Source of the DNA: Bacteroidota bacterium
GTDB lineage: Bacteria; Bacteroidota; Bacteroidia; Flavobacteriales_D; Sanyastnellaceae
DNA: 64,000 nt
NCBI GenBank assembly: GCA_027622975.1
Contig: JAQBVN010000006.1
Location: 1-64,000 of the forward strand
Direction: 5' to 3'
In this document: one piece after another, positions 1 through 64,000 of the stretch
Layout of the letters: every line of letters starts with the position of its first letter
Numbering within the stretch: position 1 is the stretch's first letter
The notes under the pieces: generated by a model
Database searches by the model: none
What the model was told of the DNA's origin: nothing
Seen by the model: only the letters and a program-made list of their open reading frames with translations
Made by a program: the position numbers and the translations under genes

Positions 1-312
1 AGTGCGGATGTGCTGACATTCCTGCCGGGGATTGCGACTGTGATGGCAACCAGCTCGATGCGCTAGGCGTGTGTGGTGGTGACTGCGCAGCGGATGAGGA
101 TGCGGACGGCATCTGTGACGACGTGGATGACTGCGTGGGATCGTACGACGCATGCGGCGTGTGCAACGGACCAGGCGAGATCTACGAGTGCGGATGTTCC
201 GACATTCCCGCGGGGGATTGTGACTGCGATGGCAACCAGCTCGACGCCCTCGGCGTGTGTGGTGGTGACTGTGCGGCTGACGCTGATGGCAACGGCGTTT
301 GTGATGACGATG
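1..312 (+). repeat. 186-bp in-frame direct repeat, about 1.7 copies visible
   Basis: Bases 1-126 recur at 187-312 with scattered substitutions, giving a period of 186 bp or 62 codons. Both copies encode the same CGCSDIPAGDCDCDG-type block. More copies probably lie to the left of the window. Confidence 0.75.
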
Positions 313-1016
313 AAGTGTCAGGATGCATGGATTCTTGTGCCTGCAACTACGACAGCAATGCCACTCAAAACGATGAAAGTTGTGAGTTTGAGACATGCAG
401 CGGCTGCATCTACCCCATGGCGACCAATTACAATCCTGACGCCACCATCGATAACGGAAGTTGCACTTTTGAAGGCTGCTCTGATGAGGACTTTTTGAAC
501 TTCAACTCGTATGCCAACGTGAATGCAGGATGTTCAGACATCCCATCCTCGGTAGACATGGACAACAGCGGTGTCAACAATGCCACAGACCTGTTGGATT
601 TCTTCCAATACTACAGCTCGTACGTCACTTGCAGCGAATCCACAATCACAGAAGACATGATGAATGGAAACTGTCAGGCCTGCTGTGAAATTTCTGGGTG
701 TGGATACCCCAACGCGCTGAATTACGATGAAAATGCAAGCCTTGACGCAGGTGTGTGCTTGTTCGCTGGTTGCACAGACGAGTCTGCCACCAATTACAAT
801 GACCTGGCCAACGTCGACGATGGATCATGCATTTTCTCAGTGTGTGCCGATTTTGACGGTGATGGATTTGTCGATGTGAATGACTTCCTCTTGTTCTTGC
901 TAGGATACGTGGGTGAAAACATTGACCAGACGGGAGAAGACAATCCTTGTGAGGATCCCAACGACCCTGACTGTGCTGGTGGAGGGATGGAAGTATTGAT
1001 CATCGATGAAGATTGA
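1..1016 (+). CDS. Secreted Cys/Asp-rich repeat protein, C-terminal part
   Basis: The reading frame is open from the left window edge (first full codon at base 3) to the stop at 1014-1016, so only the C-terminus is present. It begins with Ca-binding, thrombospondin-type-3-like repeats rich in Cys, Asp and Gly. These are followed by about five copies of a GC-x-D-x-A-x-NY-x(n)-DDGSC type motif. Two dockerin/EF-hand-like stretches follow (DVNDF and a DLLDFF region). Such proteins are common large extracellular or surface proteins in Flavobacteriales. I see no clear T9SS sorting domain at this C-terminus, which ends in an acidic tail. A strong terminator follows at 1071. The function is unknown; adhesion or structure is only a guess. 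Confidence 0.75.
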   Translation, partial: CGCADIPAGDCDCDGNQLDALGVCGGDCAADEDADGICDDVDDCVGSYDACGVCNGPGEIYECGCSDIPAGDCDCDGNQLDALGVCGGDCAADADGNGVCDDDEVSGCMDSCACNYDSNATQNDESCEFETCSGCIYPMATNYNPDATIDNGSCTFEGCSDEDFLNFNSYANVNAGCSDIPSSVDMDNSGVNNATDLLDFFQYYSSYVTCSESTITEDMMNGNCQACCEISGCGYPNALNYDENASLDAGVCLFAGCTDESATNYNDLANVDDGSCIFSVCADFDGDGFVDVNDFLLFLLGYVGENIDQTGEDNPCEDPNDPDCAGGGMEVLIIDED

Positions 1017-1070
1017 CGACATGGCCTGACAAGCAGGCATGCGTCCTCCATGGAAGACGAAATTGAATGG

Positions 1071-1101
1071 GCGGAGTTCCGGCAACGGGGCTCCGCTTTT
1101 C
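1071..1101 (+). terminator. Rho-independent terminator of the secreted repeat protein
   Basis: The stem gcggagttcc / ggggctccgc (10 bp with G-T wobbles) encloses the loop ggcaac and is followed by tttt. It lies 55 bp after the preceding stop codon. Confidence 0.65.
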
Positions 1102-1138
1102 CATGGAGAAGGAACGACGGGAGGTTCTGGGGTTGATG

Positions 1139-1146
1139 TACTTTTG
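1139..1146 (+). promoter_or_regulatory. -7 box TACTTTTG for tatA
   Basis: This is a perfect match to the Bacteroidota -7 consensus TAnnTTTG, 8 nt before the tatA ATG. No convincing TTG -33 element is visible. Confidence 0.45.
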
Positions 1147-1154
1147 GTCTCTCG

Positions 1155-1484
1155 ATGGGTGCCACAGAAATCATTTTCATCTTCGTCGTCTATCTCCTGT
1201 TGTTTGGAGCGAAAGGGATCCCCTCTTTGGCCCAAACCCTGGGTCAAGCTGTGCGTACATTCAGGAATGCCACTGAAGACATCCAACGAGAAATCCTGTC
1301 AGACGCAGCGCCCCGAAGGGCGGACGTTTCCAATGTTCGCGAAGTGAACAAAACCATGGGCGATGGGCCTTTGCCTCAGTCAGACCCCTCCACGCGATTG
1401 AACGAAGATTCAACAGATCCTGACAGCAAGTCCGGAACCGAGGGAAATGCATCCCACAACAATTCGAATCAAATCCCCAAGTGA
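1155..1484 (+). CDS. tatA: Twin-arginine translocase subunit TatA/TatE family
   Basis: The protein has 109 aa. An N-terminal membrane helix (FIFVVYLLLFG) is followed by GAKGIPSLAQTLG, matching the FG-x-KGIP hinge typical of TatA in Bacteroidota. An amphipathic helix (LGQAVRTFRNATEDIQ) and a long polar acidic tail follow. TatA oligomers form the pore of the Sec-independent pathway for folded proteins. TatC is not nearby. The stop overlaps the ATG of the Ca/Na antiporter by 4 nt (ATGA), so the two genes are probably translationally coupled. Confidence 0.9.
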   Translation: MGATEIIFIFVVYLLLFGAKGIPSLAQTLGQAVRTFRNATEDIQREILSDAAPRRADVSNVREVNKTMGDGPLPQSDPSTRLNEDSTDPDSKSGTEGNASHNNSNQIPK

Positions 1485-2440
1485 TGGCTTGGCTTTGGTT
1501 GATTGGTGGCTTGGTCGTGCTTGTGGCTGGAGGCGAGCTTTTGGTTCAAAACGCGTCAGCACTGGCCTTGAAGGCCAAAGTCAGCCCTTTGATTGTAGGC
1601 TTGACGATTGTAGCCATGGGTACGAGTGCTCCCGAATTGTTCGCGTCACTCCAAGCAGCTTGGAATGGAGATGGATCCATTGCAATCGGAAATGTCCTCG
1701 GATCCAACGTGGCCAACCTCGGGTTGGCCCTAGGATTGACTGCACTGGTGAGCCCCGTGACCATGAAATGGACGGATTTGAAACGCCACTGGTGGGTCAT
1801 GATGGGGGCAAGTGTCGCGTTCATGATGTGCGTGCACGATTTGCAGTTGTCATCCACTGAAGGATTGTTTTTGCTTCTCGGGGGAGCGATTTACCTGGGT
1901 GGCCAAATCCTCGCTGCCCGCCGTCAAGCCAACGACATGGATTCCGCTGTGGCCGAACTGATGGAAGACTTGGGAGATGACAGTCGAGGCTACCCAACAC
2001 TGTTGGGGCTGCTCGCCATGGGGTGTGTCGGCCTGTTTTTTGGCTCCGAAGCATTCGTCTTTGGCGCCACCGAAGTCGCACTTGACTTGGGAATCAGCAC
2101 CCACGTGGTGGGGGTAACTGTGGTGGCGTTTGGCACAAGCGTCCCTGAAATTGCCGCTTCTTTAACAGCTGCCATCAAGGGAAACAGTGATTTGAGCATC
2201 GGCAATTTGGTTGGATCCAACATCCTGAACATTTTTCTCGTGTTGGGCGCCACTGCCAATGCTGGAACCCTCCGCGTGTCTTCGGTCGTTCCAACCATGG
2301 ATGCGTGGTGGATGCTCGGTACTGCGGCCGTTTTGGCTCCCGTCATGTGGATTGGAAAAGGGACGGTGACGCGAATCGCGGGGGTCCTGTACGTGGCTCT
2401 GTACATGACGTATGTCGTGTTGGTCGTGGCTCATGGATAA
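1481..2440 (+). CDS. Calcium/sodium antiporter, CaCA family (YrbG-like)
   Basis: The protein has 319 aa and about ten hydrophobic segments. Both family alpha-repeats are present: GTSAPELFASL with GNVLGSNVANLGLALG near residues 48-90, and GTSVPEIAASL with GNLVGSNILNIFLVLG near residues 217-260. The acidic residues of the PE motifs are the cation ligands in this family. The N- and C-terminal halves are related by inverted duplication, as expected. It should be an inner-membrane Na+ (or H+)/Ca2+ exchanger. It overlaps tatA and the alkB-like gene, so it lies inside a short operon. Confidence 0.9.
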   Translation: MMAWLWLIGGLVVLVAGGELLVQNASALALKAKVSPLIVGLTIVAMGTSAPELFASLQAAWNGDGSIAIGNVLGSNVANLGLALGLTALVSPVTMKWTDLKRHWWVMMGASVAFMMCVHDLQLSSTEGLFLLLGGAIYLGGQILAARRQANDMDSAVAELMEDLGDDSRGYPTLLGLLAMGCVGLFFGSEAFVFGATEVALDLGISTHVVGVTVVAFGTSVPEIAASLTAAIKGNSDLSIGNLVGSNILNIFLVLGATANAGTLRVSSVVPTMDAWWMLGTAAVLAPVMWIGKGTVTRIAGVLYVALYMTYVVLVVAHG

Positions 2441-3038
2441 AGGTTCAATGGGCCAGAAGGTCGTTTGGATTGAGGAGCTCGATGCCGCAGGAAAGAATCG
2501 TAGCTGCTGGGTGGAACAAGGGGCGTTTGCCCATCTTGATGTGAATCAATGGTGGAATGACATCGCACATTCAACACAGGGTTGGAGGCACAACGACATC
2601 CGTGTCTTCGGCGCTTGGCACAAAGAGCCGCGATGGACTGCGTGGTGGGGACCTCCCTATCGCTATGCCAACGTGCAATGGCCCGCACAACCTTTGGATG
2701 GTGAGATTCGAGAATTGTGTGACTTGGTGTCAAGACGTGCTGGCTCATCGTTCAATGCAGTGCTGATCAATGGGTATCGCGACGGACAGGATTCCATGGG
2801 GTGGCATCGCGACAACGAGCGCGAAATGGACACCGCGTGCATCGCAAGCCTCAGCTTGGGGGCTACCCGGACCTTCAAAGTGAGGGACCGAAGAAATCAA
2901 CGCGTCATCGACATTCCCCTGTCTCATGGAGACTTGCTTGTGATGGAACACTTGCAAGACGACCACGAGCACAGTCTTCCCAAACGGCTGGGCGTGAAGG
3001 ATCGTCGCTTGAATTTCACATTCAGGCGTTTGGTGTAA
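2433..3038 (+). CDS. AlkB-like 2-oxoglutarate/Fe(II) dioxygenase
   Basis: The protein has 201 aa from ATG 2433; starts at 2412 and 2448 are also possible. [20 protein letters not shown] contains the HxD iron ligands. SHGDLLVM precedes a later His (EHSLPKR) as the third ligand, and the RRLNFTFR end carries the 2OG-binding Arg. This matches AlkB-family DNA/RNA demethylases, which remove methyl groups from alkylated bases. The start overlaps the upstream antiporter stop by 8 nt, suggesting co-transcription. Confidence 0.88.
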
Positions 3039-3066
3039 CGCACGAGGAAGCCGTTCATCTGCGCGT

Positions 3067-3074
3067 TACCTTCG
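3067..3074 (+). promoter_or_regulatory. -7-like box TACCTTCG before panB
   Basis: This matches TAnnTTTG with one mismatch and sits 4 nt before the panB ATG. The spacing is the same as for perfect boxes in this window, such as those of bshB1 and pyrE. Confidence 0.35.
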
Positions 3075-3078
3075 CATC

Positions 3079-3894
3079 ATGTCAGTGCATAAACAAGCGA
3101 AACGCATCACCACCCAGGTGTTGCATGAGATGAAGCAAAACGGCGAGAAGATTGCCATGCTTACGGCATACGACTTTACCATGGCCACGGTGGTAGATCA
3201 AGCTGGCGTGGACATCATTCTGGTCGGAGACAGTGCATCCAATGTCATGGCTGGTCATGAAACCACCCTTCCGATCACGCTCGACCACATGATTTATCAC
3301 GCCCAGAGCGTCGTGCGGGCGGCCAAACGTGCGTTGGTGGTGGTTGATTTGCCGTTTGGCACCTACCAAGGCAATTCCAAGGAAGCCCTGAACAGCGCCA
3401 TTCGCATCATGAAAGAGAGTGGTGCACATGCCGTGAAACTCGAGGGTGGCCGCGAGGTCAAGGAGAGCATTGAACGCATTTTGTCCGCTGGCATCCCTGT
3501 CATGGGACATCTGGGCTTGACGCCACAGTCGATTTACAAGTTTGGAACTTACACCGTACGCGCAGAGGAAGAGGCAGAAGCGCAGAGACTCAAGGAGGAT
3601 GCACAATTGCTCAACGACATCGGTTGCTTCAGCATCGTCTTTGAGAAAATTCCTGCTCACCTTGCGGGAGAGGTCACAGCTTCTGTGGACTGCCCGACCA
3701 TTGGAATCGGCGCAGGGGCCGCATGCGATGGACAGGTGCTCGTGTTGCATGACATGCTTGGCATTACCCAGGCCTTTTCACCGAGATTTTTGCGCCGGTA
3801 CAGCGACATTGGAGATCAAATGCTCGCGGCTATTCAGCACTATGTGCGGGATGTTCGAGCTGTCGACTTCCCCAACGAATTGGAACAATACTGA
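3079..3894 (+). CDS. panB: 3-methyl-2-oxobutanoate hydroxymethyltransferase
   Basis: The protein has 271 aa, full length for PanB. It shows the N-terminal KIAMLTAYD, the metal-binding region [18 protein letters not shown], the KLEGG motif, GHLGLTPQS and the C-terminal [22 protein letters not shown]. It transfers a hydroxymethyl group from methylene-tetrahydrofolate to 2-oxoisovalerate, the first step of pantothenate and CoA synthesis. CoaD, a late step in the same pathway, lies far away near 56 kb. The stop overlaps the next ATG by one base. Confidence 0.96.
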
Positions 3895-4706
3895 TGGGCG
3901 CCTGGGACGGACAAGGTGGTGGAAGTGGGCCGGATCGCGGACCCGATTTGGGTCGTGGTGTCAACCATCAATTTGTCAAGCCCCCCAAGGTGGCACTTGT
4001 TCATAGCACGCGGAAGAATTTGCAAGTGCTGTACGAAGACAATCACATCATCGCGGTAAACAAACGATTCGGAGATGTGGTGCAGGGCAATGGCGATGGA
4101 GAAGCTAGTTTGTGTGAAGTCGTGGCCGACTTTGTGGCCCACAAATACAACAAACCTGGCAAGGCCTACATCGGCACAGTTCATCGCCTCGACCGCCCTG
4201 TCAGCGGCGTGATTTTGTATGCCCGCACCACCAAGGCCAGCAAGCGATTGAGTACCATGTTTCGCCATCGCGAAGTCCAAAAAACCTATTGGGCGGTTGT
4301 GCGGCCAGCTCCTGAAGTCCCTGAGGGGCACGTCATCAATTTTTTGGAAAAGAACGACAAGCTGAACAAAAGCTTCGCCTATGATCGCCCGGGTGGCGAA
4401 CGCAAGGAATGCGAGTTGATGTATGAAGTGAGAGGACAATCTGATCACTACGCTTTTGTGGAGGTGTATCCCAAATCCGGACGGCACCACCAAATTCGAG
4501 CGACCATGGCACAACTGGGCTGCCCCATCAAGGGCGATGTGAAATATGGGGCGAAGCGCACCAACGACAACGCATCCATCCACCTTCATGCACGTCGTAT
4601 CGACTTCATTCATCCCGTCAAACGTGAAACTGTATCCATCATCGCTCCTCCCCCGGATGACGTATTGTGGGATGCCTTCGTGGCCTTGGACCGAGGGATG
4701 AGATAG
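3894..4706 (+). CDS. RluA-family pseudouridine synthase
   Basis: The protein has 270 aa. The catalytic motif HRLDRPVSG, with the nucleophile Asp, is near residue 101, followed by ARTTKASKRLS. Later motifs are SGRHHQIRATMAQLGCPIKGDVKYG and LHARRIDF, all characteristic of the RluA/RluC/RluD family. I see no N-terminal S4 domain; the first 40 residues are Gly-rich and basic. It isomerises uridines in rRNA or tRNA; the target cannot be read from sequence. It is translationally coupled to panB through TGATG. Confidence 0.92.
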   Translation: MGAWDGQGGGSGPDRGPDLGRGVNHQFVKPPKVALVHSTRKNLQVLYEDNHIIAVNKRFGDVVQGNGDGEASLCEVVADFVAHKYNKPGKAYIGTVHRLDRPVSGVILYARTTKASKRLSTMFRHREVQKTYWAVVRPAPEVPEGHVINFLEKNDKLNKSFAYDRPGGERKECELMYEVRGQSDHYAFVEVYPKSGRHHQIRATMAQLGCPIKGDVKYGAKRTNDNASIHLHARRIDFIHPVKRETVSIIAPPPDDVLWDAFVALDRGMR

Positions 4707-4790
4707 GCGCATCTCGTCAAGTCGGCATGGCGTTGACAAGTTTTGGATTCGGTGGTGACTTGGGATGCACTGTGTCCGAGGTGAGGCCTT

Positions 4791-4798
4791 TATTTTTG
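4791..4798 (+). promoter_or_regulatory. -7 box TATTTTTG for trxB
   Basis: This is a perfect TAnnTTTG, 20 nt before the chosen trxB ATG. It argues for the start at 4819 rather than 4765, because the upstream ATG would precede the promoter. Confidence 0.5.
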
Positions 4799-4818
4799 GG
4801 CTTCACATTGACAAAACC

Positions 4819-5775
4819 ATGAGCACTCCTGAACATCATCGTTGCCTGATCATTGGCTCGGGCCCTGCGGGCTACACTGCCGCCATTTACGCCGCTCGCG
4901 CTGACATGAAGCCCGTCCTCTACCAAGGTCAACAGCCTGGTGGTCAGTTGACAGAAACGACTGAAGTAGACAATTTCCCTGGCTATCCCTCAGGCATCAA
5001 TGGCCCCCAGATGATGAAGGATCTCGAAGACCAAGCCAAACGTTTCGACACGGACGTTCGTTATGGTTGGGTGACCAAGGTTGACTTTTCAGGTCCCGTA
5101 CACAAGGTGTGGGTGGGTGACAATCAAGAGACTGAAATCCATGCCGATACGGTAATCATCAGCACGGGTGCCTCTGCCAAATGGTTGGGGTTGGAAAGTG
5201 AGCTTCGTCTGCGAGATCTCGGAGGTGGGGTGAGCGCGTGCGCGGTGTGCGACGGCTTCTTTTACCGCAACCAAGAGGTTGTGATTGTTGGGGCCGGTGA
5301 CAGTGCTTGCGAGGAAGCGAGCTATTTGGCCAAACTCTGCACCAAGGTTACCATGCTCGTTCGACGTGATGAGATGCGGGCTTCCAAGGCCATGCAACAC
5401 CGGGTCAATAGTTTGCCTAACATTGACGTACTCTACAATACCGAAACTTTGGAAGTGATGGGGCAGGAAGCTGTGGATGGCGTGAAGGTGAAAAACAACG
5501 TCACTGGCGCGGAGCATGTGATTCCGGCCACTGGATTTTTCGTGGCCATCGGTCACAAGCCCAACACAGATGTATTCAAAGATTTCATCACCCTCGACAG
5601 CCAAGGGTACATCGTCCACGCACACCCCGGGACGAGTAAAACCAATGTGGATGGCGTCTTTGTCAGTGGTGACGCGGCCGACAAGGTCTATCGGCAGGCC
5701 ATCACGGCAGCGGGTACAGGTTGCATGGCGGCCTTGGACGCTGAGCGTTACTTGGCTGACCGCGGCATCCACTGA
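4819..5775 (+). CDS. trxB: Thioredoxin-disulfide reductase
   Basis: The protein has 318 aa. FAD is bound by IIGSGPAGYTAAIYAAR near the N-terminus. The redox-active pair is in SACAVCDGFFY (CxxC), followed by the NADPH site VIVGAGDSACEEASYLAKL. The C-terminal FVSGDAADKVYRQAITAAGTG closes the FAD fold. It reduces thioredoxin with NADPH in the cytoplasm. The start at 4819 is supported by homology to the family's short N-terminus and by the -7 box just upstream. A M15 peptidase follows after 3 nt. Confidence 0.96.
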   Translation: MSTPEHHRCLIIGSGPAGYTAAIYAARADMKPVLYQGQQPGGQLTETTEVDNFPGYPSGINGPQMMKDLEDQAKRFDTDVRYGWVTKVDFSGPVHKVWVGDNQETEIHADTVIISTGASAKWLGLESELRLRDLGGGVSACAVCDGFFYRNQEVVIVGAGDSACEEASYLAKLCTKVTMLVRRDEMRASKAMQHRVNSLPNIDVLYNTETLEVMGQEAVDGVKVKNNVTGAEHVIPATGFFVAIGHKPNTDVFKDFITLDSQGYIVHAHPGTSKTNVDGVFVSGDAADKVYRQAITAAGTGCMAALDAERYLADRGIH

Positions 5776-5778
5776 CGC

Positions 5779-6612
5779 GTGCGTGGTCAGATGAAGTGGA
5801 TTGGGATGAGTAGTCTCTTGGTGGGCTGCTCCTCTCCTCTTCAACCTGATGTTGTGAGCCACGCGGAGGATGGACTGGGCCTGCGGGTGCCAAACCACAT
5901 CGCCCCCCAAGACTCCATCATCGCGCAGTCCGACTCGTTCTCAGATCAAGGAGCGCTGCAATGGCATGAGGTGATGGTGCCAGTCTTGGAACTTTTGGGG
6001 CATGTGGACCTTGAAAACCATCCGGACTTCTCCCCCATTCCTGCCGCTTTTGCTTCTCGTGAAGGCCTTGTGCTGAGAACCGAAGCTCGCGATTCATTGG
6101 TTGCCATGGCCGAGGCAGCACTCAAAGAGGGGTTGCAACTGACCGTGTTGAGTGCAACCCGGACCTTTGGTCATCAAGTCTCCATTTGGGAACGGAAATG
6201 GAACCGATCCGCCTACATGGGGTGGGACAATCTAGACAAGGCACAAGACATCCTTGCATACAGTGCCATGCCAGGCAGCAGCCGGCATCACTGGGGAACT
6301 GATGTCGACGTGTTCAGCCTGGAACCAAAGGATTTCCTTTCGGGTCAGGGCGCTGAATTGTTGGCCTGGATGAGGAGCCACGCTTCCCGTTTTGGGTTTG
6401 TGGAAGTCTATGACAACGACCCCTCTCGAACGGGTTACCAACCCGAACCATGGCACTGGAGTTTCATGCCCTTGGCTGGACCCTTCCTCAAGCGACTCGA
6501 CAATGCCTTGCAAGATTCGTCATTGAGTGATTTCACGGGATTCTTGGGGTCAGAATATGCTGACAGCCTTGGCATCCTCCCACGCTACATGCATGGTATT
6601 GCATCCGAATAA
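5779..6612 (+). CDS. M15-family peptidase lipoprotein (VanY/DD-carboxypeptidase-like)
   Basis: The protein has 277 aa from GTG 5779; ATG 5791 is the alternative. The N-terminus ends in a lipobox (LLVGC), so it is probably a lipoprotein, and the GTG start gives the better basic n-region. SRHHWGTDVDVF supplies the His and Asp zinc ligands of M15 enzymes, and EPWHWSF supplies the C-terminal His. Such enzymes trim D-Ala-D-Ala or L-Ala-D-Glu bonds in peptidoglycan. The protein has about 100 residues of unrecognised sequence before the catalytic part. Confidence 0.85.
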   Translation: MRGQMKWIGMSSLLVGCSSPLQPDVVSHAEDGLGLRVPNHIAPQDSIIAQSDSFSDQGALQWHEVMVPVLELLGHVDLENHPDFSPIPAAFASREGLVLRTEARDSLVAMAEAALKEGLQLTVLSATRTFGHQVSIWERKWNRSAYMGWDNLDKAQDILAYSAMPGSSRHHWGTDVDVFSLEPKDFLSGQGAELLAWMRSHASRFGFVEVYDNDPSRTGYQPEPWHWSFMPLAGPFLKRLDNALQDSSLSDFTGFLGSEYADSLGILPRYMHGIASE

Positions 6613-6700
6613 ACTTGTGTTCACATGATTGACCCAGACGATTGACGGAAGGGTTGTCCAAACGACAGTTGAGAGCCATTCGTGAACCTCAACCAAAGGA

Positions 6701-7243
6701 TCAGCCTGGATTCTTTGAGTCCGCGGGGGACCAAATTGAAGAGGCATCATCCCCGAGTATGGTGTGGCCTAGTTGAACCGGCACGCTCCTTCGTTCCACC
6801 AGCTCAACCTCTTGCATCTGGATATCCACGTAGGAATCAAACATCTGCAACAACGAGTCCACAATTTGCAAGGACACCTCCCTTTTGGAAGCCACACCCC
6901 AAAACCTGAAGACAACCTCCCCTTTCATGCCAGGGTTTTTCAAGCGCGACAAATTCCAAATTCCAGGGACCTGAACCATCCAAGCTTCCGCCTCCTCCGC
7001 CTTGCTTTCAGCCACCTTGACATCAATGATGGAGAAATACGACAATCCAAGAGCCTTCCAATCCAGGTCCGCATGAATTCCCCGGATGTATCCTTCCTCC
7101 TTCAAGCGCTTGATGCGTGAGTGGGTCGGACCTGGCGTAAGACCCACCCGTTCACCGATGGCCTGATTGGTCAACCCGGCATCCACTTGCATCGCTTCCA
7201 AGATGGCCACGTCAATGCGGTCTAACGTTCTCTTTTTACCCAA
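6701..7243 (-). CDS. Lrp/AsnC-family transcriptional regulator
   Basis: The protein has 180 aa. The helix-turn-helix lies in the first 60 residues (LDRIDVAILEAMQ, then NQAIGERVGLTPGPTHSRIKRLKEEGYI). It is followed by a RAM/ligand-binding region containing YFSIIDVKV and a conserved-looking VPGIWNLSR. No in-frame ATG fits, so I take a TTG at 7243; the N-terminus is therefore uncertain. Lrp-type regulators sense amino acids, but the C-terminal part (residues 130-180) is longer and less typical. No target is evident from the neighbours. Confidence 0.82.
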   Translation of the reverse strand: MGKKRTLDRIDVAILEAMQVDAGLTNQAIGERVGLTPGPTHSRIKRLKEEGYIRGIHADLDWKALGLSYFSIIDVKVAESKAEEAEAWMVQVPGIWNLSRLKNPGMKGEVVFRFWGVASKREVSLQIVDSLLQMFDSYVDIQMQEVELVERRSVPVQLGHTILGDDASSIWSPADSKNPG

Positions 7244-7321
7244 GGCATCGAAATTTTCTTCCGCAATTTAACATTGAACCCCAAGTGATTGGCGTTTATG
7301 CGGAATTTTATGCTGCCAGAA

Positions 7322-7864
7322 TTAACCCTCGAGGATTTCCTGCAACTCTTTGGCCATTCCTAAGCCCAAGGTGTCCTGCTGCAAAGTCAAGTGACTCAGC
7401 AATTCATTGACGCTGTCGACCCCTCGCTTCAGGTTTTCCCGCATTTCAAGCAAGTTGCGCTTCCTTGCCCGATAGCTCTGAAGCATATCAAAAGCCTTGT
7501 GGACATCTTGAGAGATGACAAGCTGGTTCCATGGCTTTTCGAAAAAGCGATAGACCAAACCCTCATTGAGCGCTTCCATGACCACTTCGTGGTCCGCAAA
7601 TCCGGTCAAAATCATTTTCACGACCTCCGGAAATGACTCTTTGATGCCGCGAACGAATTCAATGCCCGTGATTGTCGGCATGCGTTGATCCGTGATGAGT
7701 ACATCCACTGGAATCGCCGATAAAACATCGAGGGCTTCTGTGGCCGATTGAGCCACATGAACGTCAAACTCATGACGAAAAGCAGCCATGAATGCCGACA
7801 AGTTGCCGCGCTCGTCATCGACGTAAAGCACGACAGGACGGGAAATTCGATGTGTTGATTCCAT
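7322..7864 (-). CDS. Stand-alone response regulator, receiver domain plus C-terminal helical tail
   Basis: The protein has 180 aa from ATG 7864; ATG 7888 would add 8 residues. The receiver domain shows VLYVDDE (acid pair), phospho-acceptor Asp59 in LITDQRMP, ILTGFAD and FFEKPWN with the conserved Lys. This subtype resembles receivers found with HD-GYP and hybrid kinases. After residue 120 there is only a helical, coiled-coil-like tail (YRARKRNLLEMRENLKRG) and no DNA-binding or enzymatic output domain. It is the last gene of an operon with the 98-aa protein upstream. Confidence 0.85.
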   Translation of the reverse strand: MESTHRISRPVVLYVDDERGNLSAFMAAFRHEFDVHVAQSATEALDVLSAIPVDVLITDQRMPTITGIEFVRGIKESFPEVVKMILTGFADHEVVMEALNEGLVYRFFEKPWNQLVISQDVHKAFDMLQSYRARKRNLLEMRENLKRGVDSVNELLSHLTLQQDTLGLGMAKELQEILEG

Positions 7865-7884
7865 GGTTTCAGATTCACTGCCAA

Positions 7885-8181
7885 TCACTCACCCAGCAGT
7901 CCAAGTCGAAATGCATCCATGTCCGCATCTTCCTTGGCAATTTTCTGGGCCATGTCAAGCAATCGACTCGATTCTAATTCTTCATGGGCTTGTCGAATGT
8001 CCATCTCGTGGATGACTCCTTTGGCCGAGTTGTAATAAGCTCGCAATTTCTTGTCTTTCGACAACAACTGCACATAAATGTCTTGGTTGCCCTGCCCTTT
8101 GCGGATGCGGATATTGGAAACCTGGTCCAGCTCAACTTCGGCCAAACGACACATGCCACGAATCACACCATTGAGGTCCAT
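7885..8181 (-). CDS. Conserved-looking hypothetical protein, 98 aa
   Basis: The protein is small, soluble and charged, with no signal peptide. It starts MDLNGVIRGMC and contains a helix-rich C-terminal half (EELESSRLLDMAQKIAKEDAD). The middle (IRIRKGQGNQDIYVQLLSKDKKLRAYYNSAKG) looks like beta-strands. I do not recognise the family. The stop overlaps the start region of the receiver protein at 7864/7888, so the two are probably co-expressed. It could be a signalling partner, but that rests on context alone. Confidence 0.6.
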   Translation of the reverse strand: MDLNGVIRGMCRLAEVELDQVSNIRIRKGQGNQDIYVQLLSKDKKLRAYYNSAKGVIHEMDIRQAHEELESSRLLDMAQKIAKEDADMDAFRLGLLGE

Positions 8182-8276
8182 GGATTGTAAGGTAAGACAA
8201 ATTCAAAAAACACGTGAAGCTTGAGGCGACATCCCTGAACAATTCATTTCCCACCCTTTTTCGTCACTCGACCATG

Positions 8277-8672
8277 TCAGACACCTGCATCTTGCAATGA
8301 CGCAAGCACCTCCTTCGACAATGGCTTCGACAGCAAGCCCTCAATCATGGGGTGAGTCTGGCTTTGCTCGAGGTCGAGTGGATTCACCAAAGACGTCAAC
8401 AAGAACACCCGAGTTGACCTCAGCAATTTGTGGAACAATCCAGCATGACACTGTTCAAGACTTTCGAGAAATTCAAACCCATTTTGCAAAGGCATGTTGA
8501 TGTCCAACATGATGAAATCAGGAAGCGACTCTTCATGGTCGAGCAACCATGAAGTTGCTTCATGTGAAGTCAGCAATGCCACCACCTCACAGTTGGCATC
8601 AAATTGCGCAATGACCCTTTGATGCACAAACTGGATGATCGCATCATCGTCGATGAGAAGATATCGTGCCAT
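8277..8672 (-). CDS. Single-domain response regulator (receiver only)
   Basis: The protein has 131 aa. The receiver signatures are LLIDDDAIIQ, phospho-acceptor Asp in FIMLDINMP, FLLTSLVNPLD and LSKPLS with the conserved Lys. There is no output domain. The ATG overlaps the TGA of the upstream kinase fragment (TGATG), the arrangement of an intact kinase-receiver operon. Because the kinase is now truncated, this receiver may have lost its cognate kinase. Confidence 0.85.
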   Translation of the reverse strand: MARYLLIDDDAIIQFVHQRVIAQFDANCEVVALLTSHEATSWLLDHEESLPDFIMLDINMPLQNGFEFLESLEQCHAGLFHKLLRSTRVFLLTSLVNPLDLEQSQTHPMIEGLLSKPLSKEVLASLQDAGV

Positions 8673-8806
8673 CACCGATGTTGAGGAAGGTCGAGGATCA
8701 CTTCGGTTCCCTGGCCTTGAACAGAGGTAAGGGTGACGAAGCCATTGAGTTTATCTACAATTTCCTTGACAATGTACAATCCCAACCCTGTCCAACGACG
8801 TTTGCG
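8672..8806 (-). pseudogene. Histidine kinase remnant (C-terminal ATPase end only)
   Basis: On the minus strand the last ~45 codons of a sensor kinase are intact. They comprise the G2 box in WTGLGLYIVKEIVDKLNG and the final strand GTEVILDLP, ending in TGA at 8674-8672. Homology stops abruptly around 8795-8806. Beyond that point the sequence reads, on the opposite strand, as the tail of a secreted protein. The dimerisation domain, N box and G1 box are all missing, so this cannot be a functional kinase. It was too short to be called as an ordinary gene. Confidence 0.7.
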
Positions 8807-9021
8807 ATTATTCATGTTGCCCGGGGCCAGGGTGTTGCCATGACGGCACCGTATGGAACCTTGAGCTCCAACAGTGTGTCATTGGGGAACCTGCGTTTCT
8901 CAATGAACCAGGAGAAATTGCCGAGTTGAACCCCTGCTACTACGACACGGATGAAAACAACATTGTCGACGTGAATGACATGCTGAATTTGCTTTCTGTG
9001 TTTGGCTTGTCTTGCGAATAA
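8803..9021 (+). pseudogene. Truncated C-terminus of a secreted dockerin-like protein
   Basis: The plus-strand frame from about 8803 encodes CDYSCCPGPGCCHDGTVW, then an EF-hand/dockerin-like DTDENNIVDVNDMLNLL, and ends VFGLSCE with TAA at 9019-9021. This Cys-rich tail is typical of large secreted Flavobacteriales proteins and resembles the end of the protein at 1-1016. The frame upstream runs at once into the kinase remnant, and a stop lies at 8767. There is no start codon or signal peptide, so this is a gene tail without its body. Confidence 0.65.
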
Positions 9022-9133
9022 GAGCAAAAACAGAAGGAGCCGTCAAGTTCTGGCCCAACAACTGACGAGCTTGTCAGGGAGAATTCACGATTATTCAATC
9101 CCGATGAGATTTCAATTCTCCTTGACCTCATGT

Positions 9134-9164
9134 AGCCCCCCGCAAAAGCGGGGGGCTTTCTTTT
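9134..9164 (+). terminator. Rho-independent terminator
   Basis: The perfect 10-bp stem agccccccgc / gcggggggct has the loop aaaa and is followed by tttctttt. It lies 112 bp after the truncated secreted-protein tail and was probably its native terminator. Confidence 0.8.
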
Positions 9165-9295
9165 GTGATCGACGGGCCGGCTCCCATGTGAGAGAGTTCG
9201 TGGATCAAGGTTTACCCACTGCTCGGGATGTTTGCGCCGGCGGCGGTGCCGCGGCGCAAGAATGACGGGGCGGCATGCCCACCAACACAAGCTTG
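9165..9295. other. Non-coding GC-rich spacer
   Basis: No convincing gene is seen here. The only structure is a short hairpin, ttgcgccg ... cggcgcaa, around 9230-9260. Confidence 0.5.
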
Positions 9296-9330
9296 CCCTC
9301 TCCGCGACGCGGAGGGGGCGCTTTCTTTTT
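9296..9330 (+). terminator. Terminator-like hairpin
   Basis: The 10-bp stem ccctctccgc / gcggaggggg has the loop gac and is followed by cgctttcttttt. No intact plus-strand gene directly precedes it, so its present role is unclear. Confidence 0.5.
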
Positions 9331-9389
9331 GGGAATTCGCCTTGCGCTCAAACCTTCGGCTTGGCGTCGGCTTTTCCCAAAAAGAAAGC
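9320..9389. repeat. 15-bp perfect inverted repeat
   Basis: gctttctttttggga (9320-9334) is the exact reverse complement of tcccaaaaagaaagc (9375-9389), separated by 40 nt. The arms are the T-tracts of two convergent terminator hairpins. Confidence 0.7.
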
Positions 9390-9409
9390 CCCGCACTCTC
9401 GTGCGGGGC
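9380..9409 (-). terminator. Terminator of tRNA-His
   Basis: Read on the minus strand, the stem gccccgcac / gtgcggggc has the loop gaga and is followed by tttcttttt. It starts 13 nt after the end of the tRNA gene. Confidence 0.8.
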
Positions 9410-9421
9410 TTGTGTTTGGTG

Positions 9422-9496
9422 GGTGGCTAATGGGATTTGAACCCACGACCCCTGGAACCACAATCCAGTGCTCTAACCAACTGAGCTATAGCCACC
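9422..9496 (-). tRNA. tRNA-His (anticodon GTG)
   Basis: The gene is 75 nt. The 5' end GGTGGCTATAGCTC pairs with the 3' end TAGCCACC over 8 bp, including the extra G-1:C73 pair diagnostic of tRNA-His. The anticodon loop TTGTGGT gives GTG. The T-arm GTGGGTTCAAATCCCAT is intact. CCA is not encoded (the next bases on the minus strand are CAC). A terminator follows. Confidence 0.96.
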
Positions 9497-9591
9497 ATGT
9501 GTTCTTCAATGGCCCGCGTTTGGTCCTGAAGGGAGCGCAAAGATATTCAACTCCCTTCAATCTCGACACCCCTCTTTCGCGACTTCTTTCC

Positions 9592-9599
9592 CACCTTTG
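9592..9599 (+). promoter_or_regulatory. -7-like box CACCTTTG before the glycosyltransferase
   Basis: This matches TAnnTTTG with one mismatch and lies 4 nt before ATG 9604. Confidence 0.3.
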
Positions 9600-9603
9600 A
9601 AGC

Positions 9604-10866
9604 ATGCCTGAACGCCTGAAGATTTTGCATGTGGTCAGTTGGTTTCCGTCGGAGGTCCATCAGAGCCTTGGGAACTTCATCGAGCGCCACATTGAAGCCG
9701 TGGCCACCATGCACGATTGTGAAGTTTGGGCGCCAATCGCAATCACGGGATCGAGATCCACTCTGGCCAAATTGCGAGAGAAACATGGCCAAGAAGTGCG
9801 CGAGGTAGCCGGGAGGACATGGAGCGTCAAGCGCTTGTACCATGAAGCGACGAGACCCCAGCTGTTGGGGGTGGCAAGGGCTGTGGCAGGAGAGGCCATC
9901 ACCTTGAATTGGACACCTGACGTGGTGCACTTGCACGTTGCCTATCCAGCGGGGAGCGCGGCCGTGGCTTGGGCAAAGCGTTGGGGTGTGCCCGTGATAT
10001 TGACTGAGCATTGGACAGCGTATCATGACATCAAAGCCCTGCCATGGTGGAGGAGGAAAGCTATCAAGGATGTGGTGCGAGCTGCGAATTTCGTGTGCCC
10101 CGTGACCGCCAATTTGGGAGAGGCCATACGCAAGTGGGTTCCGACAGTGCACATCCGGGTCGTGCCCAATGTGGTGGATGTCCAGTTGTTTCAACCCGCA
10201 AAACCTGAAATGTTGGCAGGCGTCATCGTGGGAGCTTCGAGAAGGAAACTTGAAGGAGCCGGGGCCACCCATTTCCTGCACGTCAGCTCCATGGATGACA
10301 ACCACAAGAACATCACGGGACTGATTCTCGGCATGGCTCGGGCCATGAAGGAAGTGGATTCATTTCGTTTGACCTTGGTTGGAGGAGAACATGTTGATGC
10401 GGCCCCTTACCACAAACTCGTGCAAGAACTTGGGATGTCAAACAAGATTTCATTCACTGGTCCTTTGCCGTTGACCAAAGTGGCCCAATGCATGCAATCC
10501 CATGACGCACTGGTGCTGAACAGTCGAGTGGAGAATTTCCCTTGTGTCATCGCTGAAGCTTGGGCAAGTGGGTTGCCGGTCATCAGCACGGATGTGGGTG
10601 GCATAGGTGAGCACTTGCCACAGGGACGCAGCGATCGTGGTGTGCTGCTTCCCAAAGTGGCCGATGCTGAGGTTTGGGCGGAAGCGTTGCAAAGCGTGCA
10701 CCAAACGTCTTGGGATTCCGCCAACATTCGAGCCTACGCATCGGCTCATTTCAGCAACGAATCCGTGGCAGAAACCTACACGCAGGTGTACCATGAGGCC
10801 ATGGAGAAGAAGAGAGGACCTTCATCCCATGGCGGCATGGAACCAACAAACACCTCCAAGGCGTGA
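9604..10866 (+). CDS. Glycosyltransferase, GT4-like (GT-B fold)
   Basis: The protein has 420 aa. The N-terminal Rossmann half starts ILHVVSWFPSEVHQSLGNFIERH and contains PDVVHLHVAYPAG and a LTEHWTAY motif. The C-terminal half has ISFTGPLP and the E-x7-E donor-binding motif in SRVENFPCVIAEAWASGLP, followed by VISTDVGGIGEHLP. It should transfer a sugar from a nucleotide-sugar to a surface polysaccharide or lipid acceptor; the substrate cannot be assigned. It overlaps the flippase-like gene by 4 nt, which fits a surface-glycan role. Confidence 0.9.
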   Translation: MPERLKILHVVSWFPSEVHQSLGNFIERHIEAVATMHDCEVWAPIAITGSRSTLAKLREKHGQEVREVAGRTWSVKRLYHEATRPQLLGVARAVAGEAITLNWTPDVVHLHVAYPAGSAAVAWAKRWGVPVILTEHWTAYHDIKALPWWRRKAIKDVVRAANFVCPVTANLGEAIRKWVPTVHIRVVPNVVDVQLFQPAKPEMLAGVIVGASRRKLEGAGATHFLHVSSMDDNHKNITGLILGMARAMKEVDSFRLTLVGGEHVDAAPYHKLVQELGMSNKISFTGPLPLTKVAQCMQSHDALVLNSRVENFPCVIAEAWASGLPVISTDVGGIGEHLPQGRSDRGVLLPKVADAEVWAEALQSVHQTSWDSANIRAYASAHFSNESVAETYTQVYHEAMEKKRGPSSHGGMEPTNTSKA

Positions 10867-12113
10867 AAAGTCACCCCTCTCCCTCCCAACTGGCTCGTGA
10901 GGCGCTCGTTGCAAGGGTCCTCATGCTAGGAGCGACCGCTGCCACAGTGGTGATGACAACACGAACCCTAGGCGCGTCCGGACAGGGTGATTGGGCTTTG
11001 CTTCAATTTGGCCTGCTCTTGGTCACAGGATTGTCTGGCTTTGTCGCCGGCGGCGCTGTGGTGTACGTACGGAAATTTTTTGCTGCCCGTCACATGGTGC
11101 CTCTGGCGTTGACAGGCATCGCTATGTCCATGGTTCTGGGTATGGGGGTAGGTCAAATCACGGGTTGGGTGCCCAGCCATTGGCGCTGGGAAGCCATGTG
11201 GTTGGGTGGTCTTCAGGCCGCCGTCGTTTTTCTGTCACAGTTGGTGTTGGCAGCCGGCATGGTCAGATTTTTCCATGTTACTCAAGCGCTCCAGGTGGTG
11301 ACCATGGCCATGATTTGGGCCTTGTTCGTCAGTGCTGGTGATGCCACGCTGGACGATTTCGTGGTGGCCTTGAAGGCCTCTCTGTTCCTCACATTGGGCA
11401 TCTTAATTTGGGGACATCGCAAGGCTTGGGCGGACACTACCCACCTGGAGGAATCCAACCTTCGAGGTCTCAAGCCTCGAATCTCGCGCAGCCCGGCATC
11501 CTTGATGCTAGTCAAAGGCGCGGAAGGCCAAACAGGAAGCCTGCTCCAACTTTTGACCAACCGACTGAACATCAGCCAACTCGAGCGACTTGTGTCCCTC
11601 GATGCTTCCGGTCTCTATGCGCTGGGGTATTACGCGCTGGAAGCTGTTTGGATTGTGGGACGTGCTTGGTCACCCGCAGTTCATGCCCGATCCGCAGCGG
11701 AGACCGACAACGGGCGCCGAAAAACCCATACGTTGTGGCATGTCAAGCGCGTGGTTGCGCTGTCTGGCTTGGCCGCTGCTGTCATGGCTTGTGTACCTGA
11801 CAGGCTGTGGTATTTGATTTTTCACGTCCAAGGATTGCAAATCGTCATGCAATCCTTGGCTGTGGCCATGGTGACAGGAAGCGTGGCTACGTTGATTTCA
11901 CATCACCTCAGTGGAGTGGGCTTGCACCGATGGAATGCGGTGACCTCCGGGATGGGATTGCTGGTCTTGTGGGGTTGTAGCGCCCTTTGGATTCCAGGAT
12001 CAAGCTCAGCTTTGGAGGGGGCCTCCATGGCTGGATGGGCCCTGTCCTCATCCTCAACAGTTCAATGCGTTGGCCTGCTCGTGGTGTTCTTCCAAACCAC
12101 AAAGTCTTCCTGA
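10863..12113 (+). CDS. Polytopic membrane protein, flippase-like (Wzx/MATE-like)
   Basis: The protein has 416 aa from a GTG start overlapping the glycosyltransferase stop (GTGA). About ten to twelve hydrophobic segments are visible, beginning AREALVARVLMLGATAATVV and TRTLGASGQGDWALLQFGLLL, a layout like polysaccharide flippases. A soluble linker with TNRLNISQL sits near residues 215-230. It may export a lipid-linked glycan made by the coupled glycosyltransferase. The family assignment is by architecture, not by a decisive motif. Confidence 0.65.
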   Translation: MKSHPSPSQLAREALVARVLMLGATAATVVMTTRTLGASGQGDWALLQFGLLLVTGLSGFVAGGAVVYVRKFFAARHMVPLALTGIAMSMVLGMGVGQITGWVPSHWRWEAMWLGGLQAAVVFLSQLVLAAGMVRFFHVTQALQVVTMAMIWALFVSAGDATLDDFVVALKASLFLTLGILIWGHRKAWADTTHLEESNLRGLKPRISRSPASLMLVKGAEGQTGSLLQLLTNRLNISQLERLVSLDASGLYALGYYALEAVWIVGRAWSPAVHARSAAETDNGRRKTHTLWHVKRVVALSGLAAAVMACVPDRLWYLIFHVQGLQIVMQSLAVAMVTGSVATLISHHLSGVGLHRWNAVTSGMGLLVLWGCSALWIPGSSSALEGASMAGWALSSSSTVQCVGLLVVFFQTTKSS

Positions 12114-12151
12114 GAGGACAGCGGAAAGCCCAGAAGTCATCCCCCCCTGCG

Positions 12152-12898
12152 TCAGAACAGATCCAAGACCGAGTCAACCCCCAAAGGCCGCGCTGACTCA
12201 AATCCTTCCCCAGCCTTGAATCCAACTGGTCTACCCATGGAAGTAGCCCGACCTTTGACGTGCTCGAGAAATTCAGGAGAGCTGATGGGAGTCTCTGGCT
12301 GTTCCGAAAGGGGATCATGAAATTGGGACTTGTACGCAAGAATGGCCTCCATCTTGACGTTGACGAAGCCTGCAATGTCCACCACAAAATCAGGGGTCCT
12401 GTCGTAATCCTGAATGTAATGATACACAGCCCGGGGTCTCCATGGTTGTTCAGGATGATTTGGCGTGCCAGTCTGAATTTTCACCAACCCCGATAAAAAT
12501 GCGGCCCTTGCAACCAAAGCTGCAGCTCGCCCGTGATCGGGATGTCGATCCACCAAGGCATTGGCCAAAACCACAGTGGGCTGGAGTCTGCGAATGGCCG
12601 AAATGATTCGGTGAAGATTCTCCTGATTTTCCTCAAAAAACCCATCGGCCAAAACGAGATTCTCGCGGTGAACCAATCCCATGATTTTGCCCGCTTCCTC
12701 GGCTTCTTGATCCCGGAGGTCAGCGGACCCTCGGGTGCCCAATTCTCCGCGCGTCAAATCCACCACACCGCATCGTCTGCCTTGGTGTGAGAGTTTGGCC
12801 AAGGTTCCTCCCGCAGAAAGTTCCACATCATCTGGATGGGCGCCAAAAGCCAAGACGTCCAAAGCAGGAATAAGGGGAAAAGACGTCGCATTCGCCAT
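12152..12898 (-). CDS. bshB1: Bacillithiol biosynthesis deacetylase BshB1
   Basis: The protein has 248 aa of the LmbE/PIG-L family. The zinc site AHPDDVELSAGGT is near residue 20, followed by DLTRGELGTRG. The third ligand is in VDRHPDHGRAA. C-terminal features QFHDPL and RPVGFKAGEGFE are specific to BshB1. It deacetylates GlcNAc-malate in bacillithiol synthesis. bshA and bshC are not in the window. The gene ends tail-to-tail with the flippase gene; a perfect -7 box lies 4 nt before the ATG. Confidence 0.94.
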   Translation of the reverse strand: MANATSFPLIPALDVLAFGAHPDDVELSAGGTLAKLSHQGRRCGVVDLTRGELGTRGSADLRDQEAEEAGKIMGLVHRENLVLADGFFEENQENLHRIISAIRRLQPTVVLANALVDRHPDHGRAAALVARAAFLSGLVKIQTGTPNHPEQPWRPRAVYHYIQDYDRTPDFVVDIAGFVNVKMEAILAYKSQFHDPLSEQPETPISSPEFLEHVKGRATSMGRPVGFKAGEGFESARPLGVDSVLDLF

Positions 12899-12902
12899 GG
12901 GT

Positions 12903-12910
12903 CAAAGGTA
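12903..12910 (-). promoter_or_regulatory. -7 box TACCTTTG for bshB1
   Basis: This is a perfect TAnnTTTG on the minus strand, 4 nt before ATG 12898. The spacing predicts transcription starting at or next to the start codon. Confidence 0.5.
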
Positions 12911-12922
12911 AGGCTCGAGCAG

Positions 12923-12970
12923 ACCGGCACAGTCACCGGCACTGTCACCGGCATCCTCTCCGGCATCTTT
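12923..12970. repeat. Four imperfect 12-bp tandem repeats
   Basis: Units accggcacagtc, accggcactgtc, accggcatcctc and tccggcatcttt follow one another without gaps. They lie immediately upstream of the bshB1 -7 box and within the divergent bshB1/carotenoid control region, so they could be an operator or a slippage product. Confidence 0.6.
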
Positions 12971-12990
12971 CAACACCAAGCCAACCCCAT

Positions 12991-13021
12991 TTGACCTACT
13001 CATTCCCAAAATTTAATTTTC
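12991..13021 (+). promoter_or_regulatory. Candidate promoter of the carotenoid operon
   Basis: TTG at 12991-12993 and TAATTTTC at 13014-13021 (one mismatch to TAnnTTTG) are separated by 20 bp, inside an AT-rich patch. This implies a leader of roughly 105 nt before crtI. Confidence 0.3.
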
Positions 13022-13132
13022 CATTACCTCAACACCGCAACTCATTCCCCATATCTTCCCCCAACAAGCATTGAACATCCAAGACACTCGAGGGGTTAAA
13101 TGTTGTGGTTTCACCCATCGAATTCCTTGACG

Positions 13133-14686
13133 ATGTCGACTCATTCATCCTCCTCTCCTGAAACTTTGGTCATCGGATCAGGCTTTTCAGGCCTGGCTGC
13201 GGCCACGAGGCTTGCCCATGAAGGCCATCCCGTGCGCGTGCTAGAGATGCACGCCACGGTGGGTGGTCGGGCAAGAAAATTCGAAGTGGATGGTTTCGTG
13301 TTTGACATGGGGCCTAGTTGGTACTGGATGCCAGATGTTTTCGAACAATACTTTCAAGATTTTGGCGCGGACGTACACCAAGAACTCGATTTGGTGCGTC
13401 TCGACCCCTCCTACTCGGTGTGGTTTGAAGACGGTGAAATGAAAATCCCCGCAGGTTTGAACGCCTTGGCAGCGGTCTTCGAGAAACTCGAGACCGGCGC
13501 AGGCAAAAAATTGAGGGACTTCATGGCTGAAGCAGAGGTGAAGTACCGCATCGGAATGAACAAGTTTGTCAACCGGCCTGCGCACAACGCTCTCGAGTTT
13601 GCAGAGTGGCAAACCGTGGTTGATGCCACCCGCCTGTCTCTCTTCACGTCGTTTAGTGAATTTGCGAGACAGCACTTTTCCCATCCCAAGATTCTCCAGA
13701 TCATCGAGTTCCCTGTGCTTTTCTTGGGGGCCAAACCCCAAGATACCCCGGCGCTTTACAGCTTGATGAACTATGCCGACACCGTTCTCGGGACATGGTA
13801 TCCAATGGGCGGCATGAACGAAATCGTTCAAGCCATGGTTCGGGTTGCTCAACGCCAAGGTGTGGTCTTCCAATGCAATGCAGAAGTTGCGTCCATTGTG
13901 GAAAAGGCTGGTCACGTATCTGGGGTGTACCTCGCCGATGGCTCCTTTGTAGAGGCTGCCGCCGTCATCGCCACTGGAGATTACCACCACATCGAGCAGC
14001 ACCTCTTGCCCAAACAATGGAGACGTTACGACGCCTCATATTGGGAATCCAGAACAATGTCCCCCAGTTCCCTGCTATTCTATGTTGGATTGGACACCCG
14101 GGTCCCCGAATTGAAGCATCACAACCTGTTCTTTGACACGCCCTTTGGCCGGCATGCAGAAACGATTTACGACTCAAAGACTTGGCCGGAAAACCCCTTG
14201 TTCTATGTCTGTGCGCCTTCCATCACAGACCCGAGCGTAGCCCCCGAAGGTTGCGAAAACCTGTTTTTCCTGATTCCGTTGGCTCCTGGCCTTCAAGAGC
14301 AAGGGGATGAGCGAGATCGTTATTTGGATGAAATTTTGGATCGCCTCCAATGTCACACGGGTCGAGACCTTCGCCCGCACATCACCTACTGCCGGAGTTT
14401 TGCCCATTCTGAGTTCATCAGTGAGTACCACAGTTTCAAAGGCAACGCTTATGGTCTGGCGAACACGTTGCGCCAAACGGCATTTTGGAAGCCAAAAATG
14501 CGCAGCAAGCTCCCGGGACTGCACTTTGCAGGCCAACTCACCACGCCGGGCCCTGGAGTTCCTCCGAGTCTAATTTCCGGCCAAGTGGCAGCTCAGGAAA
14601 CCATGCGGTATCTACATCGACAGGGCATCTATCCTCAGCCTGCGCTGCAAGTAGACCTGTCCATTGAACACGAAACGACCTCCTGA
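13133..14686 (+). CDS. crtI: Phytoene desaturase (lycopene-forming)
   Basis: The protein has 517 aa from ATG 13133; ATG 13100 is less likely. It has an N-terminal FAD fold VIGSGFSGLAAATRLAHEGH, then VLEMHATVGGRARKFE and MGPSWYWMP. The C-terminal signature LHFAGQLTTPGPGVPPSLISG binds FAD in CrtI-type desaturases. It introduces four double bonds into phytoene to give lycopene. It is the first gene of an operon ending at 20152, followed at 15 nt by crtB. It is distinguished from the second desaturase at 16772 by its closer match to the phytoene desaturase subgroup. Confidence 0.93.
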   Translation: MSTHSSSSPETLVIGSGFSGLAAATRLAHEGHPVRVLEMHATVGGRARKFEVDGFVFDMGPSWYWMPDVFEQYFQDFGADVHQELDLVRLDPSYSVWFEDGEMKIPAGLNALAAVFEKLETGAGKKLRDFMAEAEVKYRIGMNKFVNRPAHNALEFAEWQTVVDATRLSLFTSFSEFARQHFSHPKILQIIEFPVLFLGAKPQDTPALYSLMNYADTVLGTWYPMGGMNEIVQAMVRVAQRQGVVFQCNAEVASIVEKAGHVSGVYLADGSFVEAAAVIATGDYHHIEQHLLPKQWRRYDASYWESRTMSPSSLLFYVGLDTRVPELKHHNLFFDTPFGRHAETIYDSKTWPENPLFYVCAPSITDPSVAPEGCENLFFLIPLAPGLQEQGDERDRYLDEILDRLQCHTGRDLRPHITYCRSFAHSEFISEYHSFKGNAYGLANTLRQTAFWKPKMRSKLPGLHFAGQLTTPGPGVPPSLISGQVAAQETMRYLHRQGIYPQPALQVDLSIEHETTS

Positions 14687-14701
14687 GGTTATTTGCCTAC
14701 C

Positions 14702-15544
14702 ATGGACGCCTTGAGACTATATGACGACGTTGCCTCTGACTGTGCCAAGCGCACCACGAAGGCCTACAGCACCAGCTTTTCCCTGGGCATCCGGTTTCTG
14801 GGCCCGAGCCTTCGAGAAGCCATCTACAACATTTACGGCTTTGTCAGATACGCCGACGAAATCGTAGACACCCTGCACGGACCACAGCAGGCTGCCATGT
14901 TTGAACGCTTCAAGGACGACACCGACTGGGCCTTGAGGCATGGCATGAGCAGCAACCCCATTTTGCATGCCTTCGCCAAGACCTTCAAAGCCTTCGACAT
15001 TGACCGAGAGCATGTGGACCTCTTTTTGCGCTCCATGGAATGGGACTTGGACAAAACAACCTACGATCGCGAGAGTTACGACGACTACATCGTCGGTTCC
15101 GCCGAAGTCGTTGGATTGATGTGCCTGCACGTGTTTGTCTTTGGAGACAAGGAGGCCTACCGCGCCCTGCTTCCCCACGCCCGCTCCTTGGGAGCTGCAT
15201 TTCAAAAGGTCAACTTTCTTCGCGATTTGAAGGATGACTTCGAAGGCAAGGGACGCGTGTATTTTCCAGGTGTGGACATGGGAGCATTCAATGCCCAAAC
15301 CAAAGCCCAAATTGAAATAGAAATCGACGCGGATTTCCGTCATGCCTACGCGGGCATTGTTCGGTTGCCCAAGGAAAGTCGTCTGGGAGTCTATGTGGCT
15401 TACGTTTACTACCAGCGGTTGTTCCAAAAAATCGCCAGCTTACCATCCACCAAATTGATGCGTGAGCGCGTTCGCATTCCCAACCGACGCAAAGCCACGC
15501 TGTTCGTGGGTTCATACCTCCGCCACAGTTTCAACCTGCTGTGA
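14702..15544 (+). CDS. crtB: Phytoene synthase
   Basis: The protein has 280 aa. The two Asp-rich Mg-diphosphate sites are RYADEIVDT near residue 50 and NFLRDLKDDFEGKGRVYFP near residue 175. It condenses two geranylgeranyl diphosphates to phytoene. A TTG at 14693 is a possible earlier start. No crtE is in the window, so GGPP must come from elsewhere. The TGA overlaps the GTG of the next gene (GTGA). Confidence 0.95.
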   Translation: MDALRLYDDVASDCAKRTTKAYSTSFSLGIRFLGPSLREAIYNIYGFVRYADEIVDTLHGPQQAAMFERFKDDTDWALRHGMSSNPILHAFAKTFKAFDIDREHVDLFLRSMEWDLDKTTYDRESYDDYIVGSAEVVGLMCLHVFVFGDKEAYRALLPHARSLGAAFQKVNFLRDLKDDFEGKGRVYFPGVDMGAFNAQTKAQIEIEIDADFRHAYAGIVRLPKESRLGVYVAYVYYQRLFQKIASLPSTKLMRERVRIPNRRKATLFVGSYLRHSFNLL

Positions 15545-16227
15545 TTGGCCTGGTGATGCCTGTTGCTCCCCTTGCATGGCGACCTTCTGTTCTGATGTGT
15601 TGTGCGGCGTGGACGCTAAGCGTGACTTCCGCCCTCGCTTCGTCACTTCGTGTGGACCCACCCTTTGGGATCGAAGCCACATCCGAGGGTGATGCCACAT
15701 CCGAGGGGATTGAAACTGTCATCGGCGTGCCCCTCCTGAGGAAGCCACAATCATCCAAGGATTCATCCACTCCATGCCACCAGTCTGCCGATCGCGACAG
15801 GCTTCTCTTGCGTTCATGGTATCGCCAAGCTTCGCAGGCCCAATCTACCGACGAAGCAACTCGCATGTCTGAGCAAATCAATCAATTGGAATCGAATGAC
15901 TGCCAAGAATGGCTCCTTCAAGGGTTTCGAGCCGTGGCGGAGTTGATGATTGCCAACCATGCTTGGAATCCCGCAGAAAAGCTGTCGCGATTTCTCGAAT
16001 GGCAGCCCATCCTTGAGGCAGCCATCCAAGACCACCCCGAAGATCCAGATTTGGCCTTCTTGCGCTTGGGAGTCCAAACCCATGTCCCGGCTTTTCTGTC
16101 CTATTGCGCGAACATCCCTGCCGACCGCGACAAAGTTGAAAGGGCGCTGCGTGATGGGTTTTGGTCCCACGATACCACCCATGAAGCCTTTGTGCGAGAA
16201 TTTCTCTCGTACCTTAAGTCCCTCTGA
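15541..16227 (+). CDS. Secreted protein of unknown function in the carotenoid operon
   Basis: The protein has 228 aa from GTG 15541, which overlaps crtB by 4 nt; ATG 15556 is possible. The N-terminus looks like a signal peptide with a hydrophobic core ending LASS around residue 34. A low-complexity stretch follows (two copies of ATSEG). The C-terminal half is helical: EWLLQGFRAVAELMIANHAW, then DPDLAFLRLGVQTHVPAFLSY. No cofactor or catalytic motif is visible. Its stop overlaps the idi ATG by one base, so it is expressed with the pathway. I cannot name a family. A role in carotenoid handling or regulation is inferred from position only. Confidence 0.7.
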   Translation: MIGLVMPVAPLAWRPSVLMCCAAWTLSVTSALASSLRVDPPFGIEATSEGDATSEGIETVIGVPLLRKPQSSKDSSTPCHQSADRDRLLLRSWYRQASQAQSTDEATRMSEQINQLESNDCQEWLLQGFRAVAELMIANHAWNPAEKLSRFLEWQPILEAAIQDHPEDPDLAFLRLGVQTHVPAFLSYCANIPADRDKVERALRDGFWSHDTTHEAFVREFLSYLKSL

Positions 16228-16775
16228 TGCAACTTGAGACCCAATTGAACCCACTCATGACTGAATATGTGATCCTTGTGGATCCGGAAGATCGTCCCTT
16301 GGGCACCATGGAAAAAATGGAAGCTCATCGCAAAGGGGTTCTTCACAGGGCCTTCAGTGTGTTTGTATTCAACAGCCAAGGAGAGCTCCTGCTTCATCGC
16401 AGGGCTTTGGACAAATACCACAGTGGTGGCCTTTGGACCAACACATGCTGCAGCCATCCCAGGCCTGAAGAAAGCATCGTCGATGCGGCCCAACGAAGGT
16501 TGGTCGAAGAAATGGGTATGAACTGCCACCTTGAGCCAAGGTTCTCCTTTGTCTACCGTGCAGATTTGGATCATGGCATGATTGAGCACGAGCTAGATCA
16601 TGTGTTGGTAGGATACAGTGACGTTCCACCTGAGCCCAATGCTTCGGAAGTCTGCGAAACCAAATACATGCCTGTGGACGAGGTGGTCAACGACATGGCC
16701 AAACACCCCGATCGCTACACAGCATGGTTTCAAATCTGCCTACCCGAAGTGCTGTCAACCCTCTTGTTGGCATGA
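16227..16775 (+). CDS. idi: Isopentenyl-diphosphate delta-isomerase, type I
   Basis: The protein has 182 aa with a Nudix-type fold. HRAFSVFVFNSQGELLLHRR and LWTNTCCSHPRPEES include the catalytic Cys and metal-binding His. The Nudix-like helix follows (AAQRRLVEEMGM), then ELDHVLVGYSD. It interconverts IPP and DMAPP, feeding the carotenoid enzymes around it. It overlaps both neighbours (TGATG before, ATGA after). Confidence 0.95.
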   Translation: MQLETQLNPLMTEYVILVDPEDRPLGTMEKMEAHRKGVLHRAFSVFVFNSQGELLLHRRALDKYHSGGLWTNTCCSHPRPEESIVDAAQRRLVEEMGMNCHLEPRFSFVYRADLDHGMIEHELDHVLVGYSDVPPEPNASEVCETKYMPVDEVVNDMAKHPDRYTAWFQICLPEVLSTLLLA

Positions 16776-18253
16776 GCGAATCACGCCACGTTGTGGTCGT
16801 GGGTGCCGGGGTGGGAGGACTCGCCACGGCAGTGCGCATGGCTGCCCGAGGGCATCGCGTCACTGTTCTTGAGTCGGCTCCCACCGTGGGGGGCAAACTG
16901 GCCGAACACCTTGAGGATGGCCACCGATTTGACCGCGGACCTTCCCTGTTCACCATGCCCTCGTTGATGGTGGAATTGGATGAACTCGTGCCGCCGCATG
17001 TGGCTGGAAGGCCTGCACCATTCCGCTTCGACACAATGGACCGGAGCACACACTATTTCTGGGAAGACGAGGTGGGACCCTTGATTGCTTGGTCAGACAA
17101 CGACAAGTTTGCAAGAGATGTGGAGGCGAGATGGGGTGTTCCTGCCAAGCAATTGCAATCTCACCTTCGCCGCGCCAAGGAAGCCTTTGAATTGACGCGA
17201 GGGGTCTTTCTCGAGCGAAGTCTGCACGAACGATCGACCTACCTGACCCGTTCCGCTTGGCGCCTGTTGTCAAGGGTGGGATCCCTTCCCTTGGTTGGCA
17301 CGTTGAATCGCTACAACACGAAGCATCTTGGTCACCCCAAGTTGCGCCAGTTGTTCAATCGCTACGCCACCTACAATGGCAGCGACCCCCACAAGGCCCC
17401 TGCCATGCTTCACGTCATACCCCATCTCGAACATGGCATAGGAACCTACCTGCCTCATGGTGGCATGCGAAGCATCCCCTTGCACTTGCAAGCCTTGGCC
17501 CGATCCCAGGGTGTGACCTTTCGTACGGACTGCGGAGCTGCTCAAATTCTTCACGACGGTATCCGCGTCACAGGGGTCCTCGATGTTCAAGGCGCGACAC
17601 ACCCCGCAGACGTTGTTGTCAGCAATGTGGATTTGCACCCTACCTATCGCAACCTCTTGCCCGACCTGCCCGCACCTGAACGCATCCTGAACCAAGAACG
17701 GTCCACATCCGGGGTGATTTTCTATTGGGGAGTGCGTGGAAGTCATCCCCAACTGCACCTCCACAACATCTTGTTCAGCAAGGACTACGAAACGGAGTTT
17801 GACTCCATCCAACATACTGGATCCCCGGGACAAGATCCCACGGTATACATCAACATCACGTCCAAAATCATTCCAGACGACGCACCCACGGGGCATGAGA
17901 ATTGGTTTGTCCTGACCAACGTGGGTGCCAATCCGAGGCAATGGGACGATGCTGCGGTGGCCCAGCTCCGTCAAGCTGTACTCGCCAAGGTGAGTCGAAC
18001 GCTGGGGTTTGTGCCTGACATTGTGTGTGAACAGGTGCTCACACCCCAAATCATCGAATCCAGCACAGGCTCGTGGATGGGTGCATTGTACGGTGCTTCG
18101 AGCAACAGTGCTCAAGCGGCATTTCTGCGGCATCGAAATCGATCCACCCAACTCAGAGGATTGTACTTCTGTGGTGGAAGCGTTCATCCTGGAGGAGGCA
18201 TTCCACTCTGCTTGCTCGGGGCACGCATTGTGGACGAACTTGTGAACCAATGA
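16772..18253 (+). CDS. crtD: CrtI/CrtD-type carotenoid desaturase (second paralogue)
   Basis: The protein has 493 aa. The N-terminal FAD motif is VVVGAGVGGLATAVRMAARGH, followed by TVGGKLAEH and FDRGPSLFTMP. The C-terminal FCGGSVHPGGGIPLCLLGA matches the CrtD/CrtI family. In the same operon as crtI, cruF-like and crtZ, the likely reaction is 3,4-desaturation of a 1-hydroxylated carotenoid end. The start at 16772 overlaps the idi stop by 4 nt. The alternative is a second phytoene desaturase or a carotene oxygenase paralogue. Confidence 0.8.
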   Translation: MSESRHVVVVGAGVGGLATAVRMAARGHRVTVLESAPTVGGKLAEHLEDGHRFDRGPSLFTMPSLMVELDELVPPHVAGRPAPFRFDTMDRSTHYFWEDEVGPLIAWSDNDKFARDVEARWGVPAKQLQSHLRRAKEAFELTRGVFLERSLHERSTYLTRSAWRLLSRVGSLPLVGTLNRYNTKHLGHPKLRQLFNRYATYNGSDPHKAPAMLHVIPHLEHGIGTYLPHGGMRSIPLHLQALARSQGVTFRTDCGAAQILHDGIRVTGVLDVQGATHPADVVVSNVDLHPTYRNLLPDLPAPERILNQERSTSGVIFYWGVRGSHPQLHLHNILFSKDYETEFDSIQHTGSPGQDPTVYINITSKIIPDDAPTGHENWFVLTNVGANPRQWDDAAVAQLRQAVLAKVSRTLGFVPDIVCEQVLTPQIIESSTGSWMGALYGASSNSAQAAFLRHRNRSTQLRGLYFCGGSVHPGGGIPLCLLGARIVDELVNQ

Positions 18254-18933
18254 CAAATCGACCGACGTCTCCTCTCGATGCCTCCATCCCGCCTTGGTGG
18301 CGAACCTCCCGCACGTGGGTGGGCGTGATGGTTTTGCTCCACATTGTCGCCGTGGTAGGGATTGCCTTGGGATATGCCCGCGAACTGATGGCGTACACGC
18401 CATTGAATCTCATGCTTTGTGCAGGCATCGTCATGGCATTCACGGGGGCTGAAAGTCCTTGGCGATGGGGGCTCACGATGTTTTTGGGCTTCGCTGTGGA
18501 AGTCATCGGGGTCACGACAGGCCTCTTGTTTGGTTCGTACAGTTATGGAACTGGTTTGGGGCCCAAAGCCCTCGGTGTCCCCCTCTTGATGGGTGTTTTA
18601 TGGTGGCTCCTGCTGATGGGCACCCATCATTGGACAGCTCGCTGGCTCCCTCAAAAAGTCCGACCCGTCCTTCGCGCTGCGGTCGCCGCCACCGCCATGA
18701 CGCTCCTCGATGCCTTGATTGAACCCGTGGCCATTCGTGCCGGGTGGTGGAACTGGCACGATGGCTCCATTCCTTGGACGAATTATCTCACGTGGTGGTT
18801 GGCGGCCTGGGCCATGGGCATGTTGTGGCGCGACGTAGACGATTTGAAAACAAACCGACCCGCCGGGATGTTGCTTTGGGTGTTCGTCCTCTTCTTTTTG
18901 TTGTTGAACATCCTTCCTTGGAACTTGTCATGA
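18250..18933 (+). CDS. cruF: CruF-like carotenoid biosynthesis membrane protein (COG2324)
   Basis: The protein has 227 aa and about seven membrane segments. GVTTGLLFGSYSYG, LGVPLLMGVLWWLL and TLLDALIEPVAIRAGWWNW are typical of the CruF/COG2324 family. Known members hydrate the C-1',2' double bond of an acyclic psi end group. This fits a pathway leading to saproxanthin- or myxol-like pigments together with the CrtD-like protein. ATGA overlaps exist at both ends. Confidence 0.82.
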   Translation: MTNRPTSPLDASIPPWWRTSRTWVGVMVLLHIVAVVGIALGYARELMAYTPLNLMLCAGIVMAFTGAESPWRWGLTMFLGFAVEVIGVTTGLLFGSYSYGTGLGPKALGVPLLMGVLWWLLLMGTHHWTARWLPQKVRPVLRAAVAATAMTLLDALIEPVAIRAGWWNWHDGSIPWTNYLTWWLAAWAMGMLWRDVDDLKTNRPAGMLLWVFVLFFLLLNILPWNLS

Positions 18934-19409
18934 CTGCCCTGATTCCCACCCTGATCGTTTTCGTCACCTTCGTTGGCATGGAAGCTGTGGCTTGGCTCGC
19001 ACACAAATACCTGATGCATGGAGCCATGTGGTATTTTCACGAGGATCACCACACCAACGGCCCAGGATTTTTCGAAAAGAACGACGCATTCTTTCTCATT
19101 TTCGCCATTCCCAGCGCCTATTGCTTCATCTCAGGGAGCATCCACGGGGATTTCAGGTTTTGGATTGGCACAGGCATCGCGCTCTACGGTTTGGCCTATT
19201 TCCTCGTGCATGACGTGTTCATTCACCAGCGATTCTCCTGGTTCAAACGCACCCAGAACGCTTATTTCATGGCCATCCGCAAGGCGCACAAAGTCCATCA
19301 CAAGCACCTCGGCAAGGAGCACGGGGAGTGCTTTGGGATGCTTTACGTTCCCCCGCGTTACTTTCGTGAAGCGCAAAAAGCTTTGCGCAATCAACAACAA
19401 CGCGCATGA
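18930..19409 (+). CDS. crtZ: Beta-carotene hydroxylase
   Basis: The protein has 159 aa of the fatty-acid-hydroxylase-like superfamily. Histidine clusters HKYLMH, HEDHH, HDVFIHQR and HKVHHKH coordinate the di-iron centre. It hydroxylates C-3 of beta-ionone rings in the membrane. It overlaps cruF and crtY by 4 nt each. Confidence 0.94.
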   Translation: MTALIPTLIVFVTFVGMEAVAWLAHKYLMHGAMWYFHEDHHTNGPGFFEKNDAFFLIFAIPSAYCFISGSIHGDFRFWIGTGIALYGLAYFLVHDVFIHQRFSWFKRTQNAYFMAIRKAHKVHHKHLGKEHGECFGMLYVPPRYFREAQKALRNQQQRA

Positions 19410-20152
19410 GTTCTTGGACATACTTGTGGGTCGATTTGGGGGTGTTCCTCGTTCCTTTCGTGGCGAGTTTTGACAAGCGCGTGGCGTTTGTGAAGGAATG
19501 GAAGGCTTTTTGGCCCGCGTGCATCATCACCATGGCAGGTTTTGTGGCCTGGGACGTGGCCTTTACCCAAGCCGGAATTTGGGGCTTCAACCCAAAGCAT
19601 CTCATCGGCATTGACCTGTTGGGGTTGCCTTTGGAAGAATGGCTCTTCTTCATCGCGGTCCCGTACGCCTGTGTCTTCAGCTATGCTTGCCTGAAAAAAT
19701 ACGTCCCACACTCCCCGCTTGGGATGGGCCATGGTGTGGTGACTTCAGCGATGTTGGCTTTGACGATTGGATTGGCATTGACCTTCCGCGATCATGCCTA
19801 CCTCGGATTGACCAGCGCCCTTTGCGCTCTGTGGCTGGGATATGCTGCTTGGCGTTGGAAGTCCTACATGTCGCATTTTTGGGTGGCTTACTCTCTTCTC
19901 TTGGTGCCTTTCATTGTGAGCAACGGCATTTTGACCGGCATTTCCTTCTGGGAATACCCCGTGCTGCATGACAACCCATCAGCCATTGAGGACCACATCG
20001 TGTGGTACAACAACCTCCACAATTCGGGATGGCGAATGTTCACCATGCCCGTGGATGACTTGCTGTACGGCCTTCTTCTCATTGGCATCAACGTGAGTTT
20101 GTTTGAGGGATTCAAAACCTCTTTTCAAGGCTCAGCAACCACCTCAGCATAA
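19406..20152 (+). CDS. Lycopene cyclase, fused CrtYc-CrtYd type
   Basis: The protein has 248 aa and about seven membrane helices. Two related halves are visible: the first has GIDLLGLPLEEWLFFIAVPY and the second MFTMPVDDLLYGLLLIGIN. The paired PxE(E) and PxDD motifs mark the CrtYcd cyclase domains. The enzyme closes psi ends of lycopene into beta-ionone rings. It is the last gene of the operon; no hairpin terminator is obvious downstream. Confidence 0.92.
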   Translation: MSSWTYLWVDLGVFLVPFVASFDKRVAFVKEWKAFWPACIITMAGFVAWDVAFTQAGIWGFNPKHLIGIDLLGLPLEEWLFFIAVPYACVFSYACLKKYVPHSPLGMGHGVVTSAMLALTIGLALTFRDHAYLGLTSALCALWLGYAAWRWKSYMSHFWVAYSLLLVPFIVSNGILTGISFWEYPVLHDNPSAIEDHIVWYNNLHNSGWRMFTMPVDDLLYGLLLIGINVSLFEGFKTSFQGSATTSA

Positions 20153-20275
20153 ACGCTCATGGGCCAGGCCTCATGGACCTTGTCTCAGGGGCGCAGGGGC
20201 GCAGGGGCTTTGCGTGTTCAGGCTCAGACATGCGCCTGGCAGCTCCGTCCAGAGAGTCCCGTTCGACTGTGAAAA
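20153..20275. other. Convergent intergenic spacer with a short tandem repeat
   Basis: This lies between the carotenoid operon and the minus-strand EEP gene. ggggcgca occurs twice in tandem from 20188. No gene or clear terminator is seen. Confidence 0.4.
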
Positions 20276-21355
20276 TCACTGCACATCGATGGCCAATTCC
20301 ACAGACACAGGTCTGTGATCGCTCAAAGTGACGGAATAGGTCGTATGCCTCAATGCTTGGAACGAACTGTCCACCAGTGCCCCATCGATTCGCAAACCTG
20401 GCACAGTTCCAATGTGGGTAGCTCCCATTCCCCATGAAGCTTGCTCAAACGTGTCCTTCAACCCTGACTTTCTCAAGTTCCGAAGGGCAAACGACATCGG
20501 ACCGTCGTTGAAGTCTCCGGCGACCACCACGGGCCACGGACTCTCCTTCACCCTGTCCATCAATTCCTTGACTTGGGCAGCTCGAAGGCGATAGGCCGCG
20601 GTGAGCAAGGAAAGAATCCTTTTTCCCTCCTCGCGGTTGGGGCCCTCTTCCACAGCGGCATAATCAGCCTGCGACATGTACAAACTTTGAAGATGGACAT
20701 TGAACACCCGCACGTTGCCTCCTGGCGTGGAGAGGTCCACTTCCATCACTCGTCCAGCCCCTTGACCAAACATCCATGAAGACACCCGTTCCACCGGGAA
20801 AGACGTAATCAAGGCCGGGCCGGAGCCCTTGGGCCAGGTCAGGACCTCCCTTTGACCGGCCTCCCAACCCCACTTCCTCAAGACATCCGCGCCATTCACA
20901 GGGAACTCTTGCAAGCACCATACGTCGTCTGTGCAGCCGTTAAACCATGAAGCCAGCTCTCGGCGGGTTTGGTCCCCCTCCAACCAATCAAATTCATCGA
21001 GCCTGCGCACATTGAAAGTCAACAAGGACCAACTTTGATCATCTGACAACAACTCTTCCCCCCCTCCCAAAGAGCAGAGCAAAGAAGCGGAGGGCCATGT
21101 AGCCACCAACACGGCAATAGGTACGACAACCTTGAGCCACCGGAAGGACAGCAAGCGCCACAAGACACCGAGCAGGAGCATAAGCCAACCCCATGCATAC
21201 GTCAACCCAAAAGGTGCCAACCAAGGGATCCAAGTTGGGTCAAGCCGTGCGCCTGCCTCACCCAAAGCGACCAACACCAAGCCAGGAACCACGAACAATC
21301 CTGACCCATCCCACCTCCTGGTCGGAAGCTTCTCCTTCTTTCCACCACGTGCCAT
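20276..21355 (-). CDS. Endonuclease/exonuclease/phosphatase (EEP) family membrane protein
   Basis: The protein has 359 aa. Two or three membrane segments occupy the first ~110 residues. The catalytic domain follows, with LLTFNVRRLDEF, WCLQEFP (metal-binding Glu), PVVVAGDFNDGP and the C-terminal SDHRPVSVEL with catalytic Asp-His. EEP enzymes cleave phosphodiester bonds in nucleic acids or lipids; the substrate here is unknown. It is the last gene of a six-gene operon and starts 2 nt after the rhomboid stop. Confidence 0.88.
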   Translation of the reverse strand: MARGGKKEKLPTRRWDGSGLFVVPGLVLVALGEAGARLDPTWIPWLAPFGLTYAWGWLMLLLGVLWRLLSFRWLKVVVPIAVLVATWPSASLLCSLGGGEELLSDDQSWSLLTFNVRRLDEFDWLEGDQTRRELASWFNGCTDDVWCLQEFPVNGADVLRKWGWEAGQREVLTWPKGSGPALITSFPVERVSSWMFGQGAGRVMEVDLSTPGGNVRVFNVHLQSLYMSQADYAAVEEGPNREEGKRILSLLTAAYRLRAAQVKELMDRVKESPWPVVVAGDFNDGPMSFALRNLRKSGLKDTFEQASWGMGATHIGTVPGLRIDGALVDSSFQALRHTTYSVTLSDHRPVSVELAIDVQ

Positions 21356-21357
21356 GA

Positions 21358-22293
21358 TCAGCGTTGACTTTGGTCAAACAAAAATCTCTTCTCCTCTTGC
21401 GTGAGGTGATCGTAACCGTGACGCGAAATTTTGTCGAGAATGGCGTCCAGACGCTCTTCCCTCGCCACTCGGTTGGCATTGAATTCGTCGTCGCTCATCG
21501 GTGCACGCGAGGATTCTCGATCCCTGGCTTGCCATCGGTTTTGAGCCGACGCTTTGAATCGGCTTGTCTTCCTTCGAGGAACGCGCAATGAACGCGAAAA
21601 CAGGGCGTCCAACATCCATTCGAGCCAAGCCAGCAAATTTCGACCCTTCGCTTCTTGGGTCACCAGCATCACGCCAAAGAGCGCCCCCCCCAAGTGGGCG
21701 ACATTGCTCCCTGAATTGTTGCCCTTGCTCAAAGCGAAATAGTCCACCACCATGTAAGCCCAAAAAAGAGTCCGCAATGGCAAAGGGCCAAACAGGATCA
21801 AGTTGAACTTCAGCGCGGGTCGAAGGGTGGCCATGGCTCCAAACAAGGCCATGACAGCTGCGGACGCACCCAAGGCAAATCCTGGACCTGAGGTTTGCAG
21901 GGGCCTCAATCCCTGTGTCAACAGGACATACGCGAGAAACCCAGCCAACCCACCCCCGAGGTACGTACTCAACAAACGTCGAGACCCTACCTCAGCTTGA
22001 TAGACCCGGCCCATCCAGAACAAAAGAATCATGTTCATCACCAAATGCCAAAGGCCTTCATGGGCAAACATGTGGGTGAGGACGCTCCAAGGGCGAGCTG
22101 CCAACACCTCGATCCGCCAAGAAGTGGCAAGGGTCCATGCCCCCTCCGAAGGGAGAAGCATCGAAAGTGCACCCTCAGTCCACCGATCCAACAAGTTTGC
22201 AGTTGCCAACGCCAAGAAGACACCTACATTCACCCACACAAGGCGCGTCAGCATGCCACCGCTTCGCCAGGTTTGCATCACAGATTCCCACAT
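21358..22293 (-). CDS. Rhomboid-family intramembrane serine protease (second copy)
   Basis: The protein has 311 aa from ATG 22293, chosen because it avoids overlap with the upstream gene and leaves the expected short N-terminus. Six membrane segments carry HEGLWHLVMNM, the nucleophile motif ALGASAAVMALFG and the catalytic His in NVAHLGGALFG. A soluble C-terminal region ends in a helical element (RLDAILDKISRHGYDHLTQ), common in Bacteroidota rhomboids. It cleaves membrane-protein substrates within the bilayer. Confidence 0.9.
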   Translation of the reverse strand: MWESVMQTWRSGGMLTRLVWVNVGVFLALATANLLDRWTEGALSMLLPSEGAWTLATSWRIEVLAARPWSVLTHMFAHEGLWHLVMNMILLFWMGRVYQAEVGSRRLLSTYLGGGLAGFLAYVLLTQGLRPLQTSGPGFALGASAAVMALFGAMATLRPALKFNLILFGPLPLRTLFWAYMVVDYFALSKGNNSGSNVAHLGGALFGVMLVTQEAKGRNLLAWLEWMLDALFSRSLRVPRRKTSRFKASAQNRWQARDRESSRAPMSDDEFNANRVAREERLDAILDKISRHGYDHLTQEEKRFLFDQSQR

Positions 22294-22295
22294 GT

Positions 22296-22991
22296 TCAAT
22301 AAAAATGACCTCGGTCTTGCTGCCAACGTTTGAGAAGGAAATAGCCAAACACCATGCCTCCAAGATGAGCGAAATGGGCCACATTGTCACCTGGGCTGTT
22401 TTGCAAAGCCAAGAACAGCTCGATGGCGCCATACCCCAACACAAAGTACTTGGCCCGAATGGGAATTGGAGGAAACAGCAACATCAATTGCGTGTTGGGA
22501 AACAGCATGCCAAAGGCCAAAAGCAATCCAAACACTGCGCCACTAGCTCCAACCACCCGGCCGTAGACCAATTCCATCAAACGCACCCGTTCCACACCAC
22601 CAATGGATGGATGCACAAATTGTTCAGGATGGGGGAAAAATGTTCCGAATTCACTGTAAAAACCCAATCCGACGACCAACTCATGCAGGGCAAAAGCTCC
22701 CAATCCACATGCCATGTAGTAAGTCAAAAACCGCTGAGGTCCCCACAACCGCTCCAATTGGGAGCCAAACATGTACAGTGCAAACATGTTGAAGAAAATG
22801 TGGGTTAAGTCCCCATGCATGAACATGTGGGTCACGATTTGCCATGGTTCAAAAAACGGTGACCCGGGATAGGTTCCCGCCAGCAAAGGAACCGAAGTGG
22901 CCTCACCCATCACCAGGTTGGTGGCAATGAACACCAATGCATTCAAGAAGATGAGGTTTTTGACAACCTGTGGGGTTTGTTGAAGCATCAT
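22296..22991 (-). CDS. Rhomboid-family intramembrane serine protease (first copy)
   Basis: The protein has 231 aa. ATG 22991 overlaps the mutL stop (ATGA). It carries HMFMHGDLTHIFFNMFALY, VVGASGAVFGLLLAFG (Ser nucleophile) and NVAHFAHLGGMVFGYF (catalytic His). It differs from the next rhomboid mainly by a longer loop before the active-site helix and by lacking the C-terminal soluble tail. Tandem rhomboids of this kind next to an EEP protein are usual in Bacteroidota. Confidence 0.91.
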   Translation of the reverse strand: MMLQQTPQVVKNLIFLNALVFIATNLVMGEATSVPLLAGTYPGSPFFEPWQIVTHMFMHGDLTHIFFNMFALYMFGSQLERLWGPQRFLTYYMACGLGAFALHELVVGLGFYSEFGTFFPHPEQFVHPSIGGVERVRLMELVYGRVVGASGAVFGLLLAFGMLFPNTQLMLLFPPIPIRAKYFVLGYGAIELFLALQNSPGDNVAHFAHLGGMVFGYFLLKRWQQDRGHFY

Positions 22992-24847
22992 TGAAAGTTT
23001 TCTTCCACGTCTTGTAAATGGGTCATGATGGTGCGTCCCCAAGGATCCACGCGTGGTTGCTCACATGCCCACAAATCTGCAATGAGTTGACGACGTGCCG
23101 ATGCGGGCAGTTGCACCTCTCCAGACATGGCCGCATGCTGGGCCCACGATTTGGCCCAAGCCACTGACCGAGCCTCTTCCTGTTCCCAAGGCCCCTCATG
23201 AAAACTTTCAAGAACGGCATCAACAGCCTCTCTGGCCAGGCCAGTCATGTCAGACGGAAGTGCATGCAGTTCTACCGTGGTTTCATCCGCAACCCGAAGA
23301 TCCAAACCCATGGCAACCAGTGAATCGCGCACCTCCCCGAGGGCCATCACTTCGGCCTTGGACAAGGTCAAACGCTCAGGCATCAACAGCCTCTGGGACA
23401 CAACCGCACGAGGCGAGCTTCCCAACATGGACAAGTGGCGCTCGTACAAAATGCGGAGCTGGGCTCTTCGGGCATGGACCACCGTCAATCCTTCCGAGGT
23501 GGGAACAACAAGGTACTTGCCCTTCCACATCATGACCTCCCAGCCCGAATCTGAGGTGGACATGTCTACCGACGCGTGATGTTCTTGGGATGTGGATTCG
23601 GGGGCTCCACCCTCGTCGTGCTCAAAAAATCCCGCGAGTTCTTTCCAGCCACGGCTGGGTGGTTTGGGCCAATCGCTAGAACCCCTTCCCCAAGACGAAG
23701 ATCCCACACCCCTCTGACTCGCGGTGCGAGCGGGCTCAGCTACAAATGGGTTGTAGGAAGGATCGATTTGAATTTGAGGTTCCGAGACCACAGTACCGGG
23801 TCTAACATCCGTCAAATTCAAACCCAATTCGACGTCAAAATCAATGGATGGAGCCACGTTGTGTGCGCCAAGACCTCTGCGGACGGCTGACTTCAAAATG
23901 GCCACAATGGCCTGCTCTTCATCAAACTTCACCTCCATCTTGGTCGGGTGAATGTTCACGTCCACACGCGCAGGATTCACCTTCAATCGCAGCGTGTAGA
24001 GGGGTTGCTGTCCCTCCGCAATCAATCCGTCGTAAGCGCGCAAGATGGCTCGATGGAGCAACCCATGCCTCACAAACCTTCCATTGACAAACAAGAATTG
24101 CTCCCCGCGGGTGCGTCGTGCCGAATCCGGTTTCCCAACAAATCCATCCACCTGCACCACATCGGTTTCCTCTGAAACGGGGACGAGTCGCTCGTCATGT
24201 TTGGGCCCCAAAATCCCAACAACACGCTGACGAAACGTCCCGGGTTTCAATTGAAAAATCACCGCCCCTTGATGGGTCAAGGTGAAGGAAAGCTCAGGAT
24301 GGGCAAAGGCCACGCGCTGAAATTCATCGACGATGTGACGAAATTCCACCGCATCCGATTTCAAAAAGTTCCGTCTTGCCGGGACATTGTAGAACAAATT
24401 GCGAACTTGAAACACCGAGCCGACAGCACAAGCCTTCGGGGACTCCTCCACGAAGGACGACCCATGACACTTCAAATGAATTCCCACTTCATCTTCGTTC
24501 CGTCGCGTGGTCAAATCCACATGGGCAATCGAGGCAACTGAAGCCAAAGCTTCTCCGCGAAACCCCTTGGTGCTCAGTTGAAACAAATCGTCTGCAGTCT
24601 GAAGTTTGGAGGTGGCATGGCGCTCAAAGCACAATTTGGCATCGGATGGAGACATGCCTGATCCGTTGTCGACCACCTGAATGGAAGTACGACCCGCATC
24701 GAGCACATGGACCTCTGTGACAAGCGCGCCAGCATCCACGGCATTCTCCATGAGTTCCTTGACCACGGAGGCAGGACGTTGGATCACTTCTCCAGCGGCA
24801 ATTTGATTGGACACATGCTCTGGCAGCCTCGCAATGATTCCGCTCAT
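22988..24847 (-). CDS. mutL: DNA mismatch repair protein MutL
   Basis: The protein has 619 aa. The N-terminal GHKL ATPase shows IARLPEHVSNQIAAGEV, ELMENAVDAGA, DNGSGM and TKGFRGEALAS. The transducer region has VNGRFVRH and NIHPTKMEVKF. The C-terminal dimerisation domain starts near residue 430. Where MutL endonucleases carry DQHAxxExxxxE, this protein reads VVHARRAQLRILYERH, lacking the Asp and the His. It couples MutS mismatch recognition to strand removal. The ATG overlaps the upstream stop (ATGA). Confidence 0.95.
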   Translation of the reverse strand: MSGIIARLPEHVSNQIAAGEVIQRPASVVKELMENAVDAGALVTEVHVLDAGRTSIQVVDNGSGMSPSDAKLCFERHATSKLQTADDLFQLSTKGFRGEALASVASIAHVDLTTRRNEDEVGIHLKCHGSSFVEESPKACAVGSVFQVRNLFYNVPARRNFLKSDAVEFRHIVDEFQRVAFAHPELSFTLTHQGAVIFQLKPGTFRQRVVGILGPKHDERLVPVSEETDVVQVDGFVGKPDSARRTRGEQFLFVNGRFVRHGLLHRAILRAYDGLIAEGQQPLYTLRLKVNPARVDVNIHPTKMEVKFDEEQAIVAILKSAVRRGLGAHNVAPSIDFDVELGLNLTDVRPGTVVSEPQIQIDPSYNPFVAEPARTASQRGVGSSSWGRGSSDWPKPPSRGWKELAGFFEHDEGGAPESTSQEHHASVDMSTSDSGWEVMMWKGKYLVVPTSEGLTVVHARRAQLRILYERHLSMLGSSPRAVVSQRLLMPERLTLSKAEVMALGEVRDSLVAMGLDLRVADETTVELHALPSDMTGLAREAVDAVLESFHEGPWEQEEARSVAWAKSWAQHAAMSGEVQLPASARRQLIADLWACEQPRVDPWGRTIMTHLQDVEENFQ

Positions 24848-25203
24848 CCCTGTTCTTTCATGAATTCCAACATTCCCCCAAAATTCTGGTTCTCCACCCA
24901 CAAAATTGCCCTATACGTCATGTAGATCAGCACCACGGCGATGGCTCCCGCTCGCAAAGCCGCCATTCGACTGGCACGAACGGCTGCCGCGCGTCTCGCC
25001 GTTCGTCCTTCCTGACTTCTTCCACCCCTGGCAAATTGAATGGTCCTTCTGCCCTCGCGCTCTCCCAAAACCTCCGCCTCGACCCTCTTTTTGCGTTCCT
25101 CCCACTCCGGCTTCACCTCTGGAAGATGTCTGGAACGAAAAGCAAACGTCCGAGGTTCGGTTCGAACATTCCGAAATGGGCCGCGCAACTTGGGGGCTTT
25201 CAT
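24844..25203 (-). CDS. Small membrane-anchored protein between ispH and mutL
   Basis: The protein has 119 aa. The N-terminal half is very basic and polar (FAFRSRHLPEVKPEWEERKKR). A single C-terminal membrane helix follows (AIAVVLIYMTYRAILW) and then a short acidic tail. Similar proteins beside mutL in Bacteroidota are often labelled riboflavin synthase subunit beta, but nothing here resembles that enzyme. It starts 20 nt after ispH and overlaps mutL by 4 nt. The function is unknown. Confidence 0.75.
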   Translation of the reverse strand: MKAPKLRGPFRNVRTEPRTFAFRSRHLPEVKPEWEERKKRVEAEVLGEREGRRTIQFARGGRSQEGRTARRAAAVRASRMAALRAGAIAVVLIYMTYRAILWVENQNFGGMLEFMKEQG

Positions 25204-25223
25204 GTCCCCGAAGGTACGTGAGC

Positions 25224-26453
25224 TCAGCCCTGAAGCCTCCCAAATTCCGTCAACACGGCATCCACATCGTGTCCACTGTTGTAGCACGCAAGCACCTTCC
25301 GAAGCACGCGTTCCACGGAAGCGTCAGGACAGGAAGCTCCCGAGGTGATGAGTACGGTTGGAATCCCCGCCAATCCTGAGGTTGGAAGAGGATGTGGGGT
25401 CAAGTTCATACGCCCCGTGTGGATGTCAAAGTGATGCAACCCATCCTCCTTCCACTCCAACTCATTGCGAATGAAAAAGGTGGGGACACGGGCCTCACAA
25501 AGTTCAACGAGATGTGAGGTGTTGGAGCTGTTGTAACCGCCAACCACCAAGGCAACATCAGCACCTCCAGCGTCGAGCGCTCCCATCGTGGCGCTTTGGT
25601 TGTCGTTGGTGGCATAGCACAACGTATCCCGCGTGTTGGCAAACTCTCCCTGTCCTCGCTCTCGGACCGCGGCAGCGATTCGGTCCGCAATGGCCTGGGT
25701 GTCGGATGCGAGCATGGTCGTTTGGTTGACCACCCCCACCCGCTCCAAATGCACGAGAGGATCAAAGTCGCTCGAGGTCCGGCCTGCGAACACCTTCCAA
25801 AATGCTTCCGCCCCTCCGAGTCGAGACACCATCCATTGGGCCAAAAACTCCGCCTCCTCGCCGTCCTTCACCACAAGAGCGTGGCCTGAAGTGGCAGCAT
25901 GTGAAAAGGTGGCCCTTGTCTCCTCGTGCGTTGGCTTGCCGTGGATGATGACCGTGTAGTCCTCGCCGCCGAGTTGAGCTGAACGCTTCCACACCTTCTC
26001 CACAAACGGGCATGTGGTGTTGTATGTCTGAACGTCCACACCTTTGGCTTCGAGCGCAGCAGCCATCTCCACGGTCGTGCCAAACGCAGGGACAATCACA
26101 ACATCCTCTGCCGTCAATGCGTCCATGGAGACCAAAGAATGCCCTGAAGGATCCTGCAAAAACCGAACGCCCCTGCTTTGCAAGTCGTCATTCACTTCGG
26201 GGTTGTGAATCATTTGGCTGAGCAAAAAAATGCGCCTTCCGGGATTCTCAGAAATCGCCTTGTAGCTGATTTCAATGGCATTCTCCACCCCAAAGCAAAA
26301 TCCAAAATGACGGGCCAACTGAATACGCACACCCCCAAAATCGAGCAAGGTTGGGCTAAAGTCCTGTTTTCTAGGGTCTTGTGCTTTCCTGTGCGCCTTG
26401 ACCTGAGAGATGATGGGGCTCTTGTAAAACTCTGGGATGTCGAAGCTGCGCAT
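25224..26453 (-). CDS. ispH: 4-hydroxy-3-methylbut-2-enyl diphosphate reductase
   Basis: The protein has 409 aa, the long form typical of Bacteroidota, with the N-terminal extension FDIPEFYKSPIISQVK. Cluster-ligand cysteines lie in ARHFGFCFGVENA, NTTCPFVEKVW and SGASCPDASVERV; the catalytic-site stretch VIIHGKPTHEET is present. It makes IPP and DMAPP in the last MEP-pathway step, which feeds the carotenoid operon. It heads the operon ispH, small membrane protein, mutL, two rhomboids, EEP. A perfect -7 box lies 5 nt before the ATG. Confidence 0.95.
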   Translation of the reverse strand: MRSFDIPEFYKSPIISQVKAHRKAQDPRKQDFSPTLLDFGGVRIQLARHFGFCFGVENAIEISYKAISENPGRRIFLLSQMIHNPEVNDDLQSRGVRFLQDPSGHSLVSMDALTAEDVVIVPAFGTTVEMAAALEAKGVDVQTYNTTCPFVEKVWKRSAQLGGEDYTVIIHGKPTHEETRATFSHAATSGHALVVKDGEEAEFLAQWMVSRLGGAEAFWKVFAGRTSSDFDPLVHLERVGVVNQTTMLASDTQAIADRIAAAVRERGQGEFANTRDTLCYATNDNQSATMGALDAGGADVALVVGGYNSSNTSHLVELCEARVPTFFIRNELEWKEDGLHHFDIHTGRMNLTPHPLPTSGLAGIPTVLITSGASCPDASVERVLRKVLACYNSGHDVDAVLTEFGRLQG

Positions 26454-26458
26454 GAGAC

Positions 26459-26466
26459 CAAAATTA
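26459..26466 (-). promoter_or_regulatory. -7 box TAATTTTG for ispH
   Basis: This is a perfect TAnnTTTG on the minus strand, 5 nt before ATG 26453. A TTG lies 15 bp further upstream, slightly closer than the usual -33 spacing. Confidence 0.5.
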
Positions 26467-26567
26467 CCTCATCCCAACCATCAACTCGGTCCTTTCGTTC
26501 AATGGCCCGACCAATTCGTGCGCAACATGTCGTCGCGGACACGAACGGATCTGGAAGATCCTCGCAT

Positions 26568-27035
26568 TCAAGGCGTGGCGAGTTTGTCCCGGCGTTTGGC
26601 CAACCCCTCGGCATTGTCAAACGCTCGACGCAACGCATCATCCCACACCGTGCTGCGGCGGGCCACGGCACGAACGTCTTGAACAATGCCGAACTGGCTG
26701 GAGGGTTTGAAACGAAGCTGATCCAAGGCCAAACGCTGAACCACAACCGACTGGAGTTCAGGGGCGTAAGCCAAAAAGGGCCAATCCGTGGTCTCCACAT
26801 TCACGCGGATCGTTTCAGAACGACTCAACCAATCCAAGGTCCAAGCGTCCAAAGCAGGCACCACTTCAGGACAATCGTTCAACCCAACTTTCATCCGCCA
26901 TTCGATGGCTTGTCGCACCCAAGCGGCGGTAGGCTGGCCTTGGGCTGGCCACTCCGGAACATCGGCACAGGTCCAGCAAGTCCAACACCAAGGCCACCAA
27001 AAGACCCACCATCCAAATCCCAAGGCGCTCACCAT
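26568..27035 (-). CDS. Hypothetical protein, Trp-rich, possibly secreted
   Basis: The protein has 155 aa. The N-terminus is unusually Trp- and Cys-rich (GFGWWVFWWPWCWTCW) and could be a membrane segment or signal peptide. The remainder is soluble, with predicted helices and a strand-rich part near ETIRVNVETTDWPFLAY. Its start overlaps the saccharopine dehydrogenase stop by 7 nt, supporting co-transcription. I do not recognise the family; it could also be a fortuitous reading frame. Confidence 0.45.
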   Translation of the reverse strand: MVSALGFGWWVFWWPWCWTCWTCADVPEWPAQGQPTAAWVRQAIEWRMKVGLNDCPEVVPALDAWTLDWLSRSETIRVNVETTDWPFLAYAPELQSVVVQRLALDQLRFKPSSQFGIVQDVRAVARRSTVWDDALRRAFDNAEGLAKRRDKLATP

Positions 27036-28363
27036 TCCTCTTCTTCAAACGAAATTCCCAGATTGGCCAGACCAGCCAGCAACGGCTCGTAATAACATCT
27101 TGCCATAGGAGCTTGAACACCTGTTTGGCCGAAATGCCCCTTGAGCATGTGTTCCGCAGCCAAGGCCATGGGCAAACCTACGGTGTCGCTCATGGCCGTG
27201 AAAACACTGTCCTTGCCCTCCAAGCACAGGCTGGAAGTCTTTGTTTTCACCTCTCCTTGAATCTCATAGTCAAACCGATGCCACATCACAATCATGTCTC
27301 GATCCTCAGGACCCAATTTCCACGCTTCAGTGACCAACGATTCGATGATTTGAGCTGGGGTTCCATGGGTCCGTGCTGGACCTTCTGCTTCCCCAAAAAG
27401 GCCCAACCACGCCAATCGATCGAGGGCTTCATCAGATGCCCCCGTCACTTGGGCTACCGCCTCGCGCACTGAACTTCGTTTGTCCACGCTGGCTGGCAGA
27501 AATGACCGGGTCCATTCGTTCCATGAAATGCCTTGGTTCCAATCCAGTGTCACGTCATCTCTTACCATCCCCAATTGCACCAACACATCCCAAGACTCGC
27601 TGAAGCCTTTGCATCGGAGGGTCCCTCTGACCAACGTCTTCACTCCTTGAAGTTGATAGAGTTCGAGATAGGACAAAGAATCGCGGTTGGGATATCCTTG
27701 GTATCCCCGTCCTTGAACCTCCATGTCAACAGTGGTTTGGAACACACGGTGCGGCGGGACCACTCTGACGCGGCCACCTTCCAAAAACGACGCGGTCCCT
27801 CCCTGTCCAGCCAAAACCACATTTCGCGGATTCCAACTGAGCTTGTAATGCCAGGGATTGTCGTCGGAATCCGGTGCCACCAAACCTCCGCAATACGAGG
27901 AAAATCCGACGATCGAGCCTCCCTCTTCTCGGATGCGATCCATCACTTCCATGGCGCTCATGTGGTCCATCCCGGGATCGAGTCCCAATTCATTCAACAC
28001 GAGGACCCCAGCCTCTTTGGCTGAGGCATCCAGCGACTTCATTTCCGGGCTGATGTAGCTCGGAGTCAGGACATGGACTCCTGCGGCAATGGCAACCTTC
28101 GCGACGTCAACGTGCATGGATGCTGGCAACATGCTAATGACCAAATCTGCCTCCGAAATTCGTCGGTCACGGTCGGTCACATCGTGAGAAGACATGGCGA
28201 AGGAATGAGCTCGCGGATGCCCTCCCGTCTTCCTCCGTGCCACCTCACCATCCAAGTCACCCACGTGCACCTGCCAATCCTGATGCTCAGCTTGAGAAAG
28301 GAGGTGCTGGATCAAGGATGAACTCGACCTGCCAGCCCCCAGCACCAAAATCACTTTTTCCAT
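27029..28363 (-). CDS. Saccharopine dehydrogenase family protein
   Basis: The protein has 444 aa. The NAD(P)-binding Rossmann motif VLVLGAGRSSSSLIQHL opens it, followed by DLVISMLPASMH, VLNELGLDPGMDHM and SFSSYCGGLVAP-like sequence (GFSSYCGGLVAPDSDDNPW). The C-terminal domain is the Sacchrp_dh_C type. It probably acts in lysine catabolism via saccharopine or an analogous imino-acid reaction. The start at 28363 fits the Rossmann motif; a -7-like TACCTTCA lies 4 nt before it. It is divergent from the lipoprotein cluster. Confidence 0.88.
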   Translation of the reverse strand: MEKVILVLGAGRSSSSLIQHLLSQAEHQDWQVHVGDLDGEVARRKTGGHPRAHSFAMSSHDVTDRDRRISEADLVISMLPASMHVDVAKVAIAAGVHVLTPSYISPEMKSLDASAKEAGVLVLNELGLDPGMDHMSAMEVMDRIREEGGSIVGFSSYCGGLVAPDSDDNPWHYKLSWNPRNVVLAGQGGTASFLEGGRVRVVPPHRVFQTTVDMEVQGRGYQGYPNRDSLSYLELYQLQGVKTLVRGTLRCKGFSESWDVLVQLGMVRDDVTLDWNQGISWNEWTRSFLPASVDKRSSVREAVAQVTGASDEALDRLAWLGLFGEAEGPARTHGTPAQIIESLVTEAWKLGPEDRDMIVMWHRFDYEIQGEVKTKTSSLCLEGKDSVFTAMSDTVGLPMALAAEHMLKGHFGQTGVQAPMARCYYEPLLAGLANLGISFEEEEW

Positions 28364-28451
28364 GCGGTGAAGGTAGGGGTCTTGGTTTGGCACAACAATT
28401 GCCGACCCCAAGAATGATTAACTTCGGCGCAACAAATTCAGCCCTCATTCC

Positions 28452-29879
28452 ATGCTCTCGATGCCTTCACGTTCACCACGCCTCAGCGCCGACCGCACGT
28501 CCTTGTTCACATTCCGTTTGGCTCCTTGGATGCTGACCATGGTTCTCGCCCTGGGATGGGCTGGATGCAACGGCTCCAAGGCCTTCACCAAGAGGGCTGC
28601 CAAATTGGAGGAAGCCGGGATGATGACCCAAGCCGCCAACCTGTATTACACCGCGGTGGTCAAAAAACCATCCAACCTAGACGCGGCCATCGGGTTGAAG
28701 CGGTCAGGCCAAGTGGTTTTGGGTCAGCACATTGCCTCCTTCGATGAAGCCGTGGCTTACAACAACCGCGAAGGCGCCATTGCTGCTTGGCAAGATGCGG
28801 AAGCTTGGCATGCCAAACTCAAAGCCGTGGGCGCTGATTTGGCCTTTCCAGAAGCCAAGCGGGCTCAATTTGAATCTGTGAAGAATGCCCACCTCGACGA
28901 CACCTACCGTGAAGCCAACACGCTCCTCGAGCGAGAGCAATTCGACGAGGCCGTCACTCAATTTCAGGCAATCCTCGATTTGGAACCCGGCTACAAGGAT
29001 GTTCGGGCTTTGAAGAGCTTGGCGTACTGCGAACCCCGGCACCGCAAAGGTGTTTTGGCTCAAGAGGCAGACCGGTATCGCGAGGCGCACCGGTGGTTTG
29101 ACGAAGTCACATCCGAAGATCCAGGATTCAAGGACGCGGCCAAACGCAAGGGGGAAGTCCTCGAGGCTGGCAGGTTCACCGTGGCATTGCTCGAATTCAA
29201 AAATGGCTCCACAAGACCCAATCTCGAAGTGAAAATCCAATCCCTCGTGGAGCAAGCCCTGATGTCCTCGGACGACCCTTTTTTGCGGGTGGTCGATCGT
29301 GAGAGTTTGTCCATGATTTTGCAGGAACAAAGCATGGGAATGAATGGCCTCACATCAACGGCTGACGTTGAAATCGGGAATCTGCTGGGGGCCAAAGCCC
29401 TGCTTCGCGCCACCATCACCACTTGCAATGTGCAAATTGGCCGAATGTCAGCGTCCAACAAAACGGGATACGAGCGCTACACCATCAAACGCGTCAATGA
29501 GGAAGGAAAGACCGTGAACGAAACCAAGTATCGACAGACCAACTACAGGGAATACAACCAAACGGGATGGGTGGACATTTCATGCACGTTCAAGTTCATT
29601 TCCACCATCACGGGTGAAGTGGTGTCCACAAGCACAGTGAAAGGAAGGGCTGCCGATGAAATCAACTACATTGAGTACGATGGGGACCGCAACAACTTCT
29701 TCCTGTCGGGTTACTCTGGTGCACGCACGGATGCGGGAGGACGCGCGGACCGAGACCGCTTGATGTCAAGCCGTCGCGTCTTGAAAAGCGCAGATGTCAT
29801 GTCTGACGAGGCTGGTCAACAAGTTGCGTCGGAAATTCAATTGTCCATTGAGCAGAAACTTCTCGAAATGATTCCATGA
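28452..29879 (+). CDS. TPR lipoprotein with CsgG-like domain
   Basis: The protein has 475 aa. A lipobox (LGWAGC) at residues 34-39 indicates an outer-membrane or periplasmic lipoprotein. Residues ~45-240 are helical TPR-like repeats (AANLYYTAVVKKPSNLDAA; EANTLLEREQFDEAVTQF). Residues ~245-340 resemble the CsgG/LpoB nucleotide-free fold: FLRVVDRESLSMILQEQ then ADVEIGNLLGAKALLRATI. A beta-rich C-terminal part follows. It is the first of three lipoprotein genes and its stop overlaps the next ATG (ATGA). Confidence 0.8.
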   Translation: MLSMPSRSPRLSADRTSLFTFRLAPWMLTMVLALGWAGCNGSKAFTKRAAKLEEAGMMTQAANLYYTAVVKKPSNLDAAIGLKRSGQVVLGQHIASFDEAVAYNNREGAIAAWQDAEAWHAKLKAVGADLAFPEAKRAQFESVKNAHLDDTYREANTLLEREQFDEAVTQFQAILDLEPGYKDVRALKSLAYCEPRHRKGVLAQEADRYREAHRWFDEVTSEDPGFKDAAKRKGEVLEAGRFTVALLEFKNGSTRPNLEVKIQSLVEQALMSSDDPFLRVVDRESLSMILQEQSMGMNGLTSTADVEIGNLLGAKALLRATITTCNVQIGRMSASNKTGYERYTIKRVNEEGKTVNETKYRQTNYREYNQTGWVDISCTFKFISTITGEVVSTSTVKGRAADEINYIEYDGDRNNFFLSGYSGARTDAGGRADRDRLMSSRRVLKSADVMSDEAGQQVASEIQLSIEQKLLEMIP

Positions 29880-31306
29880 AGGAGCTGATCATGCCCCCTA
29901 TGTTGTCCAGTCCCTGGCGATTCTCTGCAGCCATGTTGTTGCTTGGTGGTGCCTTGCTCGGATGCGCAGGAAGCCGTCAAGTGACCGCTCCCGTTCCTTC
30001 TTGGGTGTCAGAATCTCCTGTGAGTTCCACCCACTTCATAGGCATTGGTTCGGCCTCCAAATCCATCCACCCCTTGGATGCCGACGCCGTGGCCAAAAGA
30101 AATGCCCTAGACAACCTTTCACGGGAAATCCGCGTGCAGGTCCAAGCCACTTCCACCATGCACACCCTGCAGGTGAATGACTGGCTTTCCACTTCGTTCA
30201 ACCAACAATCCACATCCACCACCCAAGAAGACTTGGAGGGCTTTGAATTGGTGGACACGTACGCCAACGACCAAGAGGTGGTGGTGTATTACCGCTTGAA
30301 CAAAGCGGAGCATGCACGCATTCAAGCGGCCAAACGACAAGCCGCCATGGACATCGCAGCTGGACACCTTGAGTTTGCTCAGGAATCGAGGCGTTCGGGC
30401 CAAGCCCAACAAGCTGTGGATGCGGCCATTCGAGGGATTGACGCCATTCGTCCCTTCATGGATCAGCCTCTGAAGTTCACGCTCCGCTCGGGAGAACAGA
30501 TTGATCTTGCCACCACCCTGCTCGGGATGATTGACGATTGCGTCGTAGGGTTGGTCTTGACTTCAGATGAAGAATCCCTGACCCTGAAGGTGGAAAATCG
30601 CTACCAAGGCACGGCTGAAATCAAAGTCCTTCTCGACGGCCAACCCGCACCCAACGTCACCTTGACGTATGCCTATCATCGGGGCGACCTTCCAACCCGT
30701 GGAGAAGTCGTCACAGATGGACGGGGAGTGGCCACCATTCGACTGGAGAGGTTTGAGCCTCACGTGACGGAGACAACACTTGAAGTGCGCGTGGACCCCC
30801 TCGCATTCTCGGCTGGGCTGCCTTTGGCGCATCCCTTTCGTCAAGCAGCCCAAGGTCTCCAAAGCGCCCCTCTCAGACTTGAGGTCTTGCTGGCCCCTGT
30901 GGAATTGGCGCTGGTTGTGGACGAGCTGGCTTTTGGCAAGACCCGAGACCGAAAAGTCCTCACCCCCGCCTTGCAAGAAGCACTTCAGGCAGCCAACGTG
31001 TCTCTGGTAAGTACTCAAGCAACTCGGTCCAAGGGAGGCAAATCGGGTGAATCTTTGATGACATTGACCATTCAAGCGGATGTTCGGCCTGGTGGAGAGG
31101 GCCAGGGATTCACCACCGTGTATCTCGATGTCGTCGGTACGGTGAAGAATGCGGAAGGAGAGACGATCTTCACCCAAACCCAGACCAGAATCAAGGGTGT
31201 GCAACTCGACCTCACGCGAGCCACGGATGCCGCGTATGACAAGGCATCCCAAGTACTTCAGGAAGATTTCATCCCCAAGCTCATTCGCCTTTGGCACGGT
31301 TTCTGA
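29876..31306 (+). CDS. LPP20-family lipoprotein
   Basis: The protein has 476 aa. A signal peptide ends in LLGCAGS (lipobox). The LPP20 domain follows, with PSWVSESP, FIGIGSASKS and a helix KRNALDNLSREIRVQVQA. Residues ~230-330 look like Ig-like or peptidase-regulatory beta domains (GQPAPNVTLTYAYH, DGRGVATIRLE). The C-terminal third resembles a second LPP20/CsgG-like unit (TLTIQADVRPGG ... ASQVLQEDFIPKLI). It is coupled to the CsgG-like lipoprotein upstream. Confidence 0.8.
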   Translation: MKELIMPPMLSSPWRFSAAMLLLGGALLGCAGSRQVTAPVPSWVSESPVSSTHFIGIGSASKSIHPLDADAVAKRNALDNLSREIRVQVQATSTMHTLQVNDWLSTSFNQQSTSTTQEDLEGFELVDTYANDQEVVVYYRLNKAEHARIQAAKRQAAMDIAAGHLEFAQESRRSGQAQQAVDAAIRGIDAIRPFMDQPLKFTLRSGEQIDLATTLLGMIDDCVVGLVLTSDEESLTLKVENRYQGTAEIKVLLDGQPAPNVTLTYAYHRGDLPTRGEVVTDGRGVATIRLERFEPHVTETTLEVRVDPLAFSAGLPLAHPFRQAAQGLQSAPLRLEVLLAPVELALVVDELAFGKTRDRKVLTPALQEALQAANVSLVSTQATRSKGGKSGESLMTLTIQADVRPGGEGQGFTTVYLDVVGTVKNAEGETIFTQTQTRIKGVQLDLTRATDAAYDKASQVLQEDFIPKLIRLWHGF

Positions 31307-31367
31307 TTCTTCGCCAAATGAATGACCTGAAAACCCATTACATTTCCAACACTTCAACAACAACCCT

Positions 31368-31937
31368 ATGAAAGTTCGTTTGACCCCCACCTTGGCCTCC
31401 TTGTTCGTTGGCGGCCTCTTGTTTGTTGGTTGCAAAGGCGGCCAAAGTGTCACCCCCAATCAGGCTGGAGAAATTGAGATTCTCGAATACTGCGCTGGAG
31501 AAGAGTTCAAGAGCGACAAAGATCACTTCCGCGCAACAGCCACAGGCGAGAGCATGGACCGGGAGACGGCCAAGAAAATGGCTCGCTCCAACGCCGAAGC
31601 CCGTCTGGCTCGTACCATCAATTCCACCATTGAAATCGTCACAGACAACTACGTCAATTCTTCTTCCTTCAACAACAAAGAAGAAGTGACAGAGACGTTC
31701 AACGATTTGGCGCGCACCGTGGTGAACCAGCAACTGTCTGGTGCAATCACAGCTTGCGAGCGCTTGACCCAAAAAACCGACGGAAATTATGTGAGTTACA
31801 TGGCTGTGGAGCTCTCCGGTTCTGAACTTGTTTCCCGCTACAACGAGCGTCTTTCGCAAGACGAACGGATCCGTGCGGAGTACAACTACGAAAAGTTCAA
31901 GGAGACGTTCGAAGCAGAGATGGACAAGCTTCGCTGA
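31368..31937 (+). CDS. Small LPP20-like lipoprotein
   Basis: The protein has 189 aa. A signal peptide ends FVGCKGG. The mature part contains FRATATGESMDRETAKKMAR followed by NAEARLARTINSTIE, the same helix-strand signature as LPP20 proteins, and a later VSYMAVELSGSELV. It is 61 nt downstream of its neighbour and belongs to the same cluster. Its last 52 nt overlap, antisense, the 3' end of the minus-strand glutamine amidotransferase gene. Confidence 0.8.
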   Translation: MKVRLTPTLASLFVGGLLFVGCKGGQSVTPNQAGEIEILEYCAGEEFKSDKDHFRATATGESMDRETAKKMARSNAEARLARTINSTIEIVTDNYVNSSSFNNKEEVTETFNDLARTVVNQQLSGAITACERLTQKTDGNYVSYMAVELSGSELVSRYNERLSQDERIRAEYNYEKFKETFEAEMDKLR

Positions 31938-32548
31938 GCTGCCTCAAGCCAAAGTTGGAGGAGGTTGCGACCCTGCGGGGTGAGCACAGACTCTGGATGA
32001 AATTGGACGCCCGCGATGGGAAGGGAACCATGGACCACTGCCATGATCAGCCCTGAACCATTGCGGGCGTTCACTTGAAGACACGCCGGAAGGGAGGACT
32101 CATCCAACACCCAGCTGTGGTAATGTCCCACAACCATGGGAGAAGGCATTCCCGTCCACAAGGTCTGCCAGCCGCTCGATTGGGACGGGAGGGCTTCCCA
32201 AGCAATCTCCGAAGCCCGTCCATGCAAGGGTTCAGGAAGATTTCTCAAAGCACCGCCAAAGTGTTCTGCAATGGCCTGCATGCCAAGACAGACGCCCAAG
32301 ATGGGCACACCCCTTGAAATGGCCTCCGCCAGCACCAACATCAATTGGGGATGTTCGTTGGGAAGACCCGGACCGGGGGAAAGAACCAAACCATCGGTGG
32401 AATCCCACATCTGATCGGACCACATCCCCTCGCGAACAACATTCACGCGTGCTCCCAACCTCCCGAGGTCATGGGCCAGATTCCACGTGAAGGAATCGAG
32501 GTTGTCGAACAAGGTGATGCGCATGGTGGTTAGCTTTGGGTCATCCAC
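31886..32548 (-). CDS. Glutamine amidotransferase, TrpG/PabA-like
   Basis: The protein has 220 aa from ATG 32548. ATG 32524 would give the more usual short N-terminus, but the -7 box 4 nt upstream favours the first AUG. It shows DNLDSFTWNLAHDLGRLG, LSPGPGLPNEH, the catalytic Cys in LGVCLGMQAIAEHFGG and the His/Glu pair in AGVQFHPESVLTP. It hydrolyses Gln to deliver ammonia to an anthranilate or aminodeoxychorismate synthase. No trpE/pabB partner is in the window, so which pathway it serves is open. Confidence 0.9.
   Translation of the reverse strand: MDDPKLTTMRITLFDNLDSFTWNLAHDLGRLGARVNVVREGMWSDQMWDSTDGLVLSPGPGLPNEHPQLMLVLAEAISRGVPILGVCLGMQAIAEHFGGALRNLPEPLHGRASEIAWEALPSQSSGWQTLWTGMPSPMVVGHYHSWVLDESSLPACLQVNARNGSGLIMAVVHGSLPIAGVQFHPESVLTPQGRNLLQLWLEAAQRSLSISASNVSLNFS
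32531..32538 (+). promoter_or_regulatory. -7 box TAGCTTTG for ridA
   Basis: This is a perfect TAnnTTTG, 26 nt before the ridA ATG. It lies inside the 5' end of the divergent amidotransferase gene. Confidence 0.4.
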
Positions 32549-32552
32549 CCGT

Positions 32553-32560
32553 CAAAAGTA
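32553..32560 (-). promoter_or_regulatory. -7 box TACTTTTG for the trpG/pabA-like gene
   Basis: This is a perfect TAnnTTTG on the minus strand, 4 nt before ATG 32548. It overlaps the ridA leader, so the two divergent promoters interlock. Confidence 0.45.
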
Positions 32561-32564
32561 CCTC

Positions 32565-32945
32565 ATGACTGCACGCATCGACACCCAAGACGCAGCCCAA
32601 CCTGTGGCCGCTTACAGCCAAGCTGTCCAAGCGGGCAACTTGGTCTTCGTCAGCGGTCAAATCCCTTTGGTCAAAGACACAGGGGACTTGATTTCCGACT
32701 CCATGGAAGAGGCCACGCTCCAATGCATTCGAAACGCAGAGGCCATTCTCGCGGCTGCAGGGTTGTCCCTGTCACACGTGGTGAAAGCCTCGGTGTTTTT
32801 GACCACCATGGATGATTACACAGCCATGGATTCCGCTTACAGAGAAGCGATGCCCCAACCCTTTCCGGCCCGGGAGGCAGTTGCCGTTCAAGCCCTTCCC
32901 AAAGGAGCCAGGGTGGAGATTTCGATGATCGCAAACCTCGGCTGA
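32565..32945 (+). CDS. RidA/YjgF family protein
   Basis: The protein has 126 aa. Family motifs are AAQPVAAYSQAVQAGNLVFVSGQIPL, VVKASVFLTTMDDY and the C-terminal FPAREAVAVQALPKGARVEISM with the conserved Arg and Glu of the active cleft. RidA proteins hydrolyse reactive enamines and imines from PLP enzymes. The start at 32565 matches the family N-terminus. Confidence 0.93.
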   Translation: MTARIDTQDAAQPVAAYSQAVQAGNLVFVSGQIPLVKDTGDLISDSMEEATLQCIRNAEAILAAAGLSLSHVVKASVFLTTMDDYTAMDSAYREAMPQPFPAREAVAVQALPKGARVEISMIANLG

Positions 32946-32959
32946 ACCCCTTTGTAGCC

Positions 32960-33127
32960 ATGTTCTTTCAAAAGTTTCTGCATTACCTGAACCCGCTCAA
33001 CTTGTTCAAAAAAGACCAAGATGCGGGCATCAATCTTCGCATGATGCACGGCATCAACAAGATCAGCTTTCTCGCATTCATGATCTGCCTTGCCGTCATG
33101 CTCTACCGCTGGTGGAGCCGTTCCTGA
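32960..33127 (+). CDS. Small membrane protein, 55 aa (DUF6728-like)
   Basis: ATG 32960 to TGA 33125-33127, 14 nt after ridA. It starts FFQKFLHYLNPLNLFKK, contains the polar stretch GINLRMMHGINKIS and ends in one membrane helix (FLAFMICLAVMLYRWW). Small proteins with this layout sit in the ridA/lptD neighbourhood of many Bacteroidota. The function is unknown. It ends 25 bp from the convergent lptD stop. Confidence 0.75.
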   Translation: MFFQKFLHYLNPLNLFKKDQDAGINLRMMHGINKISFLAFMICLAVMLYRWWSRS

Positions 33128-33152
33128 AAGGGTCTGTGCTTCAGGGCCGATA

Positions 33153-35591
33153 TCAAAACAGCAATTTCCCATCGGCCCCACGGGCCTCGAGTTTGAGATC
33201 CCGCAACAGGGCCGATTTCACGTTGAGCCTGAGCGAAAAGCTCTGTCGAATGCCAAAGGGAATCCACTCAAACGACAGTTCCCAGCAATGCAAATCCACG
33301 TAGAGGTTCAAGTTGGTGGGCGTGAACTCCCGTCGCGCGAGGTCGTATCCCGTTTGCATGTCCAATTTGTATCGTGAGACTTGAAGGCCGCCTCGAGCGG
33401 ACAAAGCATGGGTCACCACACTGGTATCCCGGGCCAAATCAGGAGCCCATTGGCGTGCCAAGTTCACATTGTAGTCCACTCGCAGATTCCATGGATTGGA
33501 GGCTCCTTGGCCCGCATTGAATGAAGTGCCCACAGCGCCCGTCAAGCGCTTCAAGCGGAGCACCCCCCCTCCTTGCCCCACCAACCATTGATCGACCACC
33601 TGTCCGGTCACGGAATCCCTGGCATACGCTGAATGTGTGGCGTTCAAATTCAAGTTCACCTTGTTGAACAGGCTCGTGAATGCGCGTGTTTGAATGTCTG
33701 ACAATTTCAGAGAGTCCGCCACCAAGTTGTAGCTGCCCGACGTGTTGAGGTTGTCCAAAATTTTGACCTTCTTCAATGCCCCCGTCTCTCGATCGGAGAC
33801 CTTGGCCTCGAGGTTTTGGCCCAAACTGAAGGTGACGGCGCCCGCCTCTCGCATGTCTGAAGGAACAAACCTCCCCAAGGCATAAGGATTCCAAGTGAAC
33901 TCTTCTCCAGAGGCAGCCACGAGGGTTTCCAAGCGGCTGCGCTCAGGGTTGTAACTCAGGCCCAAACTTGGAGACAACACATGTCTCACGGCCTTCACGC
34001 GGCCAGATCCCGGCACATTGAACAGTCCGTAAAATCGGGTGCTGGCAGACACCCCAATGCGCCAATCACTTGTCGTTTGAAAGCCCCCGAGGGTGTCGGT
34101 AACGACCACCGAAGAATCGGGTGCTACGACCTGCTCCGAGGTGCGAAGAGCGGCAAAACCATCGTATTGATCGTACTCCATAGAAGGAGAGATCGAAACA
34201 AAACCAAGACTTGAACTAGATGACAGTTTAACCTTGTGCTTCAGACCATTACGAATTTTCAACTCTCCCCAATCCATGGCACCAAACACACTGTCAGGGG
34301 CTTCAACAACATTCTCCATCTGGGAACTGTACGTCACTGCCAATCCATCCAACACCGAGGAACGACCTCGATCCAACCCAAGGAGCTGAGACAGGGGCGT
34401 ACGCTGCATGTTCAGCGAGAGGCTGGGAACTGTCAGCTGCACATTGCCCGTCGTGGAATTTTGGGTGTGCCTTGCACTGATGGTGGCAGAAAAAGGGCTT
34501 CGAGGAACGCGCCCCGTCCACTGCACAGAGGACTGAAAGGTGTTGGATAGGTACTCTTCTTGGGTGCTGTTGAGGTTTTGCTGAAAGTTCCCTGAAGATC
34601 CAAAGTTGACAGATGCACTGAACCGGCTGTTGGGACGGGCACGTGGATCTTGATTGTGGTTCCAACGAACGAAGAAGTTGTTGCTTAGCCCAAATCCAGG
34701 CGTCCCTACAAATCCCTGACGCTGACGCTGATAACTCAGATTAAACGAACCTTTACTTCGATATCGGTAGTTGTAGTTAGACGCCAGCCTTGTGGCCCAA
34801 CTCCCTCCCGTGTAGACATCCATGAGCAACTTGGAATCCCAGTGCTCCCCCAGTGGTTGGTAATACCCCAAATCCTTCAGGAAAAATCCCAAATCGCCAC
34901 CATCTCCATATCCGGGAAGCAAGACGCCTTGGCTTTGCTTCTCGCGCTTCAAAGGAAACCACCCAAAGGGAAGGGCCAAGGGCGTGGGGATCTTCCGAAA
35001 CTTCAGGTACAATGGACCACTGACCACCTTGTCATTGGGAACCATGATGGCCTTGGTCAAGTGGAAATGATAGTGTGGATTGGCTGCATCACAGGTGGTG
35101 AACTTGCCGTCTCTCACATGAATGGACTGATCTGGTTGACGCTTGGCTCGTTCTGCGTGAAACACGACATCTTGTTCCATGGTGACAGCATGCCGGCTCA
35201 ACCCCTTCCCCGTGGCGAAGTTGTAGCAGAGTTGATCTTGGGTGAACGATTGTCCGTTGTCCGAAAATTCAGGGCGGCCTTCGATTCCGCCAAGGCTGTC
35301 TCTTTGGCCAAACGCACACACCGTGTTGTCTTCCAGATTCAACACGATTCGATGGGCCGTCAACACCATGCCACCGCTGGCAACACGGGCCCTCCCTGTG
35401 AGGTACCCAATGGCACTGTCCACGCGGAAATAGATGTCTTCGGCATCGTATTCAACCACCTCAGAAGCACTGGAAGGAGGCGTGGAAGTTTGGGCCCAAC
35501 AGGCTGGGCTTATCAACACCCAAAAAAGGATAATCGACATGCCGCGCACCACAGGCCCTGCGGGGATTGGGGTATGTTTGGGAACTGGCAT
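33153..35591 (-). CDS. lptD: LPS-assembly protein LptD, Bacteroidota type (LptD_2)
   Basis: The protein has 812 aa from ATG 35591. This start gives a signal peptide with basic residues before the hydrophobic core (MSIILFWVLISPACWAQ) and lies 11 nt after a perfect -7 box; ATG 35540 is the alternative. The OstA-like periplasmic jellyroll covers residues ~35-230 (VEYDAEDIYFRVDSA; LTGRARVASGG). The remainder is a long C-terminal beta-barrel rich in alternating aromatic strands and ends in KLLF. It inserts lipopolysaccharide into the outer leaflet. Its start codon overlaps the amidase start on the other strand. Confidence 0.9.
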   Translation of the reverse strand: MPVPKHTPIPAGPVVRGMSIILFWVLISPACWAQTSTPPSSASEVVEYDAEDIYFRVDSAIGYLTGRARVASGGMVLTAHRIVLNLEDNTVCAFGQRDSLGGIEGRPEFSDNGQSFTQDQLCYNFATGKGLSRHAVTMEQDVVFHAERAKRQPDQSIHVRDGKFTTCDAANPHYHFHLTKAIMVPNDKVVSGPLYLKFRKIPTPLALPFGWFPLKREKQSQGVLLPGYGDGGDLGFFLKDLGYYQPLGEHWDSKLLMDVYTGGSWATRLASNYNYRYRSKGSFNLSYQRQRQGFVGTPGFGLSNNFFVRWNHNQDPRARPNSRFSASVNFGSSGNFQQNLNSTQEEYLSNTFQSSVQWTGRVPRSPFSATISARHTQNSTTGNVQLTVPSLSLNMQRTPLSQLLGLDRGRSSVLDGLAVTYSSQMENVVEAPDSVFGAMDWGELKIRNGLKHKVKLSSSSSLGFVSISPSMEYDQYDGFAALRTSEQVVAPDSSVVVTDTLGGFQTTSDWRIGVSASTRFYGLFNVPGSGRVKAVRHVLSPSLGLSYNPERSRLETLVAASGEEFTWNPYALGRFVPSDMREAGAVTFSLGQNLEAKVSDRETGALKKVKILDNLNTSGSYNLVADSLKLSDIQTRAFTSLFNKVNLNLNATHSAYARDSVTGQVVDQWLVGQGGGVLRLKRLTGAVGTSFNAGQGASNPWNLRVDYNVNLARQWAPDLARDTSVVTHALSARGGLQVSRYKLDMQTGYDLARREFTPTNLNLYVDLHCWELSFEWIPFGIRQSFSLRLNVKSALLRDLKLEARGADGKLLF
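35573..35580 (+). promoter_or_regulatory. -7 box TATGTTTG for the amidase
   Basis: This is a perfect TAnnTTTG, 9 nt before ATG 35590. It lies inside the first codons of the divergent lptD gene. Confidence 0.4.
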
Positions 35592-36861
35592 GAAGCAGCA
35601 TTCAAAAGTAGCCAAACAACGCGTCTTTGCGGCTTGTGTTGCATTGGTTGGCATTTGCGCGGCCTTCGCCCCCGCCCCGCCTGTCCTCACCTTGGTTCTT
35701 GACGCCGGCCATGGAGGCAAAGATCCCGGCAACCTCGGCACGGGGCGTTACCCCAGCACGGAGAAAGACATTACCCTGGACGTGACCCTGCAAGTTGGGC
35801 GTTACATCGAGGAACAACTCCCCGAAGTCCATGTGCTCTACACCAGGACAGATGACAGCTTTCCCGCGCTCCACGACAGGGTGAGGTTCGCGAACAATGC
35901 CAAAGCAGATCTTTTCATCTCCATTCATTGCGATGCCTTTACGACTGCGGGGGCCAAGGGCGCTGGGTCGTATGTGATGGGCATGCACAAAAGCGAGGAG
36001 TCCCTGCGCGTGGCCATGAAGGAAAATGCTTCCATGTTCAAAGAGGAGAACTACGAGAAGCATTACGATGGGTTTGACCCCAACGATCCCGACACGTACA
36101 TCGCCTTGGCGCTCCGTCAAAATGTCAATCTTGACGCGAGTCTCACCTTGGGCGCCGCCATCCAGAGCCAATTCCGCGAGCGAGTGGGACGCAAAGATCG
36201 AGGTGTCAAGCAGGCTGGGTTCTACGTCATTTCATACACCACCATGCCAAGCGTGTTGGTCGAGCTCGGATTCCTGACCAATCCAGAAGAAGAAGACTTC
36301 CTTCAGTCCACCACAGGCAAGGATTTCATGGCTTCTGCCATTTTCAGGGCCTTTCGAGATACGTATCTCACCTCCAGGGTCACTAAGGAGATCCCTGAAA
36401 ACCGCGTGCCTGAAACGCGTTCAGGATCCACAGTGAACGACCAGGAAAGCGACGATGGGCAGAGCGCAAGGAACGACGATGGGCAGAACGCACGGAACGA
36501 CGACGGGCAGACGAATCCCCCAAAAGAGGCAGACACAAAAGTGGCAGACACGCCACCCTCCGTGCATGTGCTTTCAACAGACAGACCTGCCGTTTGGTTT
36601 GGTGTACAAATCCTGACCACAGAGGAGTCTTTGTCCCCAGATTCTCCACAATTGCGTGGTCATGCATCCGCCAAGGCGTACATTCGTCAAGGTTTGCACA
36701 AGTACGTGGTAGGCCATCACGACCATCCCGACAAAGCCCATGTTGCCAAAGACCAATTGCGCGCGGAAGGATTTGAAGGTGCATTCGTGGTGGCATTTTT
36801 GGGAGAGACCCAAATCACCATGTCTCATGCGAGAGAATTGCTGAATCTACCTGCCAAGTGA
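35590..36861 (+). CDS. N-acetylmuramoyl-L-alanine amidase with SPOR-like domain
   Basis: The protein has 423 aa. After a signal peptide (AACVALVGICAAFA), an Amidase_3 domain runs from residue ~35 to 260. LDAGHGGKDPG has the zinc His, DITLDVTLQ the Glu, and SIHCDAF the second His, with VLVELGFLTNPEEE containing the catalytic Glu. A repeat-containing acidic linker (DDGQ units) follows. The C-terminal ~80 residues (WFGVQILTTEES ... LHKYVVGHHDH ... GAFVVAFLG) are SPOR-like and would bind denuded septal glycan. It cleaves peptide from peptidoglycan during cell separation. Confidence 0.92.
   Translation: MKQHSKVAKQRVFAACVALVGICAAFAPAPPVLTLVLDAGHGGKDPGNLGTGRYPSTEKDITLDVTLQVGRYIEEQLPEVHVLYTRTDDSFPALHDRVRFANNAKADLFISIHCDAFTTAGAKGAGSYVMGMHKSEESLRVAMKENASMFKEENYEKHYDGFDPNDPDTYIALALRQNVNLDASLTLGAAIQSQFRERVGRKDRGVKQAGFYVISYTTMPSVLVELGFLTNPEEEDFLQSTTGKDFMASAIFRAFRDTYLTSRVTKEIPENRVPETRSGSTVNDQESDDGQSARNDDGQNARNDDGQTNPPKEADTKVADTPPSVHVLSTDRPAVWFGVQILTTEESLSPDSPQLRGHASAKAYIRQGLHKYVVGHHDHPDKAHVAKDQLRAEGFEGAFVVAFLGETQITMSHARELLNLPAK
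35603..35610 (-). promoter_or_regulatory. -7 box TACTTTTG for lptD
   Basis: This is a perfect TAnnTTTG on the minus strand, 11 nt before the lptD ATG at 35591. It lies inside the first codons of the divergent amidase gene. Confidence 0.45.
36451..36512 (+). repeat. 24-bp in-frame tandem repeat in the amidase linker
   Basis: The unit gacgatgggcagaacgcac plus five bases occurs about 2.5 times, encoding DDGQSARN, DDGQNARN and DDGQ. Confidence 0.75.
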
Positions 36862-37895
36862 GCACACTTCGTCCCGAATTCAAAGTAGGCGTCCTCGTCG
36901 TATCTGGCATTGTGTTGCTCGTTCTCGGGGTCAATTACTTGAAAGGTTTCAATCCATTTGCGAGGTCCAACACCTTTTACGCGATTTACGAGGACGTGCG
37001 TGGCTTGGCCGTGAGCAACCCTGTTCTCGTCAATGGTTACCAAGTGGGTCAAATTCGCCGCGTCGAATTTGTTCCCGGTGGGTTTGGTGAATTGTTGGTT
37101 GAATTCACGGTGGAAGAAACGCAACTCTACATTCCTCGCAATTCCGTGGCCATGATTCACAGCTCCGATTTGTTTGGCACAAAAGCCATCCGCATCGAAT
37201 TCGGAGATTCACCGGACTATGCCCTTTCGGGAGACACCTTGGTTCCCAATGTGGAAGATGACATCGCGGCGCAAGTCCAAAAACAACTTGAACCGCTTCA
37301 AAGAAAAACCACCGACCTGATCAAGGGCGTGGACGTCATCATTGAAAACATTCAAAGCATTTTTGAAAGCGACGCGACCAACCAACTTCCGGAAGCGCTC
37401 GAAAGTGTCAAACGCACCGTGGAATCGCTCGAGCGAACAGCTGCCAACCTCGACAGCACTGTGGCGGAGAACAGAAGCAATTTCGGCCGAGTCATGGGCA
37501 ATGTCAGGTCCTTGACAACAACCCTCAACAACAGCGGAGACGACCTGCAGAACACCTTGTCCAACTTATCTGACTTCAGCGACTCCCTGTCGAGTTTGGA
37601 CCTTGGGATTGCCATGCGCAAGGCCAACGAAGTGCTTGCAGACCTTGAACGCGTGACGAGCAAAGTCGCTGCTGGGGAAGGAAGCCTGGGTAAACTTGTG
37701 ATGGAAGATAGCCTGCACGATGAACTCGTGGCCACCAATGTGGAACTGCAATTGCTGCTCGACGATTTGCAGATGCACCCTTGGAAGTACGTCCAAGTGA
37801 ATTTGATTGGACGCAAGCAAAAATCGGAATGGTCCAAAAAGGACTTGCAACGCTTGGAGCAACTGATTGATGAACGTGTGAATTCAGATCAATGA
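36858..37895 (+). CDS. MlaD/MCE-family lipid-transport protein
   Basis: The protein has 345 aa from GTG 36858, overlapping the amidase stop by 4 nt. One N-terminal membrane anchor (VGVLVVSGIVLLVLGVNYL) is followed by the MCE domain, with YEDVRGLAVSNPVLVNGYQVGQI and SSDLFGTKAIRIEFG. A long helical region follows (residues ~140-280; ESVKRTVESLERTAANLD). It belongs to the periplasmic ring-forming component of lipid-trafficking systems. MlaE and MlaF partners are not adjacent. Confidence 0.92.
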   Translation: MSTLRPEFKVGVLVVSGIVLLVLGVNYLKGFNPFARSNTFYAIYEDVRGLAVSNPVLVNGYQVGQIRRVEFVPGGFGELLVEFTVEETQLYIPRNSVAMIHSSDLFGTKAIRIEFGDSPDYALSGDTLVPNVEDDIAAQVQKQLEPLQRKTTDLIKGVDVIIENIQSIFESDATNQLPEALESVKRTVESLERTAANLDSTVAENRSNFGRVMGNVRSLTTTLNNSGDDLQNTLSNLSDFSDSLSSLDLGIAMRKANEVLADLERVTSKVAAGEGSLGKLVMEDSLHDELVATNVELQLLLDDLQMHPWKYVQVNLIGRKQKSEWSKKDLQRLEQLIDERVNSDQ

Positions 37896-37899
37896 CATC

Positions 37900-39222
37900 A
37901 TGCTGACAAAAATCCTCTTTGTGCTTTGCTTGATGACCAGCGTGAAATTGTTCGCTCGTCGCATTGGTTTCATTCGTCGCAACATCCTGATGGGTCATGA
38001 CGTCAACCGTTCTGACAGACCTTCCGACCGTTGGAAGACGATGGCCCGCGTTGCCCTGGGGCAGGGCAAAATGATTGCACGACCTGTCGCAGGTGTGATG
38101 CACGTGTTCATCTATGTCGGCTTCGTGTTGATCAACATCGAGCTTTTGGAAATCATCCTTGATGGCGTGTTGGGTACGCATCGCGTGTTTGCTCCACTCG
38201 GTGGTTTGTACGACGTCTTGATTGCCTCTTTTGAGGTGCTTGCTGCCCTTGTCACCCTGGCCTGTGTTGTGTTCTTTGTCCGAAGGAATGCTTTGGCCAT
38301 TGCGCGATTCCGATCCCCCGAAATGAAGGGTTGGCCTTCCATGGATGCCAACGTGATTCTCATCGCTGAGGTCTTGCTCATGTTTGCATTCTTGAGCATG
38401 AACGCATCGGATAGCATCGCGCAGGCCAGAGGCCTGGATCACTATGTGGTGGCCGGATCCTTTCCTGTGAGCCAGTTTTTGGTCCCTCTCTACGAAGGGT
38501 TGTCTGATGCTGGCGTGGTTGCCGTCGAACGTGGCATGTGGTGGTTTCACATCCTGGGAATCCTTGGATTCTTGGTCTATGTGACGTATTCCAAGCACTT
38601 TCACATCTTGCTGGCTTTCCCCAACACGTATTACAGCGACTTGACCGCGCAGGGAGCCATGGACAACATGGCTGCTGTCAAAAAAGAGGTGGACCTGATG
38701 ATGGACCCGCAGGCAGACCCCTACGCTGCTCCCGCTCCGGAGTCGGAGGCAATGCCTGTGAAGTTTGGTGCAAAAGACGCCACCGACCTCAGTTGGAAGC
38801 AACTGATGGAAGCGTACACATGCACCGAATGTGGTCGATGCACGAGCGAGTGCCCGGCCAACCAAACTGGCAAACTTCTCTCCCCTCGGAAAATCATGAT
38901 GGATACCCGCGACCGAATCGAAGAAATCGGGAAGCAGCGAGAAGCAAACGGCGGAACGTGGGAAGGAGATGGAAAGTCGCTTCTGGGCAACTACATCACC
39001 GAGGAAGAGCTCTGGGCTTGCACCTCGTGCCAAGCCTGTGTTCAGGCTTGTCCCGTCAACATCTCCCCCATGGGCATTGTGCTGGACATGCGCCGCAGTT
39101 TGATCATGGAGGATAGCAAATCGCCTGAGTCCATCACCACCATGTTCAACAACATCGAAAACAACGGCGCACCCTGGGCCTTCCCCGCTGCCAGTCGCGG
39201 TGATTGGACTCGTGAATCTTGA
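37900..39222 (+). CDS. Membrane (Fe-S)-binding oxidoreductase, heterodisulfide-reductase-like
   Basis: The protein has 440 aa. Several membrane helices occupy the first ~220 residues, with likely haem-b or structural His residues. Two [4Fe-4S] motifs follow: CTECGRCTSECP near residue 308 and CTSCQACVQACPVN near residue 376. The fold resembles a NarI-like cytochrome fused to a ferredoxin module, as in HdrE/HdrC or GlpC-type complexes. It should pass electrons between quinones and the CCG-domain protein encoded next (4 nt downstream). The donor is unknown. Confidence 0.85.
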   Translation: MLTKILFVLCLMTSVKLFARRIGFIRRNILMGHDVNRSDRPSDRWKTMARVALGQGKMIARPVAGVMHVFIYVGFVLINIELLEIILDGVLGTHRVFAPLGGLYDVLIASFEVLAALVTLACVVFFVRRNALAIARFRSPEMKGWPSMDANVILIAEVLLMFAFLSMNASDSIAQARGLDHYVVAGSFPVSQFLVPLYEGLSDAGVVAVERGMWWFHILGILGFLVYVTYSKHFHILLAFPNTYYSDLTAQGAMDNMAAVKKEVDLMMDPQADPYAAPAPESEAMPVKFGAKDATDLSWKQLMEAYTCTECGRCTSECPANQTGKLLSPRKIMMDTRDRIEEIGKQREANGGTWEGDGKSLLGNYITEEELWACTSCQACVQACPVNISPMGIVLDMRRSLIMEDSKSPESITTMFNNIENNGAPWAFPAASRGDWTRES

Positions 39223-39226
39223 CCCC

Positions 39227-40030
39227 ATGAGTAGCTTTCAAGTACCCACGTTGGCGGAGATGACCGCCCAAGGCCAAACCCCAGAAGTCTTGTTTTGGGT
39301 TGGGTGTGCCGGGAGTTTTGACGACCGTGCCAAACGCATCACCAAAGCCATCGCCCGCATCCTTCACCACTGCGAGGTTTCCTTTGCCGTCCTTGGGTCG
39401 GAGGAGAGTTGCACGGGTGACCCAGCCAAACGGGCGGGCAACGAATTCCTGTTTCAAATGCAGGCCGCCCAAAACATCGCTGTTCTGAATGGGTATGAGG
39501 TCAAACGAATCGTGACAGGATGCCCGCATTGCTTCAACGTGTTGAAGAATGAGTACCCTGAACTGGGGGGATCCTATGAGGTCATGCATCACACCCAGTT
39601 CATTCGTGACCTGATTGACCAAGGAAGGTTGAAGGTTGCGGATGGCAACCCCTTCAAAGGTCGTCGCATCACCTTTCACGACCCCTGTTATCTCGGGCGC
39701 GGAAACGGCGAGTACGCAGCCCCACGAGACGTTCTGACCACCCTCGACGCTGAACTTGTGGAGATGCGTAGATGCAAGCAAAACGGTCTGTGCTGCGGAG
39801 CAGGCGGTGCCCAAATGTTCAAGGAAGCTGAAAAAGGTCATCGCGAAGTCAACCACGAGCGGACAGATGATGTTTTGGATGTCAACCCACACATTGTAGC
39901 CACCGGATGCCCTTTCTGCAATACCATGATGACCGACGGCGTGAAGCACGCGGAGCGCGAATCATCGATCACCGTCAAAGACATCGCCGAATTGATTGCG
40001 GAGGCTGCCGACTTGCTTCCCTCCTCTTGA
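39227..40030 (+). CDS. CCG-domain (HdrB-like) Fe-S oxidoreductase subunit
   Basis: The protein has 267 aa. It has two Cys-rich units: GCAGSFD ... TGCPHCFNVLKNEYP with CYLGRGN, and CCGAGGAQMF ... VATGCPFCNTMM. CxnCCG-x-C patterns of this kind bind unusual Fe-S clusters in HdrB, GlpC and LutA-type subunits. It pairs with the membrane Fe-S protein just upstream as a probable quinone-linked complex. ATG 39227 is chosen over 39200 because the latter overlaps its neighbour. Confidence 0.85.
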   Translation: MSSFQVPTLAEMTAQGQTPEVLFWVGCAGSFDDRAKRITKAIARILHHCEVSFAVLGSEESCTGDPAKRAGNEFLFQMQAAQNIAVLNGYEVKRIVTGCPHCFNVLKNEYPELGGSYEVMHHTQFIRDLIDQGRLKVADGNPFKGRRITFHDPCYLGRGNGEYAAPRDVLTTLDAELVEMRRCKQNGLCCGAGGAQMFKEAEKGHREVNHERTDDVLDVNPHIVATGCPFCNTMMTDGVKHAERESSITVKDIAELIAEAADLLPSS

Positions 40031-40073
40031 CTTTTTGGACCCCTTGATTGAACCAACCCCTGAAAACTATCCC

Positions 40074-40820
40074 ATGCTTCTTGAAGGAAAAGTGGCCATC
40101 GTGACTGGAGCGTCGCGAGGCATTGGAAAAGCCATTGCAGAACAATTCATTGCCCAAGGTGCTACAGTCGCATTCACCTACCGCAGCTCGGCTGAAGCTG
40201 CGGCCGCCTTAGAAGCTGAGCTAAGCTCAGGAGGTGGCACCGTGAAAGGATTCCAGTCCGACGCGGCGAGCATGAAGGATGCTGAACGTTTGGTCCAAGA
40301 AGTGGCCGAAGCATTTGGCACGGTAGACATTGTGGTCAACAACGCAGGCATCACCGACGACACGCTGTTGATGCGCATGAGTGAAGAACAATGGGATCGG
40401 GTCATCAGCGTCAATCTCAAAAGCTGCTTCAACCTCACCAAGGCCGTGCTTCGCACGATGCTCAAGGCTCGCTCAGGATCCATCATCAACATTTCATCAG
40501 TTGTGGGCGTCCAAGGGAACGCCGGTCAAGCAAATTACGCGGCATCCAAGGCGGGCATTCTCGGTTTTACGAAGTCCGTTGCACTTGAACTCGGCAGCCG
40601 AAACATTCGATGCAACGCCATCGCCCCCGGCTTCATTGAAACTGAAATGACGGCCAAGTTGGACCCGAACACCGTTCAAGGCTGGAGGGATGCCATTCCA
40701 TTGAAGCGAGGAGGTACTCCCGAAGACGTGGCGAATCTGTGTGTCTTTTTGGCGAGCGACATGAGTTCTTACATCACAGGCCAAACCCTCAATGTGGATG
40801 GCGGCATGATCACGGCTTAA
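40074..40820 (+). CDS. fabG: 3-oxoacyl-[acyl-carrier-protein] reductase
   Basis: The protein has 248 aa, a short-chain dehydrogenase. The NADPH motif VTGASRGIGKAIAEQF, NNAG in VVNNAGITDDTLLMRM, catalytic Ser in IINISSVVG, and YAASKAG with the Tyr-Lys pair are all present; APGFIETEMT and the C-terminal NVDGGM are typical of FabG. It reduces 3-ketoacyl-ACP in fatty-acid synthesis. The start at 40074 fits the family. Confidence 0.94.
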   Translation: MLLEGKVAIVTGASRGIGKAIAEQFIAQGATVAFTYRSSAEAAAALEAELSSGGGTVKGFQSDAASMKDAERLVQEVAEAFGTVDIVVNNAGITDDTLLMRMSEEQWDRVISVNLKSCFNLTKAVLRTMLKARSGSIINISSVVGVQGNAGQANYAASKAGILGFTKSVALELGSRNIRCNAIAPGFIETEMTAKLDPNTVQGWRDAIPLKRGGTPEDVANLCVFLASDMSSYITGQTLNVDGGMITA

Positions 40821-40830
40821 TCTCCGCGAA

Positions 40831-42957
40831 ATGGATGTTTCCAACCTGATTGTGGCCGCTGAACCCTGGCAATGGGCCGGCATCTTGATTCTTGCCGTCG
40901 CCATGACTTGGGTTCTGTACGGTTGGGGGAAGAACCACCCTACGCCTCGAGGCGTGCTGGCCATGCTGCGCTTTGTAAGTGCTGCCTTGTTGGGATTTTT
41001 GCTACTCGAACCCATGTGGCGGACCACCACTGAAACCCGAGAAGTACCCGTGGTTCCTGTGTTGATCGACGCCACCTCCTCCCAATGGATGGGTCCAGAC
41101 AGCCTATCGAGACGCCAGGCATTGCAAAACCTGGCACAAGATGTACCGGCTTGGATGGCATCCCAAGGATGGAACATTGACTTGCTGGATTTCGACCGAG
41201 AGGTCAGATCACTGACCCTGCCCTGGGAACCCGAAGGCATGCGTACAGACCTCGGTGGTGCCCTTGAATCGGTCCGAGATCGCCACATCCACAGGAATGT
41301 ACCCGGCGTGTTGGTTGTCACCGATGGACGCGCGAATCGTGGGATGGACCCCGAGCACAGTGCGGCCAAACTCGATGTCCCTTACTTTTTCATTGCCACG
41401 GGTGACACGGCTGAAGTTTCTGATCTGGCGATTGACAAGGTGCGAATGAATGAGGTGGCCTACCTGGGCAATTCGTTCCCCGTTGAAATTGTCGCCCAAG
41501 CGCGTGGGGCCACCGACATGCCCATGCGCCTGACATTGACCCATGGCTCGACCACGCTGGCGGAAACGCGATGGACGCCCTCAGGGCCCTTTGCCAGCAA
41601 GACATGGCTCGTGACTGTGGATGCAAGCCAAGCCGGCCCGATGACGCTTCGAGCGTCCATCACGCCCGAAACAACCTCGGAGGGCTGGGCCGGTGAGGTG
41701 ACCCTGACCAACAACCGGCGCTCAGCCACGATTGAAGTGCTTGAAAGCCGACGCCAAATTTTGGTGGTGGCGGCGGCTCCCCACCCTGACCTGGCGGCAC
41801 TGAGAACATCCGCGGAATCCAACAAACATCAGGAAGTCAACGTGATTTGGGTTTCGGAATTGACATCTGGCATGGCGCTTCCCGATCATGACGTCTTGGT
41901 TCTGCACCACCTCCAACCAAGCTTGGTTCCTTCACCCGTGGTCGAGGCCATGGGAGCTACCAAAGCTCTGTGGATTTTGGGCAACAAGGATACCCCATGG
42001 AATGATTGGCCAAGTTCTGTGGTCGGGTTCCAATTGGACACAGAACCATTGACCACGGAAGCGCAGGGACAGATCCTCGACAACTTTGAGGCGTTTCCCC
42101 TGCCAAGCTCCTTAGGAACATCGTTGGGGCAGTGGCCACCCCTGGCTTGTCCCACCGGAACGTACAACCTCTCTCCGTCCCTCCAGCTGGCCTTGTGTCA
42201 ACAAGTCGGCCCAGTAACCACGACCTGGCCCCTCTGGGCCGTTCGGGATGGAGAAAATCAACGGGTGGCGGTGACCTTGGGCGAAGGTTTGTGGCGTTGG
42301 CGCATGCGCGAGGCCGTGACCCACGAGGGGCAAGCTGTCATGTTCGATGACTTGGTCAATCGAACCATCCAATACTTGAGCAGCCGCGAGGACATCAGGC
42401 GCCTGCGCGTCGACGCGCCGGAACGCCTCGATGAAGACATTCGGTGCGTCATGAAAGCGGAGGTGTACGACGCTTCTCTGTCGCCCACGATGGATGTCGA
42501 TGTGATCCTGGCCTTGACGCGAGAGGGTTTCCCACCCACGGAACACCGGTTTGTGGCTGCTGATCGCGATCATCGCTTGGACTTGGGTAGGTTGCTCCCG
42601 GGTGTTTACACGTGGGTGGCCTCATGCAAACAAAATGGTGAAAACTTGGTCGACAAGGGCCAATTCGTTGTGGATGCCGTTCAGGTCGAGGCGAGTCTCT
42701 TGCCCGCCAACCACGGCCTGTTGCGAAGAATGGCTCGACAATCTCAGGGAGAATTTCTAGGCATCTTGGAATCTCCTGAGGATCTAGAAGAACTTGCGAG
42801 CCGTTGGGAAGCGGCTGCAGCCTCGATGTCCGCGCAAGACGTCGTACACACGACCAATGAAAGACTGCCTCTGCATCACCAAACGTGGCTTTTGGCGCTC
42901 CTCCTGTTCACGTTGACAGCTGAATGGACCCTGCGAAGGGCCGGAGGTGGTTTCTGA
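40831..42957 (+). CDS. VWA-domain-like membrane protein
   Basis: The protein has 708 aa. Two N-terminal membrane helices (AGILILAVAMTWVLYGW; LRFVSAALLGFLLLEPMW) and one C-terminal helix (WLLALLLFTLTAEWTL) bracket a large extracytoplasmic region. Near residue 75 VLIDATSS resembles a variant VWA MIDAS, with LVVTDGRANRG further on. The middle part looks like beta-sandwich domains. It resembles BatA-like or class-I-amidotransferase-like Bacteroidota membrane proteins of unknown role. It starts 10 nt after fabG. Confidence 0.75.
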   Translation: MDVSNLIVAAEPWQWAGILILAVAMTWVLYGWGKNHPTPRGVLAMLRFVSAALLGFLLLEPMWRTTTETREVPVVPVLIDATSSQWMGPDSLSRRQALQNLAQDVPAWMASQGWNIDLLDFDREVRSLTLPWEPEGMRTDLGGALESVRDRHIHRNVPGVLVVTDGRANRGMDPEHSAAKLDVPYFFIATGDTAEVSDLAIDKVRMNEVAYLGNSFPVEIVAQARGATDMPMRLTLTHGSTTLAETRWTPSGPFASKTWLVTVDASQAGPMTLRASITPETTSEGWAGEVTLTNNRRSATIEVLESRRQILVVAAAPHPDLAALRTSAESNKHQEVNVIWVSELTSGMALPDHDVLVLHHLQPSLVPSPVVEAMGATKALWILGNKDTPWNDWPSSVVGFQLDTEPLTTEAQGQILDNFEAFPLPSSLGTSLGQWPPLACPTGTYNLSPSLQLALCQQVGPVTTTWPLWAVRDGENQRVAVTLGEGLWRWRMREAVTHEGQAVMFDDLVNRTIQYLSSREDIRRLRVDAPERLDEDIRCVMKAEVYDASLSPTMDVDVILALTREGFPPTEHRFVAADRDHRLDLGRLLPGVYTWVASCKQNGENLVDKGQFVVDAVQVEASLLPANHGLLRRMARQSQGEFLGILESPEDLEELASRWEAAAASMSAQDVVHTTNERLPLHHQTWLLALLLFTLTAEWTLRRAGGGF

Positions 42958-43069
42958 TCAGCTCCCATGCCCTTCCCGCAAACCAGCACCACAAACTTGC
43001 CAAACAAGCCATCACCACAAGTCGAATCCCCCTTGCAAACACACACGCAAACCCAACACCATAAACACC

Positions 43070-43903
43070 ATGAATCCATCCTCTGAAGACCGCCGCAGGT
43101 TGCGGTCCATTCTCTTCGCCCTGATCGTCATCCTTCCCGTATTCATGCTGTGGGGATCTCTGACCGTCACAATCCCCTCAGGATATGCCGGGTTGACGTT
43201 TCATACGTTTGGCCAAGGCGTCGACCCTCAAGAGCAACCTCTCAGCAGCGGTTTTCATTTCAAAGCCCCATGGAACAAGGTGTATGAATACGAGGTGCGT
43301 CAAACGGAGCAAATGGAAGCGTTGGAAGTCTTAAGCTCCAACTTGCTGAAAATCAACATGGATATGACTGTGTTCACACAGCCCATGTACGACAAGCTAG
43401 GCTACCTCGAAACAGAGCGAGGTCGGAACTATGAAGAAAAGGTCATTCGACCTGCCATGCGTTCCGTGGCGCGCGAAGTCATCGCCAAATACCTTCCTGA
43501 GGAATTCAACACCACCAAGCGCGAGATGATTCAACTCGAAATCAAGAACCGGTTAAGCGAAAAGTTGACAGATAACTACATCCAGCTCAACGACGTTCTG
43601 ATTCGCAACATTCAATTACCCAAAACTCTGGAACAAGCCATTGAACGAAAACTGCAACAAGAGCAAGAATCCTTGGAGTATGAGTTTCGTCTGGAGAAGG
43701 CACAGAAAGAAGCGGATCGATTGCGCATTGAAGCCGAAGGCATCCGTGACTTCGAGGAAATTGTATCGAAGGGATTGAGCGACAAACTCTTGAAGTGGAA
43801 GGGCATTGAAGCCACGAAAGAAATTGCCAAAAGTCCCAACACCAAGGTGGTGATTGTTGGGGGAGGTGACGATGGATTGCCCCTGATTTTAGGAGATCAT
43901 TGA
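43070..43903 (+). CDS. Prohibitin/SPFH-family membrane protein
   Basis: The protein has 277 aa. One N-terminal membrane helix (ILFALIVILPVFMLWG) is followed by the SPFH domain (IPSGYAGLTFHTFGQGVDP; FKAPWNKVYEYEVRQ). The coiled-coil helix (ERKLQQEQESLEYEFRLEKAQKEADRL) runs from residue ~185. SPFH proteins form membrane-microdomain rings and scaffold proteases such as FtsH. The ATG at 43070 fits the short cytoplasmic tail. A bidirectional terminator follows at 43933. Confidence 0.9.
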   Translation: MNPSSEDRRRLRSILFALIVILPVFMLWGSLTVTIPSGYAGLTFHTFGQGVDPQEQPLSSGFHFKAPWNKVYEYEVRQTEQMEALEVLSSNLLKINMDMTVFTQPMYDKLGYLETERGRNYEEKVIRPAMRSVAREVIAKYLPEEFNTTKREMIQLEIKNRLSEKLTDNYIQLNDVLIRNIQLPKTLEQAIERKLQQEQESLEYEFRLEKAQKEADRLRIEAEGIRDFEEIVSKGLSDKLLKWKGIEATKEIAKSPNTKVVIVGGGDDGLPLILGDH

Positions 43904-43932
43904 TTCGGTCGCTTATGGAATTTTGAAGAAAA

Positions 43933-43960
43933 AAAAGACCCGCCGGTTGGCGGGTCTTTT
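43933..43960. terminator. Bidirectional terminator between prohibitin and rpmB
   Basis: The 12-bp stem aaaagacccgcc / ggcgggtctttt has the loop ggtt, with A-rich and T-rich flanks on both sides. It serves both the prohibitin and the rpmB transcripts. Confidence 0.85.
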
Positions 43961-44008
43961 TTGTTCAAGGGAACAAACTCTCGCATTCACGAGGTTCATC
44001 ACCTAGAA

Positions 44009-44254
44009 TTACTTCACTTCAGCCATCAATCCTGATTCCACACCACGCTTCATGGCTTCCACAACACCTACCTTGTTGATGATGCGAATGGCCTTGGCTG
44101 ACACACGCAAGGTGACCCAACGATCTTCCTCTGCGATGTAAAAGCGCTTGCGCTGCAAGTTGGGGTAGAAACGACGCTTCGTCTTGCGATTGGAATGGGA
44201 TACATTGTTCCCCACCATCACTTTCTTTCCTGTAATCTGACAAACGCGGCTCAT
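44009..44254 (-). CDS. rpmB: 50S ribosomal protein L28
   Basis: The protein has 81 aa. [29 protein letters not shown] is the classic L28 N-terminus (quoted in parts: [21 protein letters not shown]), followed by [11 protein letters not shown]. rpmG (L33), which often follows it in Bacteroidota, is not downstream; the transcript ends at the hairpin at 43960. Confidence 0.97.
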
Positions 44255-44294
44255 GGCTTCGAATTTTTAGGACTGCAAAGAAACGACTTTTTCC

Positions 44295-45569
44295 TCAATC
44301 CTCCAACCCTTGTACCCCACCTTCTTGAATGGCCAACAACAGATGCGTCAATGCCCGCCTGGCAGCGCGTTCCACGATGAGGGAACGCACCCTTCCTAGG
44401 TGATGACACCAAGCCCGCACCCCATCGGGTCCTGCCACCGCCATCCACACCATCCCGACAGGTTTCTCTGGACTGCCCCCTGTGGGTCCAGCCACGCCCG
44501 AAGTCGCAACCGCCCAATCCGTTCCAAGGCGATGTTGTGCGCCCAGAGCCATCGCCTCGACCACCTCTCGGCTCACTGCGCCTTGGGACATGAGGGTAGC
44601 CTCATGGACGGACAGCACCTCGCGTTTGACCTTGTTGTCGTAAGCCACAACCCCACCCCACATGGAATGGCTCGCTCCCGGGATTGCAGTGAGCATCGCG
44701 GCGATTGTTCCTCCCGTGCATGACTCGGCAGTGGACAGGGTTTGGCCTCGGGATGACAGAGCCTCCAACACCACCTCGGGCAAGCCCACATCCCCCATCC
44801 CTATGACGTGATGGCCGGCCAATTCCAAAAATTCCTGCACGTGCTTTGCCATGACACCTTTCAACGCCTCCCGATCTTCCGACCGACCCTGCACACCAAT
44901 GCGCACCTTGACCTGGCCAGGTGAAGGCAGGTATGCCAAAGACAATCCACCTTCTTCCAAACGACGCTCCCATGACTCTAGAATGGCCGCCAATGAAGAT
45001 TCGCCAATCCCAGCTGTCACCATGGTTTGGTACAACGTGGTGGGAAGCTTGAAATGCGATCTGAGCTTCGGCAGCACTTCTTCATCCATCAAAGCCTCCA
45101 TTTCGTAGGGTACACCCGGCAAACTCACGATTACCTTCCCGTGTGGCATGTCAAACCACATGCCCGATGCTGTTCCCAATCGGTTGGGAAGCACTTGACA
45201 ATCCTGAGGCAACATGGCCTGAAGTCGATTCACTTCCAAGAATGGCACATTGCGGCTCTTGAACCACTGTTCAATGGACAAGGCGATGTCGTCGTGCATG
45301 ACCAAAGGGCTACCCACATAGGAGGCAAGTACGTTTTTGGTGATGTCATCTTTGGTGGGACCGAGCCCTCCCGTCAAGATCACGGCATGTGCTTCCAAAA
45401 GCACCCGGTCAAGGGTGCTGATGATGGCCTCTTGGGTGTCCGGAATGCACTCAACCCGGGTGACGCGCCACCCATCTTCTGTCAAGCGCTTTCCCATCCA
45501 GGCAGCGTTGGTGTTGACGGTTTGGCCTAGAAGAAGTTCATCTCCAATGGACACGAGAATGACATTCAT
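44295..45569 (-). CDS. cinA: CinA-family protein (nicotinamide-nucleotide amidase type)
   Basis: The protein has 424 aa, full length. The N-terminal MoCF-like domain starts VILVSIGDELLLGQTVNTN and has LTGGLGPTKDDITK. The C-terminal amidase domain has STAESCTGGTIAAMLTAIPGAS, GGVVAYDNKVK and SGVAGPTGGS. Known members deamidate NMN in NAD salvage or hydrolyse ADP-ribose. It lies 40 nt upstream of rpmB on the same strand. ATG 45569 fits the family start. Confidence 0.93.
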   Translation of the reverse strand: MNVILVSIGDELLLGQTVNTNAAWMGKRLTEDGWRVTRVECIPDTQEAIISTLDRVLLEAHAVILTGGLGPTKDDITKNVLASYVGSPLVMHDDIALSIEQWFKSRNVPFLEVNRLQAMLPQDCQVLPNRLGTASGMWFDMPHGKVIVSLPGVPYEMEALMDEEVLPKLRSHFKLPTTLYQTMVTAGIGESSLAAILESWERRLEEGGLSLAYLPSPGQVKVRIGVQGRSEDREALKGVMAKHVQEFLELAGHHVIGMGDVGLPEVVLEALSSRGQTLSTAESCTGGTIAAMLTAIPGASHSMWGGVVAYDNKVKREVLSVHEATLMSQGAVSREVVEAMALGAQHRLGTDWAVATSGVAGPTGGSPEKPVGMVWMAVAGPDGVRAWCHHLGRVRSLIVERAARRALTHLLLAIQEGGVQGLED

Positions 45570-45590
45570 GGATTGCCGGGGTTTGGGATG

Positions 45591-45617
45591 AAAAAAGCGG
45601 TGCCGAGGCACCGCTTT
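45591..45617 (-). terminator. Terminator of the T9SS Asp-box gene
   Basis: On the minus strand, aaagcggtgcc / ggcaccgcttt forms an 11-bp hairpin followed by ttttttc. It lies 55 nt after the stop at 45672. Confidence 0.8.
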
Positions 45618-45671
45618 CAAAGTTCGCTGAGAAAAGACCAACGTGGATACGCGGGTCCTTCGTTTCAATTC

Positions 45672-47579
45672 TTATTGGACGGCCAAACGCACCACCGTGC
45701 GCTGGTCTCCCTGGGTCAATTCCACGAAATACACCCCTGAAGGCAAGGCACGCACATCCACTCGCTCCACCAATGAAGTGGTCGTCCAAGCCATGTGCTC
45801 GCGTCCGTTCAAATCCAGCACGCGAACCTGATGAGCGCCCGCCCGATCCACAACCAACTCGACTGTGGTGCTCGCAGGGTTGGGGAACACCTGAACATCA
45901 CCTTGCTCAAAGGGTTCTGCCACCCCCACCCAATCTTCGAATTGGATGTCGGCACAATCTCCCAAATCGGCAATGGGAACTCGCAAGTGAACAATGTCGT
46001 TGACATCGAGGGGATCTTCATCACCGCGGATGTGCAATCCTGGCTCGAAGTCGCGCTGATAGATCAATTCAATGTGGTCCGTCATGCGTGGGCTGATCGA
46101 TGCAAACACAGACTCGTAACCATCAAAATCAATGTCTGGCGTCAAGTCACATGCTTCGTCAGAATTCCACGTATCACCGCCATCCTGAGAATTGACCACG
46201 TACACGTGACGGTAGTTCTGGGTACCCGAAGAGAAATTCTCCATGATGGCACTGTAGCTCACGAAAAGGTTGCCGTTCTCATCTGAACCCATGCTCGGAA
46301 TCCCCGCCAGATTCACAAAGTAAGCCGCGATTTCGTCCTCCAAATCCAAGACACCGCTGGCGTCAATGTCATACGCGTATGCAATGGTTACGCTGCTGTC
46401 GTTGCCGAAGTCTTCTCGCCAGTATTGCAAACCATTGGTTCCGGGGAAGTAGCTGAAGTTTCCATCAACAGTGTCCGTGTCTGCATAGTACATCGCTCCA
46501 AAGACGCAATGAACCGTGCCGTTGGCGTCGACGTGAACATCTCCGGCGCCGTCGGAATTGAGGTATTCCTGGGCGATGCCATCTCCGTCAAAGTCGTAAC
46601 CCAAACTGTCTGGCAAACCAGTGTCAATGGTGTACATGTCCACGGGGAAGTCGGCCAAAATGTGGTAAGTCCATGTGTCTCCCGCGTCGTCCGAAATCAT
46701 GACAAAACTGTCGCTCAAGTCATTGAACACTGCAAAAGCAACTTTGCCACCATCGGCGTGAATGGCATAGGCGTCCGCACTCATGTTGATGAAATTGCTG
46801 CTATCCAACTCGGGGAAAGTGGTCATTTCCCAGGTGTCGCCTGAATCCAATGAGCGGTAGTACAGCAAGGCACCATCTTGCCCTTGGTAAGCCACACCTC
46901 CATTGGCCACAGGTGTGCTGATGCAAATCACGTGGATGATTTCATCGTTCACACCACCTACAGCTGCGCGGGGCCACAAATTGCCGACTGTGGTGCCGTC
47001 ATCCAACACGGCATAGTTGGGCAAATCAGAATCCTCCCAAGTGCCGGTTCCAGCGTCACGTCGCACCATGTGCAGACCTGTTTCCACCGCAGCGTGGCTG
47101 ATTACAACCTCGCGACCGTCACCCAAGTGATTGATGGAAGGCCATCCAATGCGGACATTTTCCAACCTCTCGTAGGGTTGCTCCCCCCACAAACTGCCGT
47201 CGAAAAAGTTGTATCCCGTGCCGCGGTCTGCGAATGGGCTTACGTCCAAACTCATGGTCCACGCGGCACTTACAGCATCTCCAGAACCTGCCACGCGGTC
47301 GTCAATGGCCGCATTGGACTGCAAATCGTACTGGGTGATGCCGATGACTTGGCGCTCGACGACAAGTTCACGCACTTGCACATGATCCGCTGATCCCACG
47401 TGTTCTTCAGAAATGGGAGTGAGAGGGCGGTGATCAATGTCCACCACAGCATGGGACGGCATGGGTGCCTTGACCCGGGCATGCACGGGAACTTGTGGTG
47501 CCTGATCGAGGCTGTGTTTTTGGGCAAACGAGGGCGCTGCGGCAATCATTCCGAGCGCAACAAAGGCAAGATGTTTCAT
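45672..47579 (-). CDS. Secreted Asp-box (BNR) protein with T9SS type A sorting domain
   Basis: The protein has 635 aa. The signal peptide MKHLAFVALGMIAAAPSFAQ (20 residues) opens it. Three Asp-box motifs are visible: SLDSGDTW, SDDAGDTW and SQDGGDTW, suggesting a sialidase-like beta-propeller. The last ~75 residues are a type IX secretion sorting domain, with VFPNPASTTVELVV, VRVLDLNGRE and LPSGVYFVEL. It should be exported by T9SS and released or anchored at the cell surface. No catalytic sialidase residues are evident, so enzymatic activity is not claimed. Confidence 0.9.
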   Translation of the reverse strand: MKHLAFVALGMIAAAPSFAQKHSLDQAPQVPVHARVKAPMPSHAVVDIDHRPLTPISEEHVGSADHVQVRELVVERQVIGITQYDLQSNAAIDDRVAGSGDAVSAAWTMSLDVSPFADRGTGYNFFDGSLWGEQPYERLENVRIGWPSINHLGDGREVVISHAAVETGLHMVRRDAGTGTWEDSDLPNYAVLDDGTTVGNLWPRAAVGGVNDEIIHVICISTPVANGGVAYQGQDGALLYYRSLDSGDTWEMTTFPELDSSNFINMSADAYAIHADGGKVAFAVFNDLSDSFVMISDDAGDTWTYHILADFPVDMYTIDTGLPDSLGYDFDGDGIAQEYLNSDGAGDVHVDANGTVHCVFGAMYYADTDTVDGNFSYFPGTNGLQYWREDFGNDSSVTIAYAYDIDASGVLDLEDEIAAYFVNLAGIPSMGSDENGNLFVSYSAIMENFSSGTQNYRHVYVVNSQDGGDTWNSDEACDLTPDIDFDGYESVFASISPRMTDHIELIYQRDFEPGLHIRGDEDPLDVNDIVHLRVPIADLGDCADIQFEDWVGVAEPFEQGDVQVFPNPASTTVELVVDRAGAHQVRVLDLNGREHMAWTTTSLVERVDVRALPSGVYFVELTQGDQRTVVRLAVQ

Positions 47580-47652
47580 AGAATCAACAGTGAAATTTGA
47601 CCCAAAATACTCCCCAAGGCGCTCAACACCAAAAAGGAAGTAACACCTGAGG

Positions 47653-48312
47653 TCAATTCTTGGGCAAGGTGGCAAGCACCGTCTCCCGTCCCTTCACTTT
47701 TTGGTCCAGCGTCACATGAATTTCTGATCCCAAGGGTAGAAACACATCGATGCGAGATCCAAACTTGATGAATCCGACCTCCTCGCCCAGTTTTACGTGC
47801 TGACCAGGCTCGATGTACCATCGGATGCGACGGGCCACCGCACCTGCGATTTGGCGAAACAACACGGGACCGCGTTCGCCATCGATCACAAGGGTCGTGC
47901 GCTCATTTTCCGTGCTGCTCTTGGGATGCCAAGCCACCAAATATTTTCCAGGGTGGTACGTGGCATGGGTGACCTCGCCTGCCATGGGTGCCCATTGAGC
48001 ATGCACATTGAGAGGACTCATGAAAATGCTCACCTGGATGCGCTTGTCTCCAAACACCTCAGGCTCGTCAACCTCCTCGATCACGACGACCTTGCCGTCA
48101 GAAGGGCACAGGATTTGGCCTTCCCCAGCGACTGGGACTCGCTTGGGAACTCGGAAAAACTGTGCCACCAACAGCACGTCGATGCACGCCACCACAACAG
48201 CCAGGTTCACACCCCATGACGGGGCCCCCAACCACCATGTCACCCCAACCAACGTCGCCCCGATCCCCAAGGCCAAGGCTATCAATCGAAATCCTTCTCG
48301 GTGAAGCGTCAT
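47653..48312 (-). CDS. psd: Phosphatidylserine decarboxylase family protein
   Basis: The protein has 219 aa, the short PSD-A type. Two N-terminal membrane segments are followed by ILCPSDGKVVVIEEV, SIFMSPLNVHAQWAP, SSTENERTTLVI and the self-cleavage/pyruvoyl site in FIKFGSRIDVFLP. It converts phosphatidylserine to phosphatidylethanolamine. It is the last gene of the rsfS-ftsH-cdsA operon and starts 10 nt after cdsA. Confidence 0.94.
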   Translation of the reverse strand: MTLHREGFRLIALALGIGATLVGVTWWLGAPSWGVNLAVVVACIDVLLVAQFFRVPKRVPVAGEGQILCPSDGKVVVIEEVDEPEVFGDKRIQVSIFMSPLNVHAQWAPMAGEVTHATYHPGKYLVAWHPKSSTENERTTLVIDGERGPVLFRQIAGAVARRIRWYIEPGQHVKLGEEVGFIKFGSRIDVFLPLGSEIHVTLDQKVKGRETVLATLPKN

Positions 48313-48322
48313 GTTTTCAGAT

Positions 48323-48955
48323 TTACTGCGCGAAAATGCACCAAAGAATTGCATAGACCGGAGCGGCAATCAAAAAACCGTCAAACCGATCCATGATTCC
48401 ACCATGGCCTGGAAGCAATGTGCCAGAATCCTTGATGCCGCGCCTGCGCTTCCAAGCACTCTGGGTAAGATCCCCGAGGGTGGACAAACTGCCCATCAAC
48501 GCCCCCACCCACATCCATTCTTGCCCCAAGGCGGCCCACGCCACCCCCGCGGAAGCCAGCATGCCGCCTATGGTTCCCTCCCAAGATTTTCCTGGAGACA
48601 CCGAGGGCCACACTTTGTGCCTTCCAAAAGGCTTGCCCACGAGGTACGCGCCTGTGTCATTGGCCCAAATCATCCACAGAAAACTCAACATGGGCCATGG
48701 ATCGTATGGTTCCAAGGCACTCATCCAATGCAGGGCCGCCAAGGCTGGAACGGGAAACATGAAAAGCAAGGCCTTGGGCCACTTGGAATCGGGACCCTGA
48801 GGAGCCCTGAACCACTCGAGCCATGCCAGGATTGCCACCACGTCCCACAGCGCTGCACTGCTCCACGGAGAATACAACACAGCCCCCATCACGACCGTCA
48901 CAAACACGAGTCCTGTGAGGGCCCGAATCACCGTTTCATTGCCAGCATTGGACAT
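48323..48955 (-). CDS. cdsA: Phosphatidate cytidylyltransferase
   Basis: The protein has 210 aa, multi-spanning. The CDP-diglyceride synthase signature is present near the C-terminus: STLGDLTQSAWKRRRGIKDSGTLLPGHGGIMDRFD, quoted by key parts (GDLTQS, KRRRGIKD, LPGHGG, DRFD). WANDTGAYLVGKPFG and SPGKSWEG are also typical. It makes CDP-diacylglycerol, the precursor used upstream of Psd. Confidence 0.95.
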   Translation of the reverse strand: MSNAGNETVIRALTGLVFVTVVMGAVLYSPWSSAALWDVVAILAWLEWFRAPQGPDSKWPKALLFMFPVPALAALHWMSALEPYDPWPMLSFLWMIWANDTGAYLVGKPFGRHKVWPSVSPGKSWEGTIGGMLASAGVAWAALGQEWMWVGALMGSLSTLGDLTQSAWKRRRGIKDSGTLLPGHGGIMDRFDGFLIAAPVYAILWCIFAQ

Positions 48956-48959
48956 TCCT

Positions 48960-49172
48960 TCAATCTTCGTGGTGTAGACAATGCATTGCGGCCTCCACAT
49001 GCTCCTCGGGCACCAAGACTTCGACGGGCTTCATGGCAAAGGACATTCCGACATAACTCGAGTCTTGACGATTCAACACCACGGAAGGAATGCCGTGATC
49101 GTCCAATTTGGCCTGCACCACGGGGGCCATTTCAGACACGGGGAGCTCCATCACCGAAATCCATCCCCTCAT
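48960..49172 (-). CDS. DUF2007-type small protein
   Basis: The protein has 70 aa. ISVMELPVSEMAPVVQAKLDDHGIP, SSYVGMSFA and VEVLVPEEHVEAA fit the ACT-like putative signal-transducing DUF2007 family. Its ATG overlaps the ftsH stop (ATGA) and it ends 4 nt before cdsA. The function is unknown. Confidence 0.8.
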   Translation of the reverse strand: MRGWISVMELPVSEMAPVVQAKLDDHGIPSVVLNRQDSSYVGMSFAMKPVEVLVPEEHVEAAMHCLHHED

Positions 49173-51196
49173 GCCACAGGATTGTCCTTGCCCGCGACGT
49201 CTTCTGCAGGTTCAGCATCCGCAGCAGGGGTTTGCCCGGCAGAATCTTCGTCGTCTACGGACGTCACAGCGGTCTCGACAAGCAACGGCGGCTCCCCAAA
49301 AGGACGCGCCCCCAAAATGCGTTGGACATCCTCCTTAAAAATCACTTCGTTGTCAAGCAGAGACTGGGCAAGAGCCTCGAGTTTGTCCTTGTTGTCTTTC
49401 AAAATCTCTTTTGCCCGAGCATAGGCTCGCTCAATCACTGCACTGACTTCCTCGTCGATGATGCGTGCCGTTTCCTCGCTGTATGGCTTGGTGAATGTGC
49501 TTTCGCCACGACTGTCGTAGTAGCTCCTGTTGCCAATTCTCTCGTTCAAACCATAGACACTCACCATGGCATAGGCCTGCTTGGTGACCTTTTCGAGGTC
49601 GCTGAGGGCCCCCGTAGAAATCTTGCCAAACATGATTTCTTCAGCCGCTCGTCCCCCCAATGAGGCGCACATTTCATCAAAAATCTGTTCCGTGGTGGTG
49701 ATGGCACGCTCTTCGGGCAGATACCAAGCCGCACCCAAGCTTTGGCCGCGCGGAACGATGCTCACCTTCACCAATGGAGAGGCAAATTCAACCAACCAAC
49801 TGACCACAGCATGACCCGCCTCGTGAAAGGCAATGGTGTTTTTTTCCTGCGCGGAAATGATCTTAGAACGCTTCTCCAAACCACCGATGATTCGGTCCAC
49901 CGCATCCAAGAAATCCTGATGCGTGACGAGCTTTCGACCTTTTCTTGCGGCAAACAAAGCCGCTTCGTTGCAAACGTTGGCGATGTCAGCCCCGCTGAAC
50001 CCAGGGGTTTGCTTGGACAGAAATTCCACGTCCACGGAAGTATCCGTCTTGATGGGGCGAAGGTGAACGTCGAAGATGAACTTGCGCTCATTGACGTCAG
50101 GCATGTCCACGTAAATCTGTCGGTCAAAACGTCCAGCGCGCATCAGGGCCTTGTCCAAGATGTCCGCTCGGTTGGTCGCCGCCAAGATGATGACACCACT
50201 GTTGGTTCCAAAACCATCCATCTCAGTCAACAACTGATTCAAGGTATTCTCCCTCTCATCGTTGGAACCAAAATTGGCGTTCTTGCCTCTTGCCCTTCCA
50301 ATGGCATCAATTTCGTCGATGAAAATGATGGCAGGCGATTTCTCCTTGGCTTGCTTGAACAAATCACGCACCCTCGACGCACCAACCCCCACGAACATCT
50401 CGACAAAGTCAGAGCCACTGAGGCTGAAAAATGGCACTTGAGCCTCCCCTGCCACCGCCTTGGCCAACAATGTCTTGCCGGTTCCTGGAGGTCCAACCAA
50501 CAACGCACCTTTGGGGATTTTGGCGCCCAATTCAGTGTACTTGTCGGGGCTTTTCAAAAAATCCACGATCTCCTGCAACTCCTCTTTGGCTCCATCCACA
50601 CCGGCCACATCCTCGAACGTCACATCCGTGCCTTGCCCCTTCTCAAAGAGCTGGGCCTTGGATTTGCCAATGTTGAATATTTGACCTCCACCGGCTGGCC
50701 CTCCACCCAAACGCCGCATGAGGAACATCCAAACGATGACCATGAGTCCGAGAAAAATCACCCAACTCAAGATTTGGCCTCCCCATTCATTGGGTGGCTC
50801 ATACCTCACTGCAAATCCGTGCTTCTCTTGCAATTCCTTCAACTCGGTTTGGTAGATCTCGCCGACAGGAATGTTCATGGTTGCATCAGCCCTTCCATAA
50901 GCTTGCGGCAAAAAGCTCGGCTCGTCTTTCCCCAACCTCAAGCTGTCACTGTACGCTTTGTCATAGTGGATGCTCGCAAAAGCCCCATCATGTGACACCT
51001 CGGCAATGTGACCAGCCTTGGCCAACTCTTTGAACTCCGACCACTGCAATTGCTTTTTCCCGGCCGTATCTCCCAACATCGCCATGGTGAGCAGGAGCAT
51101 GGCAACAATGGCATAGACCCAGTAGAAATTGAGTTGGCGTCCCGGCTTTTTGCCAGAACCTGCGCCCTTGGGCTGTTGTTTGTCGTTGCTTTCCAT
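49169..51196 (-). CDS. ftsH: ATP-dependent zinc metalloprotease FtsH
   Basis: The protein has 675 aa. The N-terminus has a membrane helix ([15 protein letters not shown]), a periplasmic domain and a second helix ([19 protein letters not shown]). The AAA domain shows [30 protein letters not shown] and the SRH around [13 protein letters not shown]. The protease motif is [10 protein letters not shown], followed by the third zinc-ligand region. It degrades membrane and regulatory proteins. The C-terminal ~50 residues are acidic. ATG 51196 is chosen from family comparison. Confidence 0.96.
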
Positions 51197-51201
51197 GAAG
51201 T

Positions 51202-51573
51202 TCAATCGTTGGAATGGTGGCGGACAGGGGCATCTCCCCACAATTCCTCCAAAGCATAGTGTGCGCGGGCTTCATTGTGGAAGATGTGGACGACCACATC
51301 GCTGTAATCGAGGATGACCCACTCTCCACTTCTTAAACCATGAACCCCCCAAGGTCGTTCATTGAACGTTGAAATCGTTTCCACTTCAACAGCCCTCGCC
51401 AAGGCTTCAACCTGGGTTCTGCTGGTGGCTGACGCGATGACAAAGGTGGACGCAATGGCATGCGTCAATGGGCGCAAATCAAGTGAAATGACGTCTTGGG
51501 CCTTCACAGACTCCAAACCTTTGATCACGGCTTGGGCCAACGCTTCTGTAGGGGGTGGTGTGATAGAATTCAT
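51202..51573 (-). CDS. rsfS: Ribosome silencing factor RsfS
   Basis: The protein has 123 aa. VKAQDVISLDLRPLTHAIAS, FVIASATSRTQVEALA, GEWVILDYSDVVVHIFHNEAR and YALEELWGDAP match the RsfS/Iojap/YbeB family. It binds L14 and blocks subunit joining under starvation. It heads the ftsH-cdsA-psd operon. A perfect -7 box lies 16 nt upstream. Confidence 0.95.
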   Translation of the reverse strand: MNSITPPPTEALAQAVIKGLESVKAQDVISLDLRPLTHAIASTFVIASATSRTQVEALARAVEVETISTFNERPWGVHGLRSGEWVILDYSDVVVHIFHNEARAHYALEELWGDAPVRHHSND

Positions 51574-51589
51574 CCGTGCTTCCGCCCGT

Positions 51590-51597
51590 CAAAGGTA
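51590..51597 (-). promoter_or_regulatory. -7 box TACCTTTG for the rsfS operon
   Basis: This is a perfect TAnnTTTG on the minus strand, 16 nt before the rsfS ATG and separated by one base from the opposite box for birA. Confidence 0.5.
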
Positions 51598-51598
51598 C

Positions 51599-51606
51599 TA
51601 CTTTTG
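51599..51606 (+). promoter_or_regulatory. -7 box TACTTTTG for birA
   Basis: This is a perfect TAnnTTTG on the plus strand, back to back with the rsfS box. It is about 60 nt before the chosen birA ATG. Confidence 0.45.
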
Positions 51607-51665
51607 AAGAGGTTGCGAGGTCATGTCGGCCTCATCCCCTCGCCAAGGAATGCCAAACGCGTCTC

Positions 51666-52496
51666 ATGACCTTTGATCACCACCATTTCGAGACCCTGCC
51701 GAGCACCAATGACTGGGCATTGGCCCAATTGAAGTCCAGGCCTTTGCAGCGGCCCTTGTTGGTGACCACGGACCGTCAAACCCATGGCCGGGGACAACGC
51801 GGAAATCAATGGCAGGCTGAGGCAGGAAGTTCGGTGGCCATGAGTTTGGCCATGACCCGTTCCTCATGCCACGATCCTGTGCTCTTCAACAAGGCCGTGG
51901 CCCTTGCCATTCGTGAAGTCTTGGTCACAGGAGCGGATGAGGCGGTGGCGAACTCAGGGTCCACCGATGCCGCGCAACTCCGTCCGCCCTTGTTGCTGAA
52001 GTGGCCCAATGACTTGATGATTTTAAGCCAAGGGGAAGCCCAAAAATTGGGCGGGATTCTCATCGAAAATCAATGGCGAGGATCGGAGTGGAGCGCGTCC
52101 GTCATTGGGCTGGGCGTGAATGTCCATTCATCGCCTGCCATCTTGACTGGCTCAGGGGCGTTGCCCGTGAGTTTGGCGCAGGCTTGGAATTGGCAGCCTG
52201 ACATCGCCGATTTGTGCCAGCGACTCGCCCAGGCCATGACACAAGCCGATGGCATGGATGATGTTCATGCCCGCTACGACAGCGCGCTTCTGGGACGGGA
52301 TGAACTGCGTCGATACCAAGTCCAAGGACAAACTTGGATGGGATCCCTGCAAGGGGTCGACCACCAAGGATTGGCCCAATTCCATTGGCAACCCCAATCC
52401 GGCACGCCCTCTCCTCCTTCCTCCATGGCTTCCGGTGAAGTCGTTTGGTCTTGGTCAAACCCGCCAGGCCCAGATCGGGGAAAAGCAAGGATGTGA
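51666..52496 (+). CDS. birA: Biotin--[acetyl-CoA-carboxylase] ligase, monofunctional
   Basis: The protein has 276 aa. ETLPSTNDWA, the biotin-loop motif HGRGQRGNQWQAEAGS, LLKWPNDLM and GGILIENQWRG define the catalytic core, with the C-terminal SH3-like domain around VQGQTWMGSLQGVD. No N-terminal HTH is present, so it biotinylates but does not repress. The chosen start follows the promoter box; ATG 51576 would lie upstream of it. Confidence 0.93.
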   Translation: MTFDHHHFETLPSTNDWALAQLKSRPLQRPLLVTTDRQTHGRGQRGNQWQAEAGSSVAMSLAMTRSSCHDPVLFNKAVALAIREVLVTGADEAVANSGSTDAAQLRPPLLLKWPNDLMILSQGEAQKLGGILIENQWRGSEWSASVIGLGVNVHSSPAILTGSGALPVSLAQAWNWQPDIADLCQRLAQAMTQADGMDDVHARYDSALLGRDELRRYQVQGQTWMGSLQGVDHQGLAQFHWQPQSGTPSPPSSMASGEVVWSWSNPPGPDRGKARM

Positions 52497-52517
52497 ATGG
52501 GTCGTGTGAAACCGGGG

Positions 52518-52919
52518 TCAGAACCTGTTCTGAAGCGCCTCCGACATCTGGCCAAACAACCCTTTGAGGGCAGGCTCCACCATCATGCGGGTGAATGGAT
52601 TCAGCTCTGCATCGCACACGACTTGGCAGGTGCTTCCTTGTTCTTCTGCAATGACCAGCACATCGAGGGAGAATTTGACAGGCGTAGGAGCAACCGTGTT
52701 CAACGCCAACACGCTCGCAGAAGCAGATGCCTCGACCTTCTCGAGATGAATGGCAACACCCCCAGTGACCTTGAATGAGCAAGCATTCCCAGAGGCTGAA
52801 AAATCTGTCACCGGACCGGAGGACAAAAGCGTTCCAAATACCTCCCAGTCATTCATGGCTTCCGCCACTTCAGGAACCGAAGCTTTCAATGAAACCAGGG
52901 GAGATTCAATGCGAGTCAT
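52518..52919 (-). CDS. SRPBCC-fold protein
   Basis: The protein has 133 aa. VSLKASVPEVAEAMNDWEVFGTL, a central strand-rich part and the C-terminal helix MMVEPALKGLFGQMSEAL fit the START/SRPBCC helix-grip fold, which usually binds hydrophobic ligands. The ATG overlaps the pyrE stop (ATGA). The ligand is unknown. Confidence 0.75.
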   Translation of the reverse strand: MTRIESPLVSLKASVPEVAEAMNDWEVFGTLLSSGPVTDFSASGNACSFKVTGGVAIHLEKVEASASASVLALNTVAPTPVKFSLDVLVIAEEQGSTCQVVCDAELNPFTRMMVEPALKGLFGQMSEALQNRF

Positions 52920-53572
52920 GCCATTTGACGTTGATCACTCCAAGACACAGGGTCGGATGACCATGATTCAAGAAGCGATGTTTTGTCTTCCGTGATGTAC
53001 CCCTCAGCCTGGGCTTGCGCCAACATCGTGGGATAATCAGTCAGAACTTCAAAGGGGCATTTGGCCTCCTCAAACCGAGCACGAGCGTCTGCAAATCCGT
53101 AGGAAAAAATGGCCACAAGTCCCTTCACTTCCAGGTCCTCCTCTCGCAGAGCGGCCACGGCCTCAAGACTGCTCTTGCCCGTGGAAATCAAGTCCTCAAT
53201 CACCACGACGTTTCTCATGGTATCCAAATCACCCTCTACCCTTCTGCCTGTGCCGTGAGCCTTGGCAGAACTTCGCACATAGCAAAACGGGATGCCCAAT
53301 TCTTGTGCCACCAGCGCTCCAAGGGCAATGCCTCCCGTTGCCACCCCGGCAATGCCATCTGGCTTTCCAAACCGTTCCGTCACGAGTTCACTCGCAAGTT
53401 GGCGTACAAACGTTCGCACAGCCGGATGCGACAAGAGCTTGCGGTTGTCGCAATAAATCGGCGACAGACGGCCACTGGCCCATGTGAACGGATCTTGAGG
53501 ACGGAGTTGAATGGCTTTGATGCGGAGCAGGAATTCCGCTACCTTTCGGCGTTGATCGGACGCAATGGTCAT
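52916..53572 (-). CDS. pyrE: Orotate phosphoribosyltransferase
   Basis: The protein has 218 aa. It shows FTWASGRLSPIYCDNRKLLS, GVATGGIALGALVA, the catalytic loop SAKAHGTGRRVEG and the PRPP motif VVVIEDLISTGKSS. It forms orotidine monophosphate in pyrimidine synthesis. A perfect -7 box lies 4 nt upstream. Its ATG overlaps a start codon of the divergent NUDIX gene in a CATG. Confidence 0.95.
   Translation of the reverse strand: MTIASDQRRKVAEFLLRIKAIQLRPQDPFTWASGRLSPIYCDNRKLLSHPAVRTFVRQLASELVTERFGKPDGIAGVATGGIALGALVAQELGIPFCYVRSSAKAHGTGRRVEGDLDTMRNVVVIEDLISTGKSSLEAVAALREEDLEVKGLVAIFSYGFADARARFEEAKCPFEVLTDYPTMLAQAQAEGYITEDKTSLLESWSSDPVSWSDQRQMA
53540..53547 (+). promoter_or_regulatory. -7-like box TACCTTTC for the NUDIX gene
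   Basis: This matches TAnnTTTG with one mismatch, 23 nt before ATG 53571 and inside the first codons of pyrE. Confidence 0.25.
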
Positions 53573-54227
53573 GCCGCAAATCTACGATGTATTCATGCTG
53601 AATCGCCGTGTGCGATTTCTCCCTTTTCCAACCGAAGAAGAGGCAGCTCAACATCCTCTCCTCGACCCCAATCAAGGGCAAGAAAGGGACGGTTTGGTCT
53701 TGGTCGATCCCCAAGAAAAGGTTCTGCGAGATTTGCCAGCCTTCTTGAAACGCTCGCCCGAAGTGGAGGAGATCACCATCTATGCGCGGAATCTCGAGCT
53801 TACGTGGATGACCTTTTGCAGCAACTACCGGGAATTGGCTGCGGCAGGTGGGGTGGTACGGGACAACGACGGCCTGGTGTTGTGGATTGAGCGCAATGGC
53901 AAATGGGATCTACCCAAAGGCAAACTTGAACCAGGCGAATCGCTCGAGGAAGCGGCAATCCGGGAGGTGGAAGAAGAGACCGGAATCACCTCCCTGACCC
54001 TGACTGGAGATGCCTTCCATACCTTCCACACGTACGAATCAGAGGGCAAGGTTCACCTGAAAACGACTTTTTGGTACCCCATGCGTCACGCGGGTCATGC
54101 AACGCCCGGAACCCCCCAATCGGTGGAAGGCATTTCGTCCGTGACCTGGTTGAAGCCGCCATTTGACGGGAAGGTGCTGGGCCAAACCTTTGGGAGCATC
54201 CGCATTGTGCTCGACGCCTTGCTCTGA
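53571..54227 (+). CDS. NUDIX hydrolase
   Basis: The protein has 218 aa; ATG 53565 is equally possible. An N-terminal ~75-residue domain (IYDVFMLNRRVRFLPF) is common in Bacteroidota NUDIX proteins. The NUDIX box lies at KLEPGESLEEAAIREVEEETGI (G-x5-E-x7-REVEEE-x-G). It hydrolyses a nucleoside-diphosphate-linked substrate that cannot be predicted. It is divergent from pyrE, and convergent with the Trp-rich secreted protein. Confidence 0.92.
   Translation: MPQIYDVFMLNRRVRFLPFPTEEEAAQHPLLDPNQGQERDGLVLVDPQEKVLRDLPAFLKRSPEVEEITIYARNLELTWMTFCSNYRELAAAGGVVRDNDGLVLWIERNGKWDLPKGKLEPGESLEEAAIREVEEETGITSLTLTGDAFHTFHTYESEGKVHLKTTFWYPMRHAGHATPGTPQSVEGISSVTWLKPPFDGKVLGQTFGSIRIVLDALL
53577..53584 (-). promoter_or_regulatory. 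-7 box TAGATTTG for pyrE
   Basis: This is a perfect TAnnTTTG on the minus strand, 4 nt before the pyrE ATG at 53572. It lies inside the first codons of the divergent NUDIX gene. Confidence 0.5.
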
Positions 54228-54253
54228 AGCGATGTCCATATCCATGCCAGGCT

Positions 54254-55699
54254 TTATCGCATTCGGGTTGGACCAGAATTGCCAGCCGACGTTCGAAACT
54301 TGACATGGGTTCTCAAACCCTCGCTTGGCAAAGGTGCATGATGGGAATCCACCGTGCCATCGGGTCGAATGAGGATGACTTGGGGTAGCCCCAAGATGTC
54401 CAATCGATCCCACCATGAGGGATCACGTCCAACCCAACGAAGGAGTTCTTTCGTAGAGGTCCGGTGGGACAGGGTTTGATTCCACTCTTCCTCTGTCGCA
54501 TCGACAGACAAAATGCCCCACTCTACGCCTGGAAGTGGTTCCTTGGCGGTAAAATCTCTCCACGTGCTCCACTCGCGAAGGGAGGAGGCTGATCCTTCCT
54601 TGACAACCAACCACACCATCCATTGGCCTTGGCCTGACCAACCGGGTTCCAATGTTCGAGAAGGCGTCATCCAAAACTTGTCAGCCCACGACTGACCGGT
54701 CAACAAGTAGGATGCCGCTTGGTCTGAGATGCGTCGCATCTCTGCCACAACGCACTGATCTCTCCAACGGACATTCCACCATTGCAAGGCCTCCGTCGAC
54801 CAAGACTCCTCCACGCCAAGCCACATGGCCAAATGAAGCTCCTCCAACGACCACGAGGTGTGTGCGAGCAAACTGTCTGATTGGCCAGTGGAGACCCAAT
54901 GCCGCCAAGGAAGCGTTCGCATGTTTTCAGAATCCCACCATCGCTCGCGCTCCCAACGCCAACCGGAACACCACCCCGGAGATTTCAATCGCTCAGTCCA
55001 ATCTCTCGGATCCCCTTCTCGCTGCAACTTCCCGGCGACGGGGGCCGAAATGCCGAGACCCAGTTGCAGCTCCACCAAGGCCTCCTTCCAAAGGTCCTCC
55101 CACATGCTGAAGGCTACAAACCGATGTTGATCCTCTTCCACGCGAAGGTCCAGGCGGGACGTGGCCAAGGCCAACCGACGTTTGGCCTCTTCAACTTCCG
55201 GACCGCCGCCGCCAACCGCTCCCAAGGCGAGAAGCTGATCCACGTTGAGCGTGTCCAGCATGGATTGGGCAAAGTCGTTGAATGAGGCAAGCGTTGAGGC
55301 TGGGTGATCCTCCCTGTACTTCACAGGTGCCTCATTGCCGCGCAAGGACCGAGTCTTGCGGATTGGAATCACAAGTTCGATGGTATCCCTTCCTTGTTGT
55401 GAACAGGAAGCTTCCACGAGAATTGTCCAAGCCCATGGCAACCACTCCAAGGTGTACACCCCATCTTCCACAGCAGGCCAACGGATCAAGCCCTCGTCGT
55501 CAACCAACAGTTCCGGTCCTTGAATCGCCTGACGAGACACACCGTCGATCCAGGCGCCAACACGCAACACTTCCCCGCCTTCAACGGGCTCCCCATCGGC
55601 ATGGACCCAGTGGAACACCACGTCGGTTTGGGCATTGAACCCTGGAAAAATGAGGGCCAAACAACCGATCCACCAGCTCCTTCGGAAACGACTTCTCAT
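54254..55699 (-). CDS. Secreted Trp-rich protein with a degenerate thioredoxin-like C-terminus
   Basis: The protein has 481 aa. The N-terminal signal peptide (WWIGCLALIFPGFNAQ) is followed by a beta-rich domain (GGEVLRVGAWIDGVSRQAI; DGVYTLEWLPWAWTI). The middle is helical and strikingly Trp-rich. The end (VEWGILSVDATEEEW; WDRLDILGLPQVILIRPDG) resembles the last half of a TlpA-type thioredoxin fold, but there is no CxxC, so no disulfide reductase activity is expected. The ATG overlaps the coaD stop by 4 nt. I do not recognise a named family. Confidence 0.75.
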   Translation of the reverse strand: MRSRFRRSWWIGCLALIFPGFNAQTDVVFHWVHADGEPVEGGEVLRVGAWIDGVSRQAIQGPELLVDDEGLIRWPAVEDGVYTLEWLPWAWTILVEASCSQQGRDTIELVIPIRKTRSLRGNEAPVKYREDHPASTLASFNDFAQSMLDTLNVDQLLALGAVGGGGPEVEEAKRRLALATSRLDLRVEEDQHRFVAFSMWEDLWKEALVELQLGLGISAPVAGKLQREGDPRDWTERLKSPGWCSGWRWERERWWDSENMRTLPWRHWVSTGQSDSLLAHTSWSLEELHLAMWLGVEESWSTEALQWWNVRWRDQCVVAEMRRISDQAASYLLTGQSWADKFWMTPSRTLEPGWSGQGQWMVWLVVKEGSASSLREWSTWRDFTAKEPLPGVEWGILSVDATEEEWNQTLSHRTSTKELLRWVGRDPSWWDRLDILGLPQVILIRPDGTVDSHHAPLPSEGLRTHVKFRTSAGNSGPTRMR

Positions 55700-56172
55700 C
55701 GATTGTTTTCGCTCAGCATATGGTGGACCGCACGTGGAAGGAAGGCAGAGGCATCGCCGCCGTGGGTCAAGAGATCACGAACCACAGTGGAATGAATGGG
55801 AGCAAATTCTGCGTCGGTCAACAAAATCACTGTATCGAGTGATGGCGCCATCGCCCGGGTCATCTGTGCAATGGTTTGCTCGTAGGCCAAATCTTGAGCA
55901 TTTCTCACACCTCGCAGCATGGCGCAAGCCTCGACCTTGTGGCAGAATGCGAAGGTCAATCCCTCGTACGCCTCAACCTTCACCCTGGGTTCATCATGGA
56001 ACGTCGCCTCGATGAAGGCCAATCGCTCGGCCATTGAGAACATGCCACGCTTTTCGCTGTGTTTGCCCAGAGCCACCACAATCTCATCGAACAGCAGCAA
56101 ACCGCGTCGAACCACGTTTTCATGGCCTTTGGTCAAAGGGTCAAAGGACCCAGGAAAAACAGCACGTCGCAT
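55696..56172 (-). CDS. coaD: Pantetheine-phosphate adenylyltransferase
   Basis: The protein has 158 aa. AVFPGSFDPLTKGHENVV carries the T/HxGH nucleotidyl-transfer motif. RGVRNAQDLAYEQ and the C-terminal STVVRDLLTHGGD are CoaD-specific. It makes dephospho-CoA from 4'-phosphopantetheine. It starts directly after rsmD. TACCTTCG lies 5 nt before its ATG, inside the rsmD 3' end, suggesting its own promoter. Confidence 0.96.
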   Translation of the reverse strand: MRRAVFPGSFDPLTKGHENVVRRGLLLFDEIVVALGKHSEKRGMFSMAERLAFIEATFHDEPRVKVEAYEGLTFAFCHKVEACAMLRGVRNAQDLAYEQTIAQMTRAMAPSLDTVILLTDAEFAPIHSTVVRDLLTHGGDASAFLPRAVHHMLSENNR

Positions 56173-56709
56173 TCAGTCGAAGGTAAACAAACTCAAGTGG
56201 ACGTGACCATACTTCCGACGAAGAACAAATCCAGGGAGGGCGTCGACGCACGTCCTCTCTCCATGCTCGAGAATGAACCAACCTCCAGGAACAACCACTC
56301 CAGCAGTCCTCACCATGTCAGGAAGGTTTGCCAATTCAGGCCAGTCGTAGGGAGGATCGGCAAACACAACATCAAATTGAGTCAACGGACGTTGCAAAAA
56401 TCCAACGACATCTCCGCACACGGGATGCAAATCCTCGCTTCCCAAGGCCCGGCCTTGGGTGGACATGTAGCGACAGGCCTTTGGAGATTGTTCAACCGCC
56501 GTCACGGAGGCCACACCGCGACTCAGAAATTCAAACGAAACCATCCCCGTACCCGCAAACAAATCCAACACGCTCACGCCGTCCAAATCCACCCGAGAAG
56601 ACAACAAATTGAACAAGCCTTCACGACCGAAATCCGTGGTGGGTCGACCCGCGAATCCCTTCAATTCAGGCAACCGACGCCCTCGCCACATGCCACCCGT
56701 TATGCGCAT
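56173..56709 (-). CDS. rsmD: 16S rRNA (guanine966-N2)-methyltransferase RsmD-like
   Basis: The protein has 178 aa. ITGGMWRGRRLP and RPTTDFGREGLFNLL are the RsmD N-terminus; SAM is bound by VLDLFAGTGMVSFEFLSRG, and the catalytic motif is VVFADPPYDW. It methylates G966-type positions of 16S rRNA. The start at 56709 overlaps the DUF3822 stop by 10 nt. Confidence 0.93.
   Translation of the reverse strand: MRITGGMWRGRRLPELKGFAGRPTTDFGREGLFNLLSSRVDLDGVSVLDLFAGTGMVSFEFLSRGVASVTAVEQSPKACRYMSTQGRALGSEDLHPVCGDVVGFLQRPLTQFDVVFADPPYDWPELANLPDMVRTAGVVVPGGWFILEHGERTCVDALPGFVLRRKYGHVHLSLFTFD
56178..56185 (-). promoter_or_regulatory. -7-like box TACCTTCG before coaD
   Basis: This has one mismatch to TAnnTTTG and lies 5 nt before the coaD ATG, inside the last codons of rsmD. 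Confidence 0.3.
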
Positions 56710-57527
56710 GAAATCAAGGTTTGGCACCAGGTCACCCAATCATCCTCTGAGAGGGAAACGGAGCGGTCCGCGGATGAAAAAGCCTGGACATGGGGAATGA
56801 ATCGATTCCAACCTTGAACGCCCGCGACATCTCCCGACCAAATCACGCGCACCTTGTCAAGCGATGCCCCGGCGCGGTGAACAGCATTGACAATGGCATA
56901 CAACCCGTCCTCCTCGTTGCACGGTTCCTCCACATGATGAACCCATTGCAAAGCTCCAGAATCAATGCCCACAAACAAGGCTCCTCGTGGCCGGGTATCA
57001 ACGCGAATCACCCAACCCTCAGCGGGATGCGTTCGTTGCCAGGACAGCGCATCCTGCAACAAAACTTGAACCCAAGGCACGTGTCGCGCTTGGGGGAACA
57101 CCGCAGCCACCCCTTCATGCCATGCGACATCACCTCCCACAACGTAGGCCGGTTCATCTTTCAAACTGGTCAACGATCCACTCCAATGACCTGAAGTTTT
57201 CCCTAATGCCGACGGACCGTGATGCATTTCATGCAAAACCGTCAACACGGCATGGCTGTCCGACCCTCCCATTCTGACCCTGTCGATCGGCTGTGACATG
57301 CCATCAGACTCGCCCCCTTGCAACAGGGCAGAAGGCATCACCGTCGAAGGAACCCCCCACTGCGTGTGCACGACAGAAGCCCCTGCACCCACCTGGTTTC
57401 TCAGGGCACGGAGTACCTCGACAATCATGTCTGGTTTGCGAACCTCCCGACGTCCCACTAGCGGCTCGCCAGTGAAGGTGGACCAGCGAAGCCATGTGCC
57501 ATCCCAAATCAAGGCGAGACGGCTCAC
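56700..57527 (-). CDS. DUF3822-family protein
   Basis: The protein has 275 aa, soluble, with an actin-like/ASKHA-type appearance (SRLALIWDGTWLRWSTF at the start; GALFVGIDSGALQWVH near residue 185; VRVIWSGDVAG near 240). It sits just upstream of rsmD and coaD, a conserved neighbourhood for this family in Bacteroidota. The function is unknown. It has an unusually high Trp and His content for a cytoplasmic protein. Confidence 0.75.
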   Translation of the reverse strand: MSRLALIWDGTWLRWSTFTGEPLVGRREVRKPDMIVEVLRALRNQVGAGASVVHTQWGVPSTVMPSALLQGGESDGMSQPIDRVRMGGSDSHAVLTVLHEMHHGPSALGKTSGHWSGSLTSLKDEPAYVVGGDVAWHEGVAAVFPQARHVPWVQVLLQDALSWQRTHPAEGWVIRVDTRPRGALFVGIDSGALQWVHHVEEPCNEEDGLYAIVNAVHRAGASLDKVRVIWSGDVAGVQGWNRFIPHVQAFSSADRSVSLSEDDWVTWCQTLISCA

Positions 57528-57533
57528 GTCAAC

Positions 57534-58415
57534 TCAATTTCGCCAGTTTCCGTCGCGGTGAGCTTCGGCCAGCGATCCGAAACGCAACGTATCCTTTTTG
57601 ACCTTGTCGCGCCCGAATGGCGTGGGATCCTGAACCAAAATCGTAGGCTGCCACACCCGTCCCACTTCCACAGCACCTGTTCGCATCACAAAACGCTCGC
57701 CCGTGTAGGGGTTGAAAGGCAATGAATCCAAACTCACCAAGGGGAGGCGCTGAGCCCGACGTGACTCGGGGGTAAAATTCTCGGCATAGAAGGACGTGTA
57801 CAGGGTGTCTCGAACCTTGTAAGGGCTCAAGTCTTGAGAAATCAGATCCATCAGCGCATCTTCGGAGACGCCCAATTCCTCGGCCACCTCGGCCACCTGG
57901 AGGCGCTTCAAAATGTAACCCTCTTCCATGCTTTTGACCTCGGGCAAGGTGTCGTGAAAAGAACCCATGTTGAATTCCACTGGAACCACTGGCGCCTTCA
58001 CAAATCGCAAGAGACTGTCAAATGTCTCTGCGAACGTGCCGTACACAGCAAGATGGGATTCTTGGGCGTCACGAATGTCCTTCAATCGCTGAATGGTGGT
58101 GGCCTCAACGGACTTTTTGGTCTCCAAAAATTGAATCTCTTCATCCACCGAATAGAACACGGAATAGGCCAAACCCGCAGCTGCCAGCGTCGCCACCAGC
58201 AACACAATGCGATAGGTCATTCGGTTGAATTTTTCAAGCACCACGGGCATGGCAAGCACCCCAACTGCAATCATGGCGAGTGACGCGAACAACATGCTTG
58301 TGGGTTGGCTCTCGAGTTCATCACCGCTGAGGTATTTGGCCAAAAACCCAAATCCCGCAAGGAACATCAAGGCACTGATCACATACTTGTTGAGTTCACT
58401 GAAGATCTTTTCCAT
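57534..58415 (-). CDS. Membrane protein of unknown function
   Basis: The protein has 293 aa. Three membrane helices are visible in the first ~100 residues (VISALMFLAGFGFLAKYL; FASLAMIAVGVLAMPVVL; IVLLVATLAAAGLAYSVFY). A helical segment follows (EEIQFLETKKSVEATTIQRL), then a soluble domain with IRDAQESHLAVYGTFAETFDSLLRF (quoted in part). I do not recognise the family. A perfect -7 box 24 nt upstream supports ATG 58415. Confidence 0.7.
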   Translation of the reverse strand: MEKIFSELNKYVISALMFLAGFGFLAKYLSGDELESQPTSMLFASLAMIAVGVLAMPVVLEKFNRMTYRIVLLVATLAAAGLAYSVFYSVDEEIQFLETKKSVEATTIQRLKDIRDAQESHLAVYGTFAETFDSLLRFVKAPVVPVEFNMGSFHDTLPEVKSMEEGYILKRLQVAEVAEELGVSEDALMDLISQDLSPYKVRDTLYTSFYAENFTPESRRAQRLPLVSLDSLPFNPYTGERFVMRTGAVEVGRVWQPTILVQDPTPFGRDKVKKDTLRFGSLAEAHRDGNWRN

Positions 58416-58439
58416 GGAGCGAATCGTTCGTTTGGAGCC

Positions 58440-58447
58440 CAAAACTA
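58440..58447 (-). promoter_or_regulatory. -7 box TAGTTTTG for the membrane protein/DUF3822/rsmD operon
   Basis: This is a perfect TAnnTTTG on the minus strand, 24 nt before ATG 58415. It excludes the ATG at 58469 as the start. Confidence 0.45.
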
Positions 58448-58500
58448 CGACATGCGACGCACCCCACAACGTTTTCCTCTGCTACCTTCGAACCTTCGTC

Positions 58501-59973
58501 ATGTCCCCTTCCCCATCTTCCACGTCAAACAAATCGAGTGCGGCCTTGGCCCGTGAACTGGAAGACCGTTGGTTGGGCCAAATTCCATTCACACCAACGG
58601 ACAGCCAACAGCGATTTGTGCATGTGTGGTCCCGATTTATGGCGTCAGACAAACCGCGTTGCACGTTGGTGCTTCGGGGCTATGCAGGAACCGGAAAAAC
58701 AACTTCAGTGGGCGCGGCCGTTCGAACGCTTCGCGAGATGAGGATGAAATGCGTATTGCTTGCCCCCACGGGACGCGCCGCCAAGGTTTTGGCCAAGCAC
58801 GCGGGAATGGACGCATCGACCATTCATCGCCACATCTACCGACCCCGTCGCGGGTCGGATGGCGGCACTGCCTTCGGCTTGGCCTCCAACAATCGAAAAA
58901 ACACCTTGTTCATTGTGGACGAGGCCTCGATGATTGGGGAAAGTGGAGGCATGCCGTCGGGCAGCTTTGCGACGCGCAGTTTGCTCGATGACCTCATGTC
59001 CTTTGTGTTTGAAGGCGACGGATGTCGGCTCATGCTGATCGGGGACGACGCTCAGCTGCCTCCCGTGGGGGCAGCCCACAGCCCAGCGTTGCAGGGCAGT
59101 GAATTACGCCAAGCCTTTGACCTCACCTTGGCAGAAGTCGCCCTGGATAACGTCGTTCGCCAAGAACTTGACAGCGCCATTCTCGCCAATGCCCATGACC
59201 TTCGAATGCGCATGGCCCATGCGGAAGACGCATCTCCCATACCCCGGTTTGAACTGGGGCCAGGCCTATCCAGAGTGATGGGTCACGAATTGGAAGATCT
59301 CCTTGTCGATTTGCACCACAAACATGGTCAAGACGACATGGTGGTCATCACCCGTTCCAACAAGAGAGCCGTTCAATTCAACCTTCAAATTCGGGCGAGG
59401 GTGCTCGACCAAGAAGACGAGATCAACGCGGGAGATCGCTTGATGGTGGTGGCCAACAATTACCACTGGCTCGCAGAGCACGATGAGCTGCCCACAGATT
59501 TGATTGCCAATGGAGACACCCTGGTTGTGGATCGCATTCTCAAACGATTCACACGCCATGGCATGCCATTTGCCGAGGCGGAAGTCCGCCTGGTAGATCA
59601 CCCGACGTACCCTGCATTCAATGTGCATTTGAATTTGTCCGTGCTCACTGCTGAACAGCCCAACATGACCTGGCCACAGCGACAGGCACTGTTTGACAAT
59701 GTGGCGGCCGAACACGCCCATCTCGGTTACAAAACCAAGATTCAAGAAGCCGTGCAAGCAGATCCATGTTACCAAGCCCTCCAAGTCAAATTCGCGTACG
59801 CCCTCACATGCCACAAAAGCCAAGGGGGCCAATGGCCAGCGGTCATTGTAGACCAAGGCTACATGACAGAAGAGCGGGTCGACTTGGAGTGGCTTCGATG
59901 GCTCTACACGGCCTTGACCCGCGCGGAATCCGAATTGTACTTGCTCAATTTCGCGGACGTCTTTTTCGACTGA
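58501..59973 (+). CDS. AAA ATPase/helicase, RecD/Pif1-like
   Basis: The protein has 490 aa. Walker A is GYAGTGKTTSVGAA near residue 60, followed by LLAPTGRAAKVLAKHAG. Walker B is TLFIVDEASMIG, then LMLIGDDAQLPPVG. The C-terminal 2B-like domain has YALTCHKSQGGQWPAVIV and LYTALTRAESELYLL. This is a stand-alone superfamily 1 DNA helicase, conserved near coaD and rsmD in Flavobacteriales. -7-like TACCTTCG lies 10 nt upstream. A terminator follows at 60008. Confidence 0.9.
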   Translation: MSPSPSSTSNKSSAALARELEDRWLGQIPFTPTDSQQRFVHVWSRFMASDKPRCTLVLRGYAGTGKTTSVGAAVRTLREMRMKCVLLAPTGRAAKVLAKHAGMDASTIHRHIYRPRRGSDGGTAFGLASNNRKNTLFIVDEASMIGESGGMPSGSFATRSLLDDLMSFVFEGDGCRLMLIGDDAQLPPVGAAHSPALQGSELRQAFDLTLAEVALDNVVRQELDSAILANAHDLRMRMAHAEDASPIPRFELGPGLSRVMGHELEDLLVDLHHKHGQDDMVVITRSNKRAVQFNLQIRARVLDQEDEINAGDRLMVVANNYHWLAEHDELPTDLIANGDTLVVDRILKRFTRHGMPFAEAEVRLVDHPTYPAFNVHLNLSVLTAEQPNMTWPQRQALFDNVAAEHAHLGYKTKIQEAVQADPCYQALQVKFAYALTCHKSQGGQWPAVIVDQGYMTEERVDLEWLRWLYTALTRAESELYLLNFADVFFD

Positions 59974-60007
59974 CCTCGAACGTTGACCTCCTGCGACATC
60001 TTGAGAC

Positions 60008-60036
60008 AAAAAAAGGCCGCTCTCAGGCGGCCTTTT
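60008..60036. terminator. Bidirectional terminator between the helicase and ndk
   Basis: The 10-bp stem aaaaggccgc / gcggcctttt has the loop tctcag and lies between two convergent genes, with A and T runs on both sides. Confidence 0.85.
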
Positions 60037-60061
60037 GCATCGTTCAATCTTCGAACAAGTC

Positions 60062-60481
60062 TTACGCGAGCTCGCGGGTGCTGAAGAAGAATGCGCCTTC
60101 GACAGCTGCATTCTCATCGCTGTCTGATCCGTGCACAGCGTTGGCAGCGATGCTCTCAGCAAAGTCCGCACGAATGGTGCCAAGAGCCGCTTCAGCGGGG
60201 TTGGTGGCGCCAATCAAGGTGCGGAAGTCCGCCACCGCGTTGTCCTTTTCCAAAATGGCTGCCACAATGGGGCCTGAAGTCATGTATTCGGTCAATTCTC
60301 CGAAAAAAGGACGCTCCTTGTGAACAGCATAAAATGCCGAGGCATCGGCCATGCTCAGTCGTGTCCACTTCATCGCTTTGATGGTGAAACCCGCACCAAT
60401 GATGCGGTCGATGATTTTGCCTGTGTTGCCAGCGCCCGTTGCATCGGGCTTGATCATGGTGAAAGTGCGGTTGGTCGCCAT
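60062..60481 (-). CDS. ndk: Nucleoside-diphosphate kinase
   Basis: The protein has 139 aa. [53 protein letters not shown] and the active-site His in NAVHGSDS are all present. It equilibrates nucleoside triphosphates with ATP. The family start MATNRTF at 60481 is chosen; a perfect -7 box lies 33 nt upstream. Confidence 0.97.
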
Positions 60482-60514
60482 GGGAAAAAGATTGGTTGTC
60501 TTGGTTTTGGGGGG

Positions 60515-60522
60515 CAAAAGTA
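60515..60522 (-). promoter_or_regulatory. -7 box TACTTTTG for ndk
   Basis: This is a perfect TAnnTTTG on the minus strand, 33 nt before the ndk ATG. Confidence 0.45.
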
Positions 60523-60579
60523 CATCGTTCCTCGTCGAACTCCACGCCCAACCCATCTCAGCCTGCCTATTTTCGTGGC

Positions 60580-61860
60580 ATGAACACAAACGCAACGCTC
60601 AGCTCGGCCGAATTGATGGCCCTCGAAGATGCCCACGGCGCCCACAACTACCACCCCCTCCCGGTCGTGCTTGACCGCGGCGAAGGCGTGCACGTTTGGG
60701 ACGTGGAAGGCAAGCAGTACTTCGACTTCCTGAGCGCCTACAGCGCCGTGAACCAAGGGCATTGCCACCCGCGTATCGTGAAGGCGATGCAAGACCAAAC
60801 CGCCAAGCTCACCCTCACCTCCCGCGCCTTCTACAACAGCATTCTCGGGCCGTACGAAAAGTACGTGACTGGGTACTTCGGTTACGACAAGGTCCTGCCC
60901 ATGAACACCGGCGCGGAAGCGGTCGAGACCGCCATCAAAATCGCCCGCAAGTGGGCGTACGACGTGAAGGGCGTGCCTTCCGGTGCCGCCAAAATCATCA
61001 CGTGTTCCGAGAACTTTCACGGCCGCACCACGACCATCGTGTCGTTCTCAACGGACCCTGACAGCACGGGCGGGTTTGGGCCCTATACCCCCGGCTTCGA
61101 AGTCATCCCCTACAACGACCTTGACGCCCTCGCGGCCGCCCTCAAGGACCCCAACGTTGCCGGGTTCCTCGTCGAGCCCATCCAGGGAGAGGCCGGCGTG
61201 AACGTCCCTGCGGACGACTACATCCGCAAGGCACACGCGCTCTGCAAATCGGCGAACGTGCTGTTCATGGCAGACGAAGTCCAAACCGGCATTGCCCGCA
61301 CCGGCGCCCTGCTCGCCACCTGCGGCAACTGCACCTGCGAGGCCACGTGCGAGCGCCAATCGACGTACGTGAAGGCCGACCTGCTCATCCTCGGCAAGGC
61401 CATCAGCGGTGGCGCCTACCCCGTCTCGGCCGTGCTCGCGGACGACGCGGTGATGGGCGTGATTCACCCGGGGCAGCACGGATCGACGTTCGGGGGCAAC
61501 CCCGTCGCCGGCGTGGTCGCCACCGAAGCGCTCGCGGTCGTGGCCGACGAGAAACTGGCCCAAAACGCACGCGCCCTTGGTGTTCGCTTCCGCGAAGCCA
61601 TGCAAGAACTCGTGGACGAAAGCCCGCTCCTGAAATCGGTGCGCGGTCGCGGTCTGCTCAACGCCGTGCTCATCAACGACACGCCCGACAGCAGCACGGC
61701 CTGGGATTTGTGCGTGGCACTGAAAGACAACGGCCTGCTCGCCAAGCCCACCCACGGCAACATCATCCGCTTTGCGCCTCCCCTCGTCATGACAGCGGCG
61801 CAACTCGAGGACTGCATCGCCATCATCGCCAAGACGGTTCGGGAGTTCACCAAGGACTGA
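60580..61860 (+). CDS. rocD: Ornithine--oxo-acid transaminase
   Basis: The protein has 426 aa, a class III aminotransferase. [65 protein letters not shown] and the PLP lysine in [15 protein letters not shown] are all present. It converts ornithine and 2-oxoglutarate to glutamate semialdehyde and glutamate. Between residues ~246 and 263 there is a Cys-rich insertion ([10 protein letters not shown]) not essential to the fold. The codon third positions are strongly G/C-biased compared with most neighbours. TATTTTCG lies 3 nt before the ATG. Confidence 0.93.
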
Positions 61861-61913
61861 TCGTGTCGTAGCAGGTTGTGCCTCAAGTTGCCAACCCGGA
61901 CACAGGGCAAGAG

Positions 61914-61921
61914 TAGTTTTG
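61914..61921 (+). promoter_or_regulatory. Promoter (-33 TTG, -7 TAGTTTTG) for the DUF2490 gene
   Basis: This is a perfect -7 box, 6 nt before ATG 61928. A TTG at 61888-61890 lies 23 bp upstream, within the usual range. Confidence 0.5.
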
Positions 61922-61927
61922 TCGCAG

Positions 61928-62674
61928 ATGTCACGAACACTCCTCTCTCCCTTCCGCACGGCGATTCTTGTTTTGGTCTCGGGTCTCTTGATGTCCGACT
62001 CCATGCACGGCCAAATCGAGATGCGCGACGTCGTCGACCAGCAGATGTCGTGGTACATGCTGTTTGGCAACCACCGCCTCACCGACCAGCTTGGGCTGCA
62101 CACCGAATACCAATTCCGTCGGACGGGCTTGGGGGCAGACTGGCAACAGTCGTTGCTGCGGTTTGGGTTGGATTGGCACCGTGACGACCAGCACATGGTG
62201 ACGGGTGGGTACGGGTGGATTCGGAGCTTTCCCTACGGCGAGCAACCCATTGCTGAGACGTTTGACGAGCATAGGATTTGGCAGCAGCTGGTGACCAAAT
62301 CCGTAACCGGGCAATTCAAGTGGGTGCACCGCTACCGCTTGGAGCAGCGTCTCATGAAATTCTCGTCAGGCAGCCGTTGGCAGCATCGCGTCCGCTATTT
62401 CATGCAAGTCACGTGGCCCGTCCCCAACCATCCGGAGTGGGCGGTGACGGCGTACGAAGAGGCCCTCATCGGGTTGCGCGCCTTGGACACGGCCTTCTTG
62501 AATTTGCTGCAACAAAACCGCATGTCCGTCGCACTCAACCGCAAGTGGGAAGGGGGAACGTCTGTTCAACTGGGATACCTGCGTCAGGTGTTGATCAAGG
62601 GAAGCGGACTCGAAGCCGAACGCAACCACGTGTTGCTCGTGGGAATTCGACACAATTTGGACTTCCGGGACTGA
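61928..62674 (+). CDS. DUF2490-family outer-membrane beta-barrel protein
   Basis: The protein has 248 aa. A signal peptide (AILVLVSGLLMSDSMHGQ) is followed by alternating amphipathic strands with many aromatics (QMSWYMLFGNHRLTDQLGLH; EYQFRRTGLG; HRYRLEQRLMKFSS; VLLVGIRHNLDF at the end). This matches the DUF2490 family of small outer-membrane barrels, whose function is unknown. It lies 67 nt after rocD but has its own promoter. Confidence 0.82.
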   Translation: MSRTLLSPFRTAILVLVSGLLMSDSMHGQIEMRDVVDQQMSWYMLFGNHRLTDQLGLHTEYQFRRTGLGADWQQSLLRFGLDWHRDDQHMVTGGYGWIRSFPYGEQPIAETFDEHRIWQQLVTKSVTGQFKWVHRYRLEQRLMKFSSGSRWQHRVRYFMQVTWPVPNHPEWAVTAYEEALIGLRALDTAFLNLLQQNRMSVALNRKWEGGTSVQLGYLRQVLIKGSGLEAERNHVLLVGIRHNLDFRD

Positions 62675-62708
62675 CGCCCTCTTCGAAGGACTTCCAGAAC
62701 GTGGCGGC

Positions 62709-63689
62709 TTACTTCATCCAGCCCTGTTCACGCATCCAATCGTCGTTGTAGACTTTGCCGGTGTAGCGTGACCCGTGGTCGTGGAAGAGCACGACCGGCA
62801 CGTCGGTGGGCTTGAGGCGGCCCTTGAGTTGTCGCAACCCCTGAAACGCGCTGCCGCAGCTGTAGCCCAGGAGCAAGCCCTCCTTTTTCGCGAGTTCGCG
62901 CGCCGTGTGCGCCCCGGCCTCGTCCGTCACCTTCTCGAAGTGGTCGATGAGGCTGAAGTCGACGTTGGCCGGGAGGATGTCCTCGCCGATGCCCTCGGTG
63001 ATGTACGAGTGGATTTCGTTCTCGTCGAATTCGCCGGTCTCGTGGTATTTCTTGAACACCGAACCGTACGTGTCGATGCCCCAAATCTGGATGTCCGGAT
63101 TCTGCTCCTTGAGGTACTTGGCCGTGCCGCTGATCGTGCCGCCCGTGCCCACACCGACGATGAAGTGGGTGATTTTGCCCTCGGTTTGCTTCCAAATCTC
63201 CGGTCCCGTCGTCCGGTAATGCGCCTCCCGGTTGGCGAGGTTGTCGTATTGGTTGCACCACACGCTGTTGGGGATTTCGTTGTGCAGTCGCTCCGCCACG
63301 CTGTAGTAGCTGTCCGGGTGATCGGGTGCCACGGCCGTAGGACAAACGTGAACCTCCGCCCCCATCGCACGCAACACGTCGACCTTTTCCTTGCTCTGCT
63401 TGCAATTGGTGGTGCAAATCAGCTTGTAGCCCTTGACAATGCACGCGAGCGCAAGGCCCATGCCGGTGTTGCCAGAGGTGCATTCGATGACGGTTCCGCC
63501 CGGCTTCAACGCGCCACTCGCTTCGGCGGCTTCGATCATGGACAACGCCATGCGGTCTTTGACGCTGTGACCCGGATTGAAGTATTCCACCTTGGCCCAA
63601 ATGGGACATGGAAATTCTGTAGCAATTGCGTTCAGCCGAATCATCGGCGTGTTGCCAATGGTTCCCAGAATGTTTTCGTGCACGTTCAT
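62709..63689 (-). CDS. PLP-dependent cysteine synthase family protein
   Basis: The protein has 326 aa. IGNTPMIRLN, the PLP lysine in PGHSVKDRMALSMIE, TSGNTGMGLALA and VGVGTGGTISGTAKYLKE define the fold. LLLGYSCGSAFQG closes it. It makes cysteine from O-acetylserine, or cystathionine from serine and homocysteine; the sequence favours the CysK/CysM/CBS group without a regulatory CBS domain. G/C-biased codons as in rocD. A perfect -7 box lies 5 nt before the ATG. Confidence 0.9.
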   Translation of the reverse strand: MNVHENILGTIGNTPMIRLNAIATEFPCPIWAKVEYFNPGHSVKDRMALSMIEAAEASGALKPGGTVIECTSGNTGMGLALACIVKGYKLICTTNCKQSKEKVDVLRAMGAEVHVCPTAVAPDHPDSYYSVAERLHNEIPNSVWCNQYDNLANREAHYRTTGPEIWKQTEGKITHFIVGVGTGGTISGTAKYLKEQNPDIQIWGIDTYGSVFKKYHETGEFDENEIHSYITEGIGEDILPANVDFSLIDHFEKVTDEAGAHTARELAKKEGLLLGYSCGSAFQGLRQLKGRLKPTDVPVVLFHDHGSRYTGKVYNDDWMREQGWMK

Positions 63690-63694
63690 GCGTC

Positions 63695-63702
63695 CAAAAG
63701 TA
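63695..63702 (-). promoter_or_regulatory. -7 box TACTTTTG for the cysteine synthase
   Basis: This is a perfect TAnnTTTG on the minus strand, 5 nt before ATG 63689. A small hairpin (gcccgc / gcgggc, 63705-63721) lies just upstream. Confidence 0.5.
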
Positions 63703-63751
63703 GCGCCCGCCTCCCTGCGGGCCACCTTTCTAAGCCCTTACCTTTCAGACC

Positions 63752-64000
63752 GTGAACGTGGAAAGGATCTTGGCCCATCGCATGGCCCGAAGCAACCGTG
63801 AACTGGGATCCCGGCCGGTGGTGCGCATCGCCACGGCCGGAGTCGCCCTCGGTGTTGCTTTGATGATTTTGTCAGCGGCCATCGTCCAAGGATTCCAGAG
63901 AGAAGTGAAGATGCTTGTGGTGGGGTTTGACAGCCACCTCAAAGTGGCCCAAAGTGACCCCACTGCCGACGGGCTCGTTTGGACTCCAACCCAGCGCGAC
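63752..64000 (+). CDS. FtsX-like ABC transporter permease, N-terminal part
   Basis: The frame is open from GTG 63752 to the window edge (83 codons). The start VNVERILAHRMARSN and the first membrane helix (IATAGVALGVALMILSAAIV) followed by QGFQREVKMLVVGFDSHLKV match the LolC/LolE-like permeases of Bacteroidota. These extract lipoproteins from the inner membrane or work as MacB-type exporters. -7-like TACCTTTC lies 5 nt upstream. It is truncated by the window. Confidence 0.75.
   Translation, partial: MNVERILAHRMARSNRELGSRPVVRIATAGVALGVALMILSAAIVQGFQREVKMLVVGFDSHLKVAQSDPTADGLVWTPTQRD

Follow-up and report, generated by a model that had tools for sequence, protein, structure and literature searches.

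How are two cell-envelope genes transcribed when they diverge from a single CATG and each seems to carry the other's promoter within its own first codons? The question is raised by a locus in the window analyzed here, a stretch of 64,000 nucleotides from a Bacteroidota genome of 2.27 Mb in 39 contigs (GCA_027622975.1, contig JAQBVN010000006.1). On the minus strand lies lptD (LptD_2, 33153..35591), which scores 413.9 bits (1e-123) in Pfam against a curated cut-off of 22.5 bits; on the plus strand lies an N-acetylmuramoyl-L-alanine amidase gene (Amidase_3, 35590..36861), with 166.5 bits (7.6e-49) against a cut-off of 27. An MCE/MlaD-domain gene (36858..37895, plus strand) overlaps the amidase stop codon and is probably cotranscribed with the amidase, and a 4Fe-4S protein gene farther downstream (37900..39222, plus strand) would belong to the same operon.

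The CATG at 35589..35592 is common to the amidase ATG (35590, plus strand) and the lptD ATG (35591, minus strand), as the sequence-only reading had claimed. That reading had also described two promoter boxes facing each other across the CATG, each inside the first codons of the opposite gene, and both can be read in the sequence. The predicted −7 box of the amidase promoter is TATGTTTG at 35573..35580 on the plus strand, within lptD codons 4 to 6. The predicted −7 box of the lptD promoter is TACTTTTG at 35610..35603 on the minus strand (plus-strand letters CAAAAGTA at 35603-35610), within amidase codons 5 to 7. The boxes point toward each other 22 bp apart and end 9 nt (amidase side) and 11 nt (lptD side) from the start codons, and both are conserved in 11/11 genomes of the genus.

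Conservation of the CATG and of both boxes in related genomes had been proposed as a check, and this was carried out across the family. The amidase was used to search 114 genomes; 105 matched, and the upstream region was read in 103 of these, the other two (G044 and G097) being fragments. No lptD match was found in 16 of the 103, namely 15 genomes of genus g20 and L066, which is at a contig end, leaving 87 regions. One CATG holding an in-frame ATG of both genes, together with both boxes, was present in 47 genomes of five genera, so that the 5′ ends of the two predicted reading frames overlap divergently in all 47. By genus, the arrangement was seen in 11/11 genomes of g1 (the genus of the window), 1/1 of g7, 2/2 of g14, 13/13 of g21, and 20/20 of g18 with lptD present, and a 21st g18 genome at a contig end reads alike. 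Additional in-frame CATG sites far from the boxes (several in g3, one in g12) were left out of these counts. In the CATG genera the amidase-side box stands a constant 9 nt ahead of the amidase ATG, with one mismatch in 10/13 genomes of g21, and the lptD-side box stands 11, 8, or 20 nt ahead of the lptD ATG. The C preceding the amidase ATG is invariant (47/47), yet C precedes 62% of 242 ATG starts across this genome, so its constancy says little. Most of the remaining genera carry the facing boxes with the start codons apart; the facing promoters are thus independent of the coding overlap, and the start codons overlapping in CATG are most likely a compact form of the facing promoter pair.

This wider feature, TAnnTTTG-N~22-CAAAnnTA, is sited between lptD and the amidase gene. 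Among the 103 family genomes read, the pair was exact in 73 (counted at a spacing of 18 to 32), had one mismatch in 16, and was absent from 14. Among the 87 regions with lptD, an exact facing pair occurred in 72, where shuffling gave about 0.1 on average, and the back-to-back arrangement at equal spacing occurred in none. All 14 family absences fall in g20, where the pair has been lost from 14/15 genomes; the remaining g20 genome has a one-mismatch pair, which may be due to chance. In five g20 genomes the lptD open frames are 1333-1362 aa, some 400-500 aa above the usual length, and by eye the extra N-terminal part resembles OstA/LptA.

The other families were sampled with one or two genomes each from the order and class, giving 80 loci. 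At 74 of these, an amidase match lay downstream of the lptD start on the opposite strand; 70 were kept after 6 loci without the amidase and 4 with the amidase beyond 600 nt had been dropped. An exact facing pair at a spacing of 10 to 40 was found in 38/70 regions; dinucleotide shuffles averaged 0.4 and never exceeded 3, and back-to-back pairs in the same spacing range were seen in 3/70. The remaining 32/70 had no exact facing pair at that spacing, an absence that, like the one in g20, counts against the explanation favored below. At any distance, the counts were 46/70 facing and 8/70 back-to-back. Outside the class, 19 lptD regions representing 16 further families of the phylum were inspected, and none had the amidase gene within about 900 nt. 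Given this conservation against shuffled sequence, the facing pair is far beyond chance.

Within the window's own genome the facing arrangement is uncommon, though not unique. Among 52 divergent pairs called in a genome sample there were one other exact facing pair (trpG/ridA) and five back-to-back pairs, counts that are rough because the hexamer gene-calling model behind them misplaced the starts of lptD (at 35459) and of the amidase gene (at 35434) and left the lptD/amidase pair unscored. The trpG/ridA pair lies in the same window with a spacing of 14, and it is kept in 5/5 genus loci that reach the site, at spacings of 8-10.

Both boxes in the window match TAnnTTTG, the box of Bacteroidota sigma-A promoters, exactly, and both are conserved. 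As far as covered here, the studies of Flavobacterium johnsoniae (PMC6847099) and F. psychrophilum (PMC9723704) place this box at −12 to −5. By analogy, transcription would start near 35585 (plus strand) and 35598 (minus strand), with predicted leaders of 5 and 7 nt and a predicted 5′ overlap of the two transcripts of about 14 bp (35585..35598); the earlier suggestion that the transcripts overlap by only a few bases therefore gives way to a somewhat longer estimate (PMC9723704, PMC6847099). In the same portions of the literature, leaderless transcripts make up 5.5% in F. psychrophilum (PMC9723704), leaders under 10 nt make up 3.7% in Bacteroides thetaiotaomicron (PMC7366714), and leaders of 10 nt or less make up 13% in F. 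johnsoniae (PMC6847099). Leaders this short are thus a minority in the studied relatives, which counts against the explanation that we favor below. In 430 kb sampled from the window's genome, the end of an exact box was found most commonly 4 nt before the called start (9/362 genes), which is the leaderless position, and exact boxes within the last 10 nt before the called starts of these 362 genes numbered 17 sense versus 1 antisense. At the distance expected for a −33 TTTG, no conserved motif was found on either side in 17 genus representatives, which also counts against a plain sigma-A promoter; this motif is likewise weak in F. johnsoniae, in the part of the source used (PMC6847099). Folding the two predicted transcript 5′ ends in silico revealed nothing (z 2.05 and 0.56).

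One property of the boxes departs from the described rule. In F. johnsoniae promoters, according to the portion of the study covered, G is nearly absent at −10/−9, giving TAHHTTTG (PMC6847099). Against this rule, the lptD-side box has G at −10 in 56/72 family pairs and 26/38 class pairs; G at this position occurs in 4/38 amidase-side class boxes and in 2/31 upstream boxes of the genome sample (Fisher 3e-7 and 9e-8, respectively). In the window itself, the lptD box TACTTTTG lacks the G and fits TAHHTTTG, and the amidase box has G at −9 and breaks it. Our guess is that the G-bearing boxes are weakened or specially tuned. At one of the two genes, the conserved −7 box is a variant (TAGTTTTG/TAGCTTTG) that breaks the usual promoter rule.

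Where the boxes lie within codons, their letters can be compared with the demands of the protein. Amidase codon 7 is GTA in 11/11 genomes of g1, where GTA makes up 3-5% of Val codons (4.7% in the window genome sample). The same codon in g18 is CTA in 19/20 genomes and TTA in 1/20, CTA being 3.4% of Leu codons, and in g21, where the equivalent position is codon 10, CTA stands in 13/13 genomes and makes up 10%. The TA needed by the lptD-side box is retained in every one of these variants. On the other strand, lptD codons 5-8 are AAA TCT AAA ACG in 20/20 g18 genomes, with codons 2-4 and 9-16 varying. No probability was attached to this pattern because the genomes are related. Beneath the boxes, codon choice hardly varies and falls on rare synonyms, and selection acts on these letters beyond the protein. 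Codon use also rules out that the box inside the amidase gene is a mere by-product of a conserved peptide.

The spacing of the boxes bears on whether they belong together. Across the 17 genera with an exact pair, the box-to-box spacing has a mean of 22.5 nt and a standard deviation of 2.5 nt, and the distance from box to first in-frame ATG has standard deviations of 23 nt (amidase) and 25 nt (lptD). For the class, the standard deviation of the spacing was calculated within the chosen window of 10 to 40 and is hence too small. An insertion between the boxes would just lengthen both leaders, and the steady spacing therefore suggests that the pair functions as a pair.

We consider it probable that two facing sigma-A promoters, which cannot be occupied together, lie between lptD and the amidase gene, and that the CATG overlap is their compact form. 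Two housekeeping promoters of the Bacteroidota type would face each other about 22 bp apart, each starting a transcript toward the other, so that the mRNA 5′ ends would overlap by about 14 bp and a departing polymerase would cross the opposing −7 box. RNA polymerase has a footprint of roughly −50 to +20. A footprint of this size would extend over the opposing box, which makes it look impossible for both promoters to be occupied at once; from this geometry, mutual exclusion of two polymerases is likely, and the genes would take turns at one site. The spacing would have persisted through much of the class Bacteroidia as leader lengths changed. In five genera, that of the window among them, the starts would have come so close that they share the CATG; the mRNAs would then be nearly leaderless, and each promoter would lie among the codons of the opposite gene. 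Recurrence of the facing pair at nearly fixed spacing suggests coupled expression of the two cell-envelope genes. As did the sequence-only reading, we hypothesize that the polymerases compete and that this links lipopolysaccharide assembly to peptidoglycan cleavage, and any regulatory use of the site is part of that hypothesis.

A further step can be taken only tentatively. The facing pair may act as a built-in divider, in which an arriving polymerase makes either the lptD or the amidase/MlaD transcript and the ratio is set by the relative strength of the boxes with no regulator. A G where it is atypical (position −10 in the lptD box or, in the window, −9 in the amidase box) might then help to balance the two, and in five genera the device would be fully coding.

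Alternatively, both promoters could be real and their facing layout an inherited coincidence, with the CATG overlap a product of small, dense genomes and with basal firing too low for any useful competition. The genomes of the genus are indeed just 1.7-2.3 Mb, the trpG/ridA pair provides a second facing pair in the same window and genus, and for E. coli bidirectional promoters the portion of the report consulted describes a basal activity insufficient for competition (PMC12825309). Neither promoter, however, would suffer from an insertion between the boxes, yet the box spacing is far steadier than the leader lengths, and facing pairs also occur in larger genomes (3-5 Mb) and in families without overlapping starts. 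We regard such a frozen accident as doubtful.

A different objection concerns the lptD start. If translation began at codon 15 (35549) or codon 18 (35540), the CATG overlap would be unused and lptD would have an ordinary leader of at least about 50 nt. Codon 15 is ATG in 9, GTG in 1 (the window), and ATT in 1 of the 11 g1 genomes, so that it could initiate in 10/11, where it opens a compact signal peptide; a start at codon 15 in g1 is accordingly possible. Against it, this codon is ATT in one g1 genome and a non-start codon in most g18 genomes. More generally, the first 14 lptD codons counted from the CATG are free of stops in 39/39 distinct sequences, where base shuffles lead to an expectation of about 20, and stops occur in the other two frames from the CATG in 11/39 and 31/39. 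The start at 35540, which the sequence-only reading had set against its own proposal, is disfavored: its ATG is present in 1/11 genus genomes, that of the window, compared with 11/11 for the CATG start. An lptD start downstream of the CATG thus appears unlikely.

Least probable is that only the plus-strand box is a promoter and that CAAA[AG]CTA is an operator, an early-transcribed amidase element, or an element for another factor, with lptD transcribed from elsewhere: the lptD-side element does keep the sigma-A-atypical G at −10 and shows more uniformity than a bare −7 box would require, but it is exact TAnnTTTG in 82/87 family regions and nearly always the sole lptD-facing box there, and it lies at varying distances from the lptD start, as a promoter may.

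Facing promoters as such are familiar from E. coli bioA/bioB and argE/argCBH. Among described systems, compared here on the parts of each source that were covered, scbA/scbR of Streptomyces coelicolor likewise has facing promoters, with 5′ ends that overlap as is predicted for lptD/amidase, and polymerase interference was proposed there as the coupling; it differs in its 53-bp overlap, in that one product is a DNA-binding receptor, and in being described from one organism (PMC3134472). The lptD/amidase pair, in contrast, has a predicted overlap of about 14 bp, no regulator among its products, a spacing kept over many families, and start codons that overlap in five genera. The pR-pL promoters of phage 186 and P2-like phages also face each other, but 40-60 bp apart, with operators between them and in the service of lysis-lysogeny control (PMC7498355). 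At E. coli bidirectional promoters, opposed polymerases cannot bind together, as is likely for lptD/amidase, whereas these promoters share one symmetric −10 element and their transcripts diverge (PMC12825309); lptD/amidase has two separate −7 boxes, 22 bp apart and pointing inward, in place of a shared symmetric element. In helD/anti-helD of Bacillus subtilis, interference between two convergent promoters sets expression and is used as a sensor, but the opposing transcript is an antisense RNA with no second protein gene (PMC12802891). Divergent overlapping genes share the 5′-5′ overlap of reading frames and are the rarest class, with 331 of about 15,000 overlaps; the covered parts of that survey do not treat conserved promoters inside both frames (PMC2174442). 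Our literature search on the lptD/amidase pair and on facing TAnnTTTG promoters found neither a facing pair at near-constant spacing through a class nor one wholly inside two CATG-sharing frames.

Single loci of phages, Streptomyces, and Bacillus have provided the known examples of facing promoters. The pair described here joins two envelope genes, keeps a near-constant spacing across many families of one class, and, in five genera, lies wholly inside two reading frames that share the CATG. The locus offers a natural series, with g20 as its case of natural loss, in which to ask whether polymerase competition alone keeps two envelope processes in proportion.

At the lptD/amidase locus, the predicted sigma-A -7 box on the lptD side read TAGTTTTG or TAGCTTTG in most of the pairs compared, 72 from the family and 38 from other families of the class. 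Most lptD-side boxes in this same set carried G at -10, contrary to the TAHHTTTG rule derived from F. johnsoniae promoters, which the majority of amidase-side boxes of the class pairs fit. The facing pair was absent from 14 of 15 loci of another genus of the family (L098, L100, L104, L108-L110, L112, L114, L116-L118, L122, L125, L126, and L136), where the lptD frames were 400 to 500 residues longer and had an N-terminal part that, judged by eye, was OstA/LptA-like.

A second facing pair was found at 32531-32560, with TAGCTTTG on the plus strand and TACTTTTG on the minus strand, 14 nt apart. The pair lies between two genes: one on the minus strand that starts at 32524 and is trpG/pabA-like, for a glutamine amidotransferase, and ridA on the plus strand, with its likely start at 32565. 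This second pair was conserved, with a spacing of 8-10, in all five loci checked from the window's genus.

Across the window and further pieces of its genome (L219-L238), 242 ATG starts were called with confidence, and C directly preceded the ATG in 62% of them. In the sample of this genome, an exact TAnnTTTG ended 4 nt 5' of the called start codon, the position expected for fully leaderless mRNAs, in 9 of 362 genes: two in the window (12152-12898 and 52916-53572, both minus strand) and seven in L223-L236. Fully leaderless mRNAs may be commoner in this lineage than in studied Bacteroidota.
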